From NCBI GenBank assembly GCA_902619165.1, contig CACNDI010000010.1, positions 1-64,000 on the forward strand: a stretch of DNA of 64,000 nt, read 5' to 3'. The position numbers and the translations under genes were made by a program. This DNA comes from an uncultured Alphaproteobacteria bacterium (GTDB taxonomy: Bacteria; Pseudomonadota; Alphaproteobacteria; Rhodobacterales; Rhodobacteraceae). Under the pieces are notes generated by a model. That model was not told the origin of the DNA. It made no database searches and saw nothing but the letters and a program-made list of their open reading frames with translations. Numbering within the stretch: the first letter of the stretch is position 1; each line of letters begins with the position of its first letter. Positions 1 to 64,000 of the stretch are shown piece by piece.

Positions 1-829
1 ACATGACCATAATAAATAAGGGTGCAGTAGTTGAAACAACTGCTGCTACAGCAAACATTACATTTCCCTCAGTTTGTGTAGTTCCCATAAAACTAGCTAT
101 CTTGGGCACCATGGTTTGGTTGTTTTGTGATAAAAGCATAGATGTTATAGCAAAATCATTGTAAGCCAATAAAAAGCTAAACAGTCCTGTTGTAATAACA
201 CCAGGCCACATCACAGGTATAATAACGTGCCTAAAAGCCTGAAACTGTGTGCATCCGTCGACTTTTGCGCTTTCATCTAATTCTTTCGGAATTTTTTGAA
301 AAAAACTATGCAGCATCCACAATGTAAAAGGCTGATTGATGGCGACCAAGACTATAACAGTGGTTGCTAAATGTCCCCACAAATTCCACTCATAAAATGG
401 TAGCAAATAACCAGCTACTAACGTTATCGGAGGCATAGCTCTAAAAATAAGAGCAGTTATCAACAGCCAAAAGGTATACTTGTAAGATGATCTTGAAAGC
501 GCATACCCGCCCAGTGTCCCGATTGTTAAAGACGTCCCTACTACAAAGAAGCATACTAAAGTTGTATTGATGACCGCTTGCCAAAAGTTCTCTTGCACCC
601 AAGCTCCATAATAACCATCTCCCGTAAAGGCTCCACCTTTCTCAGCAATAGTACGTGGGGCAAACAGAGCGTTCATCCAATCTGCTTTTGAAAAGAAATC
701 GGCTTCTATCTTAAAAGATCCCCAAAGGGTCCAAATGAACGGAAAAGCTGCAATAATTAGCCAAAAAACAATAAATATCGATATGGAAACTTTGAGCGAG
801 ATAGGAAGTTTAAGAGAGTGATTTATCAT
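1..829 (-). CDS. Carbohydrate ABC transporter permease, MalG/UgpE type (3' end cut by window)
   Basis: Inner-membrane permease half of a sugar-type ABC importer. About 276 codons are open from ATG at 829 to the left edge, so only the last few residues are missing for a family of roughly 275-290. The first membrane segment follows the short N-terminus. The EAA loop that docks on the ATPase is visible as DESAKVDGCTQFQAF followed by a conserved proline. The start overlaps the stop of the upstream permease by ATGA (826-829), so the two are translationally coupled. It is the last visible gene of the ATPase, binding protein, MalF-like, MalG-like operon. The substrate cannot be read from the sequence; sugar, polyol or glycerophosphodiester are all possible. 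Confidence 0.93.
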   Translation of the reverse strand, partial: MINHSLKLPISLKVSISIFIVFWLIIAAFPFIWTLWGSFKIEADFFSKADWMNALFAPRTIAEKGGAFTGDGYYGAWVQENFWQAVINTTLVCFFVVGTSLTIGTLGGYALSRSSYKYTFWLLITALIFRAMPPITLVAGYLLPFYEWNLWGHLATTVIVLVAINQPFTLWMLHSFFQKIPKELDESAKVDGCTQFQAFRHVIIPVMWPGVITTGLFSFLLAYNDFAITSMLLSQNNQTMVPKIASFMGTTQTEGNVMFAVAAVVSTTAPLFIMVM

Positions 830-1857
830 TTTGCACTCTTTTCGTTGAAATCACGCCAAGTTCTAATCAAAACAGGAAATAATAGAATAGAGACACCTAT
901 TATTGTTAGAACTGAAGATGTTGCTGCAGACGAAAGTAATCTAGTTTCTCCTCCTAAGTCATTGAAAATAAACCATGAAAGAGATTGTGCATGTGCTTCA
1001 GCACTAAAGCCAACTATAGGTTCAAAGACTCTAAAATTATCCATTAATTGCATCAATGCTACAAAAGTAATAAGTGGCATTAGATGAGGTATCACTACAT
1101 ACCAAACTTGTTGTAACCTTGACGCACCATCGATTTTAGCGCTTTCTATAGTGTCCATCGGTAAGGTTTGTAATCCTGCATAGAAGACGACGAATGAAAA
1201 AGGAGCAGCATGCCAAACACCATAAACTATCAACATAACCCAAGTTAGACCAGTGGATGCCTTTAGAGATAGATCAGGGTCTTCGAATACATATTGCAGT
1301 GCTTCACCAATTATTCCTCTACTGTCTATCATCCAAAATAAGACAAGAGACCCTATCAAAGGAGAAACGATCATTGGAAGAAGAGAGAAAAAGATAGTTA
1401 ACCCTTTTAAGTTGTGATGAAGAGAATTCACAGCCAAAGCAATGATAAAACCAAAAACGAGCATTAACGGAGTTACCGTGAACGTGAATGTCAAAGTGAA
1501 AGCCATTGCCCTATAAAAAGGTAAGTTTCCGATATTTTTTTTAAATTCTGTGAAATTATTGGATTCTATCCATATTTCTTTTACTTCGTTTATTGCCAGA
1601 TGGCCTCTGTCCTTATAAATTTCTAAACCAACAAACTTTCCTAATGGTTCGGATTTCCTTAAATCTCTCGTTGCTTCTTGATCAATTGTTGTTTCTTGCT
1701 TGCAACCAAAAGGATCACAGTTCTCTGTAACGATAATTACAGCATCATGAGGGGTAAATAGTGACTGAATTACAATTGAAAAAATGGGCAAAGCAATAAA
1801 AAGCAGCATTGCAGATGCAGTAGGCAAAAAAAACCAAAAAAAAGTTTTATGTTTCAT
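826..1857 (-). CDS. Carbohydrate ABC transporter permease, MalF/UgpA type
   Basis: Second inner-membrane permease of the same importer, 343 residues. One transmembrane helix lies near residues 8-32. A periplasmic loop of roughly 80 residues follows, containing two cysteines (TENCDPFGC) that could form a disulphide. The remaining helices fill residues 110 onward. The EAA loop reads ESAKIDGASRLQQVW in the last third. The loop between helices 1 and 2 is longer than in minimal family members, as in some glycerol or sugar-alcohol importers. It lies 65 bases downstream of the binding-protein gene, across a strong terminator-like hairpin, and overlaps the MalG-like gene by four bases. Confidence 0.93.
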   Translation of the reverse strand: MKHKTFFWFFLPTASAMLLFIALPIFSIVIQSLFTPHDAVIIVTENCDPFGCKQETTIDQEATRDLRKSEPLGKFVGLEIYKDRGHLAINEVKEIWIESNNFTEFKKNIGNLPFYRAMAFTLTFTFTVTPLMLVFGFIIALAVNSLHHNLKGLTIFFSLLPMIVSPLIGSLVLFWMIDSRGIIGEALQYVFEDPDLSLKASTGLTWVMLIVYGVWHAAPFSFVVFYAGLQTLPMDTIESAKIDGASRLQQVWYVVIPHLMPLITFVALMQLMDNFRVFEPIVGFSAEAHAQSLSWFIFNDLGGETRLLSSAATSSVLTIIGVSILLFPVLIRTWRDFNEKSAK

Positions 1858-1875
1858 TAAATAAACTCTGGAACC

Positions 1876-1911
1876 AAAAAATTATCAGGGAAGCATTAAG
1901 CTTCCCTGATA
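1876..1911 (-). terminator. Intercistronic hairpin with U-tract (partial terminator/attenuator)
   Basis: A perfect 12-bp stem (TATCAGGGAAGC at 1883-1894 with its complement at 1900-1911) and a 5-nt loop. On the minus strand it is followed by six T residues (complement of A at 1876-1881). This is textbook intrinsic-terminator architecture. It sits inside the ABC operon, just after the binding-protein stop and before the MalF-like start. The likely role (inference) is to end most transcripts after the binding-protein gene, or protect its mRNA, so that binding protein is made in excess over permease. Confidence 0.85.
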
Positions 1912-1922
1912 CAAGATCACTT

Positions 1923-3164
1923 TTAGTTAAGGAAACCCTTCTCTTTTGCGGCTGCAGTATAAGCAGCTTCAACGTCTGCAAGAGCAGTGGCTGCATCTTC
2001 TTTACCTTGCATAAAATCTACAATTTCACTACCAAGAGCTGAGTGTAGAAGTCCTTGATAAGGTAGCATAGGATATGGAATTGCATTCATTCTTGCTGCA
2101 GCAGCAACGCCTACATTTGCTGGACCAGGCTTAAATCCTTCGATCAGCCAAACAGCTAATGGCATCATTTTATCGTCTAATCTTTTAGGATTAATACCAT
2201 TCATCATTGCTATAAACGTAGCTTCAGCTTCTGCATCTGAGATGTTTTTAGCAACAGTCCAACCGTCCCACCAAAGTGTTGTTGCAGGAGTTGATCCTCC
2301 TCCAACAGTCATAGGATCTCCTAGTGTAGTTGTTTTTACTACGGTTGGGGTTGACTGCTCAGGATCCATTAAAGGACCCATTCTTGATCCCCACATATTC
2401 ATCATAGCTACATTACCAGCTTTCCACTCTGCTGAGGTCGCGTTTGAGTCATGAGTCAAGAAATCTGGGTTCATATATGCGGAAAGAGCCTTTAACATTT
2501 CAAGAGTAGCTACTCCTTTTGCATTATTAATTGACACTTCAGCTGAACCAGACTTAAAAAACTCACCTCCATGACCGATATACATATTTGTGAATTCCTG
2601 AGCTAAATTCCAGCCAGCTTTATATGCACCTCCTAGAGGATAATCCATTAAACCTTTATCTTTTATGATTTTTGCTCCAGCGAGCATTTCTTCATAGGTT
2701 TTTGGAGCCGATATACCAGCTTTTTCTAAAATATCTGAACGATAAACTAAATGTTGTGCATTTGCCATGAAAGCAACGGCCATAACTTTACCATTAATTG
2801 TGATAAGCTGGTTTTTCTTTAGGCCTTTTCCATGTTTTGCAACAAGATCATCTAATGGTCTAATCACATCATTATTCATTAACGCAACTATTGATGAATT
2901 GGCTATAATGGCGGAAGTATACTCCGCTGGATTACCACTCATACCAGCAACATTTATTTTTTGGTGATCAGCTGTCAAGTTAGCTTTAACTTCTGATCCC
3001 TTACATACCTTTGCGCCATCTGCAACTGCGTGGATTGCTGGAAACTCGTTACCTACAATGCTTACCCTTGCCGATATTTTACATCCGTGACCATCAGCAA
3101 AAATAGGGGCAGCAAAAACGGCTATAGCACTTGCTACAACCAACCGCATAATATTTTTAATCAT
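1923..3164 (-). CDS. ABC transporter extracellular solute-binding protein (family 1, sugar type)
   Basis: Periplasmic ligand-binding protein, 413 residues, normal for the MalE-like class. It has a clear signal peptide: lysine at residue 3, a hydrophobic stretch to about residue 20, and a cut expected after AAPIFA. The mature part has typical family features, including a WWDGW patch and many aromatic residues that would suit a sugar or polyol pocket. Start ATG 3164 has GGAG upstream. It lies 80 bases after the ATPase gene, with two hairpins in the gap, and is followed by the 1876-1911 terminator-like hairpin. The ligand is not determinable here. Confidence 0.93.
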   Translation of the reverse strand: MIKNIMRLVVASAIAVFAAPIFADGHGCKISARVSIVGNEFPAIHAVADGAKVCKGSEVKANLTADHQKINVAGMSGNPAEYTSAIIANSSIVALMNNDVIRPLDDLVAKHGKGLKKNQLITINGKVMAVAFMANAQHLVYRSDILEKAGISAPKTYEEMLAGAKIIKDKGLMDYPLGGAYKAGWNLAQEFTNMYIGHGGEFFKSGSAEVSINNAKGVATLEMLKALSAYMNPDFLTHDSNATSAEWKAGNVAMMNMWGSRMGPLMDPEQSTPTVVKTTTLGDPMTVGGGSTPATTLWWDGWTVAKNISDAEAEATFIAMMNGINPKRLDDKMMPLAVWLIEGFKPGPANVGVAAAARMNAIPYPMLPYQGLLHSALGSEIVDFMQGKEDAATALADVEAAYTAAAKEKGFLN

Positions 3165-3186
3165 AATAAAACTCCATGATAGTTTT

Positions 3187-3230
3187 GTGCTTCATATTAA
3201 AAGCACTAGGTTTGTCTCGATTTCTCGAGA
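3187..3230 (-). promoter_or_regulatory. Two tandem RNA hairpins between ATPase and binding-protein genes
   Basis: In the 80-base gap there are two inverted repeats. One is GTGCTT/AAGCAC at 3187-3206 (6-bp stem, 8-nt loop). The other is TCTCGA/TCGAGA at 3215-3230 (6-bp stem, 4-nt loop), which reads GAAA in the loop on the minus-strand RNA, a GNRA tetraloop. Neither has a T-run after it on the minus strand. mRNA processing or 5'-end stabilisation of the binding-protein message is more likely than termination. This is inference from structure and position. Confidence 0.55.
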
Positions 3231-3244
3231 ATTTATGGGAAAAA

Positions 3245-4294
3245 TTATCTCCCAATTCGATCCCCCGTTTTATGATCAAACAGGTGACATTTCTTTGATG
3301 GAATATGAATTGAAACATAATCCTCAATATTCGCTCTGTAATCTTTTTCTGTTTTTATACTTACCAATGATTGTCCAATCTTAACGGTGACCATAGTTGC
3401 ATCACCTAAGATTTCTAACGTATAAATTGGAGCATTTATTTGTCCACCGCTTTTCACGACGCTAGCGTCTTCGGCTCTGAAGCCTAACGTGACTTTTGAG
3501 TTTTCTACATTTAATCCACTTACTGAGGTCAAATCAGCAGTGAATTTTTTATTTTTAACCTCTCCGCCAATCAAATTCATGGCAGGAGAGCCTATAAAGC
3601 CTGCTACAAAAGCATTGGCGGGGTTGTCATATATCTCTGTAGGACTACCTACCTGCTGAATAACACCCTCTCTCATAACGACAACTCTGTCGGCAAGTGT
3701 CATAGCCTCAACTTGGTCATGAGTAACATAGACAGTTGTGACGGCAAGTTCATGGCTCAGATTTTTTATTTGAGCGCGTGTAGATACTCGTAACTTGGCA
3801 TCAAGATTCGATAGAGGTTCATCCATTAAAAAAACGTTTGGCTCTCTTACGATAGCGCGCGCTAAAGCTACCCTCTGCCTCTGACCTCCCGATAATTCAG
3901 CAGGCTTACGATGAAGAAAATTTTCTAATTCCACCATTTTCACGGCACGCATTACTTTTTCATTATGCGTAGATTTATCTATTCCCCTCACCTTGAGAGG
4001 AAATCTAATGTTATCATACACATTCATGTTTGGGTAAAGTGCATAACTCTGAAATACCATCGCGACATCACGATCCTTCGGCTCAAGGTCATTTATTTTT
4101 TTGCCATCTACTAAAATTTCTCCGTCGGTTGCATCTTCTAAGCCAGCAATCATTCTCATTGTTGTTGTTTTTCCACAACCTGATGGCCCTAATAATACAA
4201 GAAATTCTTTATCAGCTATTGTTAAATTGAAATCATCTACTGCTGTAAAATTACCCCAACGTTTTGTAAGTTTTTTAAGTTGAATTTCAGCCAT
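3245..4294 (-). CDS. ABC transporter ATP-binding protein, UgpC/MalK/MsmK family
   Basis: Cytoplasmic ATPase that powers the adjacent sugar-type importer, 349 residues from ATG 4294. Walker A is GPSGCGKTTTMRM (about residues 36-48), the signature is LSGGQRQRVALARA and Walker B is VFLMDEPLSNLDAKL, followed by the switch histidine in TVYVTHDQ. The C-terminal third matches the TOBE-type regulatory domain of MalK-like proteins. An in-frame ATG at 4306 adds four residues, but GGAAAG sits five bases before 4294, so 4294 is preferred. It is first in the operon and directly downstream of the operator-like palindrome at 4317-4332. Confidence 0.94.
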   Translation of the reverse strand: MAEIQLKKLTKRWGNFTAVDDFNLTIADKEFLVLLGPSGCGKTTTMRMIAGLEDATDGEILVDGKKINDLEPKDRDVAMVFQSYALYPNMNVYDNIRFPLKVRGIDKSTHNEKVMRAVKMVELENFLHRKPAELSGGQRQRVALARAIVREPNVFLMDEPLSNLDAKLRVSTRAQIKNLSHELAVTTVYVTHDQVEAMTLADRVVVMREGVIQQVGSPTEIYDNPANAFVAGFIGSPAMNLIGGEVKNKKFTADLTSVSGLNVENSKVTLGFRAEDASVVKSGGQINAPIYTLEILGDATMVTVKIGQSLVSIKTEKDYRANIEDYVSIHIPSKKCHLFDHKTGDRIGR

Positions 4295-4316
4295 GTAACT
4301 TTCCAAAATAAACTTA

Positions 4317-4332
4317 TTGCATACGTTTGCAA
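4317..4332. promoter_or_regulatory. LacI/GalR-type operator-like palindrome
   Basis: TTGCATACGTTTGCAA is an imperfect palindrome centred on CG. Its half sites match at 7 of 8 positions, and only one base differs from the symmetric form TTGCAAACGTTTGCAA. LacI/GalR-family repressors commonly bind palindromes with this TTGC...CG...GCAA layout. It lies 22 bases before the start of the ABC ATPase gene, in the gap shared with the divergent gene at 4455, so one repressor could control both. No LacI-family gene is in the window. Confidence 0.6.
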
Positions 4333-4454
4333 GTAGATACTAAAATGTTAATATATTAAGTAAGATTCTAGCAAGCAATTTTGTAATTTGCTTCAATCTG
4401 ACACAACAAAAACGATAAGAAACCGTAACGATAATTAATTAAAAGAAGAATTAG

Positions 4455-5459
4455 GTGAGTTTTCTAGCTGAAAAAAACTTAGTGCGTGAATTTTACGAGG
4501 TACTAGAAACGTCCAATATTGAAGATACGAAAAAAGTTTTTTTGAAATATTGTTCAAAAGACATCATCTGGCGTGGTTTTCATCCTTTTAATGAAATAAA
4601 TGGGGGCAATTCTGTATGTGAGCTTTTCTGGAACCCTTTGAAATCCAGTTTGTCTAGCCTCACAAGAAGAATGGATATTTTTTTTGCGGGAAACAATACT
4701 ATTTCGGGTAACGAAGGTGTTTGGGTGGCGTCAATGGGCCACTTGATGGGTCTATTTGATAAACCATGGCTAAAAATATCGCCAAACAAAAAACTGACTT
4801 TTCTGCGATATGCAGAATTCAACAAAATAGTTTCAAATAAAATCGTCGAAACGGCAATGTTTTTTGATATTCCCCACTTTATGTCTCAAGCAGGGGTATA
4901 CCCTTTCCATTATCAAACAGGGGCTAATATTGTTCAACCCGGTCCGTCATCACATGATGGTTTATTATTTGACGATCAAGATGCGACGGAAACTATTAAA
5001 ACTAAAAAAGCTATTGAAGATATGATTGATGATCTAAAGGTTTGGAAATCAACTGATAGAGTTTCATTAATAAAGGAGCTTAAAAAAAGCTGGCACCAAG
5101 ATATGTTATGGTGGGGTCCATCAGGAATAGGAGCCACGTATACAATCGAAAGATATGCCGAACAACACTCCGGACCATTCAGAGAAAGTTTTAAAGAACG
5201 CCAGTTTAATGGGCATATTTGTAGGATAACAGAAGGATTTTTTGGAGGGTTTTTTGGTTGGCCAAATCTTTCGTTGGTCCATTCAGGAGGATTTATGGGG
5301 ATGCCATCCACAGGGAAAAGAGGTGATATGCGAGTAATTGATATTTACATGAGAGAGGGAAAGAAGCTTAAGGAAAACTGGATATTCATAGATCTTCTTC
5401 ATTTTTGGAAGATGCAGGATATCGACATATTGGACAGGACGATAAAAATATCACCTTGA
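4455..5459 (+). CDS. Tandem SnoaL/NTF2-like domain protein
   Basis: A 334-residue protein that appears to contain two alpha+beta-barrel NTF2/SnoaL-like modules. The first spans about residues 5-150, with WRGFHPFNEINGG. The second spans about 190-330, with WHQDMLWWGPSGIGATY. Both modules repeat the pattern of aspartate plus tryptophan/glycine-rich loop seen in polyketide-cyclase-like proteins. There is no signal peptide, so it is probably cytosolic. Start is GTG 4455; the ribosome site is weak (AGAAG). It diverges from the sugar-type ABC operon and is followed 31 bases later by an RraA-like gene, so a role in catabolism of the imported compound is plausible. The reaction is unknown. Confidence 0.75.
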   Translation: MSFLAEKNLVREFYEVLETSNIEDTKKVFLKYCSKDIIWRGFHPFNEINGGNSVCELFWNPLKSSLSSLTRRMDIFFAGNNTISGNEGVWVASMGHLMGLFDKPWLKISPNKKLTFLRYAEFNKIVSNKIVETAMFFDIPHFMSQAGVYPFHYQTGANIVQPGPSSHDGLLFDDQDATETIKTKKAIEDMIDDLKVWKSTDRVSLIKELKKSWHQDMLWWGPSGIGATYTIERYAEQHSGPFRESFKERQFNGHICRITEGFFGGFFGWPNLSLVHSGGFMGMPSTGKRGDMRVIDIYMREGKKLKENWIFIDLLHFWKMQDIDILDRTIKISP

Positions 5460-5490
5460 TGGCTTCATAAAATTGGGTAAAGAATAGATA

Positions 5491-6186
5491 ATGAATATTG
5501 ATCAACTTATTAAAACAACTTCTAAATACGATACGCCAACAATGTGTAATGCTATGGATGTTATATTAGGCACGAGATCCGCTATAGGGTTTACTAAAAG
5601 CTCGATGGTTACAGCGCAATATTCTACCCAGCCCATTGTTGGTTTTGCAAAAACGGCTAAAATACGTGCTTCTTCACCCCCACTAAAATCCCAAAAAGAA
5701 ATTAACAATATCCGTATGGAATATTACGAGTATATCGTTAAAAACGAAAAAAACCCTGTAGTCGTTATAGAAGACACGGACTTTCCTAACTGTATTGGAG
5801 CTTTTTGGGGTGAGCTTAATGTTGCTGTACATAAGGGATTGAAAATTAAAGGCACTGTTACTAATGGACTGCTAAGAGATTTAGGGATGCTGGATTCTGG
5901 GTATCAAGTTATTGCGGGAAGCGTAGGGCCTAGTCATGCCTTTGTACATATCACTGAGTTAGACACACCTGTAAATATATTAGGATTAGAAATAAAGCCT
6001 GGAGACTTTATTCATGCTGACCAGCATGGAGCTATGACGGTGCCAAAAAAGCATTTGGATGCATTGCCTCATGCGTTGGACCTTGTTGTAAAGAAAGAGA
6101 TTCCGATTTTGGAGGCGGCTAGACAAAAAGATTTTAATATTGAGAAATTAAAAAAAGCTTTCCAGTCATCATGGGATATCAAATGA
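5491..6186 (+). CDS. RraA-like / HMG-CHA aldolase family protein
   Basis: 231 residues, matching the RraA fold. In catabolic members this catalyses retro-aldol cleavage of 4-hydroxy-4-methyl-2-oxoglutarate or decarboxylation of oxaloacetate with a divalent metal. The family hallmark TNGLLRDLGML (about residues 125-135) holds the substrate-binding arginine and metal-binding aspartate. VVVIEDTDFPNCIGAFWGEL precedes it. E. coli RraA itself inhibits RNase E, but this longer form sits in a catabolic setting, between the NTF2-like and HAD-like genes, so an enzyme is more likely. Start ATG 5491. Confidence 0.85.
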   Translation: MNIDQLIKTTSKYDTPTMCNAMDVILGTRSAIGFTKSSMVTAQYSTQPIVGFAKTAKIRASSPPLKSQKEINNIRMEYYEYIVKNEKNPVVVIEDTDFPNCIGAFWGELNVAVHKGLKIKGTVTNGLLRDLGMLDSGYQVIAGSVGPSHAFVHITELDTPVNILGLEIKPGDFIHADQHGAMTVPKKHLDALPHALDLVVKKEIPILEAARQKDFNIEKLKKAFQSSWDIK

Positions 6187-6223
6187 AAATGTTAAGGGGT
6201 AAAAAATTAAGTGGAGGTATGGA

Positions 6224-6877
6224 GTGAATAAAAACTTAAAAGCAGTCTTATTTGGGTCTATCGGAACAATTGCTGAAACCTCTGAGATACAAAGACGGAG
6301 TTACAATTTAGCTTTTAAAAGATTAAATATTGACTGTTACTGGAACGTAGCAAACTATTGCGAAATGCTTAAAGTCCCCGGCGGCAAAGATAGAATAAGA
6401 AATTTCACAATACCAAACATAGCAGAAGACTTGGTTGATAAAATTCATAATCTAAAAGAAGAGATTTATGCAGAACTTATAGAGCAAGAAGATATATCAC
6501 GGATTGAGTTTGTTGAAGTATTTCACCATAGCAAAGCAAGTGATTTAAAAGTTGGTTTAATAACAACTACTTCAGAGACAAATATAAAGTCGTTATCTAA
6601 AGCACTTGAAGATAAAGTAAACTTTAATGACTTTGATATAATTACTACGTCTAAAGACTGCTTACATCCAAAACCAAATCCCGAAATTTATCAAAACGCG
6701 CTCAAAAAAATTGGGGTTAGTCCATGCGAGGCCATCGCGATAGAAGATACTCAAGTAAATCTCGGGGCATCAATAGCGGCAGACATTAACAGTATTCTAT
6801 ATCCTGGAGAATATTCAAACTACACGAAGGAAGTAAAGCCGAGCTTCAATCTAATGGAAGAAATATTTAAAATTTAG
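6224..6877 (+). CDS. HAD-superfamily CbbY-like protein lacking the catalytic aspartates
   Basis: 217 residues, resembling the CbbY/beta-phosphoglucomutase branch of HAD phosphatases. The cap-region pattern W..Y.EML..PGGKDRI is present, as are the later motifs KPNPEIY (lysine) and AIAIEDTQ (acidic metal ligands). The defining first motif DxDGT reads GSIGT at residues 11-15, so both the nucleophile and the acid/base aspartates are gone. Known HAD chemistry needs the first aspartate, so this is probably a pseudoenzyme or has another role. Start is GTG 6224, with GGAGG six bases before it. It lies 37 bases after the RraA-like gene in the same direction. Confidence 0.82.
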   Translation: MNKNLKAVLFGSIGTIAETSEIQRRSYNLAFKRLNIDCYWNVANYCEMLKVPGGKDRIRNFTIPNIAEDLVDKIHNLKEEIYAELIEQEDISRIEFVEVFHHSKASDLKVGLITTTSETNIKSLSKALEDKVNFNDFDIITTSKDCLHPKPNPEIYQNALKKIGVSPCEAIAIEDTQVNLGASIAADINSILYPGEYSNYTKEVKPSFNLMEEIFKI

Positions 6878-6880
6878 AAT

Positions 6881-7669
6881 TTATTTTTTCCAATTTGGAT
6901 CAAGCTTATCCAGCAATCTCCAATAAGCTGGCCACTCAGGATGCCTTACTTCGGCTCCACCTTGAGCAGCTCCACCTTCGAACTGTTTTCTAGTATGAAC
7001 CATAATTTTTTTTGGAATTTTTATAATCTTACCACCCGAACTCATTGCTCTTAGTTGTATCTCGGCATTCCTAATAAACACTTGGTGCCTAATAAACGCC
7101 CAAATAGCGCTTGGTCCAGCAGTAATTAAGCCATGATTTCTTAAAACTAATGTATGATTTGACTTACCAAGAGATTTAATAAGTCTTTTTTTCTCAGAGG
7201 CGTCCAGAACTATACCCTCAAAATCATGATAGCCTACCCTTTCATATAATTGGCAAGCCTCTTGAAACATAGGTATAACCTTTTCTTTTAGCGCTGCAAT
7301 TGTTTGACTCATTGGTTCATGGGTATGCATAACACAATGAAGGTCTTTATTTCTTGCTTTATGTATAGCAGAATGAATATTATACCCAGCCTGATTTATG
7401 GGCCAATCATTAGGGTCTAACTTATTCCCATCTAAATCAATCTTAATTAAATTCGATGCATTAATTTCGTCGTATCTAAGGCCAAAGGGGTTTATAAGAA
7501 AAGTATCAGTGTCTGGAATTCTTAAGGTTATATGGTTATACACAACGCTTGTCCAACCATAGTAGTCAGTCAATCTATAGATCGCAGCTAAGTCAACTCT
7601 AGCTTTCCACTCATTCACTGACATTCCCTTTGGACATTTCGGGTATGAATTTTTAAATGCAATTTTCAC
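6881..7669 (-). CDS. Class II aldolase/adducin family protein
   Basis: 262 residues of the fuculose-phosphate aldolase/adducin fold. Zinc ligands are visible in HCVMHTHEP and in LVLRNHGLI. Members cleave or epimerise sugar phosphates or act on related hydroxy-keto acids. The closest-looking subgroup is the stand-alone class II aldolase family of unknown substrate. Start is GTG 7669 with no clear ribosome site; ATG 7624 (MSVNEWKAR) is an alternative. It converges on the HAD gene with only three bases between the stops. Its placement beside the RraA-like and HAD genes suggests a shared sugar-acid pathway (inference). Confidence 0.85.
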   Translation of the reverse strand: MKIAFKNSYPKCPKGMSVNEWKARVDLAAIYRLTDYYGWTSVVYNHITLRIPDTDTFLINPFGLRYDEINASNLIKIDLDGNKLDPNDWPINQAGYNIHSAIHKARNKDLHCVMHTHEPMSQTIAALKEKVIPMFQEACQLYERVGYHDFEGIVLDASEKKRLIKSLGKSNHTLVLRNHGLITAGPSAIWAFIRHQVFIRNAEIQLRAMSSGGKIIKIPKKIMVHTRKQFEGGAAQGGAEVRHPEWPAYWRLLDKLDPNWKK

Positions 7670-7791
7670 TTTGTATTCAAGCCAAAAATTAGTTAATTAA
7701 GGGTAACCTTCTTGCGAGTATATATTTACAGTATCATTAAAACAATTGTAACACATTTTGCTTTTATTTGTATGACGTTAAGGAAATTAGA

Positions 7792-9135
7792 TTGATAAAC
7801 AAGTCGGAATTTCTCAGCACGCATATTGGATCAATAGTTCTTAAACTTGCTATTCCTAACATGCTCACTATGTCTATGTGGATTATTACTTTCATTATAG
7901 AGGGCTTTTACATTGGACAACTCGGTGTAATACCCCTAGGCGGCTTGGCCTTGGGCTTTCCCATGCTCTTTTTGCTTTTAATGCTATCAGCTGGAACAAT
8001 AGGTGGTGCCATTACCGGTTTAGTGGCTCAAAAGCTTGGAGCTAATAATGTTCAGGCAGCAGAAGAGATTGCATTAAGTGGTCTAATACTTACATTTGGT
8101 CTAGGTATACTATTTGCCATTATTTTTTTAGTATTCGGTGAGGAAATTTATATAAGCCTTGGGGCTAGCAAAGAAGTTTTAGAAGAAGTTTTGAAATACT
8201 CTAACGTTCTCTTTGCTGGGTCATTTACCATCTGGGTTGCAAATGGTATGGCTGGCGTAGTGAGAGCAACAGGGAATATGTTCATTGCCGCACTTTTCTT
8301 AGGTATTGGGTCATTGGCTCAAATAATATTGGGAGCATTATTCATATTTGGCATAGGCCCTATTAAAAGCATGGGTATTGCAGGATCATCACTTTCCATT
8401 GTTACAGGAAATGGGATAGCTGCCTTTTGTTTATTATTTTGGCTTATGTACAAAAGTAGCGCATTAAAACTAAAAATTTCAATCCGGTTTTTTAATCCTA
8501 GTAGCATTATTTCTATTGTTAAATTAGGATCTTTAGCGTCAATAAATGCATTTTGCACTTGGGGGTCAGTTGTTGTCATAACCGCGTACATGACAAATTT
8601 TGGCGTTCAGACACTCGCAGGCTATGGAGTTGGGGCACGTTTGGAATTTCTTATTATTCCAATTGTTTTTGGCTTCGGTGCAGCATCAACTGCTTTAATA
8701 GGGATAAATATTGGTGCTAATAAATTAAAGAGGGCTTTAAACATTGGATGGGTTGCCACTCTTTATAGTGCTTTGGCAGCCAGCTTAATAGGGTTCGGTG
8801 CCTATTTCTACCCTAGTTTTTGGTCTAATGCATTTACATCTGACCAGAATGCTCAGGAAGTATGCAAAACTTACTTAGAAATTGTTGGTCCTTTCTATAT
8901 CTTTTTTGCTAGTGGGTTGTGTTTATACTTTGCATCTCAGGGTGCAGGAAGAGTTCTCTGGCCTGCTATCGCAGCAATTATTCGATTATTAATCGTTATG
9001 CTAGGCAGTATCATTGTCTCAAGATACACTACAGGTTCCATTAATCATTACTTTTATCTCATATCTATTGCATTTCTTGTTCAAGCACTAATAACATCTG
9101 GAGCAATATATCTTGGCGCTTGGAATAGAAAATAA
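7792..9135 (+). CDS. MATE family efflux transporter
   Basis: Inner-membrane antiporter of the multidrug and toxin extrusion family, about 447 residues with twelve predicted helices in two similar halves. The N-terminal half begins FLSTHIGSIVLKLAIPNM, typical of the DinF/NorM type. Likely substrates are cationic compounds exchanged for Na+ or H+. The start is TTG 7792, because AAGGA lies seven bases upstream (7780-7784). An in-frame TTG at 7768 would add eight residues but lacks a ribosome site. It diverges from the class II aldolase gene across about 100 bases. Confidence 0.9.
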   Translation: MINKSEFLSTHIGSIVLKLAIPNMLTMSMWIITFIIEGFYIGQLGVIPLGGLALGFPMLFLLLMLSAGTIGGAITGLVAQKLGANNVQAAEEIALSGLILTFGLGILFAIIFLVFGEEIYISLGASKEVLEEVLKYSNVLFAGSFTIWVANGMAGVVRATGNMFIAALFLGIGSLAQIILGALFIFGIGPIKSMGIAGSSLSIVTGNGIAAFCLLFWLMYKSSALKLKISIRFFNPSSIISIVKLGSLASINAFCTWGSVVVITAYMTNFGVQTLAGYGVGARLEFLIIPIVFGFGAASTALIGINIGANKLKRALNIGWVATLYSALAASLIGFGAYFYPSFWSNAFTSDQNAQEVCKTYLEIVGPFYIFFASGLCLYFASQGAGRVLWPAIAAIIRLLIVMLGSIIVSRYTTGSINHYFYLISIAFLVQALITSGAIYLGAWNRK

Positions 9136-9206
9136 TACCTAAAGAAGAGAAATAAAATGAATTATATATCCGTATTAAAATTATCAAACAATAGTACTTT
9201 GGATCT

Positions 9207-10118
9207 ATGCACAAATTTATTTGTATAAGTGGTTGTACAGCCTCGGGGAAATCTTCTTTTGCCATTGAGCTTGCTGATTATTTTGAAAGCCCTGTGATAA
9301 TCAATGCCGATGCTCTACAAGTGTATGATTGTTGGAAAATACTTACAGATCGTCCAACAGAAAAGAAGACAATGCATGATCTTTATGGTCATGTTTCATG
9401 TCATTTTAATTATAGCGTTGGAGATTGGATCAAAGATGTCAAAAATATTTTTGATCAATATTCAAAAAACTCAAAAACGTTTATTTTTGTTGGTGGTACA
9501 GGATTATATTTTAACGCATTATTAAACGGTTTATCACAAATTCCTCAAATCCCAGAAGAGATCAGAGATTTTGCGAATTCATGTGATCTATCTTTTTTCT
9601 TAGAGGGTTTAAATATAAATGATCCTGGTATTTTAGAGAAAATAGATACGAATAACAGACGAAGAGTTCAAAGAGCATGGGAAGTGCTAGAAGCAACCGG
9701 CAAGAGTATATTATATTGGCAAAGCAAGGATACGTCCCCATTAATTTCTGTATCAAACGCAACATTATTATTGGTTGAATTAGAAAAAGAGGGTTTGGCT
9801 AATAGGATAAGTAATAGGGTCAATCATATGCTGGAGTGTGGTGTTATAAAAGAAGTAGAGAAAGTCTATAATACTTGTTGGGATAAAAAATTACCTTACG
9901 CAAAAGCAATAGGCGCAGAGGATATAGTTAGTTACTTAAATGGGGAAATAAATTTTGAAAAACTATTCCAAAATATTGCCCTTAAGACACGCCAATTTGC
10001 AAAAAGACAAAGAACTTGGCAAAGAAATTATATGAAAGACTGGAGCCCCATTAATACTCTTGAATTGAATAGGTTAGATATCAAAAAAATAGTTAAAAAA
10101 GTAAAAGCAAACAATTAA
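9207..10118 (+). CDS. miaA: tRNA dimethylallyltransferase MiaA
   Basis: Transfers a dimethylallyl group to A37 of tRNAs that read UNN codons. 303 residues, usual for MiaA. The P-loop GCTASGKS is at residues 9-16, followed by the conserved DALQVY. FVGGTGLYFNALLNGL follows near residue 100, and the C-terminal substrate region holds RQFAKRQRTW. Start ATG 9207 is fixed by the P-loop position. It stands alone between the MATE gene and purB rather than next to hfq, although hfq is also in this window. Confidence 0.95.
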   Translation: MHKFICISGCTASGKSSFAIELADYFESPVIINADALQVYDCWKILTDRPTEKKTMHDLYGHVSCHFNYSVGDWIKDVKNIFDQYSKNSKTFIFVGGTGLYFNALLNGLSQIPQIPEEIRDFANSCDLSFFLEGLNINDPGILEKIDTNNRRRVQRAWEVLEATGKSILYWQSKDTSPLISVSNATLLLVELEKEGLANRISNRVNHMLECGVIKEVEKVYNTCWDKKLPYAKAIGAEDIVSYLNGEINFEKLFQNIALKTRQFAKRQRTWQRNYMKDWSPINTLELNRLDIKKIVKKVKANN

Positions 10119-10180
10119 TTCGTTGCACTCTACATTAATAACTAATAACTATAACTTAGTGCCCCAATGAAATTTAAGAG

Positions 10181-11488
10181 ATGATAAAGCGTTACTCTAG
10201 GCCAGAAATGATAAAAGTATGGTCACAGCAAGAAAAGTATAGAATTTGGTTTGAAATTGAAGCATATGCTTGCGAAGCTATGGAAAGTATAAGCCTTATT
10301 CCTAAGGGAACAACGAAAAATGTGTTAAAGGCTAGCGGTATCGATTATGACATTGATAAAATTGATGCTATTGAAAGAATAACAAAGCACGACGTAATTG
10401 CTTTTCTTACATATCTTTCAAAGTTTATTGGAGAGAGCTCAAGATTTGTTCACCAAGGTTTAACGTCTTCTGATGTGCTTGACACATGTTTCAACATACA
10501 ATTGGTTAACGCATCTAACTATCTTGAAAAAGGCTTACAAGACCTGTTAGATGTTATAAAGGTAAGAGCTTTAGAACATAAAAATACTATTTGTATAGGG
10601 CGCAGTCATGGGATATTCGCAGAACCAACAACTTTTGGTTTAAAACTAGCGCAGGCTTACGCCGAGATGAAAAGAAATCTGTTGAGATTACAGAATGCTA
10701 AGATAGAAATTTCAACTGGCGCACTATCTGGCGCTGTCGGAACTTTTGCGAACATTGATCCGAGGGTAGAGGCAATGGTGTGTAAAAAACTTAATCTCAA
10801 TCCGGAAATAATATCAACCCAAGTCATTCCTAGAGATAGACACGCAATGTTTTTTTCTGTGTTGGCAATTATAGCCTCCTCTATCGAAAGAATCGCAACA
10901 GAGATTAGACATTTGAGTAGATCTGAAGTACTCGAGGCAGAAGAGAACTTTTCGGAAGGTCAAAAAGGTTCAAGCGCTATGCCACATAAGAGAAATCCAG
11001 TACTTACAGAAAACCTCACTGGTTTAGCAAGATTAGTTAGGATGGCCGTAATCCCCGCACTCGAAAATATTACGCTTTGGCATGAAAGAGATATTTCTCA
11101 TAGCTCGGTAGAAAGAAATATTGGTCCGGATACGACTATTACGTTAGATTTTGCCATTACACGTCTTACAAAAGTTATAAAGGATTTGCGTATTTATCCA
11201 AAAAATATGAAAAGGAATATTGAAAAATCTAAAGGCCTTTACAATTCACAGCAGTTATTACTTATGTTGACCCAGAAAGGAGTTAGCCGTGAGGATGCGT
11301 ATGCTAATGTCCAGAAAGTTGCAATGAAGGTTTGGAACTCAGAAAATTTGGACTTCATAGAAGAAGCTCAAAGAGATAGTTTTATAAAGTCACATATAAA
11401 CGAAAATGAGCTATTGGAGATTTCTAGACTAGAGTATCATACAAAATTTGTTGATACTTTATTTAAGAGAGTTTTTGGCACCAAATAA
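10181..11488 (+). CDS. purB: Adenylosuccinate lyase
   Basis: Catalyses two fumarate-releasing steps of purine synthesis (SAICAR to AICAR, and adenylosuccinate to AMP). 435 residues, normal for the short bacterial form. The fumarase/aspartase signature GSSAMPHKRNP is near residue 263, and TSSDVLDTC and the SHG motif (RSHGIFAEPT) are in place. Start ATG 10181 follows AAGAG. It is the first gene of purB-purC-purS-purQ and overlaps purC by one base (TAATG). Confidence 0.97.
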   Translation: MIKRYSRPEMIKVWSQQEKYRIWFEIEAYACEAMESISLIPKGTTKNVLKASGIDYDIDKIDAIERITKHDVIAFLTYLSKFIGESSRFVHQGLTSSDVLDTCFNIQLVNASNYLEKGLQDLLDVIKVRALEHKNTICIGRSHGIFAEPTTFGLKLAQAYAEMKRNLLRLQNAKIEISTGALSGAVGTFANIDPRVEAMVCKKLNLNPEIISTQVIPRDRHAMFFSVLAIIASSIERIATEIRHLSRSEVLEAEENFSEGQKGSSAMPHKRNPVLTENLTGLARLVRMAVIPALENITLWHERDISHSSVERNIGPDTTITLDFAITRLTKVIKDLRIYPKNMKRNIEKSKGLYNSQQLLLMLTQKGVSREDAYANVQKVAMKVWNSENLDFIEEAQRDSFIKSHINENELLEISRLEYHTKFVDTLFKRVFGTK

Positions 11489-12240
11489 TGACTATCAAAA
11501 AAAAGAAAAAACTTTATGAAGGCAAGGCGAAGATTTTGTACTCTACAGGTGATTCCTATAGCTTAATCCAGCATTTCAAGGATGAAGCAACCGCCTTTAA
11601 TGCAAAAAAAAAGGAGGTCATAGAAGGTAAGGGAGTTCTAAACAATTTTTTGTCAGAATTTTTTATGCAAAAACTTAATTCTGTTAATGTTCCAACCCAC
11701 TTTATTAGTAGATTAAATATGCGCGAGCAATTGGTAGAAAAGTGTGACATCATACCTTTAGAAGTAGTCGTGCGAAATATCGCAGCTGGCTCCTTATCAA
11801 AAAGATTGGGCATAGAGGAAGGTAAACGCTTACCTAGACCATTAGTGGAGTTTTACTACAAGGATGACAGTCTAAATGATCCATTGGTTACTGAAAGTCA
11901 AATAAGTACTTTTGAATGGGCGACAGAAACAGAACTAGGTGAGATATTTGAGATAGCCTTAAGAACAAATGATTTTCTATGTGGCCTGCTTTCTGCAGTT
12001 AATCTGACACTTGTAGACTTCAAGATTGAAATCGGCAGAAGCTTCAAATCAGAGGGCGAAAAACTTATTATTGCTGATGAAATAAGTCCTGATACCTGTC
12101 GTCTATGGGACTCAAAAACAAAAAAACGCCTCGATAAAGATGTTTTTAGATTGAATGAAGGTAGTATTTCAATTGCATACACTGAAGTAGCGGATAGATT
12201 TGATTTATTACCAAAAAATGTGAGAAGTGCCGTACGATGA
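11488..12240 (+). CDS. purC: Phosphoribosylaminoimidazole-succinocarboxamide synthase
   Basis: SAICAR synthase, which joins CAIR and aspartate using ATP. 250 residues. It begins with the typical KLYEGKAKILY and carries the signature LEVVVRNIAAGSLSKRLG near residue 92 and IADEISPDTCRLWD near residue 191. Its start overlaps the purB stop by one base and its stop overlaps the purS start by four bases (ATGA), so the three are coupled. Confidence 0.97.
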   Translation: MTIKKKKKLYEGKAKILYSTGDSYSLIQHFKDEATAFNAKKKEVIEGKGVLNNFLSEFFMQKLNSVNVPTHFISRLNMREQLVEKCDIIPLEVVVRNIAAGSLSKRLGIEEGKRLPRPLVEFYYKDDSLNDPLVTESQISTFEWATETELGEIFEIALRTNDFLCGLLSAVNLTLVDFKIEIGRSFKSEGEKLIIADEISPDTCRLWDSKTKKRLDKDVFRLNEGSISIAYTEVADRFDLLPKNVRSAVR

Positions 12241-12503
12241 CCCTTAATGAAAAAGTTTTCAAATTTAAAGTTGAGGTTATTCTTAAAAAAGGTGTTCTTG
12301 ACCCACAAGGAGAGGCTATCAAGCAATCTATCAATATAAATAATCTAGGAAATATTTTGGATGTAAAACAAGGAAAGCTCTTTGAATTAACGGCATCATC
12401 AAAAAATAGGGAGCAAGCTATTAAGGAAGTAGAAAGAATCTGTGCAGATTTGCTTACTAATTCCGTAATTGAAGAATTTAAATATTATGAGGTTTCAGAA
12501 TAA
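12237..12503 (+). CDS. purS: Phosphoribosylformylglycinamidine synthase subunit PurS
   Basis: Small structural subunit of the three-part FGAM synthase (PurS, PurQ, PurL) that bridges glutaminase and synthase subunits. 88 residues, the normal length, with the typical VILKKGVLDPQGEAIKQSI and a C-terminal ERICADLLTNSVIEEFKY. It overlaps purC by ATGA. Its stop TAA shares one base with the proposed AUA start of purQ. GAGG at 12489-12492, inside its last codons, can serve as the purQ ribosome site. Confidence 0.95.
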   Translation: MTLNEKVFKFKVEVILKKGVLDPQGEAIKQSININNLGNILDVKQGKLFELTASSKNREQAIKEVERICADLLTNSVIEEFKYYEVSE

Positions 12504-13162
12504 TAAAGTGTGGAGTCATAGTTTTTCCTGGTTCTAATTGTGACAAAGATTGTCAAAGAGCTTTTGAAGTATTCCCTGAATTTGATGTCAAAATGATCTG
12601 GCATAAAGAGACGACCCTTCCAAAAGTTGACCTCGTTGTACTTCCGGGAGGGTTTTCCTATGGTGACTATCTCAGATGCGGAGCGATAGCGGCAAAGTCT
12701 CCTATTATGAAAGCTGTTAAAAGCTTTTATGAGATTGGGGGATTTATTATCGGAATTTGCAATGGGTTTCAAATTTTAACAGAGACAAAGATATTACCGG
12801 GAGCATTAATACCAAATACTAATCAAAAATTTATTTGTAAGGACCAAGATTTGATTGTGGCAAACAATAAAACATTTTTTACCTCTAATTTTGAGCACAA
12901 TAGAACCATTTCAATTCCTATAGCCCATCATGACGGTCAGTATTTTTTAAATGGCCCACAAATTGAGGAATTAGAACAAAATGAAGGAATTGTTTTAAAG
13001 TATAGAGACAATCCAAATGGTTCAATCAAAGATATCGCAGGGGTTTGCTCAAAAAACAAGCGGGTTATCGGAATGATGCCACATCCAGAAAGAGCAATTG
13101 ATAAGAAGTTAGGTAGCGTATCGGGATTAAGTATGTTTGAGTCAGTAATATCAAATTTCTAA
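12503..13162 (+). CDS. purQ: FGAM synthase subunit PurQ (glutaminase), apparent AUA start
   Basis: Glutamine amidotransferase subunit that feeds ammonia to PurL. The conserved N-terminus (KCGVIVFPGSNCD) is present in frame from 12503. Between the in-frame TGA at 12488-12490 and ATG 12593 there is no ATG, GTG, TTG or CTG. The best start is ATA 12503, giving 219 residues and a TAATA junction that mirrors the TAATG junction of purB/purC. GAGG lies 10 bases upstream. Starting at 12593 would remove about 30 conserved residues. Catalytic residues on this numbering: Cys86 (GICNGFQ), His194 and Glu196 (HPERA). purL does not follow. Confidence 0.9.
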   Translation: MKCGVIVFPGSNCDKDCQRAFEVFPEFDVKMIWHKETTLPKVDLVVLPGGFSYGDYLRCGAIAAKSPIMKAVKSFYEIGGFIIGICNGFQILTETKILPGALIPNTNQKFICKDQDLIVANNKTFFTSNFEHNRTISIPIAHHDGQYFLNGPQIEELEQNEGIVLKYRDNPNGSIKDIAGVCSKNKRVIGMMPHPERAIDKKLGSVSGLSMFESVISNF

Positions 13163-13196
13163 CTGAAATTACTACTCTTTCTTTTAATTAAATGGC

Positions 13197-13907
13197 CTAA
13201 GCTTTTAATTGATTATGCTTTCTTTTCATCATGTCTTTAGCTGTTTCAACGGCAACAGCAGCATCTCTACAATATGCGTCAGCGCCAATTGATTTGCTAA
13301 ATTCTTCGTTCAAAGGCGCTCCACCAACTAAAACCATGTACTTATCTCTTAATCCTTTTTCAACTAATGTATCAATTACCACCTTCATATAGGGCATAGT
13401 TGTTGTCAATAACGCTGACATACCCAAAAAGTCTGGTTCCTCTTCCTCAAGCGCTGTTAAGTAGTTTTCAACGGGATTATTTATTCCTAAGTCTCTAACC
13501 TCAAAGCCTGCGCCTTCCATCATCATAATTACAAGATTTTTTCCAATATCGTGTATATCACCCTTTACTGTGCCAATCACAAGCTTTCCTAAGCGCGGCG
13601 CACCTGTTTCTGCTAACAGTGGCTTAAGAATTGCCATTCCTGCCTTCATGGCATTAGCTGCTAATAAAACTTCCGGTACGAACAATATGCCATCACGAAA
13701 GTCCTCTCCAACTATCCGCATGCCTTCTACTAATGCTTTTGTTAAAACATCATAAGGTTGCCATTTTCTCTCCAAAAGGATGTTTACACCTTCAACGATC
13801 TCATCATTAAGACCGTCATATAAATCATCGTGCATTTGGAGAACGAGCTCATCGTCATTAAGCTCACTAAGAATAATTTCTTCGTCAATTTCTTCTTCAT
13901 CAGACAT
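13197..13907 (-). CDS. Corrinoid (B12-binding) protein, MtaC/MetH-module type
   Basis: 236 residues: an acidic N-terminus, a helical cap module (about 25-105) and a cobalamin-binding Rossmann module. The DxHxxG motif is GDIHDIG with Asp117, His119 and Gly122; His119 would be the lower cobalt ligand. Such proteins carry a methyl group between a substrate methyltransferase and an acceptor such as tetrahydrofolate. No methyltransferase gene is adjacent, so the partner is encoded elsewhere. Start ATG 13907 has GGAGG upstream. It is last in a same-strand run with GST, RNase D and SufE, and converges on purQ. Confidence 0.9.
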   Translation of the reverse strand: MSDEEEIDEEIILSELNDDELVLQMHDDLYDGLNDEIVEGVNILLERKWQPYDVLTKALVEGMRIVGEDFRDGILFVPEVLLAANAMKAGMAILKPLLAETGAPRLGKLVIGTVKGDIHDIGKNLVIMMMEGAGFEVRDLGINNPVENYLTALEEEEPDFLGMSALLTTTMPYMKVVIDTLVEKGLRDKYMVLVGGAPLNEEFSKSIGADAYCRDAAVAVETAKDMMKRKHNQLKA

Positions 13908-13928
13908 ACCAAACCTCCACTAAGAGAC

Positions 13929-14342
13929 TCAATTTTCTTCAGTGTTCACGAAAATTTTAATTTGGTCAATCATAGATTTTAACCCATTTGATCTTTGTGA
14001 AGAAAGGTGAGCGTTTAAGCCTAATTTCTCAAACTCTGCCCTTGGATCAACGGCTTGTGCTTCGACAAATGTTTTGCCTTTATATAGGCTTAAAAGAATA
14101 GCGATTAAGCCCTTAACTATTAGAGCATCAGAGTCTCCCTCTATATTAAATACTTTAGAACTGTTAGATATGTTCCAATTCATGTCTAGCCAGACCTGAC
14201 TTGCGCAACCATTTACCTTATTTTTGTCTGTTTTCATTTCATCTGGGAGCGAGACCTGCTTTCCTAAATCGATTATATATCCGTATCTATCTTCCCACTC
14301 ACTAAATAAATCGAGGTCTTCCTTAATTTGATCGAAATTCAT
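13929..14342 (-). CDS. sufE: SufE family Fe-S cluster assembly sulphur acceptor
   Basis: Takes persulphide sulphur from the cysteine desulphurase SufS for iron-sulphur cluster assembly. 137 residues from ATG 14342. The active cysteine lies in VNGCASQVWL (about residue 48), and the C-terminal part has the typical FEKLGLNAHLSSQRSNGL. An upstream in-frame TTG at 14357 would add five residues, but GAGGA eight bases before 14342 supports ATG. No other suf gene is near; orphan sufE genes are common in Alphaproteobacteria. Confidence 0.93.
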   Translation of the reverse strand: MNFDQIKEDLDLFSEWEDRYGYIIDLGKQVSLPDEMKTDKNKVNGCASQVWLDMNWNISNSSKVFNIEGDSDALIVKGLIAILLSLYKGKTFVEAQAVDPRAEFEKLGLNAHLSSQRSNGLKSMIDQIKIFVNTEEN

Positions 14343-14362
14343 GTGTATATTCCTCAATAACT

Positions 14363-15520
14363 TTATACTGTTAAAAGATGTAGCCCATTGTCATTGAATG
14401 TAAGAGATATTTCACCATTTTTTAGTTTCAATGCATCTTCACCAAAAATTTTGAACCTCCATCCCTCTAAGGCTCTCACATTTGGATTTTCATGTCGTGC
14501 AATCATTTCAATATCCTTTGAACTGGCAATTAATTTTGTTGCCACATTATGACAAGAGGCATTAAATTTAAGAAGAACCTTCAAAAGCTCAACGAGGGCT
14601 AACTGGCTCGAAGATAAGGGAATATATTGATAGTCCTCGATAGGCTCGTCAGGTAAAGACTTAGAGCTTTTTATACACTCTAAAATACCTTTTGCAATCC
14701 ATCCAGTTTTTAACGCCTTAGATGGTAATCTAGAGCTATAAAGATCTTGAAGTTTTTTTGGTCTCTGAGAGGCAATTTGAATTATTTCTTCATCTTTTAA
14801 AATATGTCCTCTTGGTAAATCCCTTTTCTGCGCTTCATTTTCTCTAAACGAAGAAATGCTCTTAATAATTTTAACAAAATCTTGATCTTTCCTTCGAAGC
14901 CTTATCTTTTTCCAAGACTGATCTGGATCAGTAGAATACGTTTTAGGGTTTTTAAGAATATCAAATTCTTCTTTTACCCAAGAAAGCCTATTAGAGTTAT
15001 TTATTTCATCTTTAAGCTTTTCATAAATAGTTCTTAAATAAGTTACATCAGTTAAGGCATAATTGATCTGCTTATCTGAAAGTGGTCTCTTTGACCAATC
15101 TGTAAACCTACTAGATTTATCTATTTTTTTCTCTGAAATTTGATTTACTAAAGTCTCATAAGCAACTTGATCACCAAAGCCACAAACCATAGCAGCGATT
15201 TGAGTATCGAATATAGGTTTTGGAAGCACGCCTGTTTTATTGAAAAAGATTTCTAGATCCTGTCTTCCTGAATGCAGTACTTTTAAAACACTTTCATTTG
15301 CTAAAAGGTCAAAAAATGGTTTAAGGGATAGCTTTTCTGATAGTGGATCTATTAACGCAAAACTGTCATTACCTTTTTCAGGATAAGCAATTTGAATTAA
15401 ACATAGTTTAGCATAATAAGTCTTATCACGCATAAACTCCGTATCAATGGTTACATAGGGATAATTTTCGGCCGCCAAACAAAAAGCCTTTAGATCCTGA
15501 GTAGTATCAATTATTGACAC
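14363..15520 (-). CDS. rnd: Ribonuclease D
   Basis: 3'-5' exoribonuclease for tRNA and small-RNA 3' end maturation. 385 residues, as usual. DEDD-type residues are visible: TIDTEFMRDKTYY (Asp26, Glu28), LHSGRQDLEIFF, and YALTDVTYL (Tyr and Asp of the DEDDy class). An HRDC-type helical domain follows in the second half. Start is GTG 15520, with AGGGA six bases upstream. It sits between GST and sufE on the minus strand. Confidence 0.94.
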   Translation of the reverse strand: MSIIDTTQDLKAFCLAAENYPYVTIDTEFMRDKTYYAKLCLIQIAYPEKGNDSFALIDPLSEKLSLKPFFDLLANESVLKVLHSGRQDLEIFFNKTGVLPKPIFDTQIAAMVCGFGDQVAYETLVNQISEKKIDKSSRFTDWSKRPLSDKQINYALTDVTYLRTIYEKLKDEINNSNRLSWVKEEFDILKNPKTYSTDPDQSWKKIRLRRKDQDFVKIIKSISSFRENEAQKRDLPRGHILKDEEIIQIASQRPKKLQDLYSSRLPSKALKTGWIAKGILECIKSSKSLPDEPIEDYQYIPLSSSQLALVELLKVLLKFNASCHNVATKLIASSKDIEMIARHENPNVRALEGWRFKIFGEDALKLKNGEISLTFNDNGLHLLTV

Positions 15521-15530
15521 GTAATTCCCT

Positions 15531-16166
15531 TCATAGTTTTAATTGTGCGCTATCCCTCTTAGAAACTCTTTCATACCAATCCCTCAATCCGGTCATTAAA
15601 TCAGGTATTGGCTCTTTGATTGCTCTCGTAAAATCAACAGCAACAAACGCCCATATATCGGCTGCCGTAAACCTATCTGAGCACAAAAAGGATTTACCAC
15701 TTAATTGGTGGTTTAATATTTCAAAGTATGATCTTACCCTTTCTCTTCCCCTAATGGCTAATTCTGGAATTTGTTCATAATTTTTTGGACCAGTAATAGC
15801 TCTATTTTTCATAGCTTTAGAAGTATTTCTTAAACAATCTGCAATTGCTAAAAATAAATTACTTTCAACGTCATTAACTAAGTTAATTATTTGTCCCTTT
15901 TCTTCGTTTGTGCTTCCAAGTAAATTTATTTCCGGGAACTCTTGTTCAAGATAAATACATATAGAAAGACTGTGATAAAAGATGTTGTTTTCTTTAGAAA
16001 CTAAGACAGGAACTGTATTTCGTGGATTTATTTTTGAAAACCAATCCTCCATTTGTTCTGAATTTCTCAAATCAACGTTCTTAGTCTCAATGTTGATTTT
16101 TTTTTCTTGGATAAACATACGAACCCTGCGAGGGCTTGGCGCAGTATTACAATCATAAAATATCAT
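15531..16166 (-). CDS. Glutathione S-transferase family protein
   Basis: 211 residues: an N-terminal thioredoxin-like domain (about 1-80, with NPRNTVPVLV providing the cis-proline) and an all-helical C-terminal domain with AADIWAFVAVDF. A cytosolic GST; the substrate is unknown. The N-terminal CNTAPSPRRVRMFIQEK places serine or cysteine near the usual catalytic position. It diverges from the aldehyde dehydrogenase gene across about 90 AT-rich bases. Confidence 0.9.
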   Translation of the reverse strand: MIFYDCNTAPSPRRVRMFIQEKKINIETKNVDLRNSEQMEDWFSKINPRNTVPVLVSKENNIFYHSLSICIYLEQEFPEINLLGSTNEEKGQIINLVNDVESNLFLAIADCLRNTSKAMKNRAITGPKNYEQIPELAIRGRERVRSYFEILNHQLSGKSFLCSDRFTAADIWAFVAVDFTRAIKEPIPDLMTGLRDWYERVSKRDSAQLKL

Positions 16167-16189
16167 CTTTTTCCTATAAAATTGATAAA

Positions 16190-16216
16190 TTGAAATTTAT
16201 TGTTGTATTATATAAT
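16190..16216 (+). promoter_or_regulatory. Possible sigma-70 promoter for the aldehyde dehydrogenase gene
   Basis: TTGAAA at 16190-16195 and TATAAT at 16211-16216, 15 bases apart, lie 43 bases before the ATG at 16260. The elements fit consensus but the spacer is short, and the region is so AT-rich that chance matches are likely. Confidence 0.3.
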
Positions 16217-16259
16217 TAAAATTTAAATTTGTCTTTAATAGTTAATAAGAGGTCTTGCA

Positions 16260-17708
16260 ATGAAGGATTACTGGCAGAATTATATAGATGGAAAATTTGT
16301 TGATGGTGGAGCGGGTGTAATTCAAGTAGATAACCCAGGTACAGGGGAGAAATTAGCTGACCAAGCCATTGCGGATAATGCTGACGTTGATAAGGCTGTT
16401 TCTGCCGCGAAAAGAGTTCATGAAAGCGGTTTTCTAACAAATATGCGCCCGGTAGAACGGGCAAGAATGGTAAAAAAAATCGGTGCATATTTAGTAGAAA
16501 ATTTAGAAGAAATTGCTCCATTATTGTCTATGGAAGCCGGTAAAACACTTTTTGAAGCCAAATTTGAGGTGACAAATGCTGCTAGATACTTTGAATATTA
16601 CGGGAACCAAGCCGAAACGCTAGAAGGTCGTTCAATACCTCTTGGATCAGCATACTATGATTTTACTTCCTATGAACCTTACGGTGTGTCTGCTCAAGTT
16701 ATTCCTTGGAATTTCCCTATGGAGATGACAGCGAGATCCTTGTCTACTGGCTTAACGACGGGAAATGCGTGTGTAATTAAATCCCCAGAACTTACACCGA
16801 TAACCCAATATTTCTTTGCCAAAGCTGCAGAAGAGGCAGATTTTCCAGCCGGAACTGTAAATATTATTTGCGGGATTGGGGGAACGGCTGGTGAATATTT
16901 ATGCTCTCATAAAAATATCAACCAAATAGCTTTTACAGGCTCAGTTAAAACGGGATCTGCTATTGCAACGTCGGCCGCAAAAAATATAGTACCCACTGTA
17001 TTAGAACTTGGTGGAAAATCAGCTGGAATTGTTTATCAAGATGCTTCAATAACTAACTTGAGAGAAAACATCAGAAAAGGCATTTTCTTCAATGCAGGAC
17101 AAGTTTGCTCTGCAATGTCACGATTAGTAGTTCATGAAAAAATTTATGACGAGGTTGTTAGTTTGGCAGAAGACGTTGCAAAGAATATGTCTGTAGGAAT
17201 AGGTATTGAAAGAGACGAGTTTGCAAATAATATGGGAGCTATGATTTCCTTAAATCAACGAGATAGAGCGGTTTCAATCTGTGATGAAGCCCAAAAGCAA
17301 GGAGCAAAGGCTGTAACCGGTGCAAGAAAACTAAATAATAAGGGATTTTTCTTAGAACCTACAGTTTTTGCAGATGTTGATCAGAATATGGAAATAGCTC
17401 AAACCGAAATATTTGGACCAGTGCTATCAATACTAAAATTTAAAGATGATGACGAAGCCATAAGTATCTCGAACGGAACCGAATACGGTCTTGTAGGCGG
17501 TGTATTTACCAAAGACCTTGACAGAGCTATGCATTGTGCACAAAAAGTCAGAGCAGGCCAATTCTTTATAAATGAGTGGTTTGCTGGAGGTGTTGAAACA
17601 CCGTTTGGGGGATATGGAAAGTCTGGGTATGGAAGAGAGAAAGGACGAGAAGCGCTCCTAAATTATGTCCAAACAAAAAATATTGCGATAAAATTAGGAG
17701 CTAGTTAA
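16260..17708 (+). CDS. NAD(P)-dependent aldehyde dehydrogenase, betaine/succinate-semialdehyde type
   Basis: Oxidises an aldehyde to a carboxylate; cytosolic. 482 residues. The catalytic glutamate is in LELGGKSAG (about residue 249) and the nucleophilic cysteine in FNAGQVCSAMSR (about residue 282). The C-terminal PFGGYGKSGYGREKG is typical of the betaine- and gamma-aminobutyraldehyde-dehydrogenase-like group. Start ATG 16260 with AGAGG upstream. The natural aldehyde is unclear. It is transcribed with the phosphatase and DUF350 genes, although nothing obvious links their functions. Confidence 0.93.
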   Translation: MKDYWQNYIDGKFVDGGAGVIQVDNPGTGEKLADQAIADNADVDKAVSAAKRVHESGFLTNMRPVERARMVKKIGAYLVENLEEIAPLLSMEAGKTLFEAKFEVTNAARYFEYYGNQAETLEGRSIPLGSAYYDFTSYEPYGVSAQVIPWNFPMEMTARSLSTGLTTGNACVIKSPELTPITQYFFAKAAEEADFPAGTVNIICGIGGTAGEYLCSHKNINQIAFTGSVKTGSAIATSAAKNIVPTVLELGGKSAGIVYQDASITNLRENIRKGIFFNAGQVCSAMSRLVVHEKIYDEVVSLAEDVAKNMSVGIGIERDEFANNMGAMISLNQRDRAVSICDEAQKQGAKAVTGARKLNNKGFFLEPTVFADVDQNMEIAQTEIFGPVLSILKFKDDDEAISISNGTEYGLVGGVFTKDLDRAMHCAQKVRAGQFFINEWFAGGVETPFGGYGKSGYGREKGREALLNYVQTKNIAIKLGAS

Positions 17709-17728
17709 ACACTGCTTTAAAAGATAAA

Positions 17729-18232
17729 GTGATTTTCCCTTATAATATTCCCTTAAACCCTTTAACAAAAGGTCAATTATGGATATCTCATTATCCCGGC
17801 AAGAGAGACATCGGGAATAGGGCTATTCAAGCAGAGATGGATTTATTAGAGCTTAAAAAAAGAAAAATAGATATTGTTGCATCACTTTTAGAGAGAAAAG
17901 AATTAGCGGCATTACAGATTGCAAACCTTTTCGAACTTATAAAGAAACATAACTTTAGTCACTACTATTTTCCTATCAAAGACAAGTCGATACCAAAAAA
18001 TAAAGTACAATTACATCGCTTTCTTGAAAATTTGTGCAATGAAATTCAGAAAGATAAAAACATTCTTATACATTGTAATGCCGGACTTGGGAGATCTGGT
18101 CTTATTGCCGCTTTATTATGCAAAAAGCTTGGTATCGTAGAGGAGCCTATTTCCTTTATTCGGCAATATCGTCCTGGCGCCATAGAGACAAGAGAACAAG
18201 AAAAACTGGTATCATCTCTTGATCTAGTTTGA
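17729..18232 (+). CDS. Dual-specificity/tyrosine-phosphatase-like protein
   Basis: 167 residues with the CX5R phosphate-binding loop HCNAGLGRSG (Cys about residue 116). A general-acid aspartate is likely in YFPIKDKSIP. It belongs to the CDKN3/PTP-like cysteine phosphatases and may act on phosphoproteins, phospholipids or nucleotides. No signal peptide. Start GTG 17729, 20 bases after the aldehyde dehydrogenase stop, without a strong ribosome site. Confidence 0.85.
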   Translation: MIFPYNIPLNPLTKGQLWISHYPGKRDIGNRAIQAEMDLLELKKRKIDIVASLLERKELAALQIANLFELIKKHNFSHYYFPIKDKSIPKNKVQLHRFLENLCNEIQKDKNILIHCNAGLGRSGLIAALLCKKLGIVEEPISFIRQYRPGAIETREQEKLVSSLDLV

Positions 18233-18282
18233 TAATTGGTGTTTTTTAATATAAATAAAAAACTAGATACATAGGAAAAAAT

Positions 18283-18705
18283 ATGGGTGATTTTGGTCTT
18301 ATTTTTGGAGGGTTATTAAACGGGCTTCCCTTTCTTATTAGCCATTTTGTAACGTCAGTTATCGTGCTGTTAATCGGCGTAATCATCTATCTATTCATTA
18401 CGCCAATGAAAGAAATAGCTTTAATTAGACAAAAAAATACTGCCGCCGCTATTAGTTTTTCTGGTGCTTTAATTGGTTTAGCTCTACCACTTGCAAGCTC
18501 TCTATCCGCTAGTGGATCAATCTATGAGATCATCGTATGGGGATTTGTAGCAATAATTATCCAGCTTTTTTGCTTTAAAGCCGTTGACATCTTAATAAAT
18601 GATCTTCCAAAGAGAATTGAAAATGGTGAGATTTCTTCGTCTATTCTTTTATTTTCTATAAAAATATCAGTCGCGCTATTAAATAGTGCAGCAATCTCTG
18701 GATAA
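18283..18705 (+). CDS. DUF350 family membrane protein
   Basis: 140 residues with four predicted transmembrane segments, at about 15-38, 52-75, 82-108 and 120-138. It has the charged loop MKEIALIRQKNTAAAISF and the ALIGLALPLASS segment of DUF350 (YjfL-like) proteins. The molecular role is unknown; relatives occur near membrane-stress and ATP-grasp genes. It is followed after two bases by the trypsin-like protease gene, so the two are probably cotranscribed. Confidence 0.85.
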   Translation: MGDFGLIFGGLLNGLPFLISHFVTSVIVLLIGVIIYLFITPMKEIALIRQKNTAAAISFSGALIGLALPLASSLSASGSIYEIIVWGFVAIIIQLFCFKAVDILINDLPKRIENGEISSSILLFSIKISVALLNSAAISG

Positions 18706-18707
18706 AT

Positions 18708-19580
18708 ATGAGATTCATTAGTAATGGATTTTATTTTTTAATTGCAATTATAGCGATACTATGGTCGTTCGTATCGTCATTCGAAAAAGACGGTTTATCA
18801 AGGCCTAAATCTGATAGCTTTTCAAACAAAAATTTTACATCAATTAAGACAATTGAGTATTCCAAAAATATGAATACACCTACAAGTAATAAAAAAAATC
18901 TTCGATCTCTTCCAAAATTTACAATTCAATCAGAAAGTAAGATTCGCCGTCAAGGTGGGTCTGGAACAGCATTTTATGTTGGTCAAGATACTTGGGTTAC
19001 CGCAAGGCATGTTATAAATCAATGCCCAAAAGTTATGATGTCATTTGGAAAAAAACAAATGATAATAAAAGATATTTATATCCATCCCAATTCAGATTTG
19101 GCAATTTTCAAGAATAAAGAAGATATAGATCTCCCCTATTTTGAAATCACTAGATATAAAGAAGAAGCTTTTTCTTCAGGATACCCAGCAGGAAATCCTG
19201 GTGATTTAGCATTAAATTATCTCGGACACGTAGGATTAGAAAACAAGTCATATGGAGTTTTTGAAAGAGGCCTTGTTTATAGCATCACAGACAGATCACC
19301 ATTCAGTCTTAACTCAATTGGTGGCCTCAGTGGAGGACCGGCTTTTTCTAAAGACAATAGATTAAGTGGAATACTAGTCGCTGAAAATGCTAGAAGAGCC
19401 CTTGCTATATTAGTAGAAAATAAGTCATTATTCGAGCTTTTAGAAGAAACAAATATGCTTGCAACTTCAATTGAAAGTAACAATAGTGTTAATTTGATAA
19501 CTACAAATAAAAATTTTTCATCAAATGGAAAAACGTTGCGAAAACAGGGGGTTATTCGCAAAATTTACTGTTTATTTTAA
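18708..19580 (+). CDS. Trypsin-like serine protease, membrane-anchored or secreted
   Basis: 290 residues. One hydrophobic segment near residues 6-22 acts as signal or anchor; the catalytic domain would then be periplasmic. The triad is visible: His in WVTARHVI (about 101), Asp in HPNSDLAIF (about 130) and Ser in GGLSGGPAFS (about 209). There is no PDZ domain, unlike DegP/DegS. Its stop is 20 bases before the dienelactone hydrolase gene. Substrate unknown. Confidence 0.88.
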   Translation: MRFISNGFYFLIAIIAILWSFVSSFEKDGLSRPKSDSFSNKNFTSIKTIEYSKNMNTPTSNKKNLRSLPKFTIQSESKIRRQGGSGTAFYVGQDTWVTARHVINQCPKVMMSFGKKQMIIKDIYIHPNSDLAIFKNKEDIDLPYFEITRYKEEAFSSGYPAGNPGDLALNYLGHVGLENKSYGVFERGLVYSITDRSPFSLNSIGGLSGGPAFSKDNRLSGILVAENARRALAILVENKSLFELLEETNMLATSIESNNSVNLITTNKNFSSNGKTLRKQGVIRKIYCLF

Positions 19581-19600
19581 ATCAATTATGGGGTGACTTA

Positions 19601-20362
19601 ATGATAGAAAAAATAGTAGAAATTAAAGTTTCTGAAAAACAAAAAATGCCTACATTTGTTGTGTACCCAAGCAACGATAATCTATATCCCGTTGTTATTC
19701 TGTTAATGGATGCTCCTGGTATCAGGCAGGAACTTCACGACATGGCGTCCAGAATAGCTGCTTGCGGTTACTACGTACTATGTCCTAACCTCTATTATAG
19801 AACAACTAAGCCTTTTGAATGGAATAAACCAAACCTTAATTTTATCGAAGGTTACTCTCCCGAAGCCTCACGAGAATTGATGTTTAAAAATATGGATAAC
19901 CTATCTAATGCTCTAGTTTTAGAGGACATAGATCACATGATTAAATTTTGTGAAAATCAAAATAACGCCAAAAACAGTTCTATTGGATTAGTTGGATATT
20001 GCATGAGTGGACCCTTTGCTTTCTATGCAGCTGGAAAATTAACAGAAAAAATTGCAGCAGCGGCCTCTATACATGGTGTAAAGTTGGTAACAGAGAGCGA
20101 AGACTCCCCTCATCTATTTACTAATAGTGTAAAAGGTGAGCTATATTTTGGCTGTGCAGAAACAGATAGCTATGCTCCATTAGAAATGATAAATGCTCTG
20201 GAAAAACATCTTTCTGCAACTTCAGTTGACTATAAAATTGAGATATTTCCAAAAACTCATCATGGGTTTGCATTTCCAAATAGAGGTCAACTATATCACA
20301 GGAAGCATGCCGAAACCCACTGGTTTAGAATACTTGATCTATTTTCTAGAAACTTAAAATAG
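19601..20362 (+). CDS. Dienelactone hydrolase family protein
   Basis: Alpha/beta-hydrolase of 253 residues. The nucleophile is a cysteine in VGYCMSGPF (about residue 134), as in true dienelactone hydrolases, and the histidine lies in KTHHGFAF. A catalytic aspartate is likely near GCAETDSYAP. The chlorocatechol pathway is not otherwise present, so a broader ester or lactone substrate is possible. Start ATG 19601 with GGGGTGA upstream; it is followed closely by the SLC13 gene. Confidence 0.9.
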   Translation: MIEKIVEIKVSEKQKMPTFVVYPSNDNLYPVVILLMDAPGIRQELHDMASRIAACGYYVLCPNLYYRTTKPFEWNKPNLNFIEGYSPEASRELMFKNMDNLSNALVLEDIDHMIKFCENQNNAKNSSIGLVGYCMSGPFAFYAAGKLTEKIAAAASIHGVKLVTESEDSPHLFTNSVKGELYFGCAETDSYAPLEMINALEKHLSATSVDYKIEIFPKTHHGFAFPNRGQLYHRKHAETHWFRILDLFSRNLK

Positions 20363-20371
20363 GTTCTCTTG

Positions 20372-22150
20372 ATGAACTCCGAACAGATTTTATTAGTGGC
20401 AATTTTTTGTTTACTTTTCTCTTTGTTGCTTTGGGGAAAATTTCGTTATGATTTAGTTGCTTTTTCCATTCTCATAATATCTGTAGCTATTGGTGTTGTT
20501 CCGTACAATAATGCGTTTGATGGTTTTGCTCACCCGGCAACTATTATCGTTGCATTAGTATTAATTGTATCAAAAGGCTTGGTTAACTCCGGAGCAATTT
20601 TTTTTATTGGCCAAAAAATATCTGCACTTGGGAAAAATCTGTGGGGACATATATCAATTATAGGTTTTGTAGGTGCTATTCTCTCGGCTTTCATGAATAA
20701 CGTCGCAGCACTTGCGCTCTTAATGCCCATAGATATAAATAAAGCTAGAGCATCTAATTGGGCACCAAGAAAGACACTAATGCCCTTATCTTTCGCAACA
20801 ATTCTTGGAGGTATGGCTACCCTGATAGGTACGCCTCCTAACATAATAATATCAAGCATTCGCTATGAGCACACCGGTGAACCCTTTAAAATGTTTGACT
20901 TTTTTCCAGTTGGAGGAATAACCGCAATAATTGGGCTTGCATTTGTCGCCTTAATTGGCTGGCGTTTAATACCAAAGACCTCACAAAATGATGACGCAGG
21001 GAAAGAATTAATAGAGATAGCTTCATATGTATCAAATTTAACAGTATCACGAAATTCACTTATATTAGGAAAAAATCTTCATGAGATTTATGGGGCAGCA
21101 GAAAAATGTGATACTGCAGTACTGGGTATAATAAGGAATTCGATAAGAATAGATAAAGGTAGTCGAAATTTAAAAATAGAGGAAAATGATCAACTTATAA
21201 TAGATGCAACCCCAGAGTCTTTAGATGAATTTCGATCGATACAAAAACTTGAATTCCCCTTTAAAAAAGATCGGATCTTAGCTGAGTCAGATAATTATAT
21301 CCCTATTGAAGTTGTCGTTACAGACACGTCTCGTTTATTAAATACGTCTGCAATTAAAGTTGGATTAGCTTGGCGAAAAGCTGCTGTGTTACTTGGAATA
21401 TCAAGAAAAGGACGCCCCATAAGAAAACAAATTCGGAGAACAATAATAAGAGAAGGCGATATGCTTTTGATTCTTGTGCCCAAAGAGAGCTTTAATGAGG
21501 TAATTAATTGGATTGGGTGCCTTCCTCTCGCAGAACGAGGCTTAAACATTACTGATACAAGCAAGATGACCGCAGCTCTTAGTATTTTCTTTGTTGGCCT
21601 GATATTCGCAAGCATTGGCCTACTTAAGTTACCCATTGTTTTGGGCTTAGTGATAATATTATACTGCCTTACTAAAATAGTACCTCCTAGAGATATTTAT
21701 TCTAGTGTGGAATGGCCCGTAATTATCCTTTTAGCCTCTGTTATACCTTTAGGAGCGGCCCTTGAGAGTAATGGCACAACAGAAATAATAGTCCAGATTT
21801 TTACAAAATATGCGTCATCAATGGAACCATGGTTGATTATCGCAATAATTATGATTATTACCATGACACTATCGGATATCTTAAATAATACTGCTACGAC
21901 TTTAGTTATTGCACCTATAAGCATACAATTAGCGCAAACACTAAATTTAAATACAGATACGTTTCTTATGGCAGTTGCAGTATCAGCATCATGTGCTTTT
22001 CTAACTCCGATTGGACATAAAAATAATACCATAATCTTGGGGCCTGGCGGCTATAGGTTTGGGGACTACTGGAGAATGGGTTTAGTTCTAGAAGTCCTTA
22101 TTATTATAACAAGTATTCCGCTACTTTTGATATTTTGGCCTATCAATTAA
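20372..22150 (+). CDS. SLC13/DASS family transporter with two RCK_C (TrkA_C) domains
   Basis: 592 residues. Membrane helices flank a central cytosolic insert (about 210-380) that holds two TrkA_C-like modules (first with ILGKNLHEIYG). The transport-core motifs NNVAALALLMP and ASILGG-like TILGGMATLIGTPPNI match the Na+-coupled carboxylate/sulphate family; the second repeat has LNNTATTLV. Similar proteins are usually annotated as sulphate or dicarboxylate permeases. ATG 20372 is preferred over the adjacent TTG 20369. The last eight bases overlap the convergent outer-membrane gene. Confidence 0.9.
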   Translation: MNSEQILLVAIFCLLFSLLLWGKFRYDLVAFSILIISVAIGVVPYNNAFDGFAHPATIIVALVLIVSKGLVNSGAIFFIGQKISALGKNLWGHISIIGFVGAILSAFMNNVAALALLMPIDINKARASNWAPRKTLMPLSFATILGGMATLIGTPPNIIISSIRYEHTGEPFKMFDFFPVGGITAIIGLAFVALIGWRLIPKTSQNDDAGKELIEIASYVSNLTVSRNSLILGKNLHEIYGAAEKCDTAVLGIIRNSIRIDKGSRNLKIEENDQLIIDATPESLDEFRSIQKLEFPFKKDRILAESDNYIPIEVVVTDTSRLLNTSAIKVGLAWRKAAVLLGISRKGRPIRKQIRRTIIREGDMLLILVPKESFNEVINWIGCLPLAERGLNITDTSKMTAALSIFFVGLIFASIGLLKLPIVLGLVIILYCLTKIVPPRDIYSSVEWPVIILLASVIPLGAALESNGTTEIIVQIFTKYASSMEPWLIIAIIMIITMTLSDILNNTATTLVIAPISIQLAQTLNLNTDTFLMAVAVSASCAFLTPIGHKNNTIILGPGGYRFGDYWRMGLVLEVLIIITSIPLLLIFWPIN

Positions 22151-23552
22151 AATAGTAATCTAGTGTTAGCTCTATCAAATCTTGATGCCTGTAGGGATAT
22201 AATTGCTCAGTATTATTATAGCTATCAAAGGAAATAAATTTGCTACCAATATTGATGCTGTCACTTAACTCATAGACCGCTGATATCGATGAAAAACTCC
22301 CATTATCTCCCAAAATATTTGCATGCTGCAATGAAATATCTAAAAGATCGTTATACAATCTCCAATCAAACCTTAAACTATATCCATATTCATTCCGCTT
22401 ATTCACCATCTGCGCACTGTGATCATGAATGTATGTACTAGCTAATTCAATGTTTATGTTCAAATCCCTAAGACCAGAATAATCAGCGCCTAAGGAAAAT
22501 TCAGTCACCTCATTTTTAGACCAAGGGCCTATCAAAGGGTTGGAATAAGGAAATCTTTTTCCCTTTTTATGAGAGGTATCGAATTTTAGAACGAAGTCTG
22601 AAATCGCAATATTACCGTTTAAACCCAAGAAAGCTATTCTATCCTGCTGCGTGCTAAGCGTAGTTACATTTCCTGACACAGAGGAACTCAATGTTGATAA
22701 CTGCTTATTATTATATTCTCCTAAGGACAAATCCAATTCAAAGCCCGATAAGAGGATTTTATTTCTTAAGGCGAAACTTATATTATATTGCACAGGAGAA
22801 ACATCGGTAATTATTGACGCACCTAAAAAAGCAGCTTCAGGATCAAATGCCGTTCCAGATCTTGCAACTTTATTTCTTTTTTCATCCAAAAAAACAATAA
22901 TCTCTTGTTTTAACGAACCTATATTGTACCCGGCTAATATAGAGGGAATATTTAATCTTATTTCATCCAGATCCTGCAGCCCAATAGTAGATAGATCTCT
23001 TGGATTAGTAATATCACTTGAAATTAGTAAGTTTGACTCTCCTCTCGCAATTATTTGATTCCCAACTCTTAACCAAAGTCCATCGATTGGATAAAAGTCA
23101 ATGTATAGATCTCTTAACTTAAAATCAGCAGCTGTAGGACCATAAGAGTACTTAGAGTTTTCAAAATACCCCCAGTCCCAATTGACGTCACCAGAGAACT
23201 TGAAGTTAATAACTTCCGCAAATTTTGTATTTAACCCTAAATTAATATTGCTATGTATTGACTCAACCCCTGGAGCTCTCCTGAAAAAAGGGACAGATGG
23301 AGATTCAAGGCCATAGTATAACTTTTGAGATAAAATTGCATCCCAATCAAAACTTTCACTGGTTTGTTTTTTTTCGATTGAAATGTCAGAAAATTTTTCT
23401 TTAACAACATTCGTTGTAACAAAATCAAGTTCACTTTCTATTTCCTCGAAATCATCTCCACCAAAATCAGATAGGAAATCGTCATCTGATTGTGCATATA
23501 CTATCGAGTAAAGAAATGTAATAAAAACAAGTAAATTTACGAGCCTGAACAC
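22143..23552 (-). CDS. Outer-membrane beta-barrel protein of an RND/LolA-like cluster
   Basis: 469 residues with a signal peptide (hydrophobic 4-20, cut expected after VYA). An acidic linker follows, then many alternating polar/aromatic strands ending in aromatic-rich LTLDYYFN, as expected for an outer-membrane barrel. Strand sequences such as LWLRVGNQIIARGESN resemble porin-like barrels associated with RND exporters (DUF1302-like; family call tentative). It is the last gene of the MMPL, LolA-like, barrel operon, five bases after the LolA-like stop, so it may form the outer-membrane end of an envelope transport route. Confidence 0.72.
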   Translation of the reverse strand: MFRLVNLLVFITFLYSIVYAQSDDDFLSDFGGDDFEEIESELDFVTTNVVKEKFSDISIEKKQTSESFDWDAILSQKLYYGLESPSVPFFRRAPGVESIHSNINLGLNTKFAEVINFKFSGDVNWDWGYFENSKYSYGPTAADFKLRDLYIDFYPIDGLWLRVGNQIIARGESNLLISSDITNPRDLSTIGLQDLDEIRLNIPSILAGYNIGSLKQEIIVFLDEKRNKVARSGTAFDPEAAFLGASIITDVSPVQYNISFALRNKILLSGFELDLSLGEYNNKQLSTLSSSVSGNVTTLSTQQDRIAFLGLNGNIAISDFVLKFDTSHKKGKRFPYSNPLIGPWSKNEVTEFSLGADYSGLRDLNINIELASTYIHDHSAQMVNKRNEYGYSLRFDWRLYNDLLDISLQHANILGDNGSFSSISAVYELSDSINIGSKFISFDSYNNTEQLYPYRHQDLIELTLDYYFN

Positions 23553-23557
23553 GTTTA

Positions 23558-24364
23558 TTAATAGCCTCGCTGCATGGCCTCGGATTCAAACAAGCTATCA
23601 TTTAATTTTTTATTGAACGCTATTGTGTCAATAATAAAAATACTTGAATGCTCACGCTTTTTCTTTTTTGTAGTAGTCATCTGTTGTGTCTTTGCAACCC
23701 AGACACCATCAATTTTTTTAATATCCTTTGCTGACCAGAGCTTAACTTTTTTTCCCTTTTTTACAAGTATTCTGCCTTTGACACCAAAGAATATATCTTT
23801 TCTAATCCAAGTAAGTGTTTTTAAGTAACCTGTTTCCTTTATTACATCTTTTGATTTTGGTGTAGCCTCAATTACCCAACAATCTGCACCATCAACTACA
23901 TCACTATCTTTTACAATTTTGTAAGTATAGTCTTCAATTTCTACTCCATCTAAATCAGCATATGTAAAATCACTACCCATAAAAGAATTGGACCGATCTC
24001 CACCAGAAATCCTATTAGTTTTTTGAAGACTTGGGAGATACAACCAGGAGTCATTATCTTTTGACGGATCGTCCCAGTTGTAAGACAAATAGGAGGTGTT
24101 CTTCACATCGGAAGGGCTCAAGAAAAAAGAGATGCTTTTTGTTCCGGTTGAAACTTCTTTTGTAAAACCCTTTAGTTTTCTCTCTCTTTTTCTATTTTTC
24201 TTGTCGATCAAAACAAGAGTAGATGTCTGCTCTATGGTTTCTCCTGTATACCTCTGATCAACTTTTTTCATGATCTCGTAAGCGGTCATGGACACAGATA
24301 CATTTGGGAAAAGTAACACAAGAAAAAACAAAAAGTATTTTGGAAATATCATATTAAAGTTCAT
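23558..24364 (-). CDS. LolA-like outer-membrane lipoprotein-sorting family protein
   Basis: 268 residues from ATG 24364: a signal peptide (hydrophobic core FFLVLLFPNVSVS) and a LolA/LppX-like beta-sheet domain with the group motif GSDFTYADLDGVEIEDY. Proteins of this family sit beside MMPL/RND pumps and are thought to carry lipids across the periplasm. A longer reading frame from 24484 would overlap the RND gene and destroy the signal peptide, so 24364 is chosen; it lies 20 bases after the RND stop. Confidence 0.88.
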   Translation of the reverse strand: MNFNMIFPKYFLFFLVLLFPNVSVSMTAYEIMKKVDQRYTGETIEQTSTLVLIDKKNRKRERKLKGFTKEVSTGTKSISFFLSPSDVKNTSYLSYNWDDPSKDNDSWLYLPSLQKTNRISGGDRSNSFMGSDFTYADLDGVEIEDYTYKIVKDSDVVDGADCWVIEATPKSKDVIKETGYLKTLTWIRKDIFFGVKGRILVKKGKKVKLWSAKDIKKIDGVWVAKTQQMTTTKKKKREHSSIFIIDTIAFNKKLNDSLFESEAMQRGY

Positions 24365-24384
24365 ATAATTAACAATCTCAAAGC

Positions 24385-26703
24385 TTAAGTGAGTTTTTCT
24401 TCTTTTTCGAATATAAAGAGTAGTGCGGGTATAAACAATAGGCACCCTAACAAAGCCAAAGTAAAAATCACAGTGGTGAGCCATCCAATATCAATCATAG
24501 GTACTAAACGTGCAAACAAAAAAGTGCTAAACCCAATAACAAGCGCCAATGACGTAGTGATAATGGCTCTTCCTGACTCTGTCATAGCTCTCTTTATTGA
24601 GTGTTCTACAGAACTTCCTAGAGATCTCGCTAACTTATATCTACTGACGACATGAATACAGTCGTCAATCGCAATACCCATTGTCATAGCTCCCACTATT
24701 AATGATCCCAAATTCAAATCCTTACCCAACATTGCAAAACATCCACCAGCAAAAACTATTGGAACGACCGCTGGGAACACGGCAATCGCGCCATGCTTAA
24801 TAGACCAAAAGATAATAAAAAGAACAACACTAATAAAGGTTAATGAAAGCATGAATGATTGGCTAATCCCTTTATCGGTATACTCATTTTGAGCTTGAAA
24901 CATTACCATTGGACCGGTAGGAGTAACATTCAAGTCTGGAAAATCTTTGTTTATTGTTTGCATCATATCATCCAGAAACTGATTATATTCACTAGCATCC
25001 ATATTAATTGTCGGTAAAGTTATTCTCGTATATCGCTCATCAAAATCTTTAATATCTGAAAGGTCATCATCAGGACCTGAGTTTTCGAACAATAACAAAA
25101 GCTGGCTAGTCATGGGTTTACTATCTGGTATTTTGTAAAACTCTTTTTTGTTATCTGAAAACGCCTTCCTAATTTGCTTAAGTTGATCCAGATAACCGAC
25201 TATTTTCCCTGACTTTTCTTGTTTTTCAAGAAAAGCCTCGAGAGCATCAAGTTTTGTGAGAAAGCTGGGCTCTTTAATCCCCTCTTCTAATTCAGAGTCT
25301 AGCATCATATCAATATTTGATGATCCTTTAAACTCTCTATCAAAATACCTCAAGTCTTCTGATATTTTGAGATCACTTTTAAAAAATTTAAAAATATTCG
25401 TATCAACTTTAATGTAGGTTGCGCTAAAAAAGCTTACAGAGATGAATAGCAGTCCCACCATTAAAATACTAAATCTATTTTTGTAGGAAAAATTTGGAAG
25501 ACTGGAGGTCACACGTGTAAGCCAATCATTGTCATAAGCTTTCTTCGTAGCTGGTGAGAGTCTGTTTAAAAACGATAAAGCAGCAGGCAACGAAGTCATT
25601 GAGAGAATAAAAATAATCATTGGTAGTATCGTTGCTAGCAACGAAAACTCACGCACAGGGGATAATTTTGTTATATACAGCGCAGCAAATCCAATTGAAG
25701 TGGTGAATTGCGTAAAGAATATAGGCTTAAAAAGGTTTTTTATTAATTCTTTAGATGCGTCTAAAGCTGTGTGCTTGGAAAGAGTTCTTAAGCTATAAAA
25801 CTCAGACATAACGTGAACCGTGCACGCCATACCTAACAACATTGTGATAGGAATTAAAGCTTGGTTTACTGGCGTTATATTATAGCCAAAATACGCTTGT
25901 AAACCGGTCATCATTGTGACTGCTGTACCAATAACGACCCAGGGAGCTAAAATACCGGTCAAAGATCTAAAAACAATGCCTAAGACAATCATCATTATAG
26001 CAGCAACAGTAGGATTTAGCCAAGCGGCATCTGAGTTACTGATTACGGTGAAACGTTCATTTAAAACCGGTTGTCCTCCAAACTTTATATCATATCCCTT
26101 TTCCAAATATCCCATCTCGCTTATAAAGTTACGTAAATCCGTTACAACTTTAAGCTTGTGATCAAGTCCGTTAACAATATACTCCGTTCTTGCAATTATT
26201 CTGGTATGCCTAAAATCTTTGCTTATAAGGGTGTCGAGCGCTAGGTTTTCATCCTGCATGGCAATCCTAGCCGTGTCTAATTGATCTAAATTATCATCCA
26301 AATTCTCTATGTCCTCGAAAATATAGTCTGTAGCAACAACCCCACCTCGATTATATGTTCTCTGATATCTGGCTAGACTATCAACCTTCTCAACCACCTC
26401 ATGTTCCTCTAACATTGCATGAATTTCTTCAATCATCTTTACAGTTTCAAGATTGAAAAGGTCTTTATCTTTTGGTCTCGCTTCTATACCGACAACTAGA
26501 GACTCAGTGCTTCCAAATAGATCTCTCATTTTATCATGAGCTAAAAGCGTTGGATCGCCTTCAAGGAACCACATTTCATTTGAATTATTAACCCCTATAG
26601 GATTTTTAGAGATAGAAAAAACTGACACTAAAATCAGTAAAACTGTTATTATAAGTATGAAAATTCTATTCTTAATTACTTGATTTGACCAAGCCTCTAT
26701 CAT
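24385..26703 (-). CDS. RND superfamily exporter of the MMPL/HpnN type
   Basis: 772 residues, inner membrane, with two repeats of one plus five helices and large periplasmic loops (about 40-220 and 430-600). The second repeat carries the proton-relay-like GIAIDDCIHVVSRY. The equivalent first-repeat segment is LLGMACTVHVMSEF, lacking the acidic pair, so only one half may couple protons. Such pumps export lipids or hydrophobic molecules. Start ATG 26703 has GGAGGAG upstream. It is first of a three-gene operon with the LolA-like and barrel genes. Confidence 0.9.
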   Translation of the reverse strand: MIEAWSNQVIKNRIFILIITVLLILVSVFSISKNPIGVNNSNEMWFLEGDPTLLAHDKMRDLFGSTESLVVGIEARPKDKDLFNLETVKMIEEIHAMLEEHEVVEKVDSLARYQRTYNRGGVVATDYIFEDIENLDDNLDQLDTARIAMQDENLALDTLISKDFRHTRIIARTEYIVNGLDHKLKVVTDLRNFISEMGYLEKGYDIKFGGQPVLNERFTVISNSDAAWLNPTVAAIMMIVLGIVFRSLTGILAPWVVIGTAVTMMTGLQAYFGYNITPVNQALIPITMLLGMACTVHVMSEFYSLRTLSKHTALDASKELIKNLFKPIFFTQFTTSIGFAALYITKLSPVREFSLLATILPMIIFILSMTSLPAALSFLNRLSPATKKAYDNDWLTRVTSSLPNFSYKNRFSILMVGLLFISVSFFSATYIKVDTNIFKFFKSDLKISEDLRYFDREFKGSSNIDMMLDSELEEGIKEPSFLTKLDALEAFLEKQEKSGKIVGYLDQLKQIRKAFSDNKKEFYKIPDSKPMTSQLLLLFENSGPDDDLSDIKDFDERYTRITLPTINMDASEYNQFLDDMMQTINKDFPDLNVTPTGPMVMFQAQNEYTDKGISQSFMLSLTFISVVLFIIFWSIKHGAIAVFPAVVPIVFAGGCFAMLGKDLNLGSLIVGAMTMGIAIDDCIHVVSRYKLARSLGSSVEHSIKRAMTESGRAIITTSLALVIGFSTFLFARLVPMIDIGWLTTVIFTLALLGCLLFIPALLFIFEKEEKLT

Positions 26704-26757
26704 AAAACTCTCCTCCGATGAACGTGAAATAATGCATTGAGTTATTTAATACAAGGC

Positions 26758-26770
26758 TTACGTTGCGTAA
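26758..26770. promoter_or_regulatory. Operator-like palindrome between divergent RND operon and SDR gene
   Basis: TTACGTTGCGTAA is a palindrome with perfect 5-bp arms and a 3-base centre. It is more GC-rich than its surroundings and lies 55 bases before the RND start in a 169-base divergent gap. A transcription factor site is plausible; no regulator gene is nearby. The rest of the gap holds only AT-rich sequence and the two ribosome sites. Confidence 0.4.
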
Positions 26771-26872
26771 ATTTATTATCTATTTAGTATTAATAGAAAA
26801 AGGGACTAAAATAATAATTATTGTATAAAAGAATGCCATTGCTTGGATGGAATATTTCTATAGGGAAGGTTT

Positions 26873-27715
26873 ATGCAAAATATATTTCTTACTGGAGGAA
26901 CTGACGGGATTGGACTTTCCGCTGCGAGGTCCTTATTAGCGATGAACCATCGGCTTTTTATTACATATCGAAATAAGAATAAATTAGATGCTGTAAAATA
27001 TGAACTTAAGTCATTTTGCGACGACAAACAGGTAAGTTTCTTAAGATGTGATTTGTCTGAGCCTGATGATATTAATGAAATTGTGAATGTATTTAGCAAA
27101 TCTAAGATAAAACTAAATTGTCTGATCAATAACGCAGGAACTATTTTGTTTAAGAAATCGTATAATAGTGTGGGAATTGAAAAAGTCTTTGCAACAAACC
27201 ATCTAGGTCCCTTTTATCTTACAAATAGGCTTCTTGAAAAAAATTTAATACATGAAGGCGGCAGAATAATTAACGTAGGGAGTAGCGCTCATAAAACCGC
27301 AGTTCTAGATTTTAATAATTTAGACAGTAGCAATTCGAAAAGTTGGTACGAACGTTATTCAAGGTCTAAGTTATGTAATTTGTTGTTTACACTAAAGTTA
27401 TCGGAAAATCTTACCGAAAAAAATATATCTGTAAATTGTGTACATCCAGGAATCGTAAATACGAACATAGGTCAAGATCATAAAGGACTTTTACAGTTTA
27501 TTATTAGGTTAGTTTTAAAATACAGAGGCATATCACCTGAGGAAGGCGCAGACACTCTTGTCTATCTAGCAACGAACGAGACGGTGCAAAACGTTTCTGG
27601 TAAGTATTTCATAAAGAGAAGTGAATCAAACCCCTCAAAAGAGGCTTTAAAGTCGGATATTGCAGATCGTTTATGGCAAGAAAGCACTAAATTAATAAAT
27701 AGATTTTTGTCTTGA
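26873..27715 (+). CDS. SDR family oxidoreductase (retinol-dehydrogenase-like)
   Basis: 280 residues. NAD(P)-binding TGGTDGIG at the N-terminus, NNAG near residue 85, catalytic serine in INVGSSAH and YSRSK (Tyr/Lys) near 160. The pattern is closest to the RDH/WW-oxidoreductase-like group that acts on lipid-like alcohols or ketones, which fits its divergence from a putative lipid exporter. Start ATG 26873 has AGGGAAGG upstream. Its stop overlaps the lytic transglycosylase start (TTGA). Confidence 0.88.
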   Translation: MQNIFLTGGTDGIGLSAARSLLAMNHRLFITYRNKNKLDAVKYELKSFCDDKQVSFLRCDLSEPDDINEIVNVFSKSKIKLNCLINNAGTILFKKSYNSVGIEKVFATNHLGPFYLTNRLLEKNLIHEGGRIINVGSSAHKTAVLDFNNLDSSNSKSWYERYSRSKLCNLLFTLKLSENLTEKNISVNCVHPGIVNTNIGQDHKGLLQFIIRLVLKYRGISPEEGADTLVYLATNETVQNVSGKYFIKRSESNPSKEALKSDIADRLWQESTKLINRFLS

Positions 27716-28902
27716 AGAACACTTTCAAAATTATTTTGTGTATAATTTTCATATCCTTACCGGCACCTATTTTTCCGCAGAGTACAAAAGTGTATGAATA
27801 CTGGCTGGATAAGTTTTTGCTACCAAAACTCCAGCAAAAATTTAATAGCCATAAAATTATTGGTGAAATTGAAACGCATCTCAAAGACAACATAGGCTCT
27901 GTGATAAAATTAAAAAGGTTACTCAATAAAAACGAGCAGGCTGAGTTTTCTGATCCTGCAAAGTATTTCAATAAAAAACAAATTTTACAAAAAACCAAAG
28001 TAGGTAAAAAATATAAAAAAAGCCTTCAAAAAATATTAGAAAATATCGAAAATTTATATGAAGTAGATAGACATTTTTTGCTTGCTATATGGGCTAACGA
28101 GACATTCTTTGGAAGAGTAAGGCCAAGGCTAGACAGTCTTCAAGTACTATCTCTACTCAGCTTTTCATCATCAAATAGACTAGGTTACTTGAATGAGCTT
28201 ATTTATCTAATTGATTTTGCAATAGAAAATGAAATAAATATTAAATATTTAAAAGCTTCGAAAGCGGGTGCTCTTGGACAACCTCAGTTCCTACCTTCCA
28301 CTCTTGTTAAATTCGCTGTAGATTATGATAATGACGGAAATAAAGACATATGGAACAGTCAGCCAGATATATTGGCTTCCATTGCAAACTATTTACATCA
28401 GTTTGGATGGGATAATAACTTAGAATGGGGATATGAAGTTCAACTGTCAAACAGCATTAGTTGCTACCTAGAGGGACCAGATCATTCAAGAAGCTTGAGC
28501 CAGTGGAAAAAGCTGGGAGCATCAAGATTTAAAGGAGAAGAATTTCCTCAAGATGATCTTAATGAGTCATACAGTTTGATGTTTCCGGCTGGAATACACG
28601 GACCTATTTATTTAGTAAGCAAGAACTTTTATACACTTAAAGAATACAATAACTCCGATTTATATGCTTTATCTGTTGGGTTCATTGCAGACAAAATTAA
28701 ATATAACAGCCACAACTTTTTTAAAAATTGGGAAGCAACCGAAAATTTAACAAAAAATGAAATAATAAGTATACAGGAAAAGCTATCTAGAAAATATTAC
28801 ACGGGTGGCATAGACGGTCTAATCGGGCACAAAACAAGGCGTGCAATAGGCCTGTACCAAAGAGACAAAAACCTAAAACAAACTTGTTGGCCACCACTTT
28901 GA
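27712..28902 (+). CDS. Lytic murein transglycosylase, MltB-like, with peptidoglycan-binding domain
   Basis: 396 residues. A signal peptide covers residues 1-22 (KNTFKIILCIIFISLPAP). The catalytic domain has the glutamate in AIWANETFFGR (about residue 130) and the GALGQPQFLPST motif. A short peptidoglycan-binding module follows at about 340-396. It cleaves the MurNAc-GlcNAc bond to 1,6-anhydro products in the periplasm. The start must be TTG 27712: the frame is closed by TAG at 27700 and only ATT or TTG are available before the signal peptide. It is probably coupled to the SDR stop. Confidence 0.9.
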   Translation: MKNTFKIILCIIFISLPAPIFPQSTKVYEYWLDKFLLPKLQQKFNSHKIIGEIETHLKDNIGSVIKLKRLLNKNEQAEFSDPAKYFNKKQILQKTKVGKKYKKSLQKILENIENLYEVDRHFLLAIWANETFFGRVRPRLDSLQVLSLLSFSSSNRLGYLNELIYLIDFAIENEINIKYLKASKAGALGQPQFLPSTLVKFAVDYDNDGNKDIWNSQPDILASIANYLHQFGWDNNLEWGYEVQLSNSISCYLEGPDHSRSLSQWKKLGASRFKGEEFPQDDLNESYSLMFPAGIHGPIYLVSKNFYTLKEYNNSDLYALSVGFIADKIKYNSHNFFKNWEATENLTKNEIISIQEKLSRKYYTGGIDGLIGHKTRRAIGLYQRDKNLKQTCWPPL

Positions 28903-28916
28903 GTTATAAAAATATT

Positions 28917-29966
28917 TTAAGAGTTGGAGCAAATACTATAGCCAATTCGAGCCATATCTTCTGCTCTTTTTATTTGCTCAAAGACATTAGAGCTTTCTGA
29001 GCTAACATTTCCAAGCAGGGTTCTAGCAGCTACTCCAAAAATAATCGCTGCACTACGAAAAAGAGCGAATGATAAAAATAAAGGCCAATTCGGAATTGAG
29101 CTTCTACCTGAAAACTTCATATATAGTTCAAGAAATTCTTCTTCAGAGGGTATACCCAGTTGTTTTAGATTTAAGTCTTCAAACCCATATCGGTAGGGGA
29201 TACAATAATAACCCAGATCAGCTAAGGGGTGGCCCAATGTTGATAATTCCCAATCAAGTACACCAATCACTGTCGAGTTATTTTTATCAATTATCGTATT
29301 ACCTAATCGGTAGTCACCGTGGGCAATAGCAAATTCATCCTCAATGATAGAATTTTCTTTAAGCCATATACTAAGTAAATCCATTTCTTTAAAGCTGGCC
29401 TTTACAGTAATATCTTCTTTTGATCTTTGGAATTGATCAGACCATAATTTTATTTGACGCTGGATGTAGCCTTCTGGTCTTCCAAAAGACTCGAGGCCGA
29501 TTGATTTGTAATCTACATTGTGCAGTTTGGCTAGCGTCTCTGCTAAAGATACGCAGATGGTGTTTCTTTCATTTTTTGAGAAACCATTTATTTCCGGAGT
29601 TGTAATTATTCTGCCGTCTATGTAGTCCATTATAAAAAAATCAGTGCCTATCACACTCGGGTTATCACAAAAACCAAGCATCTTAGGCACAGGGAAATCT
29701 ATTTTTCCAAGAGCGTTCATTACTTTAAATTCTCTGTCAACCGCATGTGCCTTTGGCAACAGCTTTCCTGGAGGTTTTTTCCTTAAGACATATTTATTGT
29801 TTTCACTCTCAAGAAAAAAAGTTGGGTTAGACATTCCTCCTTGAAACTGCTTTACCTTTAATCCTGTACTCTCTATCTCATTGGACTCCATCCATTTCAC
29901 TAGATTATCGGTGTTGAATTTATGTTTTTCCAAAGGAGCTATTAATTCTTGGTCATTTCTGCTCAT
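28917..29966 (-). CDS. Aminoglycoside-phosphotransferase-fold kinase (ACAD10/LvaA-like)
   Basis: 349 residues with the kinase loop HGDYRLGN (about 216-223) and the metal-binding aspartate in VLDWELSTLGHP. This branch of APH-fold proteins includes the kinase part of ACAD10/11 and bacterial LvaA, which phosphorylate 4-hydroxyacyl-CoA rather than antibiotics. Its neighbours are an acyl-CoA carboxylase, an SDR and a thioesterase, so hydroxyacyl-CoA phosphorylation is a reasonable inference. It follows the carboxylase gene by 29 bases. Confidence 0.85.
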   Translation of the reverse strand: MSRNDQELIAPLEKHKFNTDNLVKWMESNEIESTGLKVKQFQGGMSNPTFFLESENNKYVLRKKPPGKLLPKAHAVDREFKVMNALGKIDFPVPKMLGFCDNPSVIGTDFFIMDYIDGRIITTPEINGFSKNERNTICVSLAETLAKLHNVDYKSIGLESFGRPEGYIQRQIKLWSDQFQRSKEDITVKASFKEMDLLSIWLKENSIIEDEFAIAHGDYRLGNTIIDKNNSTVIGVLDWELSTLGHPLADLGYYCIPYRYGFEDLNLKQLGIPSEEEFLELYMKFSGRSSIPNWPLFLSFALFRSAAIIFGVAARTLLGNVSSESSNVFEQIKRAEDMARIGYSICSNS

Positions 29967-29995
29967 TTTTCTCTTTCCAATATGTAAAACCTAAT

Positions 29996-32900
29996 TTACC
30001 AGGAATCTATATACCTGTTTTTTGGGACTTTTTCAGAACTATTAATAGGACTTTCTACTACCATAGATATCCAATCACGAGATTCGATAGGATCTAGAAC
30101 TGTATCAAATTCTAATAAGCTTGCGGCATTAATTGCCTTTCCTTTTTCATAAAGATCATCAACTAATTTTTTAAAAAGCTTTTCTTTCTTCTCTACGTCA
30201 CTTTCTGCTTCTAGCTCTTTTCTGTAACCTAACTTAACAGCACCTTCCAAACCCATAGCCCCAATCTCAGCGGTTGGCCAACCCACAACAAATTGTGGTG
30301 CCATAAAACTGCCACCAGCCATTGCTTGTGCTCCAAGGCCATAAGCTTTTCTTAAGACAATGGTCATCATTGGTACCGTTACATTAGCTCCCGCTAGAAA
30401 TAAACGACAACAGTGGCGTACAAGGCCAGTCTCTTCAATTTCCGGGCCCACCATCATGCCGGGAGTATCACAAAGACTTAATATCGGAATATTATAATTT
30501 TCACATAATTTAATAAATCTGGAAGCCTTATCCGCTCCATCACTGTCTATCGCCCCAGCCAAAAATAGTGGATTATTTGCAATTAATCCCAACGGCTTAC
30601 CTTTAACTCTTATAAAGCCTGTGAACATACCCTTTGCAAAACCAGCCTTTATTTCCAATACAGAGCCTATATCAGCAATATTATCAATAACCTCCCGAAT
30701 ATCATAAACCTCCAACCTATTTTCAGGAATAACGTACCTTAAATTTTCTACTTCAGGAGCTTCCCAAGAGCCTAGGTTTCCCTGAAAATATGATAAATAT
30801 TTTTTTGCTATTACACTAGCATCATCCTCGTTATCAACTAAAATATCAATAACACCATTGGGATATTGAACGCTTGTTGGACCAACCTCTTCGGGTTTGT
30901 ACACTCCTAACCCTCCTCCCTCAATCATTGCTGGGCCACCCATACCCAGATTAAGATCTCTTGTAGCGATAATTACATCACAGCAACCCAATAAAGCAGC
31001 ATTACCCGCAAAAAGCCTACCTGAACCAATTCCAACTAATGGCACTTCTCCAGAAAGACGCGCAAAATCATGAAAAGAAGGAATGTTCAAACCAGCGATA
31101 TTTTGATCTCCCGCATCAACATCTCCTGGTCTCCCTCCTCCCCCTTCACAGAAAAATATCAAAGGAACTTTTAAACCTCTAATAACATCAATCATTCTAT
31201 CTAGCTTCTTATGATTATTTATACCCTGCGTTCCTGCTAGAACCATATAGTCGTAGTGCATAATTGCAGTCTTAGTTTGTTCTTTGGCAAACAAATCCGA
31301 GTTTACATAGCTCAAACCTGTTATTAATCCATCTGCAGGAGTATTTTTTATAAGATCATCAAGCGATCTTCTCGATCGTTGTGCCGCATAAACCAGATCC
31401 CCATACTCAAAAAAGTCATTATTTCCAATTAAAGACTTTATATTCTCTCTAGCAGTTCTTTTCCCAATTTTTTTCCTTTTCTTAACTGCTATGAGCCTAC
31501 TTTCATCTAATGTAAGCTTCCTTCTTTCCATAAGATTTTCGAGATCTCCTCTCATTTTTTTTGACTTTTTTGACTTGCCTTTCTTCAACTTTTTTTGGCT
31601 ACTTTCTTTTTCAGGAATGAATTCAAAAAGAGGTGATCCTGTTGAAACAGTATCTCCAATATCAACAAAAAAGTTTGATACGAATCCATTCGCGTTGGCT
31701 TGAATAGGATGATGCATTTTCATAGATTCCTGAACTAGGACAGTATCTCCTTGCTTAATCTTTTTATTTGGCAATACCTTTATGTCTATTACTGTACCAA
31801 CAAGCTCAGATTGAATTGTGTTCTCTGTTAAAGCGCTATCTATTAGAGGCCTGTTAGGAATTTCATTTTTATTATTCTCTTTAACGCCTATTTGGGTATC
31901 TCTATTCAGTTTTTGAAGATAAACTTCGATATTATTATCAATTGTAGAAATATTTACCGATCCGTTTTGAGGGACTTCTTGTCGCAATATCTCGATAATT
32001 AAATTTTTATTCGTCTCTACCCCTGAAACATTAGACATTCTTAAAGTAAAATCTAGCTTTCTTACAGCTTCACCCAAACCAAATTCGCTAGTAGCAATAA
32101 CTTTAGCAAGCAATGAGTCGTAAAGACCATTATTTAAATAACCAACTTTTCCTGCACCATCAATCCGTATTCCAGGACCAGAAACAATATCATACTCTTT
32201 TATAGTTCCGGTTGTTGGAACAAGTTGGTTTTTGTTATCATAGCTTTCCATATTAAGCCTAGCCTGTATTGAAGCACGCTTTCCTAATACAAGTCCCGCT
32301 TTAATTTTCTGATCCTTAAGAGATTTTCCATTGAAAACGCTGATCTGGGATCGTATGAGATCAATTCCAGTAAGTTCTTCTGTGATAGTATGTTCTACCT
32401 GCACCCTTGGATTAACTTCCATAAAGTAAATCTTTTCATTTTTGTCGACCAAAAATTCAACTGTGCCCAAACCTTTGTAAGCAACACTTTCGCACAAACT
32501 AATCGCATAATTATATAGCTTATCTTTAGCTTGGCTTGAAAGATTTGGTGCGGGACAAAATTCGATAAATTTTTGAAAACTTCTTTGAAAGGAACAATCT
32601 CTTTCGAAAAGATGAATACACGATTGTCCATCACCCAAAATTTGAACCTCAATATGTCTAGCCTCTTCAATTACCTCCTCTGCAAAAATCAAATTAGAGC
32701 CAGAAAATGACTTTGCTTCTTCTTTTACTAAAGATAATACTTCAGAAAAATCATCTTTTTTATGAATTATTCTTGATCCTCTTCCCCCACCACCAAAATT
32801 CGCTTTTAAGATTATTTTATTTTTTTGTATCTCATTAAAAAAATTCAGGATATCTGATTTTTTTTGTATTGGCCCCGATGAAGAGCATACAGGTATCCCT

Positions 32901-33280
32901 AATTTTTGAGCTAATTTTTTTGCTTTTTCTTTATTACCAAAATTTTTTAATGTTTTTTCATTTGGGCCTATAAAAATGATGTCATTCTTCGCACAACTAG
33001 CAGCAAATGCATGGTTTTCACTCAAGAACCCATATCCCGGATGCACAGCCTTAATTTTTTTACTTTTTGCGAGAGATATGATCTCATCAATATTTAAGTA
33101 CGCAGAAGGTCCTGTACCGTTTAATTCAAATACTTCAGAGCAATACGAAAGATGTGCACTTGAACTATCATCCTTACTATAAATCCCATAAGCCTTTATC
33201 CCCATCTCGTTCAAGGTCTTAGAAATCCTAATTGCTATTTCGCCTCTATTGGCAATTAAAACTGAATTTATAATAGTCAT
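29996..33280 (-). CDS. Single-chain biotin-dependent acyl-CoA carboxylase (BC-BCCP-CT fusion)
   Basis: 1094 residues combining functions normally split over two or three subunits. Biotin carboxylase is at about 1-450 (ATP-grasp GGGGRGSRI and EVNPRVQVEHT). The biotinyl domain carries the modified lysine in ESMKMHHPI at about 518. The carboxyltransferase is at about 590-1094 (ICEGGGGRPGDVDAGDQ-like motif). This order matches the single-chain long-chain acyl-CoA carboxylases known in some actinobacteria and proteobacteria. A lysine-rich linker separates biotinyl and transferase parts. Substrate chain length is unknown. It is clustered with SDR, thioesterase and APH-kinase genes. Confidence 0.92.
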   Translation of the reverse strand: MTIINSVLIANRGEIAIRISKTLNEMGIKAYGIYSKDDSSSAHLSYCSEVFELNGTGPSAYLNIDEIISLAKSKKIKAVHPGYGFLSENHAFAASCAKNDIIFIGPNEKTLKNFGNKEKAKKLAQKLGIPVCSSSGPIQKKSDILNFFNEIQKNKIILKANFGGGGRGSRIIHKKDDFSEVLSLVKEEAKSFSGSNLIFAEEVIEEARHIEVQILGDGQSCIHLFERDCSFQRSFQKFIEFCPAPNLSSQAKDKLYNYAISLCESVAYKGLGTVEFLVDKNEKIYFMEVNPRVQVEHTITEELTGIDLIRSQISVFNGKSLKDQKIKAGLVLGKRASIQARLNMESYDNKNQLVPTTGTIKEYDIVSGPGIRIDGAGKVGYLNNGLYDSLLAKVIATSEFGLGEAVRKLDFTLRMSNVSGVETNKNLIIEILRQEVPQNGSVNISTIDNNIEVYLQKLNRDTQIGVKENNKNEIPNRPLIDSALTENTIQSELVGTVIDIKVLPNKKIKQGDTVLVQESMKMHHPIQANANGFVSNFFVDIGDTVSTGSPLFEFIPEKESSQKKLKKGKSKKSKKMRGDLENLMERRKLTLDESRLIAVKKRKKIGKRTARENIKSLIGNNDFFEYGDLVYAAQRSRRSLDDLIKNTPADGLITGLSYVNSDLFAKEQTKTAIMHYDYMVLAGTQGINNHKKLDRMIDVIRGLKVPLIFFCEGGGGRPGDVDAGDQNIAGLNIPSFHDFARLSGEVPLVGIGSGRLFAGNAALLGCCDVIIATRDLNLGMGGPAMIEGGGLGVYKPEEVGPTSVQYPNGVIDILVDNEDDASVIAKKYLSYFQGNLGSWEAPEVENLRYVIPENRLEVYDIREVIDNIADIGSVLEIKAGFAKGMFTGFIRVKGKPLGLIANNPLFLAGAIDSDGADKASRFIKLCENYNIPILSLCDTPGMMVGPEIEETGLVRHCCRLFLAGANVTVPMMTIVLRKAYGLGAQAMAGGSFMAPQFVVGWPTAEIGAMGLEGAVKLGYRKELEAESDVEKKEKLFKKLVDDLYEKGKAINAASLLEFDTVLDPIESRDWISMVVESPINSSEKVPKNRYIDSW

Positions 33281-33310
33281 AGAACACTCTTTAAAAGATA
33301 CATTGTTATA

Positions 33311-34177
33311 TCATTTGTAGATAGTAACTGTTTTTGTTGGTAATTCGTTTGCCACATCATCGGGAACAAAAAAATCTCTAATTAGTTCATTATCTGAAAT
33401 ACGGTACTTTTCAAAATCAGTTTCGCCCGCGTTTCTCAAAACAACCTCATCAATGAAAAAATTACCTGTACAAGATTTTGGATCTTTACTTAAAATTTCA
33501 TATGCTGCATCGGCCATTATACTAACATCTCGACTACTTTTTGCAGTATTTTCTCCACCCAGAACATTTCTTACAGCTGCTGTATCAATAGCAGTTAAAG
33601 GCCAGAGTGAGTTTACTCCGATTGCAAATTTTTTGAACTCTCGTGCATGCCCAAGTGTTAGCAAACTCATACCCATTTTAGAAATCGTATAAGCAACGTG
33701 TGGTGCAAACCACTTATCATCTAGATCCAGAGGAGGAGAAAAAGTTAATATGTGTGCATGATCACTTTTCCTTAGATAAGGCAAACACGTTTTTGATACT
33801 AAAAAAGTTCCTCTAGTATTGATGTCGTGCATCAGGTCATACTTCTTCATGTCAACGGATCCGGTTGGGAAAGGAACTATAGCACTGGCGTTATTTATAC
33901 AAATGTCAATTCCTCCAAATTGCTTCACGCCTTTCTCCACTGTGGCGATGACATTATCTTCGAAGCGAATATCACACTCTAAAGGAAGACAATTGCCACC
34001 TAATTCTTCGATCTCTTTTGCAGCAGTAAAAATTGTTCCAGGTAGTTTTGGATGAGGTTCTGTTGTTTTTGCAGCTATAATTATGTTGGCACCGTCAATC
34101 GCCAATTTTTTTACCACTTCTAGCCCTATGCCCCTACTTCCTCCAGTTATAAAAACAGTTTTCTCCTTAAAGTTCAT
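33311..34177 (-). CDS. SDR family oxidoreductase, HSDL2-like
   Basis: 288 residues. TGGSRGIG cofactor loop, NNASA, and YTISKMG (catalytic Tyr/Lys). The overall sequence resembles HSDL2-type dehydrogenases linked to fatty-acid metabolism. ATG 34177 is preferred to GTG 34189 because GAGGG lies just before it. It begins one base after the thioesterase stop and is followed by the carboxylase gene, suggesting one operon with a role in acyl-CoA turnover. Confidence 0.9.
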   Translation of the reverse strand: MNFKEKTVFITGGSRGIGLEVVKKLAIDGANIIIAAKTTEPHPKLPGTIFTAAKEIEELGGNCLPLECDIRFEDNVIATVEKGVKQFGGIDICINNASAIVPFPTGSVDMKKYDLMHDINTRGTFLVSKTCLPYLRKSDHAHILTFSPPLDLDDKWFAPHVAYTISKMGMSLLTLGHAREFKKFAIGVNSLWPLTAIDTAAVRNVLGGENTAKSSRDVSIMADAAYEILSKDPKSCTGNFFIDEVVLRNAGETDFEKYRISDNELIRDFFVPDDVANELPTKTVTIYK

Positions 34178-34178
34178 T

Positions 34179-34580
34179 TTATCCCTCACTTGATCTAATA
34201 ATTGAAGTAGAATGTATAAGTGTAGCTGCTAACTCGCCATCAGCACTAAAAATATTTCCTTCAATATTAATAACTCTTTTGCCAATTTTTTTAAATTTAG
34301 TTTCGATTTTATTTTCACCAAGCAATACTGGTTTATGGAATAACACGTGATGGTTTGTACTGCTTACTTTTTTAATATTTTCTTGGCTTCGCAAAATACT
34401 AACAAAAGTTGCTTCATCCATCGCAGCAGAAATCATTCCTCCTTGTACTCCACCATAAATATTTTTTGAAGCTTGAGGAAAAATTACTGAAAAAACATAC
34501 ATCTCTTTAGTCTCTTTAATTAATTTAAGACTAAAGAACTCAGCAGCGTTACTTTCTTCATTTTGCAGTGTTTCAATCAT
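34179..34580 (-). CDS. PaaI-like hotdog-fold thioesterase
   Basis: 133 residues, one hotdog domain with GGVQGGMISAAMDEATF; the aspartate or glutamate on this helix is the usual catalytic residue. It hydrolyses acyl-CoA thioesters, perhaps as a housekeeping step for products of the downstream carboxylase/SDR set. First gene of the run 34580 to 28917. It diverges from the MFS gene across only 33 bases. Confidence 0.87.
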   Translation of the reverse strand: MIETLQNEESNAAEFFSLKLIKETKEMYVFSVIFPQASKNIYGGVQGGMISAAMDEATFVSILRSQENIKKVSSTNHHVLFHKPVLLGENKIETKFKKIGKRVINIEGNIFSADGELAATLIHSTSIIRSSEG

Positions 34581-34613
34581 TTGCTAGAAGCTCTTGTCTT
34601 AATCAAAAAATAA

Positions 34614-35849
34614 GTGTATTCCGCTATAGATATTCCTACAACATTTTCTTTAATCTACTGGAGACCAACTCTGAAAATTTCAAATACTTTCTTTTGCTTT
34701 ATTATTGCTGGAATGATCTCATTTGTTGCTCTTTCAATAGATACCTTACTGCCTGCATATACAGAAATTAAAAATAAATTTCTAATTAGTGACCATCAAT
34801 TGCATTGGGTTATAACAGCTTTATTTTTTGGCTTTTCATTAGGCCAGATCCTATTTGGACCTATCTCAGACCGTATAGGCAGGAAAAACTCAGTTCTACT
34901 AGGAGTAAGCATTTACTGGCTTGGGTGTTTTATTTGCCTTTTTAGTAATTCATATATGATATTTGTGTTGGGGCGATTTATTCAAGGTTTTGGTATCGGT
35001 GGACCTAGAGTTGTTTCACAGGCTATATGCCGAGATTTATTCAGTGGGAATAGGTTGGCAAGCATCAACTCATTTATTATGAGTATTTTTATCTTAGTTC
35101 CTATTGTTGCACCGCTATTGGGCCAAGGCATTCTATTTTTCTTTTATTGGAAATATATCATAGTGTTTTTTATCTTGTTTTCTTTAATAACAACATGCTT
35201 TCTTTTACTTAATGTTGAAGAAACCTTGCAAGAAAAGAAACGAATAAGTTTTTTGGCTATTGTAAAGCACTTTAAAGAGGTTTTGAGTAATTTAACTTCA
35301 ATGATTTACATAGCATGTTTAGGTCTTCTTCTGGGAGGCTTACTCACTTTCATAAACATTTGCCAACCGCTCTATTTTAATTATTTTGACGTTGGATCTA
35401 GGTTTCCCTTATATTTCGCACTGATAGCTTCCATGCTAGGTTTATCGTCATATTTAAACTCAAGATATGTTGGGCAATTTGGTGCGGTTAAACTTGCTAA
35501 AATTTTTTCGTTACTATTGATGATCTGGACGTCAATCAATCTTTTGTACCAAATCAATTACTTCTCTTTTAACTTGGCATGGTTCTCTATATTTATAATG
35601 ATAAGTTTTTCTTTCTTCGGATTTATTTTTGGAAATTTAAATGCTCTAGCTATAAATCCTTTCGGACATATTGCCGGATACGCATCATCTGTTATTGGAG
35701 CACTATCTACGTTTATAGCGCTGGTGGTTAGCGGCTCAGCATCAACATTTTTTGACGGAACTCCAATTGTGGTTATCTTCACACTTTCTGTATGCTCTAT
35801 TTCAACCTTTTTTCTCTTGTTTACACAAAAACTTTTCGAAAAAAAATAA
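34614..35849 (+). CDS. MFS transporter, Bcr/CflA drug-resistance type
   Basis: About 411 residues and twelve predicted helices. The signature between helices 2 and 3 is FGPISDRIGRKNSVL, and helix 4-5 has GRFIQGFGIGGPRVV, as in Bcr/CflA exporters. The start is uncertain. GTG 34614 has no ribosome site. GGAG at 34660-34663 stands seven bases before an in-frame CTG (34671) whose product would begin directly before the first helix. Substrate unknown. Confidence 0.88.
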   Translation: MYSAIDIPTTFSLIYWRPTLKISNTFFCFIIAGMISFVALSIDTLLPAYTEIKNKFLISDHQLHWVITALFFGFSLGQILFGPISDRIGRKNSVLLGVSIYWLGCFICLFSNSYMIFVLGRFIQGFGIGGPRVVSQAICRDLFSGNRLASINSFIMSIFILVPIVAPLLGQGILFFFYWKYIIVFFILFSLITTCFLLLNVEETLQEKKRISFLAIVKHFKEVLSNLTSMIYIACLGLLLGGLLTFINICQPLYFNYFDVGSRFPLYFALIASMLGLSSYLNSRYVGQFGAVKLAKIFSLLLMIWTSINLLYQINYFSFNLAWFSIFIMISFSFFGFIFGNLNALAINPFGHIAGYASSVIGALSTFIALVVSGSASTFFDGTPIVVIFTLSVCSISTFFLLFTQKLFEKK

Positions 35850-35881
35850 ATAAAGGCTAACCAAAACGTATAGGAAATATT

Positions 35882-36010
35882 TCATTTAACTTTATTTTTA
35901 TTTCTTCTACACCGCTCACTACAATAGAGAACTTGCTCCCAGTCTTTCTTCCATTTTTTTCGCCAGGTAAAAGGTTTTTTGCAAACTTTACAAACTTTCT
36001 CATCCTTCAT
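35882..36010 (-). CDS. DUF2256 small cysteine-rich protein
   Basis: 42 residues: [20 protein letters not shown], then [18 protein letters not shown] and a basic tail. CxxC and CxxxC pairs probably bind one zinc. The FTWRKKW and YCSxRCRR blocks define DUF2256. Genes of this family commonly lie beside photolyase/cryptochrome-like genes, and here the start overlaps the end of such a gene by 11 bases, so translation is coupled. The function is unknown; nucleic-acid binding is a guess from charge and zinc ligands. Confidence 0.88.
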
Positions 36011-37496
36011 GGGTATTATTCTCAATAAATAATTTTGCCTTCTCAAATATATGGAGTTTTCTTTCGGAAGACATTCTTTCTAACGTTTTATGAATAAATG
36101 ATAATCTTGGATTCGATTTATAAAAGTCAATATGCTTTTCGATAAAACGCCAGTATAAACCGTCTAAAGTATCACACCAATCGCCCCTTTTATAATTACT
36201 CATTTTTAAAATGTAGTTGGACCCACATGTATAAGGTTTAGTCGACATCAAACCACCATCTGAGTAAGTAGCCATTCCAAACACATTTGGCACCATTACC
36301 CAATCAGACGAGTCAACATACATTTCCATGAACCAGTTATAGATGTATTTTGGATTTATTTCGCAGAGGTTCATTATGTTACTGATTACCATTAGGCGTG
36401 GTATATGATGATTATAACCATCTCTTATTGCTTTATTAATAGAGTCATCTAAAGGCAGAATTCCTGTTGTTCCCTCATACCAGCTAGAGGCTAACGATCT
36501 GCTGTGTTTAAAAAAGTTTGATTTAGCTTGAACATCTCCTTTTTCCTGATAAATCCCTCTAATAAACTCTCTCCAACCAATTATTTGTCTCAAAAAACCT
36601 TCAACCGAGTTGAGCGGAATCTGATGTTTTTCATACACTTCTAAAGTTTTTTCTACTATTGCATCAGGAGTGATTAATCCAATATTGAGTAACAAACTCA
36701 AACAACTATGAAAGAGAAAGTTTTTATCCTCAACTAAAGCATCTTCATACACTCCAAAACAATTTAATCTTTCCTCTAAAAACTTTTCAAGTTGAATGGA
36801 GACATCTTTTCTTCGAACAGGAAACCAAATTTCATTAAGTTCTCCTGGATGATTAGAAAAATGCTGTTTTATTAACTTAGAGACACTTTCATGATAGGCA
36901 GAGATTTTGTATTTGGGGAGCGTAGGAATTACCGTACTTGGTGGAATTTTTTTTCTATTTTCAGCATCATATGACCACTTACCACCTACTGGTTTTTGAT
37001 CATTATCCAGTAATATATCAAATTTTTTTCTTCCAAATATATAAAACGAATTCATCCTAAACTGTTTCAATCCTTTATGAAAATCAGAAAAATCCTTTCT
37101 CGAAAACATAAACATAGGTGAGCCGTTGATAGAATATGTAATGCCCGCGTTAGCAAGTACTTTAAGAAAGGGCAACTCGAAAGACTTATCCTCTATCTCA
37201 AATAGATTTAAATTAGCTACCTTCTTCTCACTCAAAAAAGAACAAAGCAATTCTGTATATGTCTGGTTTTCATCCCTTTCACTTAATTTAAAATAATGAA
37301 CGTTGATACCCGCTGTCCTCAGTTCATCAGCATATTCTCTCATGCAGCATAGAAAAAAATAGATCTTTAACTTATGGTGCTTCACATATGTGCACAGACC
37401 AAAGTCTTCAGCCATAAATACATCGGTGCAGCCTTTTTCCTTCAATAATTTTGGATGAAAAAGCTGATTACCTAAAATCACAAATAAATTCTTCAT
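36000..37496 (-). CDS. Cryptochrome/photolyase family protein (COG3046, FeS-BCP related)
   Basis: 498 residues. An N-terminal Rossmann-like antenna domain (about 1-130) and a helical FAD domain (about 200-480) with WREFIRGIY and [19 protein letters not shown]. This is the prokaryotic (6-4)-photolyase-related group. In characterised members four cysteines hold a 4Fe-4S cluster, two of them as CxxC after the MSDY segment. Here the segment reads [18 protein letters not shown], shorter and without the pair, although one cysteine remains and another is in IMNLCEINP. The cluster is probably absent or changed. A flavin photolyase role remains likely. Confidence 0.87.
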
Positions 37497-37500
37497 ATAG

Positions 37501-37513
37501 CAGACATAGTCTG
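37501..37513. promoter_or_regulatory. Short palindrome just upstream of the photolyase-like gene
   Basis: CAGACATAGTCTG has perfect 5-bp arms around ATA and ends five bases from the photolyase-like start codon at 37496. It could be an operator or a hairpin that hides the ribosome site. The remaining 90 bases up to the EamA gene show no other structure. Confidence 0.3.
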
Positions 37514-37603
37514 TTAATGATTATTTTAAAGTTTTTCTTAATCGTTTCTTGTGTGGATTAGGATAAGCAGAAAGTTCCGTATTTTTTTCACTAAAATCAA
37601 TTA

Positions 37604-38497
37604 ATGATAAACAAATTCAATATATTAGACAATAAATCTAAAGGCATTGTACTTGCCGTTTTCGGCGTACTCTTATTAACACCAGATACTCTTTTTATGA
37701 GATTATCAGAACTTGAAAAATGGCAATTAGGAGGATGGAGAGGTGTGCTTATGGGTGCTACCCTCTTTTTTATCTGGATTTTTTCAAGAAAATCGGGACG
37801 CAAAAGTGAGTTTCTAACAACATTTTCTATTCCTGGACTGCTAATTGTTGGAGCGATGGCCGTTAATTCAGTAAGTTTTACGCTTGGTATAAGCGAAACT
37901 TCTGTCATTGTTGTTTTGACTGCGCTAGCAACGATGCCCCTTTTAACAGCCTTGTTATCAGTTTTCTTTTTGAATGAGCAACAAAACCTAATTTCATGGT
38001 TAATATTGATTTTTGCTGTGTGTGGCATTTCTCTTGCCGTTAGTGGATCAGATACTGCTGAAAATGCACCTGATGGTTCCGTAATTCTAGGTGCTTCATA
38101 TGGATTAATTTCTGCTTTGGGTATTTCTTTCACGTTTACAATGGTCAGAAAATATCCAAATTTATCTGTCATGCCTGCAACGTCTATAGGGTGTATTATA
38201 AGTGGTGTCTTTTGTTTTTACCTATCAAACGAACCGAATTTAAACTTCTCGGCACCCTTCAGTGTTATAGCGATGGGGATAATCATTTTACCATTTTCCT
38301 TCGCTTTATTACTCATAGCGCCAAAATATTCTAGAGCTTCTACCGTTAGCTTAATTATGCTCCTAGAGTTGGTATTGGGATCATTTTGGGTATGGCTCGT
38401 GATAGATGAGCAGCCATCTCTTCAGATGATTATAGGTGCTCTAATTGTAACGATTTCCATCATTGCTTATATAAAAATATCAGACATACAAAAATAG
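37604..38497 (+). CDS. DMT family (EamA) transporter
   Basis: 297 residues with ten predicted helices in two EamA repeats. Typical blocks are GGWRGVLMGATLFF in the first and LLELVLGSFWVWLVIDEQPS in the second. An inner-membrane metabolite exporter or importer of unknown substrate. Start ATG 37604. Its stop abuts the stop of the convergent alcohol dehydrogenase gene. Confidence 0.9.
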   Translation: MINKFNILDNKSKGIVLAVFGVLLLTPDTLFMRLSELEKWQLGGWRGVLMGATLFFIWIFSRKSGRKSEFLTTFSIPGLLIVGAMAVNSVSFTLGISETSVIVVLTALATMPLLTALLSVFFLNEQQNLISWLILIFAVCGISLAVSGSDTAENAPDGSVILGASYGLISALGISFTFTMVRKYPNLSVMPATSIGCIISGVFCFYLSNEPNLNFSAPFSVIAMGIIILPFSFALLLIAPKYSRASTVSLIMLLELVLGSFWVWLVIDEQPSLQMIIGALIVTISIIAYIKISDIQK

Positions 38498-39607
38498 TTA
38501 ATAGGTAACCACAGATCTTATAGATTTTCCCTCGTGCAATAGATCAAAGCCCTCGTTAATTCTTTCAAAGTCAATAACGTGCGTAATCATTGGATCAATC
38601 TCAATTTTTCCATCCATATACCAATCAACTATTTTCGGTACATCTGTTCGGCCTCTTGCCCCGCCGAATGCTGACCCTCTCCAACTTCTGCCAGTAACTA
38701 ATTGGAACGGTCTCGTACTTATTTCCTCTCCAGAGCCTGCAACACCAATTATTATGCTTTCTCCCCAACCTTTATGTGCACATTCAAGTGCTGTTCTCAT
38801 AATATTAACGTTACCAATACACTCAAATGAGTAATCGGCACCTCCTTTGGTCAGATCGACTAGGTGCGAGACTAAATCTCCCTTTACTTCGGAAGGATTG
38901 ACAAAGTTTGTCATTCCAAAACGTTTTCCCCACTCCTCTTTAGAAGCATTTATATCCACACCAACTATCATCTCGGCGCCGATCATTTTCAGACCCTGGA
39001 TGACATTTAGCCCAATACCTCCTAGACCGAACACCACCGCTCTACATCCAGCTTCAGCTTTCGCAGTATTAATTACGGCACCAATTCCAGTAGTAACACC
39101 ACACCCTACGTAACAAACTTTCTCAAAAGGGGCACTTTTAGAAATTTTAGCAACCGCAATATCGGGCATAACTGAAAATTGAGAAAAAGTAGAGGTGCCC
39201 ATATAATGAAAGATAGGCTTACCTTTATAACTAAAGCGGCTTGTTCCGTCGGGCATTAATCCCTGACCTTGGGTGGTCCGTATTGCCTGACAAAGATTTG
39301 TTTTAGGATTAAGGCAATATTCACATTCTCTACATTCGGGGGTATACAAGGGAATGACGTGATCACCAACAGATACAGAGGTAACATTTTTTCCAACATC
39401 AACAACAACACCAGCTCCTTCATGCCCTAATACAGATGGAAATATTCCTTCAGGATCTGCTCCAGATAAAGTGTAAGCATCTGTATGGCAAATGCCAGAC
39501 GCCTTTATCTCTACGAGAACCTCACCCTCTTTTGGACCCTCTAAATCTAATTCTACTATTTCTAAAGGCTTAGAAGCTTCAAATGCAACGGCGGCTTTAG
39601 TTTTCAT
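38498..39607 (-). CDS. frmA: S-(hydroxymethyl)glutathione dehydrogenase / class III alcohol dehydrogenase
   Basis: Oxidises the glutathione adduct of formaldehyde with NAD+, and can reduce S-nitrosoglutathione. 369 residues. Catalytic zinc ligands are in GICHTD and GHEGAG, and structural zinc cysteines in PECRECEYCLNPKTNLC. The NAD site is GLGGIGLNVIQG. Class III features such as CGVTTGIGAV are present. S-formylglutathione hydrolase is not adjacent. In a marine bacterium it would serve C1 or methylated-compound breakdown. Confidence 0.94.
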   Translation of the reverse strand: MKTKAAVAFEASKPLEIVELDLEGPKEGEVLVEIKASGICHTDAYTLSGADPEGIFPSVLGHEGAGVVVDVGKNVTSVSVGDHVIPLYTPECRECEYCLNPKTNLCQAIRTTQGQGLMPDGTSRFSYKGKPIFHYMGTSTFSQFSVMPDIAVAKISKSAPFEKVCYVGCGVTTGIGAVINTAKAEAGCRAVVFGLGGIGLNVIQGLKMIGAEMIVGVDINASKEEWGKRFGMTNFVNPSEVKGDLVSHLVDLTKGGADYSFECIGNVNIMRTALECAHKGWGESIIIGVAGSGEEISTRPFQLVTGRSWRGSAFGGARGRTDVPKIVDWYMDGKIEIDPMITHVIDFERINEGFDLLHEGKSIRSVVTY

Positions 39608-39642
39608 AACCTTCTCCTCATTTTAAGTAAAAAGGATATCTC

Positions 39643-41406
39643 TTATTTTAATCCAGCTATTTTCAAGCCTTCTAGTAGAGTATCTTTTATTATAGTTGGT
39701 GCAACCTTTTCATAATCCTCTAATGTTTTAATCTCAGGTCGTTCTTTAAGAAAAGAGTTTAGATTTTCCTTAGCAGAATCTAAGTCATTCATTTTTCCAT
39801 ACACCGCAGCCTTCCAGCCAAAGAATCTGGAATGTGGACTTCGCTCATGGGCCGTGTTCAGCCATGTTATTGCGTTTTCCCAGTCTTTGAGAGCAATATA
39901 CAAAAGAGGGAAGAACCCTTCATAATTTCTTTTGGATTGAGGATCTAGCTCGATTGCTTTCTTAACATAGGACAAGGCTTCTTCATTTCTTCCAAAATTT
40001 GTTAAGGCTTGACCGTAGGAAAAATTCGAGCGTGGATGGCTTGGATTCAATTCTAATGCTTTCTCAGCTGTCTCAAGCCTTTTATTCAAATCTTTTTTAA
40101 TACTATAAGACATGCTTAATGACGACATAGCGTCGGGGTTTTCAGGATCGGTATCGACTGCTTTTTGAGCCATTTGATGAAAGAGCCTAGTGTTTTCTTC
40201 ACGACTATCTTGGTGCTCATGACTATAAATTTTTACCTGAAGCACGTTACAATACAGAACGTATGCGTCACAAAAATTTGCATCAAGCTCTATTGCTCTC
40301 TTACAGTGTTCAATAACTTTATCACCTAATGTTGTTCCAACAAAATCTTGAGTATTATAAATGTTGAGACCTTGAAGATACTCATCCCAAGCACCGAAGT
40401 TTTTCTTCCCTTTAGTGCTTAGCTTTACCTGCTCCTGATCCTTTAAAGCAGGAGAAATCAGTGCGGCTACATCTCGTGATACTTCATCCTGAACTTCAAA
40501 AATGTCTTCAAGCGACCTATCCCATCTTTTTGACCAAATTTGTTTATCATAATCTGCTGAAGTTAACTGCGCAGTAATTCGCACTTTGTTTCCGGCTTTT
40601 CTAACACTCCCTTCAACTAAATACCTCGCTCCCAGTGCTTTCGATATTACATCAGATTTCTCAGTGGAGTTTTTAAAAGAAAAACTAGAATTCCGCGAGA
40701 TAACGGGAAATGTTTTCCACAATGACAGGTTAGCAATTATATCCTCTGTAATTCCATCTGCGAAATACTCCTGCTCTTCATCATTACTCAAATTTTTGAA
40801 TGGAAGAACGGCAATGGCTGGGGGTTTGCCGCCATCATCAATATCATCAAGTTTCTCTTCTTTTTTCGCCTCTCTTTTTTCAAGATTATTAAGCGCTAAA
40901 TCGAACGCATGAACATCTGTATTTTTTACTCGTTGCTCACCAATATCATTGAATAAAAACTCAGTCTTTTGATTTACAAAATCATGTATGCTTTTTGATA
41001 AACATACCCCACCAGGTTGCGAAAGTGCCTCTAAACGCGCCGCTACATTTACTCCGTCACCATAAAGATTATCGCCTTCTACTATAACGTCACCCATATT
41101 TATACCAATTCGAAAATGCATTTCACTACCCTCGGATACACTAGAATTTCGTTCAGAAATTAACTTTTGAAACTCAGATGCACACACCACTGCGGAAACG
41201 GCACTTTGAAATTCTGCAAGGACCGAGTCTCCTGCTGTATTGAAAATTCGGCCTCCATGCTCTTTAAATAAATTATCTAGAATTTCTCTGCATGACCGAA
41301 AACTTTTTAGAGTTTGATCCTCATTCTTCTCCATAAGCTTACTGAAACCAACAACATCCGTTACGAAAATAACAGCAATTTTTCTATCAATTTTATCTTC
41401 ATTCAT
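39643..41406 (-). CDS. Class III adenylate/guanylate cyclase with TolB-like and TPR domains
   Basis: 587 residues, no membrane segment. The cyclase domain covers about 8-180: FVTDVVGFS and AGDSVLAEF give the two metal aspartates, and GVNVAARLEAL the transition-state Asn/Arg, so it looks active. A TolB/CadC-like segment follows (about 195-310, AVLPFKNLSNDEEQEYFADG). TPR repeats fill 340-560. This architecture is common in rhizobia and marine alphaproteobacteria, and is thought to link ligand or protein sensing to cyclic nucleotide output. The nucleotide is unknown. Confidence 0.92.
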   Translation of the reverse strand: MNEDKIDRKIAVIFVTDVVGFSKLMEKNEDQTLKSFRSCREILDNLFKEHGGRIFNTAGDSVLAEFQSAVSAVVCASEFQKLISERNSSVSEGSEMHFRIGINMGDVIVEGDNLYGDGVNVAARLEALSQPGGVCLSKSIHDFVNQKTEFLFNDIGEQRVKNTDVHAFDLALNNLEKREAKKEEKLDDIDDGGKPPAIAVLPFKNLSNDEEQEYFADGITEDIIANLSLWKTFPVISRNSSFSFKNSTEKSDVISKALGARYLVEGSVRKAGNKVRITAQLTSADYDKQIWSKRWDRSLEDIFEVQDEVSRDVAALISPALKDQEQVKLSTKGKKNFGAWDEYLQGLNIYNTQDFVGTTLGDKVIEHCKRAIELDANFCDAYVLYCNVLQVKIYSHEHQDSREENTRLFHQMAQKAVDTDPENPDAMSSLSMSYSIKKDLNKRLETAEKALELNPSHPRSNFSYGQALTNFGRNEEALSYVKKAIELDPQSKRNYEGFFPLLYIALKDWENAITWLNTAHERSPHSRFFGWKAAVYGKMNDLDSAKENLNSFLKERPEIKTLEDYEKVAPTIIKDTLLEGLKIAGLK

Positions 41407-41411
41407 TCTTT

Positions 41412-42062
41412 TTAACCAAAATAAGTATGATTAAAGCTTACTACAAATATAGAAAAACCCAAGAGGATTAACAACAACCCAAACGCAATCTCCATAAAAA
41501 ATATCTTATCTCTATAAAATTTAAGCAAGCTTTTTAGAGTTACTAGAAAAACAATGATAACGTAGACACTTACATCAATAAACCCAGCGATAATTGCCAT
41601 AAACATATGAACAGAAAAGTTTTGCTCGGGAGACAAAAACTGACTAAATAAAGAAGAGAAAAAAACCAGTATTTTTGGATTCAGAATCGCTATACCAAAA
41701 CCATCTCTAAAATAATTTAATGTAATGCCTGATGACTGTGTTTTATATTCCCCAAAATTTGATAAGTCTTTTTTTGATAGTCCTCCCCGGAGTATTTGAA
41801 AGCCTATCCACAACAAGAATAATGCTCCTAAAATTTGGACAAACGAAAATATCTTTGGTGAACTAATTAATATAAAACTTAGACCGATCGCTGAGACGAG
41901 TGCATATATAAAAATGCCTAAGCCATGACCTACCGCCGCGTTAATGCCTGCGCTTCTACCATCAGCAACTGCGTGACGTAAAATCACTATCAAGCTAGGA
42001 CCTGGAGAAAAAGCACCCATAAGGCAGATTAAAATAAGATATAACCAGCTTTCAATACTCAA
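41412..42062 (-). CDS. LysE/RhtB family amino-acid exporter
   Basis: 216 residues, six predicted helices. The N-terminal signature GAFSPGPSLIVILRHA and the segment GFGIAILNPKILVFF are diagnostic. It exports amino acids or homoserine-lactone-like molecules. The ATG overlaps the end of the TfoX-like gene by 11 bases. Confidence 0.92.
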   Translation of the reverse strand: MSIESWLYLILICLMGAFSPGPSLIVILRHAVADGRSAGINAAVGHGLGIFIYALVSAIGLSFILISSPKIFSFVQILGALFLLWIGFQILRGGLSKKDLSNFGEYKTQSSGITLNYFRDGFGIAILNPKILVFFSSLFSQFLSPEQNFSVHMFMAIIAGFIDVSVYVIIVFLVTLKSLLKFYRDKIFFMEIAFGLLLILLGFSIFVVSFNHTYFG

Positions 42063-42399
42063 CTTTTTTTCCTATTTTTTTATTAAGAGCAACCTTATAG
42101 GACTTCAAAAACCATTCAATAAATAAATCTTTATCTTCTAAAATTTCAGAGGGAATTGACCAATTTGACAGTGATATATCTTTTCCATTTTTTTTGTATG
42201 TAAATGGTTTAGAAAAAGAAGATTTATAATCATTTATATTTGATTGATCAACTTTCATGAAAATTTCTGAGCGCAGGATCAATGCAACAGCCAGCTCATT
42301 TTTAAACAGTCCATACCCACCAAACATTCTTTTAAATGAAATGCCTTCTTCGTCATCTAAAAGATCCAAAATATGTTCGAGAGTTTCCTGGTTTGACAT
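42052..42399 (-). CDS. TfoX/Sxy N-terminal-domain protein
   Basis: 115 residues, only the N-terminal TfoX domain, with RMFGGYGLFKNELAVALI near the start. In gamma-proteobacteria Sxy/TfoX activates competence genes with CRP. Stand-alone N-domain proteins in alphaproteobacteria are of unknown function. Coupled to the following lysE-like gene. Confidence 0.88.
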   Translation of the reverse strand: MSNQETLEHILDLLDDEEGISFKRMFGGYGLFKNELAVALILRSEIFMKVDQSNINDYKSSFSKPFTYKKNGKDISLSNWSIPSEILEDKDLFIEWFLKSYKVALNKKIGKKVEY

Positions 42400-42420
42400 C
42401 TAGAGTTTAATAAATAGTTT

Positions 42421-43290
42421 TTATAAAGTTTTCTTATTGTCTTTTGATTTGTAAAAAATAAAGATTCCAGCAAGGATTATTAGAGATCCTCCAAAAAGTG
42501 TACTAAATTTAGGTATCTCACCAAAAAAAATAAACCCCATGACACTAGCCCATAGTAAGGCGGTATATCTAAATGGAGAAACAAATGTTACTTCACCATA
42601 TCTCATGGCAGAAACCGAGGCTGTATAACCGATAGAAACGAATATAGCTGTATAAACTATAAATAAAGAATTATCTACTTTTCCAAAAAGATGGGTGTCT
42701 TCACTTAATAAAAAGCTAACCATGGTCAGCATTAGTGCACTATAAAAAGCTACAATATTTGATGGTATATTTTTATTCAATCTTACAGTTAATAGATCAC
42801 GTGCTGACAAACAAAAAACTGCAACTAATGCATGAATCGTAAAGAAGTTAAAATCCGATGATCCCGGGCGAATAATTATAACTGCACCAAAACATCCAAC
42901 CAAGACAGCAATCCATTCGTATGTCTTTGGTGATTGTCGTAAAAAAATGAATGATCCCAACAGAACCATAAGAGGAATTAATTGAAGAATAGCATTAGCA
43001 TTGGCTACATTCATGTTGAAAAGAGCCGCCAGAAATGCATATGTCATGATAACTTCTAAAATTGATCTAATTGTTATTACAATTCGGTCTCTCCATTCTT
43101 TTATAAAAAAAGATGCTTCACTCATATAACAGTAAGAAAAAAGAAAAAACGTTACTAACAGTCCTCTTAAAAAGGTTATTTGAAACATTGAGATTTCAGT
43201 TGAGAGAAATTTCATGAAAATATCACTCATTACATAGCAAGCTGCTGCGAGAGAGATTAAAAATGCTCCCTTAGTGTTTTCACTTATCAC
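42421..43290 (-). CDS. DMT family (EamA) transporter
   Basis: 289 residues, ten predicted helices in two repeats, with FLRGLLVTFFLFSYCY and FVSPFRYTALLWASVMGFIFFGE marking the repeats. Similar proteins are often annotated as S-adenosylmethionine or riboflavin transporters, but the substrate cannot be fixed. Start GTG 43290, with AAGG about 11 bases upstream. It is not closely similar to the EamA protein at 37604. Confidence 0.9.
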   Translation of the reverse strand: MISENTKGAFLISLAAACYVMSDIFMKFLSTEISMFQITFLRGLLVTFFLFSYCYMSEASFFIKEWRDRIVITIRSILEVIMTYAFLAALFNMNVANANAILQLIPLMVLLGSFIFLRQSPKTYEWIAVLVGCFGAVIIIRPGSSDFNFFTIHALVAVFCLSARDLLTVRLNKNIPSNIVAFYSALMLTMVSFLLSEDTHLFGKVDNSLFIVYTAIFVSIGYTASVSAMRYGEVTFVSPFRYTALLWASVMGFIFFGEIPKFSTLFGGSLIILAGIFIFYKSKDNKKTL

Positions 43291-43358
43291 CTATAAACAA
43301 CCTTTCAATTAATAAAGAAGCGGTGCAAGTCCTAAAACTGAAAGTTGGAATGGAAAGT

Positions 43359-44042
43359 TCACGCAGGAATTACCTTTCCATCATAGGCAAAACAATACCC
43401 ATTGTCATCCACAGAAAGGTTTTCAACAACTTTCATCATCATCTTAACAGACTCGTCTGGCGAAATGGTTTCAGTAGTATCTTGAAATTTTTCTGTGAAC
43501 CTTGTTTTAACTGTACCCGGATGAAGGCCCACACAAATAGCGTTTTTATTTCTCCTATTTATCTCTATAGAAGAAGTCTTAATAATTTGATTTAGAGCAG
43601 CTTTAGATGACCTATAGGAAATCCAACCCCCAAGTCTATTATCCGTTATGGAACCCACTCGGGCAGATAGATTAACGAATACACTAAATTTTGTTTTATC
43701 CAACTTTTTAGAAAAATTTTTTAATAATAAGGCGGGCCCTATTGCATTAATCGTCATCATATCAATCATTGATTTTTGTTTAACCACATTAATCGTTTTC
43801 TCAGGCCCCTCTTCAGTAGTTTGCAAAACCCCTGTTGCATTGATAATCAAACTGAATGAACCTTCTATTGATTCAGAAAATTTTAAAATTTTTTCTTCAT
43901 CTGAAATCTCAAACCCATCAAAGGATCGGCTTACATTTACCACATTTTCTGAACCAAGCTTATCCTCTAAGAACCGGCTAAAGGCTTGACCTATACCACC
44001 ACTGGCACCAAATAATAAAGCTCTTCCACTATATTCGTACAT
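43359..44042 (-). CDS. SDR family NAD(P)-dependent oxidoreductase (C-factor-like)
   Basis: 227 residues. The cofactor loop is FGASGGIGQAF, the NNAG motif is changed to INATG, and the catalytic pair is in SYRSSKAALNQ. The sequence resembles the C-factor/CsgA-like short SDRs found in many proteobacteria. Substrate unknown. It starts 10 bases after the HIT gene and is followed by the EamA gene on the same strand. Confidence 0.87.
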   Translation of the reverse strand: MYEYSGRALLFGASGGIGQAFSRFLEDKLGSENVVNVSRSFDGFEISDEEKILKFSESIEGSFSLIINATGVLQTTEEGPEKTINVVKQKSMIDMMTINAIGPALLLKNFSKKLDKTKFSVFVNLSARVGSITDNRLGGWISYRSSKAALNQIIKTSSIEINRRNKNAICVGLHPGTVKTRFTEKFQDTTETISPDESVKMMMKVVENLSVDDNGYCFAYDGKVIPA

Positions 44043-44052
44043 GATTATCTAA

Positions 44053-44475
44053 CTAAGCCCCTAACTCGGCCTTTATTTTGTTAGCCTGCAACGATAAAAC
44101 AGACATATCTTTTACCATTTGACCAGGTCTATCCATTGGTTTTCCTTCATATCTAGGTATAATATGAAAATGTAAGTGAAATACCTCTTGACCTCCATCA
44201 GCCTCACTAAATTGCTGGATAGTTATACCCGTTGCATTCATTGCTTTTTTAGATGCAACCGCAAGCTTTTTCACTACTTTTATAACTGCACATAGACTTT
44301 CATTATCAATATCCAGAATATTCCGTACACTCGCTTTAGGTATAACAAGAAAATGACCTGGCGACCTTGGCATTATATCCATAAAAGCCAAAACTTTTTC
44401 GTCCTCATAAATTTTTTCAGCAGGCAATTCACCCCTGATAATTTTTGCAAAAATATTTTGTTCGTCATAGTTCAT
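44053..44475 (-). CDS. HIT family protein (HINT-like nucleotide hydrolase)
   Basis: 140 residues. The histidine triad is FHLHFHIIPR near residue 100. N-terminal IFAKIIRGELPAEKIYED is typical of bacterial HINT proteins, which split AMP-amidates or nucleotide-linked conjugates. It lies 14 bases after the yejF-type gene, so it may share its transcript. Confidence 0.94.
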   Translation of the reverse strand: MNYDEQNIFAKIIRGELPAEKIYEDEKVLAFMDIMPRSPGHFLVIPKASVRNILDIDNESLCAVIKVVKKLAVASKKAMNATGITIQQFSEADGGQEVFHLHFHIIPRYEGKPMDRPGQMVKDMSVLSLQANKIKAELGA

Positions 44476-44489
44476 CTCAAAATCCTTTT

Positions 44490-46076
44490 TTAAAAAATTG
44501 AACTTTCTACTAACCTTTTTGTGTATTCGTTTTTTGAATACCTTAATAGTCTTGCCGGAGTTCCCTCATCCACAATCATACCATCTTTCATTACAACCAT
44601 TCTATGAGAAATAGTTGAAACTAACTCTAAATCGTGACTTATAAATAAGTAAGATAAATTAAGGTCTTTTTGCAAATCAATTAACAACTTAATTATCTGT
44701 TTTTGAACAGCCGCGTCCAATGATGAAGTTGGTTCATCTAAAATTAGGAGCTTCGGTTCCATAATTATTGCTCTTGCAATTGCAATACGCTGTCGTTGTC
44801 CACCAGAAAACTCATGGGGATACCTTTCGAGAGTATTTTTGTCAAGGTCTACTCTACTCAGAGCTAATAGTATTTTTTCTTCTACCTGTTCTTTAGAAAA
44901 TATACGATGTGAAATAACACCCTCACCGACTATATCACGAATTGAGAGTCTTGGTGAGAGTGAAGAAAAAGGGTCTTGGAAAACAATTTGAACATTACGT
45001 CTATAATTTTTAAGTCTTTCCTTTTTTCTGAGACGAGGTTCAGGAAGATGCAATTTTATATCTCCTTGATAATCTATCAACTTAAGTATTGATAGAGCTA
45101 AGCTTGTTTTACCACTACCGCTTTCGCCTACAACTCCAAGTGTCTCGCCCAATTTAATATTTAAAAAAACTTTATTTAAGGCACAAAAGTCTTTAGACGA
45201 GCTTCTAAATAAGCTTCTAGGGCCTTTATACTTAACTGATAAGTTTTCAGCTGATAATAGAATCTTTGAAGTGTTTAATCTTGATTTTATAATTTTAATT
45301 TTGGGCTCGATTAAGTCTTTTGTGTATGCATGAGTTGGTTTTTTAAAAACATCTTCGGTTTTACCACTTTCAATTATTTCCCCTTCTTTCATAATATATA
45401 AACGATCAGCCAAATTTTTTACAATCTTTAAATTGTGCGTTATGAATAATATTGAAAGATCATAGGAGGCTCTTAAGGAGTGTAACAAATCAAGGATCTC
45501 TTTTTGGATAGTTACATCTAAAGCGGTAGTAGGCTCATCTGCAATTAGAAGCTTTGGTTTATTTGAAAGCGCCATTGCAATCATCACTCTTTGACGTTGG
45601 CCACCTGATAATTGATGTGGATAATGATTAAAGCGTCTCTCTGGATCATCAAGTTTTACATCTTTCAATAAAGCGATAACTTTATCCTTAAGATCTGCGT
45701 TTGGAATGTGTGCATGTGTTGTTATACACTCACCAATTTGTTTGCCTATAGTGTGAAGAGGATTCAGAGACACTAAAGGCTCTTGAAATATAAAGCCTAT
45801 TTCCTTTCCACGAAACATTCTTAAAGAATTATGATCTGCCAAATCATAGTTCAGATTTAGCCACTTTCCTGTACCTGAAGCTTTGATAGCAGAGGGTAAC
45901 AAACCAACAGTAGAAAGTGCGGATAAAGTCTTTCCTGAGCCAGACTCTCCTATTAACGCAACAAATTCCCCTCTATGGATATTAATATTTATGTTAGAAA
46001 CTAACCTTTTACTGTCACCTTTTAACCCATTTAAATAAATAGATAAGTTCTTTAAGCTTAATAGATGCGTTCTCAT
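44490..46076 (-). CDS. yejF: ABC transporter ATP-binding protein YejF (two fused ATPase domains)
   Basis: 528 residues with two nucleotide-binding domains. First: GESGSGKTLSALS, LSGGQRQRVMIAMA, LLIADEPTTALD. Second: GESGSGKTSLALS, FSGGQRQRIAIARA, LLILDEPTSSLD. YejF powers uptake of oligopeptides such as microcin C-like compounds. It overlaps yejE by ATGA and is the last of yejA-B-E-F. Confidence 0.93.
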   Translation of the reverse strand: MRTHLLSLKNLSIYLNGLKGDSKRLVSNININIHRGEFVALIGESGSGKTLSALSTVGLLPSAIKASGTGKWLNLNYDLADHNSLRMFRGKEIGFIFQEPLVSLNPLHTIGKQIGECITTHAHIPNADLKDKVIALLKDVKLDDPERRFNHYPHQLSGGQRQRVMIAMALSNKPKLLIADEPTTALDVTIQKEILDLLHSLRASYDLSILFITHNLKIVKNLADRLYIMKEGEIIESGKTEDVFKKPTHAYTKDLIEPKIKIIKSRLNTSKILLSAENLSVKYKGPRSLFRSSSKDFCALNKVFLNIKLGETLGVVGESGSGKTSLALSILKLIDYQGDIKLHLPEPRLRKKERLKNYRRNVQIVFQDPFSSLSPRLSIRDIVGEGVISHRIFSKEQVEEKILLALSRVDLDKNTLERYPHEFSGGQRQRIAIARAIIMEPKLLILDEPTSSLDAAVQKQIIKLLIDLQKDLNLSYLFISHDLELVSTISHRMVVMKDGMIVDEGTPARLLRYSKNEYTKRLVESSIF

Positions 46077-47161
46077 ACAAAAGTCTTTCTTGGATCAAAA
46101 GCATCTCTTATGCCTTCAAAAATAAAAACGAGGAGCGCCAGCATTATAGAAAATACAAAAAACGCACTTAAGCCCAACCACGGTGCCTGAAGATTTTGCT
46201 TTGCTTGCATTGTAAGTTCACCAAGCGATGGGTACGAAGCGGGCAAACCAAAACCTAAAAAGTCAAGCGCTGCTAACGATCCTATAGATCCTGTTAGAAT
46301 AAACGGTACCAAAGTTAGCGTTGCAACCATCGCATTAGGCAATAAATGCTTAAAAATAATTGAACCCGTTGATACACCGAGAGCCTTCGCTGCCATCACA
46401 TACTCAAAGTTTCTAGCTCTTAAAAATTCAGCACGGACGACACCTACCAACGCCGTCCAGCTAAATAAAGTTATCAATAGCATTAATATCAAAAAGTCTA
46501 TTCTTAAAAAGGCTGATAAAATAATTATCACGTAAAGGGAGGGTACAGAATTCCATATTTCTATAAAACGCTGAGTGAATAAATCCGTTTTCCCACCAAA
46601 ATAGCCCTGAATTGCACCTGCAAAAATACCAACCATACTTGCAAAAAAAGTAACTGTTAACCCAAATATCACAGAGATACGAAACCCATAAATTATTCTT
46701 GCTAAAACATCTCTCGCAGTATCATCCGTCCCAAGCCAATGCTCACTATCCGGTGGAGATGGTGCTGGCACATTTAAATCGGCAATAGTATTATGATTGA
46801 ACCGAATAAGAGGCCAAATTATTACTCCTTTATTTGTTTTATTTTTATATCCTTCAGAAATAACGGTTTCAGGAGAGTCCCAACAATCATCATTGCCTTC
46901 TGTTAAAATAAGACATTGTATTTCTCTATCAGTGTATATTGCCTCCGTTTTCAAGTCACCCCCAAACTCAACCTCAGAATAAAAACTAAATATAGGGAAA
47001 TATACATTGTCTTGAGACTTAATATATAACGGCTTATCGTTAGCTATGAAATCTGCAAATAAAGAAAGAAAAAAGAGCATTCCAAAAATAATAGCCGAAT
47101 AAAAGGCACGCCTATTTTTTTTAAAATTTTCCCATCTTTTCCAATTAAGTTGTTTGCTCAA
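46073..47161 (-). CDS. yejE: Peptide ABC transporter permease YejE
   Basis: 362 residues. One N-terminal helix, then a periplasmic insert of about 90 residues containing two cysteines (CLILTEGNDDCWD), then the permease core with LGTDDTARDVLARIIYGFR and the EAA-type loop. This layout is characteristic of YejE versus DppC/OppC. Four-base overlaps with yejB and yejF indicate strict operon coupling. Confidence 0.93.
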   Translation of the reverse strand: MSKQLNWKRWENFKKNRRAFYSAIIFGMLFFLSLFADFIANDKPLYIKSQDNVYFPIFSFYSEVEFGGDLKTEAIYTDREIQCLILTEGNDDCWDSPETVISEGYKNKTNKGVIIWPLIRFNHNTIADLNVPAPSPPDSEHWLGTDDTARDVLARIIYGFRISVIFGLTVTFFASMVGIFAGAIQGYFGGKTDLFTQRFIEIWNSVPSLYVIIILSAFLRIDFLILMLLITLFSWTALVGVVRAEFLRARNFEYVMAAKALGVSTGSIIFKHLLPNAMVATLTLVPFILTGSIGSLAALDFLGFGLPASYPSLGELTMQAKQNLQAPWLGLSAFFVFSIMLALLVFIFEGIRDAFDPRKTFV

Positions 47162-48237
47162 GATTGTCTCTTTTCAAAATCAATTCTTGGGTCAACCCAG
47201 ACGTACATTAAGTCTGAGAGAAGCCCTACCACCAATCCTAATAAGCCGAAAATATAAAGAGTACCAAATACTACGGGATAGTCTCTTGATACTGCAGCCT
47301 CAAAACCCAAACGACCCAATCCATCTAGAGAAAAAATCGTTTCTATAATTAAAGAGGATCCAAAAAAAACCGAAATAAAAAGCCCAGGAAACCCAGCTAT
47401 TATAATCAACATAGCGTTTCTAAAAACATGGCCATATAAAACTCTTTGATCACTCAAGCCTTTTGATCTTGCAGTAATTACATATTGTTTCTTTATTTCG
47501 TCTAAAAATGAGTTTTTCGTTAGTAATGTCAATGTAGCGAAAGCTGAGACTGTAGATGCTAAGACTGGAAGAGCAATATGCCAGAAATAATCTTTTATTT
47601 GCCCAAAAAAGGACATATTTTCAAAATTTGAGGATACTAGTCCTCTGATAGGAAACAATTGGAGATAGGAACCACCTGCAAAAAGAACCAAAAGAAAAAT
47701 TGCAAATAAAAATCCAGGAATAGAGTATCCAATTATAATGAGCGTAGATGTCCAATTGTCAAAACTTGAACCATCCAATAAAGCTTTTCTTATTCCTAAG
47801 GGAATAGATATCATGTATGCCAAGAGGGTTGTCCATAAGCCTAATGATATAGAAACGGGCATCTTTTCTATTATAAGTTCTATAACTGAAATTGATCGAA
47901 AATAACTATCCCCGAAGTCAAAAGTAATATAGTCGTACATCATTGAAAAAAACCGCTCCCAAAGTGGCTTATCAAAACCAAATTGTGCTTCCAATTCATC
48001 AATAAAATCTTTTGGCAACCCAACCGATCCCTTATATGATTGAAGTCCATCGCTTGTTCTTATTTCTTGAGAGCCTCCGCCAATACTATCAAGAAAAGAG
48101 CTATTTTTCTCTAAGTCACTTATTATTTGTTCGATAGGACCACCAGGAACAAATTGTACCAAGAAAAAATTTATACACATTATCCCAACTAATGTAGGTA
48201 CAATAAGAATCAATCTTCTAAAGATATAACTGAGCAT
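47158..48237 (-). CDS. yejB: Peptide ABC transporter permease YejB
   Basis: 359 residues. N-terminal YIFRRLILIVPTLVGIMCIN and VQFVPGGPIEQI are the hallmarks of DppB/OppB/YejB permeases. The GGGSQEIR-containing insert near residue 55 fits YejB. The C-terminal half has the EAA loop and ends FEKRQS. Overlaps yejE by four bases; 9 bases after yejA. Confidence 0.93.
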   Translation of the reverse strand: MLSYIFRRLILIVPTLVGIMCINFFLVQFVPGGPIEQIISDLEKNSSFLDSIGGGSQEIRTSDGLQSYKGSVGLPKDFIDELEAQFGFDKPLWERFFSMMYDYITFDFGDSYFRSISVIELIIEKMPVSISLGLWTTLLAYMISIPLGIRKALLDGSSFDNWTSTLIIIGYSIPGFLFAIFLLVLFAGGSYLQLFPIRGLVSSNFENMSFFGQIKDYFWHIALPVLASTVSAFATLTLLTKNSFLDEIKKQYVITARSKGLSDQRVLYGHVFRNAMLIIIAGFPGLFISVFFGSSLIIETIFSLDGLGRLGFEAAVSRDYPVVFGTLYIFGLLGLVVGLLSDLMYVWVDPRIDFEKRQS

Positions 48238-48246
48238 TTTTTATGA

Positions 48247-50091
48247 TTATTTTAAAGCACCCTGACCCTTTAAATCATTATATTTATCAGAATTCATCCA
48301 CCATGTATCAAGAACACCAATATCATATGGTGGTAAGTTTTTAGGATGCTCATACATATCAAAATAAGCAATTGTGTGTTTATTCTTAAACCACTGAGGT
48401 ACCCAGATGACCTTATTTCTTAAAACCCTATCCAAAGCCCTTATTGCAAACCCCAATTCCTCTCTAGACTTTGCCGCTCTTACTTCTTTAATTATTGCAT
48501 CAACACCCTGATCTTTAACCCCGGTTAAGTTAAAAATAGAAAAATCGGCAGACTCAGATCCGAAATATTGCTCTAGCTCGGACCCTGGTGTTAATTGGGT
48601 ACTCAAAAAACCTACAAGCATATCAAAATCAAATTTCCTACGCCTGTCAGTCATCTGCGCATTGTCAATTTTTATATTTGCGGCATTGATACCTAGCTTT
48701 TTTAAGTTTTCGATATAAGGGTTAATTATGCGGTCAAATGCCTGACTATCGTTCAGTATCTCAACATCAAGTGTTTTACCGTCAGCGTTTCTTCGCAAAC
48801 CATCGTCACCAACTTCCCAACCTGCATCATCCAATAATTTGGATGCTTGCCTTAAGTTTTTTCGATCGAGTTGTTTTAATGACGATTTAGGGAATGAAAA
48901 AACTTCTTCGCTAAAGTTATTTTCATCTAGGATGTCTTTATATTTATTAAGAATAACTAGCTCTTGTTCTATTGGCATTCCTGAAGCCTTGAGATCACTA
49001 TTGTCCCAAAAAGAATTTATGCGTTCATAGAGGCCATAAAAAAGTGTGCTATTCGACCATTCAAAATTAAACATTAATCCTATAGCTTTTCTAACCTTTA
49101 TATCTTGAAATTTTTCTCGTCTCAAATTGAGGACAAATGATTGCCCCGAAGATAAATTTCCATCTGGAAGTGTCGTTTTCTTAACCCAATTCTTTTCCAA
49201 TGCAGGAAAATCATAACCTGTAGCCCATATTTTTGAGGATGCTTCATTTCTGAAAGTATATGTACCAGCCTTAAAACCTTCGAACGCCGAATTATAATCT
49301 GCGAAGTATTCAATTCTAAATTTATCGAAGTTATATCTACCTTTATTAATTGGGAGATCATTACCCCAATAGTTTGGATTTTTTTTGTATATAATCTGTT
49401 TACCTACATCTACTTTATCCAAAACATATGGCCCTGAGCCTAAAGCAGGAGTTAAAGTTGATGCCTCAAAATCTATTTTGTTATCTGTAAAGTATTTTTC
49501 TGAAAAAATCGGCAATCCACCGACTGTATTAATTAAATCTCTTTTTGGCACATCGTCATTGAAAATAAATTTTATTTTACGATCAGAAATAAGTTGTGCC
49601 GATTGAATATCTTTTTCCAATACTGCTCTAAAAGAAGGAAGACCTTTTTCTTTAAGTAATTTATACGAAAAAAGCACATCTTTAGCGGTTAAAGGCGATC
49701 CATCAGAAAATAATACTTCACTCCTCAGCGTAAAAATAACCCATGATCGGTCCTCTGGATATTCAATCTCTTTTGCAATCAATCCGTACGCTGAATCTAT
49801 TTCATCAGATGTACCCTCTAGTAGGCTTTCAAAAAATATTGATGAGTATGCTCCTGCTCTTCCCTTCCTCGTGTACGGATGCATTGAGTCAAACGATCCA
49901 AACGCCCAAAAAGAAATTTCACCTCCTTTTGGAGCATCAGGGTTAACATATGATAAATGCTTAAAATCTTTTTCGTACTTCAAATCTCCAAAAGTTGAAA
50001 TACCGTGAGATATAATTTCGTTTTGCGCCATACAAACACTTGTAGAGATAAAGAAACATAGCGCAGTTATAAAAGATTTAAGTTTATCCAT
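48247..50091 (-). CDS. yejA: Peptide ABC transporter substrate-binding protein YejA
   Basis: 614 residues, the large SBP_bac_5 (cluster C) form. Signal peptide about 1-22 with a cut expected after VCMA. Family blocks include HLSYVNPDAPKGGEISFWAF, LVGFLSTQLTPGSELEQYF, and a C-terminal VPQWFKNKHTIAYFDMYE. It binds oligopeptides in the periplasm. First gene of the yej operon; it diverges from the rhodanese gene across about 90 AT-rich bases that must hold both promoters. Confidence 0.94.
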   Translation of the reverse strand: MDKLKSFITALCFFISTSVCMAQNEIISHGISTFGDLKYEKDFKHLSYVNPDAPKGGEISFWAFGSFDSMHPYTRKGRAGAYSSIFFESLLEGTSDEIDSAYGLIAKEIEYPEDRSWVIFTLRSEVLFSDGSPLTAKDVLFSYKLLKEKGLPSFRAVLEKDIQSAQLISDRKIKFIFNDDVPKRDLINTVGGLPIFSEKYFTDNKIDFEASTLTPALGSGPYVLDKVDVGKQIIYKKNPNYWGNDLPINKGRYNFDKFRIEYFADYNSAFEGFKAGTYTFRNEASSKIWATGYDFPALEKNWVKKTTLPDGNLSSGQSFVLNLRREKFQDIKVRKAIGLMFNFEWSNSTLFYGLYERINSFWDNSDLKASGMPIEQELVILNKYKDILDENNFSEEVFSFPKSSLKQLDRKNLRQASKLLDDAGWEVGDDGLRRNADGKTLDVEILNDSQAFDRIINPYIENLKKLGINAANIKIDNAQMTDRRRKFDFDMLVGFLSTQLTPGSELEQYFGSESADFSIFNLTGVKDQGVDAIIKEVRAAKSREELGFAIRALDRVLRNKVIWVPQWFKNKHTIAYFDMYEHPKNLPPYDIGVLDTWWMNSDKYNDLKGQGALK

Positions 50092-50180
50092 TTGAATATT
50101 TCCTGTAAAGATATCTAATGTTCAGTTATTATTGTAGAATATAGTCGTATTGTAATTGGATAACAACTGTTCGTATTCAA

Positions 50181-50597
50181 ATGAAACTTAAACGCATCAT
50201 AACCTTAATACTTTTATCTGTCTTCATCTTAACCAGTAACAGTTATGCTGAGACAAAAAATATAGGAAATGATGAAATTAAAAGGTTGATGTCGTTTGGC
50301 ATTCCACTTATCGATGTGAGACGTAAAGATGAATGGGTTTCAACTGGAGTGATTGAAAACAGCTATCAACATACTTTTTTTGAAAAAGATGGAACTTACG
50401 ATTTCAAAGGATTTATTAACAAAGTTAAAAATATTAAAAACTCTGAAAAGGGAATAATTCTTTTTTGTAGAACGGGCAGAAGAACTACTGCAATTGCGAA
50501 AGCGTTAGAAAAAACTAATGATTTTCCCAATGTCTATAATACAAAAGGAATAAAAGAGTGGCTTTCAAAAGGAAATAAAGTCGTAAAATATCAATAA
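50181..50597 (+). CDS. Exported rhodanese-like domain protein
   Basis: 138 residues. A signal peptide (about 1-22, cut expected after SYA) and a single rhodanese domain with the active loop CRTGRRT (Cys about residue 96). Rhodanese cysteines carry persulphide sulphur; a periplasmic copy may act in sulphur transfer or thiol repair. Single gene, divergent from yejA and convergent with the hydroxylase gene. Confidence 0.9.
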   Translation: MKLKRIITLILLSVFILTSNSYAETKNIGNDEIKRLMSFGIPLIDVRRKDEWVSTGVIENSYQHTFFEKDGTYDFKGFINKVKNIKNSEKGIILFCRTGRRTTAIAKALEKTNDFPNVYNTKGIKEWLSKGNKVVKYQ

Positions 50598-50603
50598 ACT
50601 CAG

Positions 50604-50628
50604 TACTTTAAATCTTTAAGCTAAAGTA
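50604..50628. terminator. Possible bidirectional stem-loop between convergent genes
   Basis: TACTTTA at 50604-50610 pairs exactly with TAAAGTA at 50622-50628 around an 11-base loop, in the 34-base gap between the rhodanese gene and the convergent hydroxylase gene. The stem is AT-rich and the T-runs are poor, so stability is low. Confidence 0.3.
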
Positions 50629-50631
50629 ATA

Positions 50632-52101
50632 TTAAACTCGATACATATGACTAAAACAATTAAGCAGCGACTTTACTTCTTTTTTTGATGAAGCACTGCC
50701 AAAAATATACTTATCTGGTCGAATAATCACCGCTTCTTTTTTGCTTTTTATAATCCAGTTTCTTAAAGATCCTTTGGCAATTTTTTTAATTAATATATTT
50801 GAACCTATATTATCATTGTAATACGCATTATTTTCTAAAACTAGTAAGATGAATTTATACCCAAGGCTATCATCACTTTTTTTACTTCCGTCGATGAATT
50901 GTGGAAATAGTGTCCCAGATAAGGAACATGTATAAAAGAAACCTGTTTTTAATCTTGGTTTTGGGAAATCAAATAATCGCATACTTTTTGACTTTTCAGA
51001 CTTCTTAAGCAAGCCGGGGTTCGACATTATCTTGCCTACTTCAGTAGCCAACTTAATAAAAGCAGATACATGCGGAAACCTTTCTGCTTGATAGTTTACT
51101 AAATCATTTGCCGACAGTTTATTATTGGCATATCCTTTTAAGCGCCAAGCTAGGGCTGCAACGTCACGAATGCCAGCACACATACCTTGCCCAAGAAAAG
51201 GAGGAGAAAGGTGTGCGCTGTCTCCTGCTAAAATCACCCTATTTTTATACCATTTCTTCTTAAGTATTGATCTAAATGTATATAATTGGCTACGCTCGAT
51301 TCTTGCACTTTTCTTTTCTATCCATTTGCTTAGGAATTTCCATATAGCTTTACTTTTTAAGAACTCGTTTTCATTATCGCTAGGCAATATTTTGACTTCC
51401 CATCTTCTTCTTTTTTTATTTATATAACAGCGCGTCACTGGCCTAACCTTATCACAGTGCTGAACAGTGTAATCAGGCAAATTTTTTATGTTTTGGTATC
51501 GATTGTCGACTATTAGATCGAGGACTAAAAACTTTTCTTTTAATCCATAATCTTTTACTCCTTGCCCTATAAAGTCGCTCGTATTAGAGTTTGCTCCATC
51601 GCACCCAACTAGATATTTGCTTTTTATCACAAGCTCTTTTTTTTTACTCTTGCTATATGATGTCACAGTTACTGAATCACTATCCTGGTTTATTTTTTGG
51701 GTTTCATATCCCAAAAAGCTAACGAAGTTTTTCTCCTTCTCTGCATTACTCCTCAAAAGTCTTTCAAGCTGAGGTTGATGAAAATACCAGCTTTTTTGCC
51801 AACCAAACTCCCCAATGGAGTTTGATCCTTTTCTTTCCATTAAAATATTGTCTTCTTCATCGACAAAATGCATCCCCTTAGTACCTATTCTTGAGATGTT
51901 AGAAATCTGCTTACTAAGATTAACCATTTGGAAAATACGCATCACCTCTTCGTCAAAATGTATTGCTCGTGGTAATGGGTAAACATCTAAATTTTTATCT
52001 ATTACTGCAACTCTCAGTCCTAATTTTGATAGAAATATCGAGAGTAAAGCGCCAACAGGACCGTAACCAATAACGATGCAATCAAAATTCTTTTTCATCA
52101 T
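50632..52101 (-). CDS. FAD-dependent aromatic hydroxylase, MhpA-like
   Basis: 489 residues of the PHBH-type flavoprotein monooxygenases. FAD-binding GYGPVGALLSIFLSKLG at the N-terminus, the middle DG-like motif in LVGCDGANSNTSDF, and LAGDSAHLSPPFLGQGM near residue 290. The closest known type is 3-(3-hydroxyphenyl)propionate 2-hydroxylase. Last gene of the aromatic/TRAP cluster and a paralogue of the protein at 55617-57209, so two different ring hydroxylations may be involved. Confidence 0.88.
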   Translation of the reverse strand: MMKKNFDCIVIGYGPVGALLSIFLSKLGLRVAVIDKNLDVYPLPRAIHFDEEVMRIFQMVNLSKQISNISRIGTKGMHFVDEEDNILMERKGSNSIGEFGWQKSWYFHQPQLERLLRSNAEKEKNFVSFLGYETQKINQDSDSVTVTSYSKSKKKELVIKSKYLVGCDGANSNTSDFIGQGVKDYGLKEKFLVLDLIVDNRYQNIKNLPDYTVQHCDKVRPVTRCYINKKRRRWEVKILPSDNENEFLKSKAIWKFLSKWIEKKSARIERSQLYTFRSILKKKWYKNRVILAGDSAHLSPPFLGQGMCAGIRDVAALAWRLKGYANNKLSANDLVNYQAERFPHVSAFIKLATEVGKIMSNPGLLKKSEKSKSMRLFDFPKPRLKTGFFYTCSLSGTLFPQFIDGSKKSDDSLGYKFILLVLENNAYYNDNIGSNILIKKIAKGSLRNWIIKSKKEAVIIRPDKYIFGSASSKKEVKSLLNCFSHMYRV

Positions 52102-52110
52102 GTATTTTAA

Positions 52111-52659
52111 TTAAATCTCTTCTACCTTTTTATCAGGTACCTTTTTACCATTTTCCATTATGTAGCAACCAGCGTTGTCTATCTCTGCCATTTCACAAAA
52201 AATTTCTATTCTGTGCTTATCCGGATCTAAAACGTAAAAACTCCAATTTTCTCCCCACGTTCCATCACCTTTAGATTGATACGCACTATGAAGAACGGGT
52301 CCCCTTACAATCTCTAATGACATTTCCTTTGCCCTTTCTAAATACATATCGAAACTTTTTTTATTTGGACATTCAAATGCATAATGATGAATTCCAGCAG
52401 GACCAGAATTAAATATTTTTTCAGGGTAGTCTCTCTTTGGATCATGCGTTAGCACAAGATCATGATGTTGCTTACCTAGTCTCATAAATGCCATCTCAAA
52501 AGGTATGGCAGGATTTTCATTGGCATAGTGCCTTTCTGAGAGCTTTAATCCTAGAAAGTCTCTATAAAATTTTAGAGAGACGTCTACATTGCTAACTTCA
52601 AGAGAAACATGTTGACACTTTATGACCTTCAATGAATCCACTATTTCTTCATTTTTCAT
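52111..52659 (-). CDS. VOC family protein (single-module extradiol-dioxygenase/glyoxalase-like)
   Basis: 182 residues. Metal ligands expected at His in CQHVSLEV, His in GIHHYAFE and Glu in HRIEIFCE, so a 2-His-1-Glu site is intact. It could be an extradiol dioxygenase or a related metal enzyme. Strong ribosome site GGAGG before ATG 52659. Placed between the TRAP transporter and the second hydroxylase. Confidence 0.87.
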   Translation of the reverse strand: MKNEEIVDSLKVIKCQHVSLEVSNVDVSLKFYRDFLGLKLSERHYANENPAIPFEMAFMRLGKQHHDLVLTHDPKRDYPEKIFNSGPAGIHHYAFECPNKKSFDMYLERAKEMSLEIVRGPVLHSAYQSKGDGTWGENWSFYVLDPDKHRIEIFCEMAEIDNAGCYIMENGKKVPDKKVEEI

Positions 52660-52680
52660 TATAAAACCTCCAAATTAACT

Positions 52681-54000
52681 TCATCCAAAAAGCCGAATTA
52701 AAAACAAGCTTATACCAGGAAAGATAAACAGTATGCCGACCCTAATAAGGTCGCTTATTAAAAATGGCAAAACTCCAATAAAGGTATCTGAAATTGGAAC
52801 ATTTTTTGCCATTTTATTAATTATAAAAACATTCAAGCCTACCGGTGGGGTTATTAGCCCCACTTCAACAACGATTAGAGTAAGGATACCAAACCAGATT
52901 GCAACCTCCTCAATACTCATTCCAAAATTTAACTCAATAATGATGGGGAAAAATACAGGTATAGTTAGTAGTATCATTGCTAAACTATCCATAAGACAAC
53001 CTAAAAGAATGTATAGAACCAATATACAAAATACGACTAGATATGGAGAGAGCTCATTGCTAATAACAAATGTTGCCAATTCATTAGTTATTTGTGTAAG
53101 TGCAATAAACGAATTAAAGAACTCAGCCCCTAATAATACTAAAAAAATCATAGCGGACGTGACAGCTGTATCCTTAATAACATCTATTAAATCACTAAAA
53201 TTGAAGCCTTTTGTAAAGAGTGCCATAATACCTGTACCGGCTGCACCTATTGAGGCACCTTCGGTTGGCGTAAACCACCCAAGATAAATACCTCCAATTA
53301 CAAGAAAAAATATAACAAGTATTTGCCACACTTGTCCAAATAAATTAAGTCTCTGCCTCCATCCCACATAGCTTGTGGGTGGACCCGAATCTGGTTTTAT
53401 CCTTACAAAAATCGCTATTGCTATCAGATATCCAATTGCCGCTAAAATCCCAGGTACAAAAGCTGCTAAAAACATTTTTGCAATATTTTGTTCGGTTAAA
53501 ATTGAATAGATTATCAATATAACTGATGGTGGTATCAAAATACCTAACGTACCACCAGCGGCCAAAGCCCCAGTGCTTAAAGATCCAGAATAACCCATTC
53601 TACGTAGCTCAGGAAGAGCCACACGACCCATGGTAGCGGCTGTAGCAAGAGATGAACCACATATAGCGCCAAAACCAGCACATGCACCGACTGCTGCCAT
53701 AGCCACCCCACCTCGTCTGTGTCCAAGACAAGCACCAGCAAACCGAAATAGAGATTCACTCATTCCTGCTTTTGATGCAAAGTTTCCCATTAGTAAAAAT
53801 AAAGGAATTACAGTAAATGAATAATTGGAAAAAAGATGCCATGCACTTGTCTTCACTTGGGACATAATGGGCAACCAACCGGCTATAAAAATTGTTCCTG
53901 AACAGCCAACGAGCAACATTGCTAAACCAATAGGAACTCTAACAGCCAATAAAGAAAAAAGAATTGGGAAAGCTATTATGCCAAGGTAGAGTCTGTCCAT
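52681..54000 (-). CDS. dctM: TRAP transporter large permease (DctM-like)
   Basis: 439 residues, about twelve helices, with FSLLAVRVPIGLAML at the start, GGTLGILIPPSVILIIYS in the middle and LITPPVGLNVFIIN near the end. Couples Na+ gradient to uptake of organic acids delivered by the DctP-like protein. 12 bases after the small permease gene. Confidence 0.94.
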   Translation of the reverse strand: MDRLYLGIIAFPILFSLLAVRVPIGLAMLLVGCSGTIFIAGWLPIMSQVKTSAWHLFSNYSFTVIPLFLLMGNFASKAGMSESLFRFAGACLGHRRGGVAMAAVGACAGFGAICGSSLATAATMGRVALPELRRMGYSGSLSTGALAAGGTLGILIPPSVILIIYSILTEQNIAKMFLAAFVPGILAAIGYLIAIAIFVRIKPDSGPPTSYVGWRQRLNLFGQVWQILVIFFLVIGGIYLGWFTPTEGASIGAAGTGIMALFTKGFNFSDLIDVIKDTAVTSAMIFLVLLGAEFFNSFIALTQITNELATFVISNELSPYLVVFCILVLYILLGCLMDSLAMILLTIPVFFPIIIELNFGMSIEEVAIWFGILTLIVVEVGLITPPVGLNVFIINKMAKNVPISDTFIGVLPFLISDLIRVGILFIFPGISLFLIRLFG

Positions 54001-54012
54001 GATAAATATTTT

Positions 54013-54546
54013 CTATTTTAAAGCCGATTTGAAAAATATTATTGATGTATAAAGGCAGGTTATCGATAGAATACCAAAAGAAATAACCGCTGGTACAAAT
54101 GGAATCCAAACAGGAATTTGAAGTAACATCGTTTGTTCATTGTACTTGAACATGTCTAAGGCACCATAAACCATTCTCCACGTAAAAAAAGAAGATATTA
54201 AAAAAAATAAAAAAGCTCCTAGACCATTTAAGCAGTTTTTAATTTTGTTAGAGAGGTTTATTGTAAAAAAATCTACAATAACGTTGCCATTCTTAAATTG
54301 ACAAAGCGGCAAAAATGAAAACATTGCAACTGCACATCCCATTTCAACAAGTTCAAAGTCTCCTGTAAGAGGCTTGCCAAACATTGTTCTACCTGCGATA
54401 GAAATGAAATTTATAAGTACTATTACAACAAGAACTATACCTCCACAAATCGCTAAATATGTTACAATCTTAAGTAAAAAGCGCCCAAACATGTCGTTTG
54501 GGCGCTCTGTTTCTTCAAGATCTAACAAGGTATTTTTACTTGTCAT
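54013..54546 (-). CDS. dctQ: TRAP transporter small permease (DctQ-like)
   Basis: 177 residues with four predicted helices and the GDFELVEMGCAVAMFSFLP segment typical of DctQ. It forms the membrane complex with DctM. The ATG overlaps the dctP stop by 11 bases. Confidence 0.92.
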   Translation of the reverse strand: MTSKNTLLDLEETERPNDMFGRFLLKIVTYLAICGGIVLVVIVLINFISIAGRTMFGKPLTGDFELVEMGCAVAMFSFLPLCQFKNGNVIVDFFTINLSNKIKNCLNGLGAFLFFLISSFFTWRMVYGALDMFKYNEQTMLLQIPVWIPFVPAVISFGILSITCLYTSIIFFKSALK

Positions 54547-55564
54547 ATTTTGAAATTAAGTCTTTCGCAGTTTTAACAAGCATTGCACCATCTAAGCCGC
54601 GTTCATTAGCTGATTTAATCCAATCCTTCTCAAGGCCTTCACCAGCCGCCTTCATTTCTGCAAGAGGACCTCCTGATAGAGAGTGTATTGTTCCACCAGC
54701 ATCTAATGCTAACTTCCTAGCTGGAACTTCGAAACCGTCCCAAAGCTGTCCAGCAAGTTTTGCCAGGGCAAGACCAGCATTATTATCAATAACCTTTCTA
54801 TGCTCATCACTTAGAGACTCGTATTTCGCTTTATTCATCAAGAACAAAAACGGGGTTGTGTATAAACCTCTGGATCCCGAAACTGTGGTGTGTGCTTTTG
54901 TAAGCTCATGAAGCTTGAAAGACGGCATAATTTCCCAAGGCACAACCATACCATCGATCACACCCTTAGATAGTGCTCCAGCAACTGCAGGGACAGGCAT
55001 ACCTACTGGAGTTGCCCCTAAACCTTCTAACATTTTGGTTATCACTCTTGTAGGACCACGCATCTTCATACCATTCAAATCAGCAGCAGACTTAATAACT
55101 TTTTCTTTAGTATGAATTTTTCCTGGAGCATGACAAAATACGGCTAAAACCTTATAATCTTTAAGATCAGAGGCAGCTACAGTATCTACATATTCTTGTA
55201 GAGCTTGAGATGTCGCCTCAGCAGACGCAGGCATAAACGGTAGTTCAAACGCTTCTAAGTGTGGAAATCTTCCGGGTGTGTAACCAGCAACAGTCCAAAC
55301 AATATCTACTACACCATCTCTCACTTGATCAACAAGTTGAGGTGGTTTCCCACCAAGCTGCATTGCAGGATATATTTCAACTTTTATTTCTCCATTTGAC
55401 TCCGCTAAAACCTTTTCACTCCACGGCTTAACAAATTTTGCGTTAGAATTTGCAGGCATTGGCGGAAATGAATGGAACTTTAGTACTACTTCTCCTGCGT
55501 ATGCAGATATTGAAAGAAACAGTACAGAAGCAGATGCGACTAAAAATCTTAAAAATAACTTCAT
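54536..55564 (-). CDS. dctP: TRAP transporter substrate-binding protein (DctP-like)
   Basis: 342 residues from ATG 55564. Signal peptide about 1-21 (cut after AYA). VKVEIYPAMQLGGKPPQL-like region and MKMRGPTRV (arginine that salt-bridges carboxylate ligands) are typical of family DctP. A longer frame from 55615 is rejected because GGGGAGG stands just before 55564. By context the ligand is probably an aromatic acid or related carboxylate (inference). Confidence 0.93.
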   Translation of the reverse strand: MKLFLRFLVASASVLFLSISAYAGEVVLKFHSFPPMPANSNAKFVKPWSEKVLAESNGEIKVEIYPAMQLGGKPPQLVDQVRDGVVDIVWTVAGYTPGRFPHLEAFELPFMPASAEATSQALQEYVDTVAASDLKDYKVLAVFCHAPGKIHTKEKVIKSAADLNGMKMRGPTRVITKMLEGLGATPVGMPVPAVAGALSKGVIDGMVVPWEIMPSFKLHELTKAHTTVSGSRGLYTTPFLFLMNKAKYESLSDEHRKVIDNNAGLALAKLAGQLWDGFEVPARKLALDAGGTIHSLSGGPLAEMKAAGEGLEKDWIKSANERGLDGAMLVKTAKDLISKYDK

Positions 55565-55616
55565 TAAACTTCCTCCCCAGATGTTAATAATTTTTAATTT
55601 ATAGTAACTATACACT

Positions 55617-57209
55617 CTAAAAACTAAATATCTCGTTATTATTTAATAAATTTGATAAATAATGAAGATTATTTTTTTTATAGATTGCGGATACTAATTT
55701 ATCAGGTCGGAGCAAAAGAACCCTATTCTCTGGCACCCTTGTCTCCATTTTTTCTAAAAGGTTATTAAAATCTCGAACAACCTCATGCCTACTCGGGAAA
55801 ATCATACAAGATTGATTCAATACAACAACAACCTTACAAGTTTTCGAAAAACTATTAAGATTTTTCTCCAGACTGATGTAAGTCTCATGGTTTTTGATAT
55901 AACAAACTAATGAAAACTTGTTACCCAAAACCTCATCCAAGTTAGACAAAATTCCTGCCTTATCTTGCACTAAGGGTTGTGGAAATAGCGTTCCAATTAA
56001 TTTCTTTTCATCTCTTGTCTCTTTCCCATGAAAAAAAATAAGTCCTTTTTTTAATTTTGGTTTGGGCCGATATTTCATTTGAGACATATAACTAAGCAGT
56101 GTTTTATTTAACTTGATTAGCCTAAAAAAAGACGCGTTAAAAAAGGAATACAAGCTGTTTTTTGGCATCATTATTTTACCCATTCGTATCGCCAAATTAA
56201 TTAGGGCCCAGCAATGTTCTTTTCTTTCAAGAAAATAGGTTTCCAGTATATTACTTGATTGTGGCATTTTAACAGCTAACGCTAATTTCCAACCCAAGTT
56301 CCCTACATCTCTAATTCCGCTATTCATTCCCTGCCCAGCAAACGGCGGAGACAAATGCGCTGCATCACCTGCAATAAATACAGATTTTTTTTTCCAATCT
56401 GAACCGATCAATGCATGAAATTGATATACTTGTGATCTTCTAATCTTTGCTTGTCCATCTACTCCGACACTTCCTATAAGCTTTCTTGTAAAATCTTCAC
56501 TTAATTTTTTGGATCCCTCTCCATCATTTAGTTTAAACTCATATCTCCTTATATCATTGGGACCAGGTAAAGTTATGGTTGGACGCTCGGGGTTACAATA
56601 AACTTGCGTATGCCTAAAAAAATTTTTTGTATTATATATATCAACGACTAACCATTTTTGATTAAAAGTGCTACCTCTCATTACCACGCCAATAAGGTCT
56701 CTAACAGTTGATTGACCCCCATCACAACCTACGAGATACCGTCCTAAAATGCTTTTTTTTATCCCTTTACTATCCTCAAAATTCGCAATAACACGGTTAG
56801 TCTCATTTTTTATAGAAATTAGTGTATGTGAAAAATTGATGTTGATATTTTTTTTACCCTCCAGATGTTTCCTCAATGTGCTTTCAAAAGTTGGTTGATC
56901 AAAAGCATTTCGTTTAAAAAAGCCATTTTCACTTGAATTCGGTTCAACTTTTAAAAATAGCTTACCTTTGGCATCGTAGTAATGAGACCCATAATTTTGA
57001 GAAACATTTTTTAACACAGCTTTATGCAACGAAAAGCTCTGAAGAATTCGGAGTGCTTCATCATCAATAGAAACCGCTCGTGGCTCTTTGACAGTACTTT
57101 TATTCTTTTCAAAAATGCCAACCTCAATGCCATAGCTGGCAAGCAAGCCAGCTAAAACGAGACCGGAAGGACCCATCCCAACAATAATTACATCGAAATT
57201 TTGCGACAC
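55617..57209 (-). CDS. FAD-dependent aromatic hydroxylase, MhpA-like
   Basis: 530 residues. FAD site GMGPSGLVLAGLLASYGIEV, LVGCDGGQSTVRDL and IAGDAAHLSPPFAGQGMNSG. The C-terminal thioredoxin-like extension seen in longer phenol-hydroxylase-type members is present in reduced form (about 420-530). It would ortho-hydroxylate a phenolic acid to a catechol for ring cleavage. Start GTG 57209 lacks a clear ribosome site but matches the FAD motif spacing. It follows the FAH-family gene by 17 bases. Confidence 0.9.
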   Translation of the reverse strand: MSQNFDVIIVGMGPSGLVLAGLLASYGIEVGIFEKNKSTVKEPRAVSIDDEALRILQSFSLHKAVLKNVSQNYGSHYYDAKGKLFLKVEPNSSENGFFKRNAFDQPTFESTLRKHLEGKKNININFSHTLISIKNETNRVIANFEDSKGIKKSILGRYLVGCDGGQSTVRDLIGVVMRGSTFNQKWLVVDIYNTKNFFRHTQVYCNPERPTITLPGPNDIRRYEFKLNDGEGSKKLSEDFTRKLIGSVGVDGQAKIRRSQVYQFHALIGSDWKKKSVFIAGDAAHLSPPFAGQGMNSGIRDVGNLGWKLALAVKMPQSSNILETYFLERKEHCWALINLAIRMGKIMMPKNSLYSFFNASFFRLIKLNKTLLSYMSQMKYRPKPKLKKGLIFFHGKETRDEKKLIGTLFPQPLVQDKAGILSNLDEVLGNKFSLVCYIKNHETYISLEKNLNSFSKTCKVVVVLNQSCMIFPSRHEVVRDFNNLLEKMETRVPENRVLLLRPDKLVSAIYKKNNLHYLSNLLNNNEIFSF

Positions 57210-57226
57210 AATAATTTGAGAAGCAT

Positions 57227-58096
57227 TTAAAGGATAATATTTTCGTCGAGAACCGGGTTAACTAGCTTGCCAACCTCCGAAATTTCAACTTCTACAATAT
57301 CACCATTTTTCATATATAAAGGTGGATCTCGTCTATCCCCAACTCCACCAGGTGTTCCCGTAACAATAATGTCTCCTGCGACTAGAGGAGTAAAAGAAGA
57401 GATATAGGAGATTATCTCAGGTATCTTAAAGATCAATTGATCAAGCTTTGCTTCTTGCATAACCTCGCCATTCAATATTGTTTTAATAGTCAAGCTTTGG
57501 TAATTTTTAATCGACGATGCTAATTTTAAAAATGGTCCGCAACCACCTGTTTTCGAAAAGTTTTTTCCTGGCACGAACTGACTGGTGTGTCTTTGGTAAT
57601 CCCTAATAGATACATCGTTATAACATGTATATCCTGCAATACTTTTTAAAGCTTCTTCTGAAGAGATATTTTTACCACCTTTTCCAATTACCACAGCCAA
57701 CTCACCTTCAAAGTCTACTCTATCAGACAAGGTAGGCTTAATTACCGCTTCTCGATGTGCCACTTGGCTCTCTGCAAATCGAGTGAAAATAGTGGGATAT
57801 TGAACCTCTGGTCTATCTGTTTCTTTCCTGTGCTTTTCATAATTCAAACCAATACAGAAAATTTTTCCTGGATCTGGTATAACGGGTAGAAATGTTATAT
57901 CCGCAGGTTCGTAGGATGTGACATTATCTAAATAGCTTTCTAATTCTTGTATATTATCTGGAATACTTCCAAAATGAATAGCTTCCTTCAAGCTTGAAGA
58001 ACCCCCAGCTAATTGATAGGTCAGGTCAAAAATTTTACCCTGATGAAAAACTCCAAAACAGGTTTCACCTAGTCTAACAAAACTTGAATATTTCAT
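57227..58096 (-). CDS. Fumarylacetoacetate hydrolase (FAH) family enzyme
   Basis: 289 residues. FCIGLNYEKHRKET, the metal-binding region FEGELAVVIGKGG and YNDVSIRDYQRHTSQFVPGK, and VTGTPGGVGDRRDPP are the FAH-family core. Members hydrolyse acylpyruvates or hydrate/decarboxylate meta-cleavage products. Here it probably acts on the ring-cleavage product. Strong ribosome site GGAGG before ATG 58096; it lies 11 bases after the dioxygenase gene. Confidence 0.92.
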   Translation of the reverse strand: MKYSSFVRLGETCFGVFHQGKIFDLTYQLAGGSSSLKEAIHFGSIPDNIQELESYLDNVTSYEPADITFLPVIPDPGKIFCIGLNYEKHRKETDRPEVQYPTIFTRFAESQVAHREAVIKPTLSDRVDFEGELAVVIGKGGKNISSEEALKSIAGYTCYNDVSIRDYQRHTSQFVPGKNFSKTGGCGPFLKLASSIKNYQSLTIKTILNGEVMQEAKLDQLIFKIPEIISYISSFTPLVAGDIIVTGTPGGVGDRRDPPLYMKNGDIVEVEISEVGKLVNPVLDENIIL

Positions 58097-58107
58097 AAAT
58101 TTCCTCC

Positions 58108-58944
58108 TTAAGAGCGCATTATTGCATTACCCCATAAATTTAACGTTTTTGGTTCATGAGGCCATTTTTTAGTTTGCCTATCATGAACAATTTCTAACTC
58201 GGCAGAAATCTCAATTTTATTCCCGTCAAGATCTTCTATAAATGCAAAAAGATTATTCCCCGGGCCATGACGACCTGGCCCCCAAATCAATTGAATATTT
58301 TGCTTGGAAAAATGATCACACCAATTTTTAATCCATTCCCATGTTCCTGCTTCAAAACTAAAATGATCTAAACCCGATTTATTGCTTAAAAAACATGCAA
58401 CAGTGTGATGCTCTTGGTTTGACCTCATAAAGCAAGTTGTGAGCTGACCCCTTTTATTAATAACCTTATCTGAAATTTTAAATCCAAGTTTGTTAACATA
58501 AAAATCAACAAAATCATCCAAGTTTTCTGAGGTGAAAGTGATGTGCTGTAGTGGAGCATAAAGTTTCGAAATTTGATCCTTTTTATTTTTGGAAAGTCCA
58601 AAATAAATTTTATTCCCGTCGCAGTCAAAAATATAAAAATTATTATGAATAAATAGAGAATTATCATCTTGAAATGTGTCTATGCCCCTTTCCATGAAAT
58701 TTCTTTTTAAGACTTTAAAAGAGTGGCTATCTTGACAGGCAAAGCTTGCAAATCCCAGGCAATTTTGTTTATTGCTCAATATAAGAACTTTCCTTCTAGC
58801 CCCGGATAAAACCCAACCACCTCTTATTGGTTTCCTTCCCATAGATAACGCCTTTTCATAAAACTTAGCCAATTCCAAAGGACGGGTAGTGTTCAAAGCA
58901 ATATGATGTAGGTAGGCATTAGAGTTAAAAGCAGCGTAATACAT
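58108..58944 (-). CDS. Extradiol ring-cleavage dioxygenase-like protein (two VOC modules)
   Basis: 278 residues with N-terminal (about 10-120) and C-terminal (about 130-255) VOC modules, like type I catechol 2,3-dioxygenases. The C-terminal iron ligands are present: His in LQHITF, His in LDHFSF, Glu in KIEIS. Histidines in EHHTVAC and GRHGPG match second-sphere catalytic residues. The tyrosine usually found ten residues before the last ligand is phenylalanine here (NLFAFIED). First gene of the minus-strand aromatic cluster. Confidence 0.87.
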   Translation of the reverse strand: MYYAAFNSNAYLHHIALNTTRPLELAKFYEKALSMGRKPIRGGWVLSGARRKVLILSNKQNCLGFASFACQDSHSFKVLKRNFMERGIDTFQDDNSLFIHNNFYIFDCDGNKIYFGLSKNKKDQISKLYAPLQHITFTSENLDDFVDFYVNKLGFKISDKVINKRGQLTTCFMRSNQEHHTVACFLSNKSGLDHFSFEAGTWEWIKNWCDHFSKQNIQLIWGPGRHGPGNNLFAFIEDLDGNKIEISAELEIVHDRQTKKWPHEPKTLNLWGNAIMRS

Positions 58945-59022
58945 GATTAACCTTAATAAGATACGAACACATAATCTACCGATATTTTATTTTTAATTTA
59001 CCTTATTTCAACCTATATTACG

Positions 59023-59850
59023 ATGATGACCGATCCGTGTATCATATGTGTTGCAATTACAGGCTCTGTTCCTACTAAAGAAGATAACCCTGCAGTCCCA
59101 ATAAGCATATCTGAACAGATAGAAAGTACTCAAGAATGCTATGAATTAGGCGCTAGCATAGCCCATTGTCATGTTCGTAATGATGATGGGACACCTAGCA
59201 TAGACCCTGATAGATATAGAAGATTGAAGGAGGGTATCGAAAAATATTGCCCTGGCATGATTATCCAACTTTCTACCGGTGGTCGCTCAGGCCATGGTTT
59301 TGACCGAGGAAAAATGCTGAGTTTAAGACCAGACATGGCTTCGTTAACTGTTGGGTCAAACAATTTTCCTACAAGAGTTTATGAGAACCCTCCAGATCTT
59401 GTTGATTGGCTCGCGGAAGAAATGATTAAAAATTCTGTTAAACCTGAAATAGAGGTATTTGATTTATCTCACATTCATCAAGCAGCTAATTTAGCTAAAC
59501 AGAATAAATTACAAGGAAATTTGTATATTCAATTTGTTATGGGGGTAAAAAATGCTATGCCAGCAGATTTTGATGTTTTTGAATATTATATAAAGACCGT
59601 TAATCGACTTTTGCCAAAAGCTTTATGGTGTGGTGCGGGGATTGGAAGAAATCAGAGAATTTTGAATGAATGGTGCATAAAATTGGGGGGACACGTTAGA
59701 ACCGGATTGGAAGACAACATCAGAATTGATAAAGAGACATTAGCGCCTTCTAACGCTAGCTTAGTAAAGATTGCTAAAGAAATTTGTGAACAGTACAGTA
59801 GGCCTGTTGCTTCTTGGAAAGAAGCACGTGAGATTTTAGAGATAGGATGA
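59023..59850 (+). CDS. 3-keto-5-aminohexanoate cleavage enzyme family (BKACE, DUF849)
   Basis: 275 residues. Zinc-binding IAHCHVRNDDG near residue 48, IIQLSTGGRSG, and VRTGLEDNIRI near the C-terminus. BKACE enzymes condense a beta-keto acid with acetyl-CoA to give acetoacetate and a new acyl-CoA. The exact beta-keto acid depends on pocket residues that cannot be read with certainty. It diverges from the aromatic operon, so it could finish that pathway. Four bases before tdk. Confidence 0.92.
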   Translation: MMTDPCIICVAITGSVPTKEDNPAVPISISEQIESTQECYELGASIAHCHVRNDDGTPSIDPDRYRRLKEGIEKYCPGMIIQLSTGGRSGHGFDRGKMLSLRPDMASLTVGSNNFPTRVYENPPDLVDWLAEEMIKNSVKPEIEVFDLSHIHQAANLAKQNKLQGNLYIQFVMGVKNAMPADFDVFEYYIKTVNRLLPKALWCGAGIGRNQRILNEWCIKLGGHVRTGLEDNIRIDKETLAPSNASLVKIAKEICEQYSRPVASWKEAREILEIG

Positions 59851-59853
59851 ATT

Positions 59854-60432
59854 ATGGCTAAGTTATTTTTCAATTATTCAACTATGAATGCAGGAAAATC
59901 AACAATTCTGTTACAAGCCGCGCATAACTATGAGGAAAGGGGTATGGTGCCCTACCTTTTAACAGCAGAAATTGACAATAGATCTGGTGAGGGGAAAATT
60001 GCTAGTAGGATAGGAATAGAGAAGCGTGCTGATACATTTAACAACAGACTAAATTTATATAACCTACTGAAATCAAAGCAAAAAAGTTCTCCTATTGCGT
60101 GTGTTTTAATTGATGAAGCTCAATTTTTAACGAAAGAACAAGTATGGCAACTGGCAAGAGCTGTTGATGACCTCTTTCTACCAGTTTTGTGTTACGGACT
60201 AAGGGTTGATTTTCAGGGTAATTTATTTCCAGGATCATCAGCGCTCCTTGGCTTAGCCGATGAATTAAAGGAAATAAAGACAATTTGCCATTGCGGGAAA
60301 AAAGCTACTATGGTGGTAAGAAAATCTACTAACAACAAACCCATTAAAGATGGATCTCAAATACAGATTGGAGGAAATGATTTATATGAATCTTTATGTA
60401 GAATACACTGGCGCCAGCTAATGGAGAGCTAG
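59854..60432 (+). CDS. tdk: Thymidine kinase (type II)
   Basis: Salvage of thymidine to dTMP. 192 residues. P-loop NAGKST near residue 11, DEAQF near residue 86 and the zinc-binding cysteines in CHCGKKA with a distal CRIHW. The usual lasso-domain tyrosine region is SLCRIHW-proximal. Cotranscribed with the BKACE gene by spacing, although functions differ. Followed after 9 bases by a broken gene. Confidence 0.95.
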   Translation: MAKLFFNYSTMNAGKSTILLQAAHNYEERGMVPYLLTAEIDNRSGEGKIASRIGIEKRADTFNNRLNLYNLLKSKQKSSPIACVLIDEAQFLTKEQVWQLARAVDDLFLPVLCYGLRVDFQGNLFPGSSALLGLADELKEIKTICHCGKKATMVVRKSTNNKPIKDGSQIQIGGNDLYESLCRIHWRQLMES

Positions 60433-60441
60433 ACAAATTTA

Positions 60442-61110
60442 ATGTTATTACAACTCATTGGCACCCAGCTAGCAAAGTACCTGACTAAGGAGCATATATA
60501 CAAAGATCATTACTTCAGAATTAGTATCGATGATATAAAATCTGCTTTAGAACCGGTTGATGTGGTTTCAATTGAAGGACAAAGTCGGGTAAGTAAAGCA
60601 ATTCAATTCATTACAAATTCTTATTGGTCTCGATTAAATGTTTATTGGTGAAGCTGGCTCTTTAAGTCACTGTTTAATAAAGGTTAAGGCAGTTGATGGA
60701 CGAAAATATACAGATATTGATGTTTATATGCATTATAATCTTAGGATATGTAGACCGGTATTCTTAAATAATAAAAAAAGAAAAATTCTAATTGATTATT
60801 TAGTAAAAAAGATAGGTTCAAAATATGATTAAAAAACATTATTGACTTAATAAGATATATTTTTCAGAATCCGCCAGTGCAAAAAAAGCTTCGAAGAAAT
60901 TTAATTGGATTTAGTGCTGGAGATCCAACAAAGGCTATTTGTTCTACTCCAATCGGGCAAGCTTTCAAGGAAATAGTCCATCCGGTACTTCCCTTTGTAG
61001 ATGAGTTTAATTCTATAGTATTGCGCCATCCTACTTATTGCTTACCAAAAGACTTTGATATATCTCCTTTCTTTCAAATTATAAAACCAGCTCCACAAAA
61101 TTTTCTTTAA
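60442..61110 (+). pseudogene. YiiX-like (permuted NlpC/P60) cysteine hydrolase, broken by two frameshifts
   Basis: Three ORF pieces join into one protein of about 222 residues, normal for the lipo-like/YiiX family: 60442-60651 (PVDVVSIEGQSRVSKAIQF), 60638-60832 (LRICRPVFL, ending SKYD), and about 60833-61110 (IIDLIRYIF, GDPTKAICSTPIGQAF with the catalytic-type cysteine). The first junction needs +1 (near 60640), the second -1 (near A6 at 60833-60838). The usual WSH histidine reads WSR and the usual LIEA reads LIKV, so active residues are also lost. A pseudogene or two assembly errors. The end overlaps hflX by 32 bases. Confidence 0.83.
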
Positions 61111-62338
61111 ACCTCCGTTGTTCTTCACCATCCCAAATTAACTCGAGCTTTATATTGTCTTCACTCAACTCAGAGGATTTAACCAATTGATTTTCATAAA
61201 GCCACTGTATTTTTTCTGTTTCACATGCATTCAACATAATATTTTCCTGAATCTTATGCCTATACAAATTATCTTCAATTCCTTTAAAAAGCCTTTCTAA
61301 ACCTTGTTTTTTCTCTGCAGAAATAGAAAAAATCCCTTTTTTTTGTAATACTTTTAAAAAAGGAGGAAAGCGCTGCTGACCGCTAATATCAATTTTGTTA
61401 TGAACTTCAATAATTCTATTTTTATCTCCAGTATCTACACCCAATGCTTCTAAAGTATTATAGACCACTTCCGCATTTTTATCTGCGAATTCGTCAGAGA
61501 CATCTACCACATGAACAATAAGGTCTGAGAAAGCTATTTCTTCGAGCGTTGCTCTAAAAGCTATCACTAAAGAGGTAGGTAGATCTCTTATAAAGCCAAC
61601 GGTATCAGAAATTATATATTCTTTTTTGTGTGAACCACATTTTTTCAAATAAGGATCAAGTGTAGAAAATAGCCTGTCTTCTGCCTTTGTTTTTTTGTTT
61701 GGAAAAGCATTAAATAGCGTTGATTTTCCAGCGTTTGTATAACCTACAAAGGAAACCAAAGGTATACTATTTTTTAATCTTTGGTTTCTTTGCACATTTC
61801 TTGTCTTTCGAACTTTGTTGATAGACTTTCTAACGTTAACTATTTTAGATGCTAAGCTTCTTCTATCAGCTTCGATTTGAGTTTCTCCAGGCCCACCAAG
61901 AAACCCTTTCCCCCCTCTCTGTCTTTCTAAATGAGTCCAGCTTCTTACCAAACGTGATTTTTGGTGCAAGAGGTGAGCTAGTTCTACCTGAAGCATCCCT
62001 TCTTTCGATTGAGCTCTACTTCCAAAAATCTCTAAAACCAGACCAGTTCTGTCAAGAACCTTGGCAACAAGCTTTTTTTCAAGATTTCTTTGTTGAACAG
62101 GAGACAAAGAATTATCAATTAGAACAAGCCCTATATTGTTATCTGCAACGTAATTTCTGATGTTTTGCAAGTGTCCTTTCGAAAGAAAAAAAGCTGGGTG
62201 ACTTTTAGCTAAACGTATAACGATATTTTTTTTTATACTTAAAGCGCTTAATGATCGTGCTAATTGAAAAAATTCATCCTCTTTAAAAGAGTTACTCTGT
62301 TGGTCCTGAAAAATTACAGAAATAACATAAGTACGCAA
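61079..62338 (-). CDS. hflX: GTPase HflX
   Basis: 419 residues. Ribosome-associated GTPase that splits stalled ribosomes. The N-terminal HflX domain includes LIDNSLSPVQQRNLEK and GGPGETQIEADRR. The G domain follows: G1 VGYTNAGKSTLF, G3 DTVGFIRDLP, G4 HNKID. Start is TTG 62338, because TAG stands four bases upstream and AGAAG precedes. It lies 10 bases after hfq, the usual coupled arrangement. Confidence 0.95.
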   Translation of the reverse strand: MRTYVISVIFQDQQSNSFKEDEFFQLARSLSALSIKKNIVIRLAKSHPAFFLSKGHLQNIRNYVADNNIGLVLIDNSLSPVQQRNLEKKLVAKVLDRTGLVLEIFGSRAQSKEGMLQVELAHLLHQKSRLVRSWTHLERQRGGKGFLGGPGETQIEADRRSLASKIVNVRKSINKVRKTRNVQRNQRLKNSIPLVSFVGYTNAGKSTLFNAFPNKKTKAEDRLFSTLDPYLKKCGSHKKEYIISDTVGFIRDLPTSLVIAFRATLEEIAFSDLIVHVVDVSDEFADKNAEVVYNTLEALGVDTGDKNRIIEVHNKIDISGQQRFPPFLKVLQKKGIFSISAEKKQGLERLFKGIEDNLYRHKIQENIMLNACETEKIQWLYENQLVKSSELSEDNIKLELIWDGEEQRRFKENFVELVL

Positions 62339-62348
62339 ACGCTAACTT

Positions 62349-62591
62349 CTACTCTTCTTCACTGTCTTCACCTAATAGATCAATAGGAAGTGAAGGCATA
62401 ATGGTTGAAATAGCATGTTTATACACCAACTGTACCGTTCCTTCTCTCCTTAAAAGAACGGAAAAGTTATCAAACCAAGTAATAACCCCCTGAAGTTTAA
62501 CCCCATTGACCAGAAAAAGCGTCACAGGATTCCTGCTTTTTCTTACTGAGTTTAGAAATGTATCTTGCAAACTTGATTGTGATGAAGCCAT
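62349..62591 (-). CDS. hfq: RNA chaperone Hfq
   Basis: 80 residues. Sm1 and Sm2 motifs are intact: [20 protein letters not shown] and [12 protein letters not shown]. Binds small RNAs and mRNAs as a hexamer. The C-terminal tail is short and acidic (LGEDSEEE), as in other alphaproteobacteria. Between trkA and hflX, 42 bases after trkA. Confidence 0.97.
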
Positions 62592-62633
62592 TGTCTAGCG
62601 CCTTTTTTAGTCAGTGTCTAACTTAGCACTTTT

Positions 62634-64000
62634 TTAAAAAAAGTCTACGCCCACTTGAAACAAATTTTCTACCTTATTTATGTCATCCCTTAAACAGAAC
62701 ACTGTTAATACATCTCCTGTTTCGAATTTGGTACTGCCTCTAGGCACTAAGACTTCTGTATCTTTCTTTAACAAACCTACCAAGGAGTCTTTAGGCCAAT
62801 CTACGTCTTTTAAAGTTTTACCTTCAATAGGTGATAATTCTAGCACGCGGAACTCCAAAACTTCGGCTTCACCATCACCTACAGAATAAACAGACCTTAC
62901 CATTCCATGTCTTATATGACGTAAAATTGATGAGACCGTAATCGACTTTGGACTAATAAAAGAATCTATCCCCATTGTTGCGATCATTTTATCTAATGAA
63001 GGGTCATTAATAAGTGCCATCGTAAACTTGCAACCAAATGCCTTTGCTTTTGAACAAGCAATTAAATTTGTTTTATCGTCATCAGTTAAAGCTAGAAAAA
63101 AATCTGACAGCCCAACATTAGCCTCATCCAAGGTCTCGGTATCAAGACCATCTCCGTTTAAAACAACGGTCTTTTCCAGAACTTCCGCCGCTTCGACTGC
63201 CCTATCTTTTGATTTTTCTATAACCTTAACATTTAAACCTTCGTTTCTCTTATTTTCTAACATTTTAGCTACATTCTGTCCTATTGTTCCCATTCCTAGG
63301 ATTACGAGTGACTTACCAATAAAGCTTTTTTTATCAAAAATCTCAATCGTGCGACTTAGATCTTTTTTATCGCTAAAAATATAAATATTATCATCTGGTT
63401 GCAATTCATCTTCAGGATCTGGAACAAAAAGATGACTTCCTCTTCTTATTCCAACCACAATAGCATTTAGAGTCGAAAAGAGCTCTGATAACTGTCTCAA
63501 AGGGGTTGATAATACAGCACATTCTTCCTTTAAAGTGAGACCTATCAAGACAGCAGATCCATCTAAAAACTCTGTAGCTTCAAAAGCAACAGGAACCTCA
63601 AGTCTTTTCAATAAACCTTCAGCAATCTCCCTCTCGGGAGATATTATCTCATCTATTGGAAGATGATCAGAACGGTAAAAGCTAGAATAATTTTCTTCAA
63701 GATAAAAGTTTGATCTGATTCTTGCAATTTTTCTTGGGATAGAAAAAATGGAATGTGCAATTTGGCATGTAACCATATTGACTTCATCAGACAGTGTAGC
63801 TGCGATAATCATATCTGCATCATGCGCTCCGGCACGTTCCAAAACGTTTGGATAAGAGGCATAGCCACATACAGCAGAAACATCTAGCTCATCAACTATT
63901 TTTTTTATTAAGTCTGAAGATTTATCAATAACTATTATGTCCATTCTTTCATCAGAAAGATGCTTTGCTATCTGTAATCCAACTTGACCGGCACCACAAA
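62634..64000 (-). CDS. trkA: Trk potassium uptake protein TrkA (5' end cut by window)
   Basis: Peripheral NAD(H)-binding gating subunit of the Trk K+ importer. About 455 codons are open to the right edge; reading into the edge gives CGAGQVGLQIAKHLSDER, so only a few N-terminal residues are missing. Two repeats of RCK_N (second begins LVILGMGTIGQNVAK) and RCK_C are present. A frame starting at internal ATG 63944 is not the true start. Same strand as hfq and hflX, as in the alphaproteobacterial ntrX-trkA-hfq-hflX order. Confidence 0.95.
   Translation of the reverse strand, partial: CGAGQVGLQIAKHLSDERMDIIVIDKSSDLIKKIVDELDVSAVCGYASYPNVLERAGAHDADMIIAATLSDEVNMVTCQIAHSIFSIPRKIARIRSNFYLEENYSSFYRSDHLPIDEIISPEREIAEGLLKRLEVPVAFEATEFLDGSAVLIGLTLKEECAVLSTPLRQLSELFSTLNAIVVGIRRGSHLFVPDPEDELQPDDNIYIFSDKKDLSRTIEIFDKKSFIGKSLVILGMGTIGQNVAKMLENKRNEGLNVKVIEKSKDRAVEAAEVLEKTVVLNGDGLDTETLDEANVGLSDFFLALTDDDKTNLIACSKAKAFGCKFTMALINDPSLDKMIATMGIDSFISPKSITVSSILRHIRHGMVRSVYSVGDGEAEVLEFRVLELSPIEGKTLKDVDWPKDSLVGLLKKDTEVLVPRGSTKFETGDVLTVFCLRDDINKVENLFQVGVDFF

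Follow-up and report, generated by a model that had tools for sequence, protein, structure and literature searches.

A near-cognate AUA codon is predicted to start purQ in a genus of Rhodobacteraceae

Where does translation of purQ begin when its reading frame offers no canonical start codon at the expected place? This question is raised by the purS/purQ junction in the analysed window, a stretch of 64,000 nucleotides (contig CACNDI010000010.1, positions 1 to 64,000, forward strand). The gene purS (12237..12503, + strand, 88 aa) ends with the stop codon TAA at 12501-12503 and was identified by NCBIfam model TIGR00302 with 65.3 bits against a cut-off of 39. It is followed on the same strand by purQ (12503..13162, 219 codons plus stop). 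The purQ frame is closed upstream by an in-frame TGA (12488..12490, + strand), and direct reading of the DNA showed no ATG, GTG, TTG or CTG in this frame between the TGA and the ATG at 12593..12595 (+ strand), which is Met31 of purQ and the first canonical in-frame codon; the initial annotation had claimed the same. After the TGA, the purQ frame reads GGT TTC AGA ATA ATA AAG TGT GGA GTC ATA GTT TTT CCT GGT TCT AAT TGT GAC, with the first ATA of the tandem pair at 12500 and the second at 12503.

The first-choice candidate start is the ATA at 12503..12505 (+ strand), which forms TAATA with the purS stop and has a Shine-Dalgarno-like GAGG (12489..12492, + strand) ten bases upstream, as the initial annotation described. 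The second-choice candidate is the ATA at 12500..12502 (+ strand), which that annotation had missed. The spacing from GAGG is 7 nt to the ATA at 12500 and 10 nt to the ATA at 12503, and the latter is long for a Shine-Dalgarno sequence. The local RNA fold at the junction, with a z-score of 0.88, gave no indication of a special hairpin. Full-length PurQ is very probably translated from an AUA codon at this junction, either the one at 12503 or its in-frame neighbour at 12500, since a canonical codon is absent, the codons before the ATG at 12593 evolve as coding sequence, and both the odd codon and the GAGG are kept across the genus. Whichever of the two codons is decoded, the start codon in the window is AUA.

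The identity of the frame as PurQ is indicated by two family models. The frame matched NF002957 with 316.6 bits (cut-off 212) from model position 2 and TIGR01737 with 285.9 bits (cut-off 177.8) from model position 1, which agrees with the earlier claim that the conserved PurQ N-terminus is encoded in frame from about 12503. The alignment with the T. maritima PurQ structure 3d54 begins at query residue 4 and includes the GSNCD stretch. PurQ is present as a single copy in the genome to which the window belongs, and the PurL of this genome is of the small type, covering positions 1-717 of the 718 positions of TIGR01736. A PurL of the small type needs a separate glutaminase. No internal stop was found in the purQ frame of any of the 16 genomes of the genus in which purQ was present.

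Translation could instead begin at the ATG at 12593, giving a PurQ that is 30 residues shorter. This codon is the first canonical one of the frame in the window, and an ATG is present at this place in 16/16 genus genomes with purQ. The 189-aa ORF starting there reaches NF002957 and TIGR01737 only from model positions 31 and 30, respectively, so that a start at 12593 loses the first 29-30 model positions together with the GSNCD stretch aligned with 3d54, and no GGAG or GAGG was seen by eye just upstream of it. Substitution rates of codons 2-30 bear on both sides. In the three pairs among genomes L002, L015 and L016, dS was 1.07-1.24 and dN was 0.09-0.19 for these codons, and in comparison with L017, the deepest member of the genus (62% identity), dS was 1.5-2.1 and dN was 0.40-0.48. 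Two of the pairs among L002, L015 and L016 had a dN of 0.18-0.19 for codons 2-30, about twice that of codons 31-110 (0.07-0.08); figures for codons 31-110 against L017 were left out as misaligned by an indel. The N-terminus is thus under coding constraint, which, judged from these alignments, is looser in those two pairs than for the rest of the protein. The faster change would suit a shorter protein, whereas the remaining constraint speaks against a start at 12593, which the initial annotation had named as the finding that would overturn its reading. The ATG at 12593 is therefore judged to be internal, and initiation there is considered very improbable.

To see how far the unusual start extends, the junction was compared among 22 genomes of the genus; purQ was present in 16, and the remaining 6 genomes are only 58-75% complete. 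A canonical start at the purQ place was absent in all 16 genomes, and in all of them the TGA five codons before the 12503 place closes the frame and the GAGG is present. A canonical codon first appears 22 codons after the 12503 place in 2 genomes and 30 codons after it in 14. At the 12503 place, ATA was found in 12 genomes, ATT in 3 and ACA in 1, and at the 12500 place ATA was found in 15/16, the exception being L017 with ATT. L017 carries ACA at the 12503 place, and its context also differs: its purS stop begins 8 nt upstream of the 12503 place, and its GAGG lies 7 nt upstream of the ATT. A near-cognate ATA or ATT is thus kept in 16/16 genus genomes when L017 is counted at the 12500 place. 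A further 14 named records have ATA (11) or ATT (3), and were not counted as independent since they probably represent largely the same genomes.

These comparisons also bear on an artefact. The assembly carrying the window is a draft of 51 contigs with 87.8% completeness, where a sequencing or assembly error or a decayed gene might be suspected. The agreement of the 16 genus genomes, the ATA or ATT in the 14 named records and the lack of an internal stop in any of the 16 make such an explanation exceedingly improbable. An ATG at the 12503 place in relatives, which had been proposed as the sign of an assembly error, was found in 0/16 genus genomes with purQ. The initial annotation had also suggested a natural G-to-A change. 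A recent change of this kind in one strain does not fit the data, as the start is genus-wide, ATA and ATT alternate at the 12503 place, and L017 has its ATT one codon upstream. Assembly error or recent mutation is therefore unlikely to be the cause of the missing canonical start. That no G occurs at 12505 says little by itself, since only 22 of 63 comparable third-position A sites show a G in any of 15 genomes.

Outside the genus, a canonical start was found in 106/106 loci, made up of 40 loci from genome searches and 66 named records, which possibly represent partly the same organisms. The canonical codon lies no more than 6 codons from the place in 40/40 loci (38 from the family and 2 from the class) and in 66/66 named records. 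The 40 loci come from two whole-genome searches with at most 30 loci read per search, so that the family figure represents a minor share of the 283 matching genomes. Among 12 genomes of one low-GC genus in this family, purQ was found in 7, with ATG at the place in 7/7; one of these 7 loci, with 35% G+C, was already counted in the 40. A branch supported at 98/95 separates the 16 rows of the genus from the others.

A route into the purQ frame other than direct initiation was also considered, in which a PurS-PurQ fusion, or a product starting at a third-frame ATG at 12487, enters the purQ frame by programmed frameshifting. The position of purQ in the -1 frame relative to purS would allow the fusion, and by eye the ATG at 12487 opens a short third-frame ORF leading to an AAA G site that might permit +1 slippage. 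However, neither an X XXY YYZ heptamer nor a conserved slippery site was seen by eye before the purS stop. In the three genomes with ATT (L013, L015 and L016), the third-frame ORF is closed immediately by a TAA and has lost the AAA G site, while L017 is without the third-frame ATG. Frameshifting is accordingly given very little credence as the source of PurQ.

For direct initiation at the junction, the choice between the two tandem codons was examined. The codon at 12503 is mildly favoured as the start, because the starts of the outgroups align there in 39/40 family and class loci and because it forms TAATA with the purS stop. Initiation at 12500, to which we assign a somewhat lower probability that is still considerable, would gain from the better spacing to GAGG, the invariance of this codon and the ATT of L017 at the same place; its invariance is partly forced by the Glu-stop end of purS. 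The region around both codons is constrained. No base varies among 15 genus genomes over a 23-nt stretch comprising the end of purS, the Shine-Dalgarno sequence and the start region (12482..12504, + strand). Across 15 genomes, one and the same codon is kept at each of the last six positions of purS, whereas this holds for 32% of the amino acid-invariant degenerate codons elsewhere (about 0.001 if the codons are independent). A rival invariant run of 24 nt, the longest in the stretch examined, is present inside purC (12133-12156; 14 genomes compared). L006 was left out of the upstream control, as its stretch ends there.

The mechanism at the AUA start is predicted to be as follows. Ribosomes would reach the start through binding of the GAGG Shine-Dalgarno sequence, through termination at the overlapping purS UAA, or both, and fMet-tRNA would be accepted with a third-position mismatch. 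IF3 would discriminate against AUA and AUU, and PurQ would be made at a lower rate than PurS. Less PurQ than PurS would suit a synthase complex needing more PurS than PurQ, the ratio of PurS, PurL and PurQ being 2:1:1. The weak start may also make the output of PurQ follow the level of IF3, as with infC. Translational coupling of purQ to purS is plausible from the anatomy of the junction and moderately probable, and control of the purQ start by IF3 is held with similar, moderate confidence. In E. coli, an ATT start is reported to yield about 0.3% of what the best start codon gives (earlier work cited in PMC10666635), so an essential enzyme such as PurQ might be under-supplied, which counts against an AUA start.

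To place purQ among the other genes of the genus, orthologs were scanned between the genome of the window (G000, 0.864 Mb) and a second genome of the genus (G001, 1.147 Mb). The scans used 517 orthologs of at least 100 codons, or 493 with a stricter filter; ORFs of fewer than 100 codons were left out. In a smaller scan of 178 genes, purQ was seemingly the sole case, and the scans of 517 and 493 orthologs gave more. Among the 19 candidates of the 493-ortholog scan, the DNA was read for purQ and 6 others, and the other 12 were dismissed by eye from their translations, either because they looked antisense or because a canonical codon was nearby; in this step further cases may have been overlooked or dismissed wrongly. 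AUH starts (AUU, AUC or AUA) were thus estimated at about 4 in 500 orthologs for these two genomes of one genus, with infC outside the scan; comparison with the published rate is loose, because the published work is annotation-based and annotation rarely calls such starts.

A candidate ATT start in a gene presumed to be argF, from the 517-ortholog scan, was rejected since the DNA shows GTG. A canonical codon is present in one species and absent in the other at three further places, in genes that we take to be rimM-like (G000 C3 index 101993) and neuB-like (G000 C5, minus strand, 53416), and at G001 c4 index 35045. A presumably inositol-monophosphatase-like gene was also among the start-codon candidates whose DNA was read.

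In infC (L178-L190; G000:C28:9918-10412), found in 13/22 genomes, the start place carries AUC in 11 and AUA in 2 of the 13 loci, behind AAGGAG. An in-frame ATG follows a few codons on in 8/13 loci and there is none in the other 5/13, which supports the AUH start. In pckA (L237:13040-14584; G000:C2:153040-154584), GGGAG is followed at 9 nt by ATT, and the place carries ATT in 16, ATA in 1 and AAT in 1 of 18 loci. In three loci (L293, L294 and L295), 12 to 65 codons pass without a canonical one. Most of the remaining loci carry GTG, ATG or TTG after three to seven codons, and L301, the locus that diverges most, has an in-frame ATG upstream and probably a normal start. As far as can be judged from these alignments, pckA probably starts at AUU.

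An rnr-like gene (G000:C3:95661-97568; L267-L283) reached 412.6 bits with the RNase R model, below the cut-off of 597.85, with a match from position 66. In 15/17 loci, no canonical codon occurs for 24-111 codons and an ATT lies within TAATT, which in G000 overlaps the stop of the preceding gene, presumably topA. The other 2/17 loci have ATT or ATC directly after the stop of the preceding gene and an ATG 12 codons on, where a normal start is possible. The 15 loci also have an A-rich slippery run before the preceding stop, from which frameshifting at this gene is possible. A glcD-like FAD oxidase gene (G000:C3:85389-86816, minus strand; L332-L349; 287.9 bits, cut-off 567.9) has ATA ATA behind AAGGAG in 8/18 loci; a canonical codon next occurs at codon 45 in 7 of these loci and at codon 8 in the remaining one. 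At the place of the second ATA, the sisters carry TTG (5) or ATG (2), and AAGGAG is kept. The putative AUH starts of pckA, the rnr-like gene and the glcD-like gene appear to be leads, less secure than that of purQ.

Two readings of these additional starts were compared. A small regulon of AUH starts (infC and purQ, and probably pckA, the rnr-like gene and the glcD-like gene) might subject purine synthesis, gluconeogenesis and RNA decay to a common control, namely the level of IF3 or the capacity for reinitiation, making initiation fidelity a metabolic regulator; this proposal is speculative and is regarded as unlikely. The AUA start could also be real and at the same time a nearly neutral relic of relaxed start-codon selection without regulatory meaning, a reading that competes only with the regulatory one and is possible, though we would not give it even chances. 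AUH starts seem to be present in other genes of the genus, and the glcD-like ATA of 8 genomes stands against TTG or ATG in the sisters, both of which are in line with relaxation, while purifying selection generally keeps AUG.

The initiator tRNA was examined in the same context. An A29-U41 pair instead of the usual G29-C41 was found in 30/30 loci read (L302-L331; genus, family and class), among 45/61 genomes with a match, and the initiator tRNA of G001 also carries it; the base numbering (29-41) is the one we take to be in use for initiator tRNAs. Work in mycoplasma is reportedly linked to the 29-41 pair. This variant would favour the relic reading, but it is found across the class and leaves the difference of the genus unexplained. 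As a genus-specific cause of relaxed start choice, A29-U41 was rejected, the pair being common to the family and class loci.

An odd start kept across a genus in a core enzyme of biosynthesis, apparently accompanied by further ones in the same genomes, offers natural material for examining how IF3 discrimination acts together with stop/start overlap. Gene callers allowing only ATG, GTG and TTG would be expected to trim about 30 residues from PurQ in genomes of this genus. Experimentally characterised non-canonical starts are described as few (PMC5472188). In the start-codon literature, covered by titles and abstract openings, no non-AUG purQ start was named among the matches listed.

Among the closest known systems is infC encoding IF3, whose AUU, AUC or AUA start is a conserved near-cognate AUH behind a Shine-Dalgarno sequence, as in purQ. 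The gene infC is autoregulated by its own product (PMC5472188), whereas purQ encodes a metabolic enzyme and has its start in overlap with the stop of purS. In S. aureus, AUA starts are reported for infC, ccpN and citZ, and in poor medium the output of reporters for ccpN and citZ (AUA) and for cvfC1 (AUU) was about 10% of that with AUG (PMC13009471). These resemble purQ as AUA or AUU starts in metabolic or regulatory genes; they have been experimentally mapped, and those of ccpN and cvfC1 are conserved (PMC13009471). However, ccpN and cvfC1 are described with extended Shine-Dalgarno pairings (PMC13009471), while purQ has a short GAGG and the overlap with the previous stop.

In Streptomyces sigR, the start is GTC in 32/34 and GTT in 2, IF3 represses it, and it is misannotated in genomes (PMC5472188). 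Like the purQ start, it is a non-canonical start conserved within a genus, but sigR differs from purQ in its other codon, in encoding a stress sigma factor and in its extensive RBS, AGGAGGTG (PMC5472188). Among overlapping gene pairs, those coding for subunits of the same complex are enriched (PMC10666635), and termination-reinitiation pairs share with purS and purQ both the stop/start overlap and the coding of such subunits (PMC10666635, PMC2268962). The pairs described in these sources have mostly canonical starts, with ATT given only as a possible rare exception (PMC10666635, PMC2268962), and IF3 is reported to limit reinitiation without a Shine-Dalgarno sequence (PMC2268962). The kind of start is known from infC, sigR and ccpN, and purQ is a newly added case of it.
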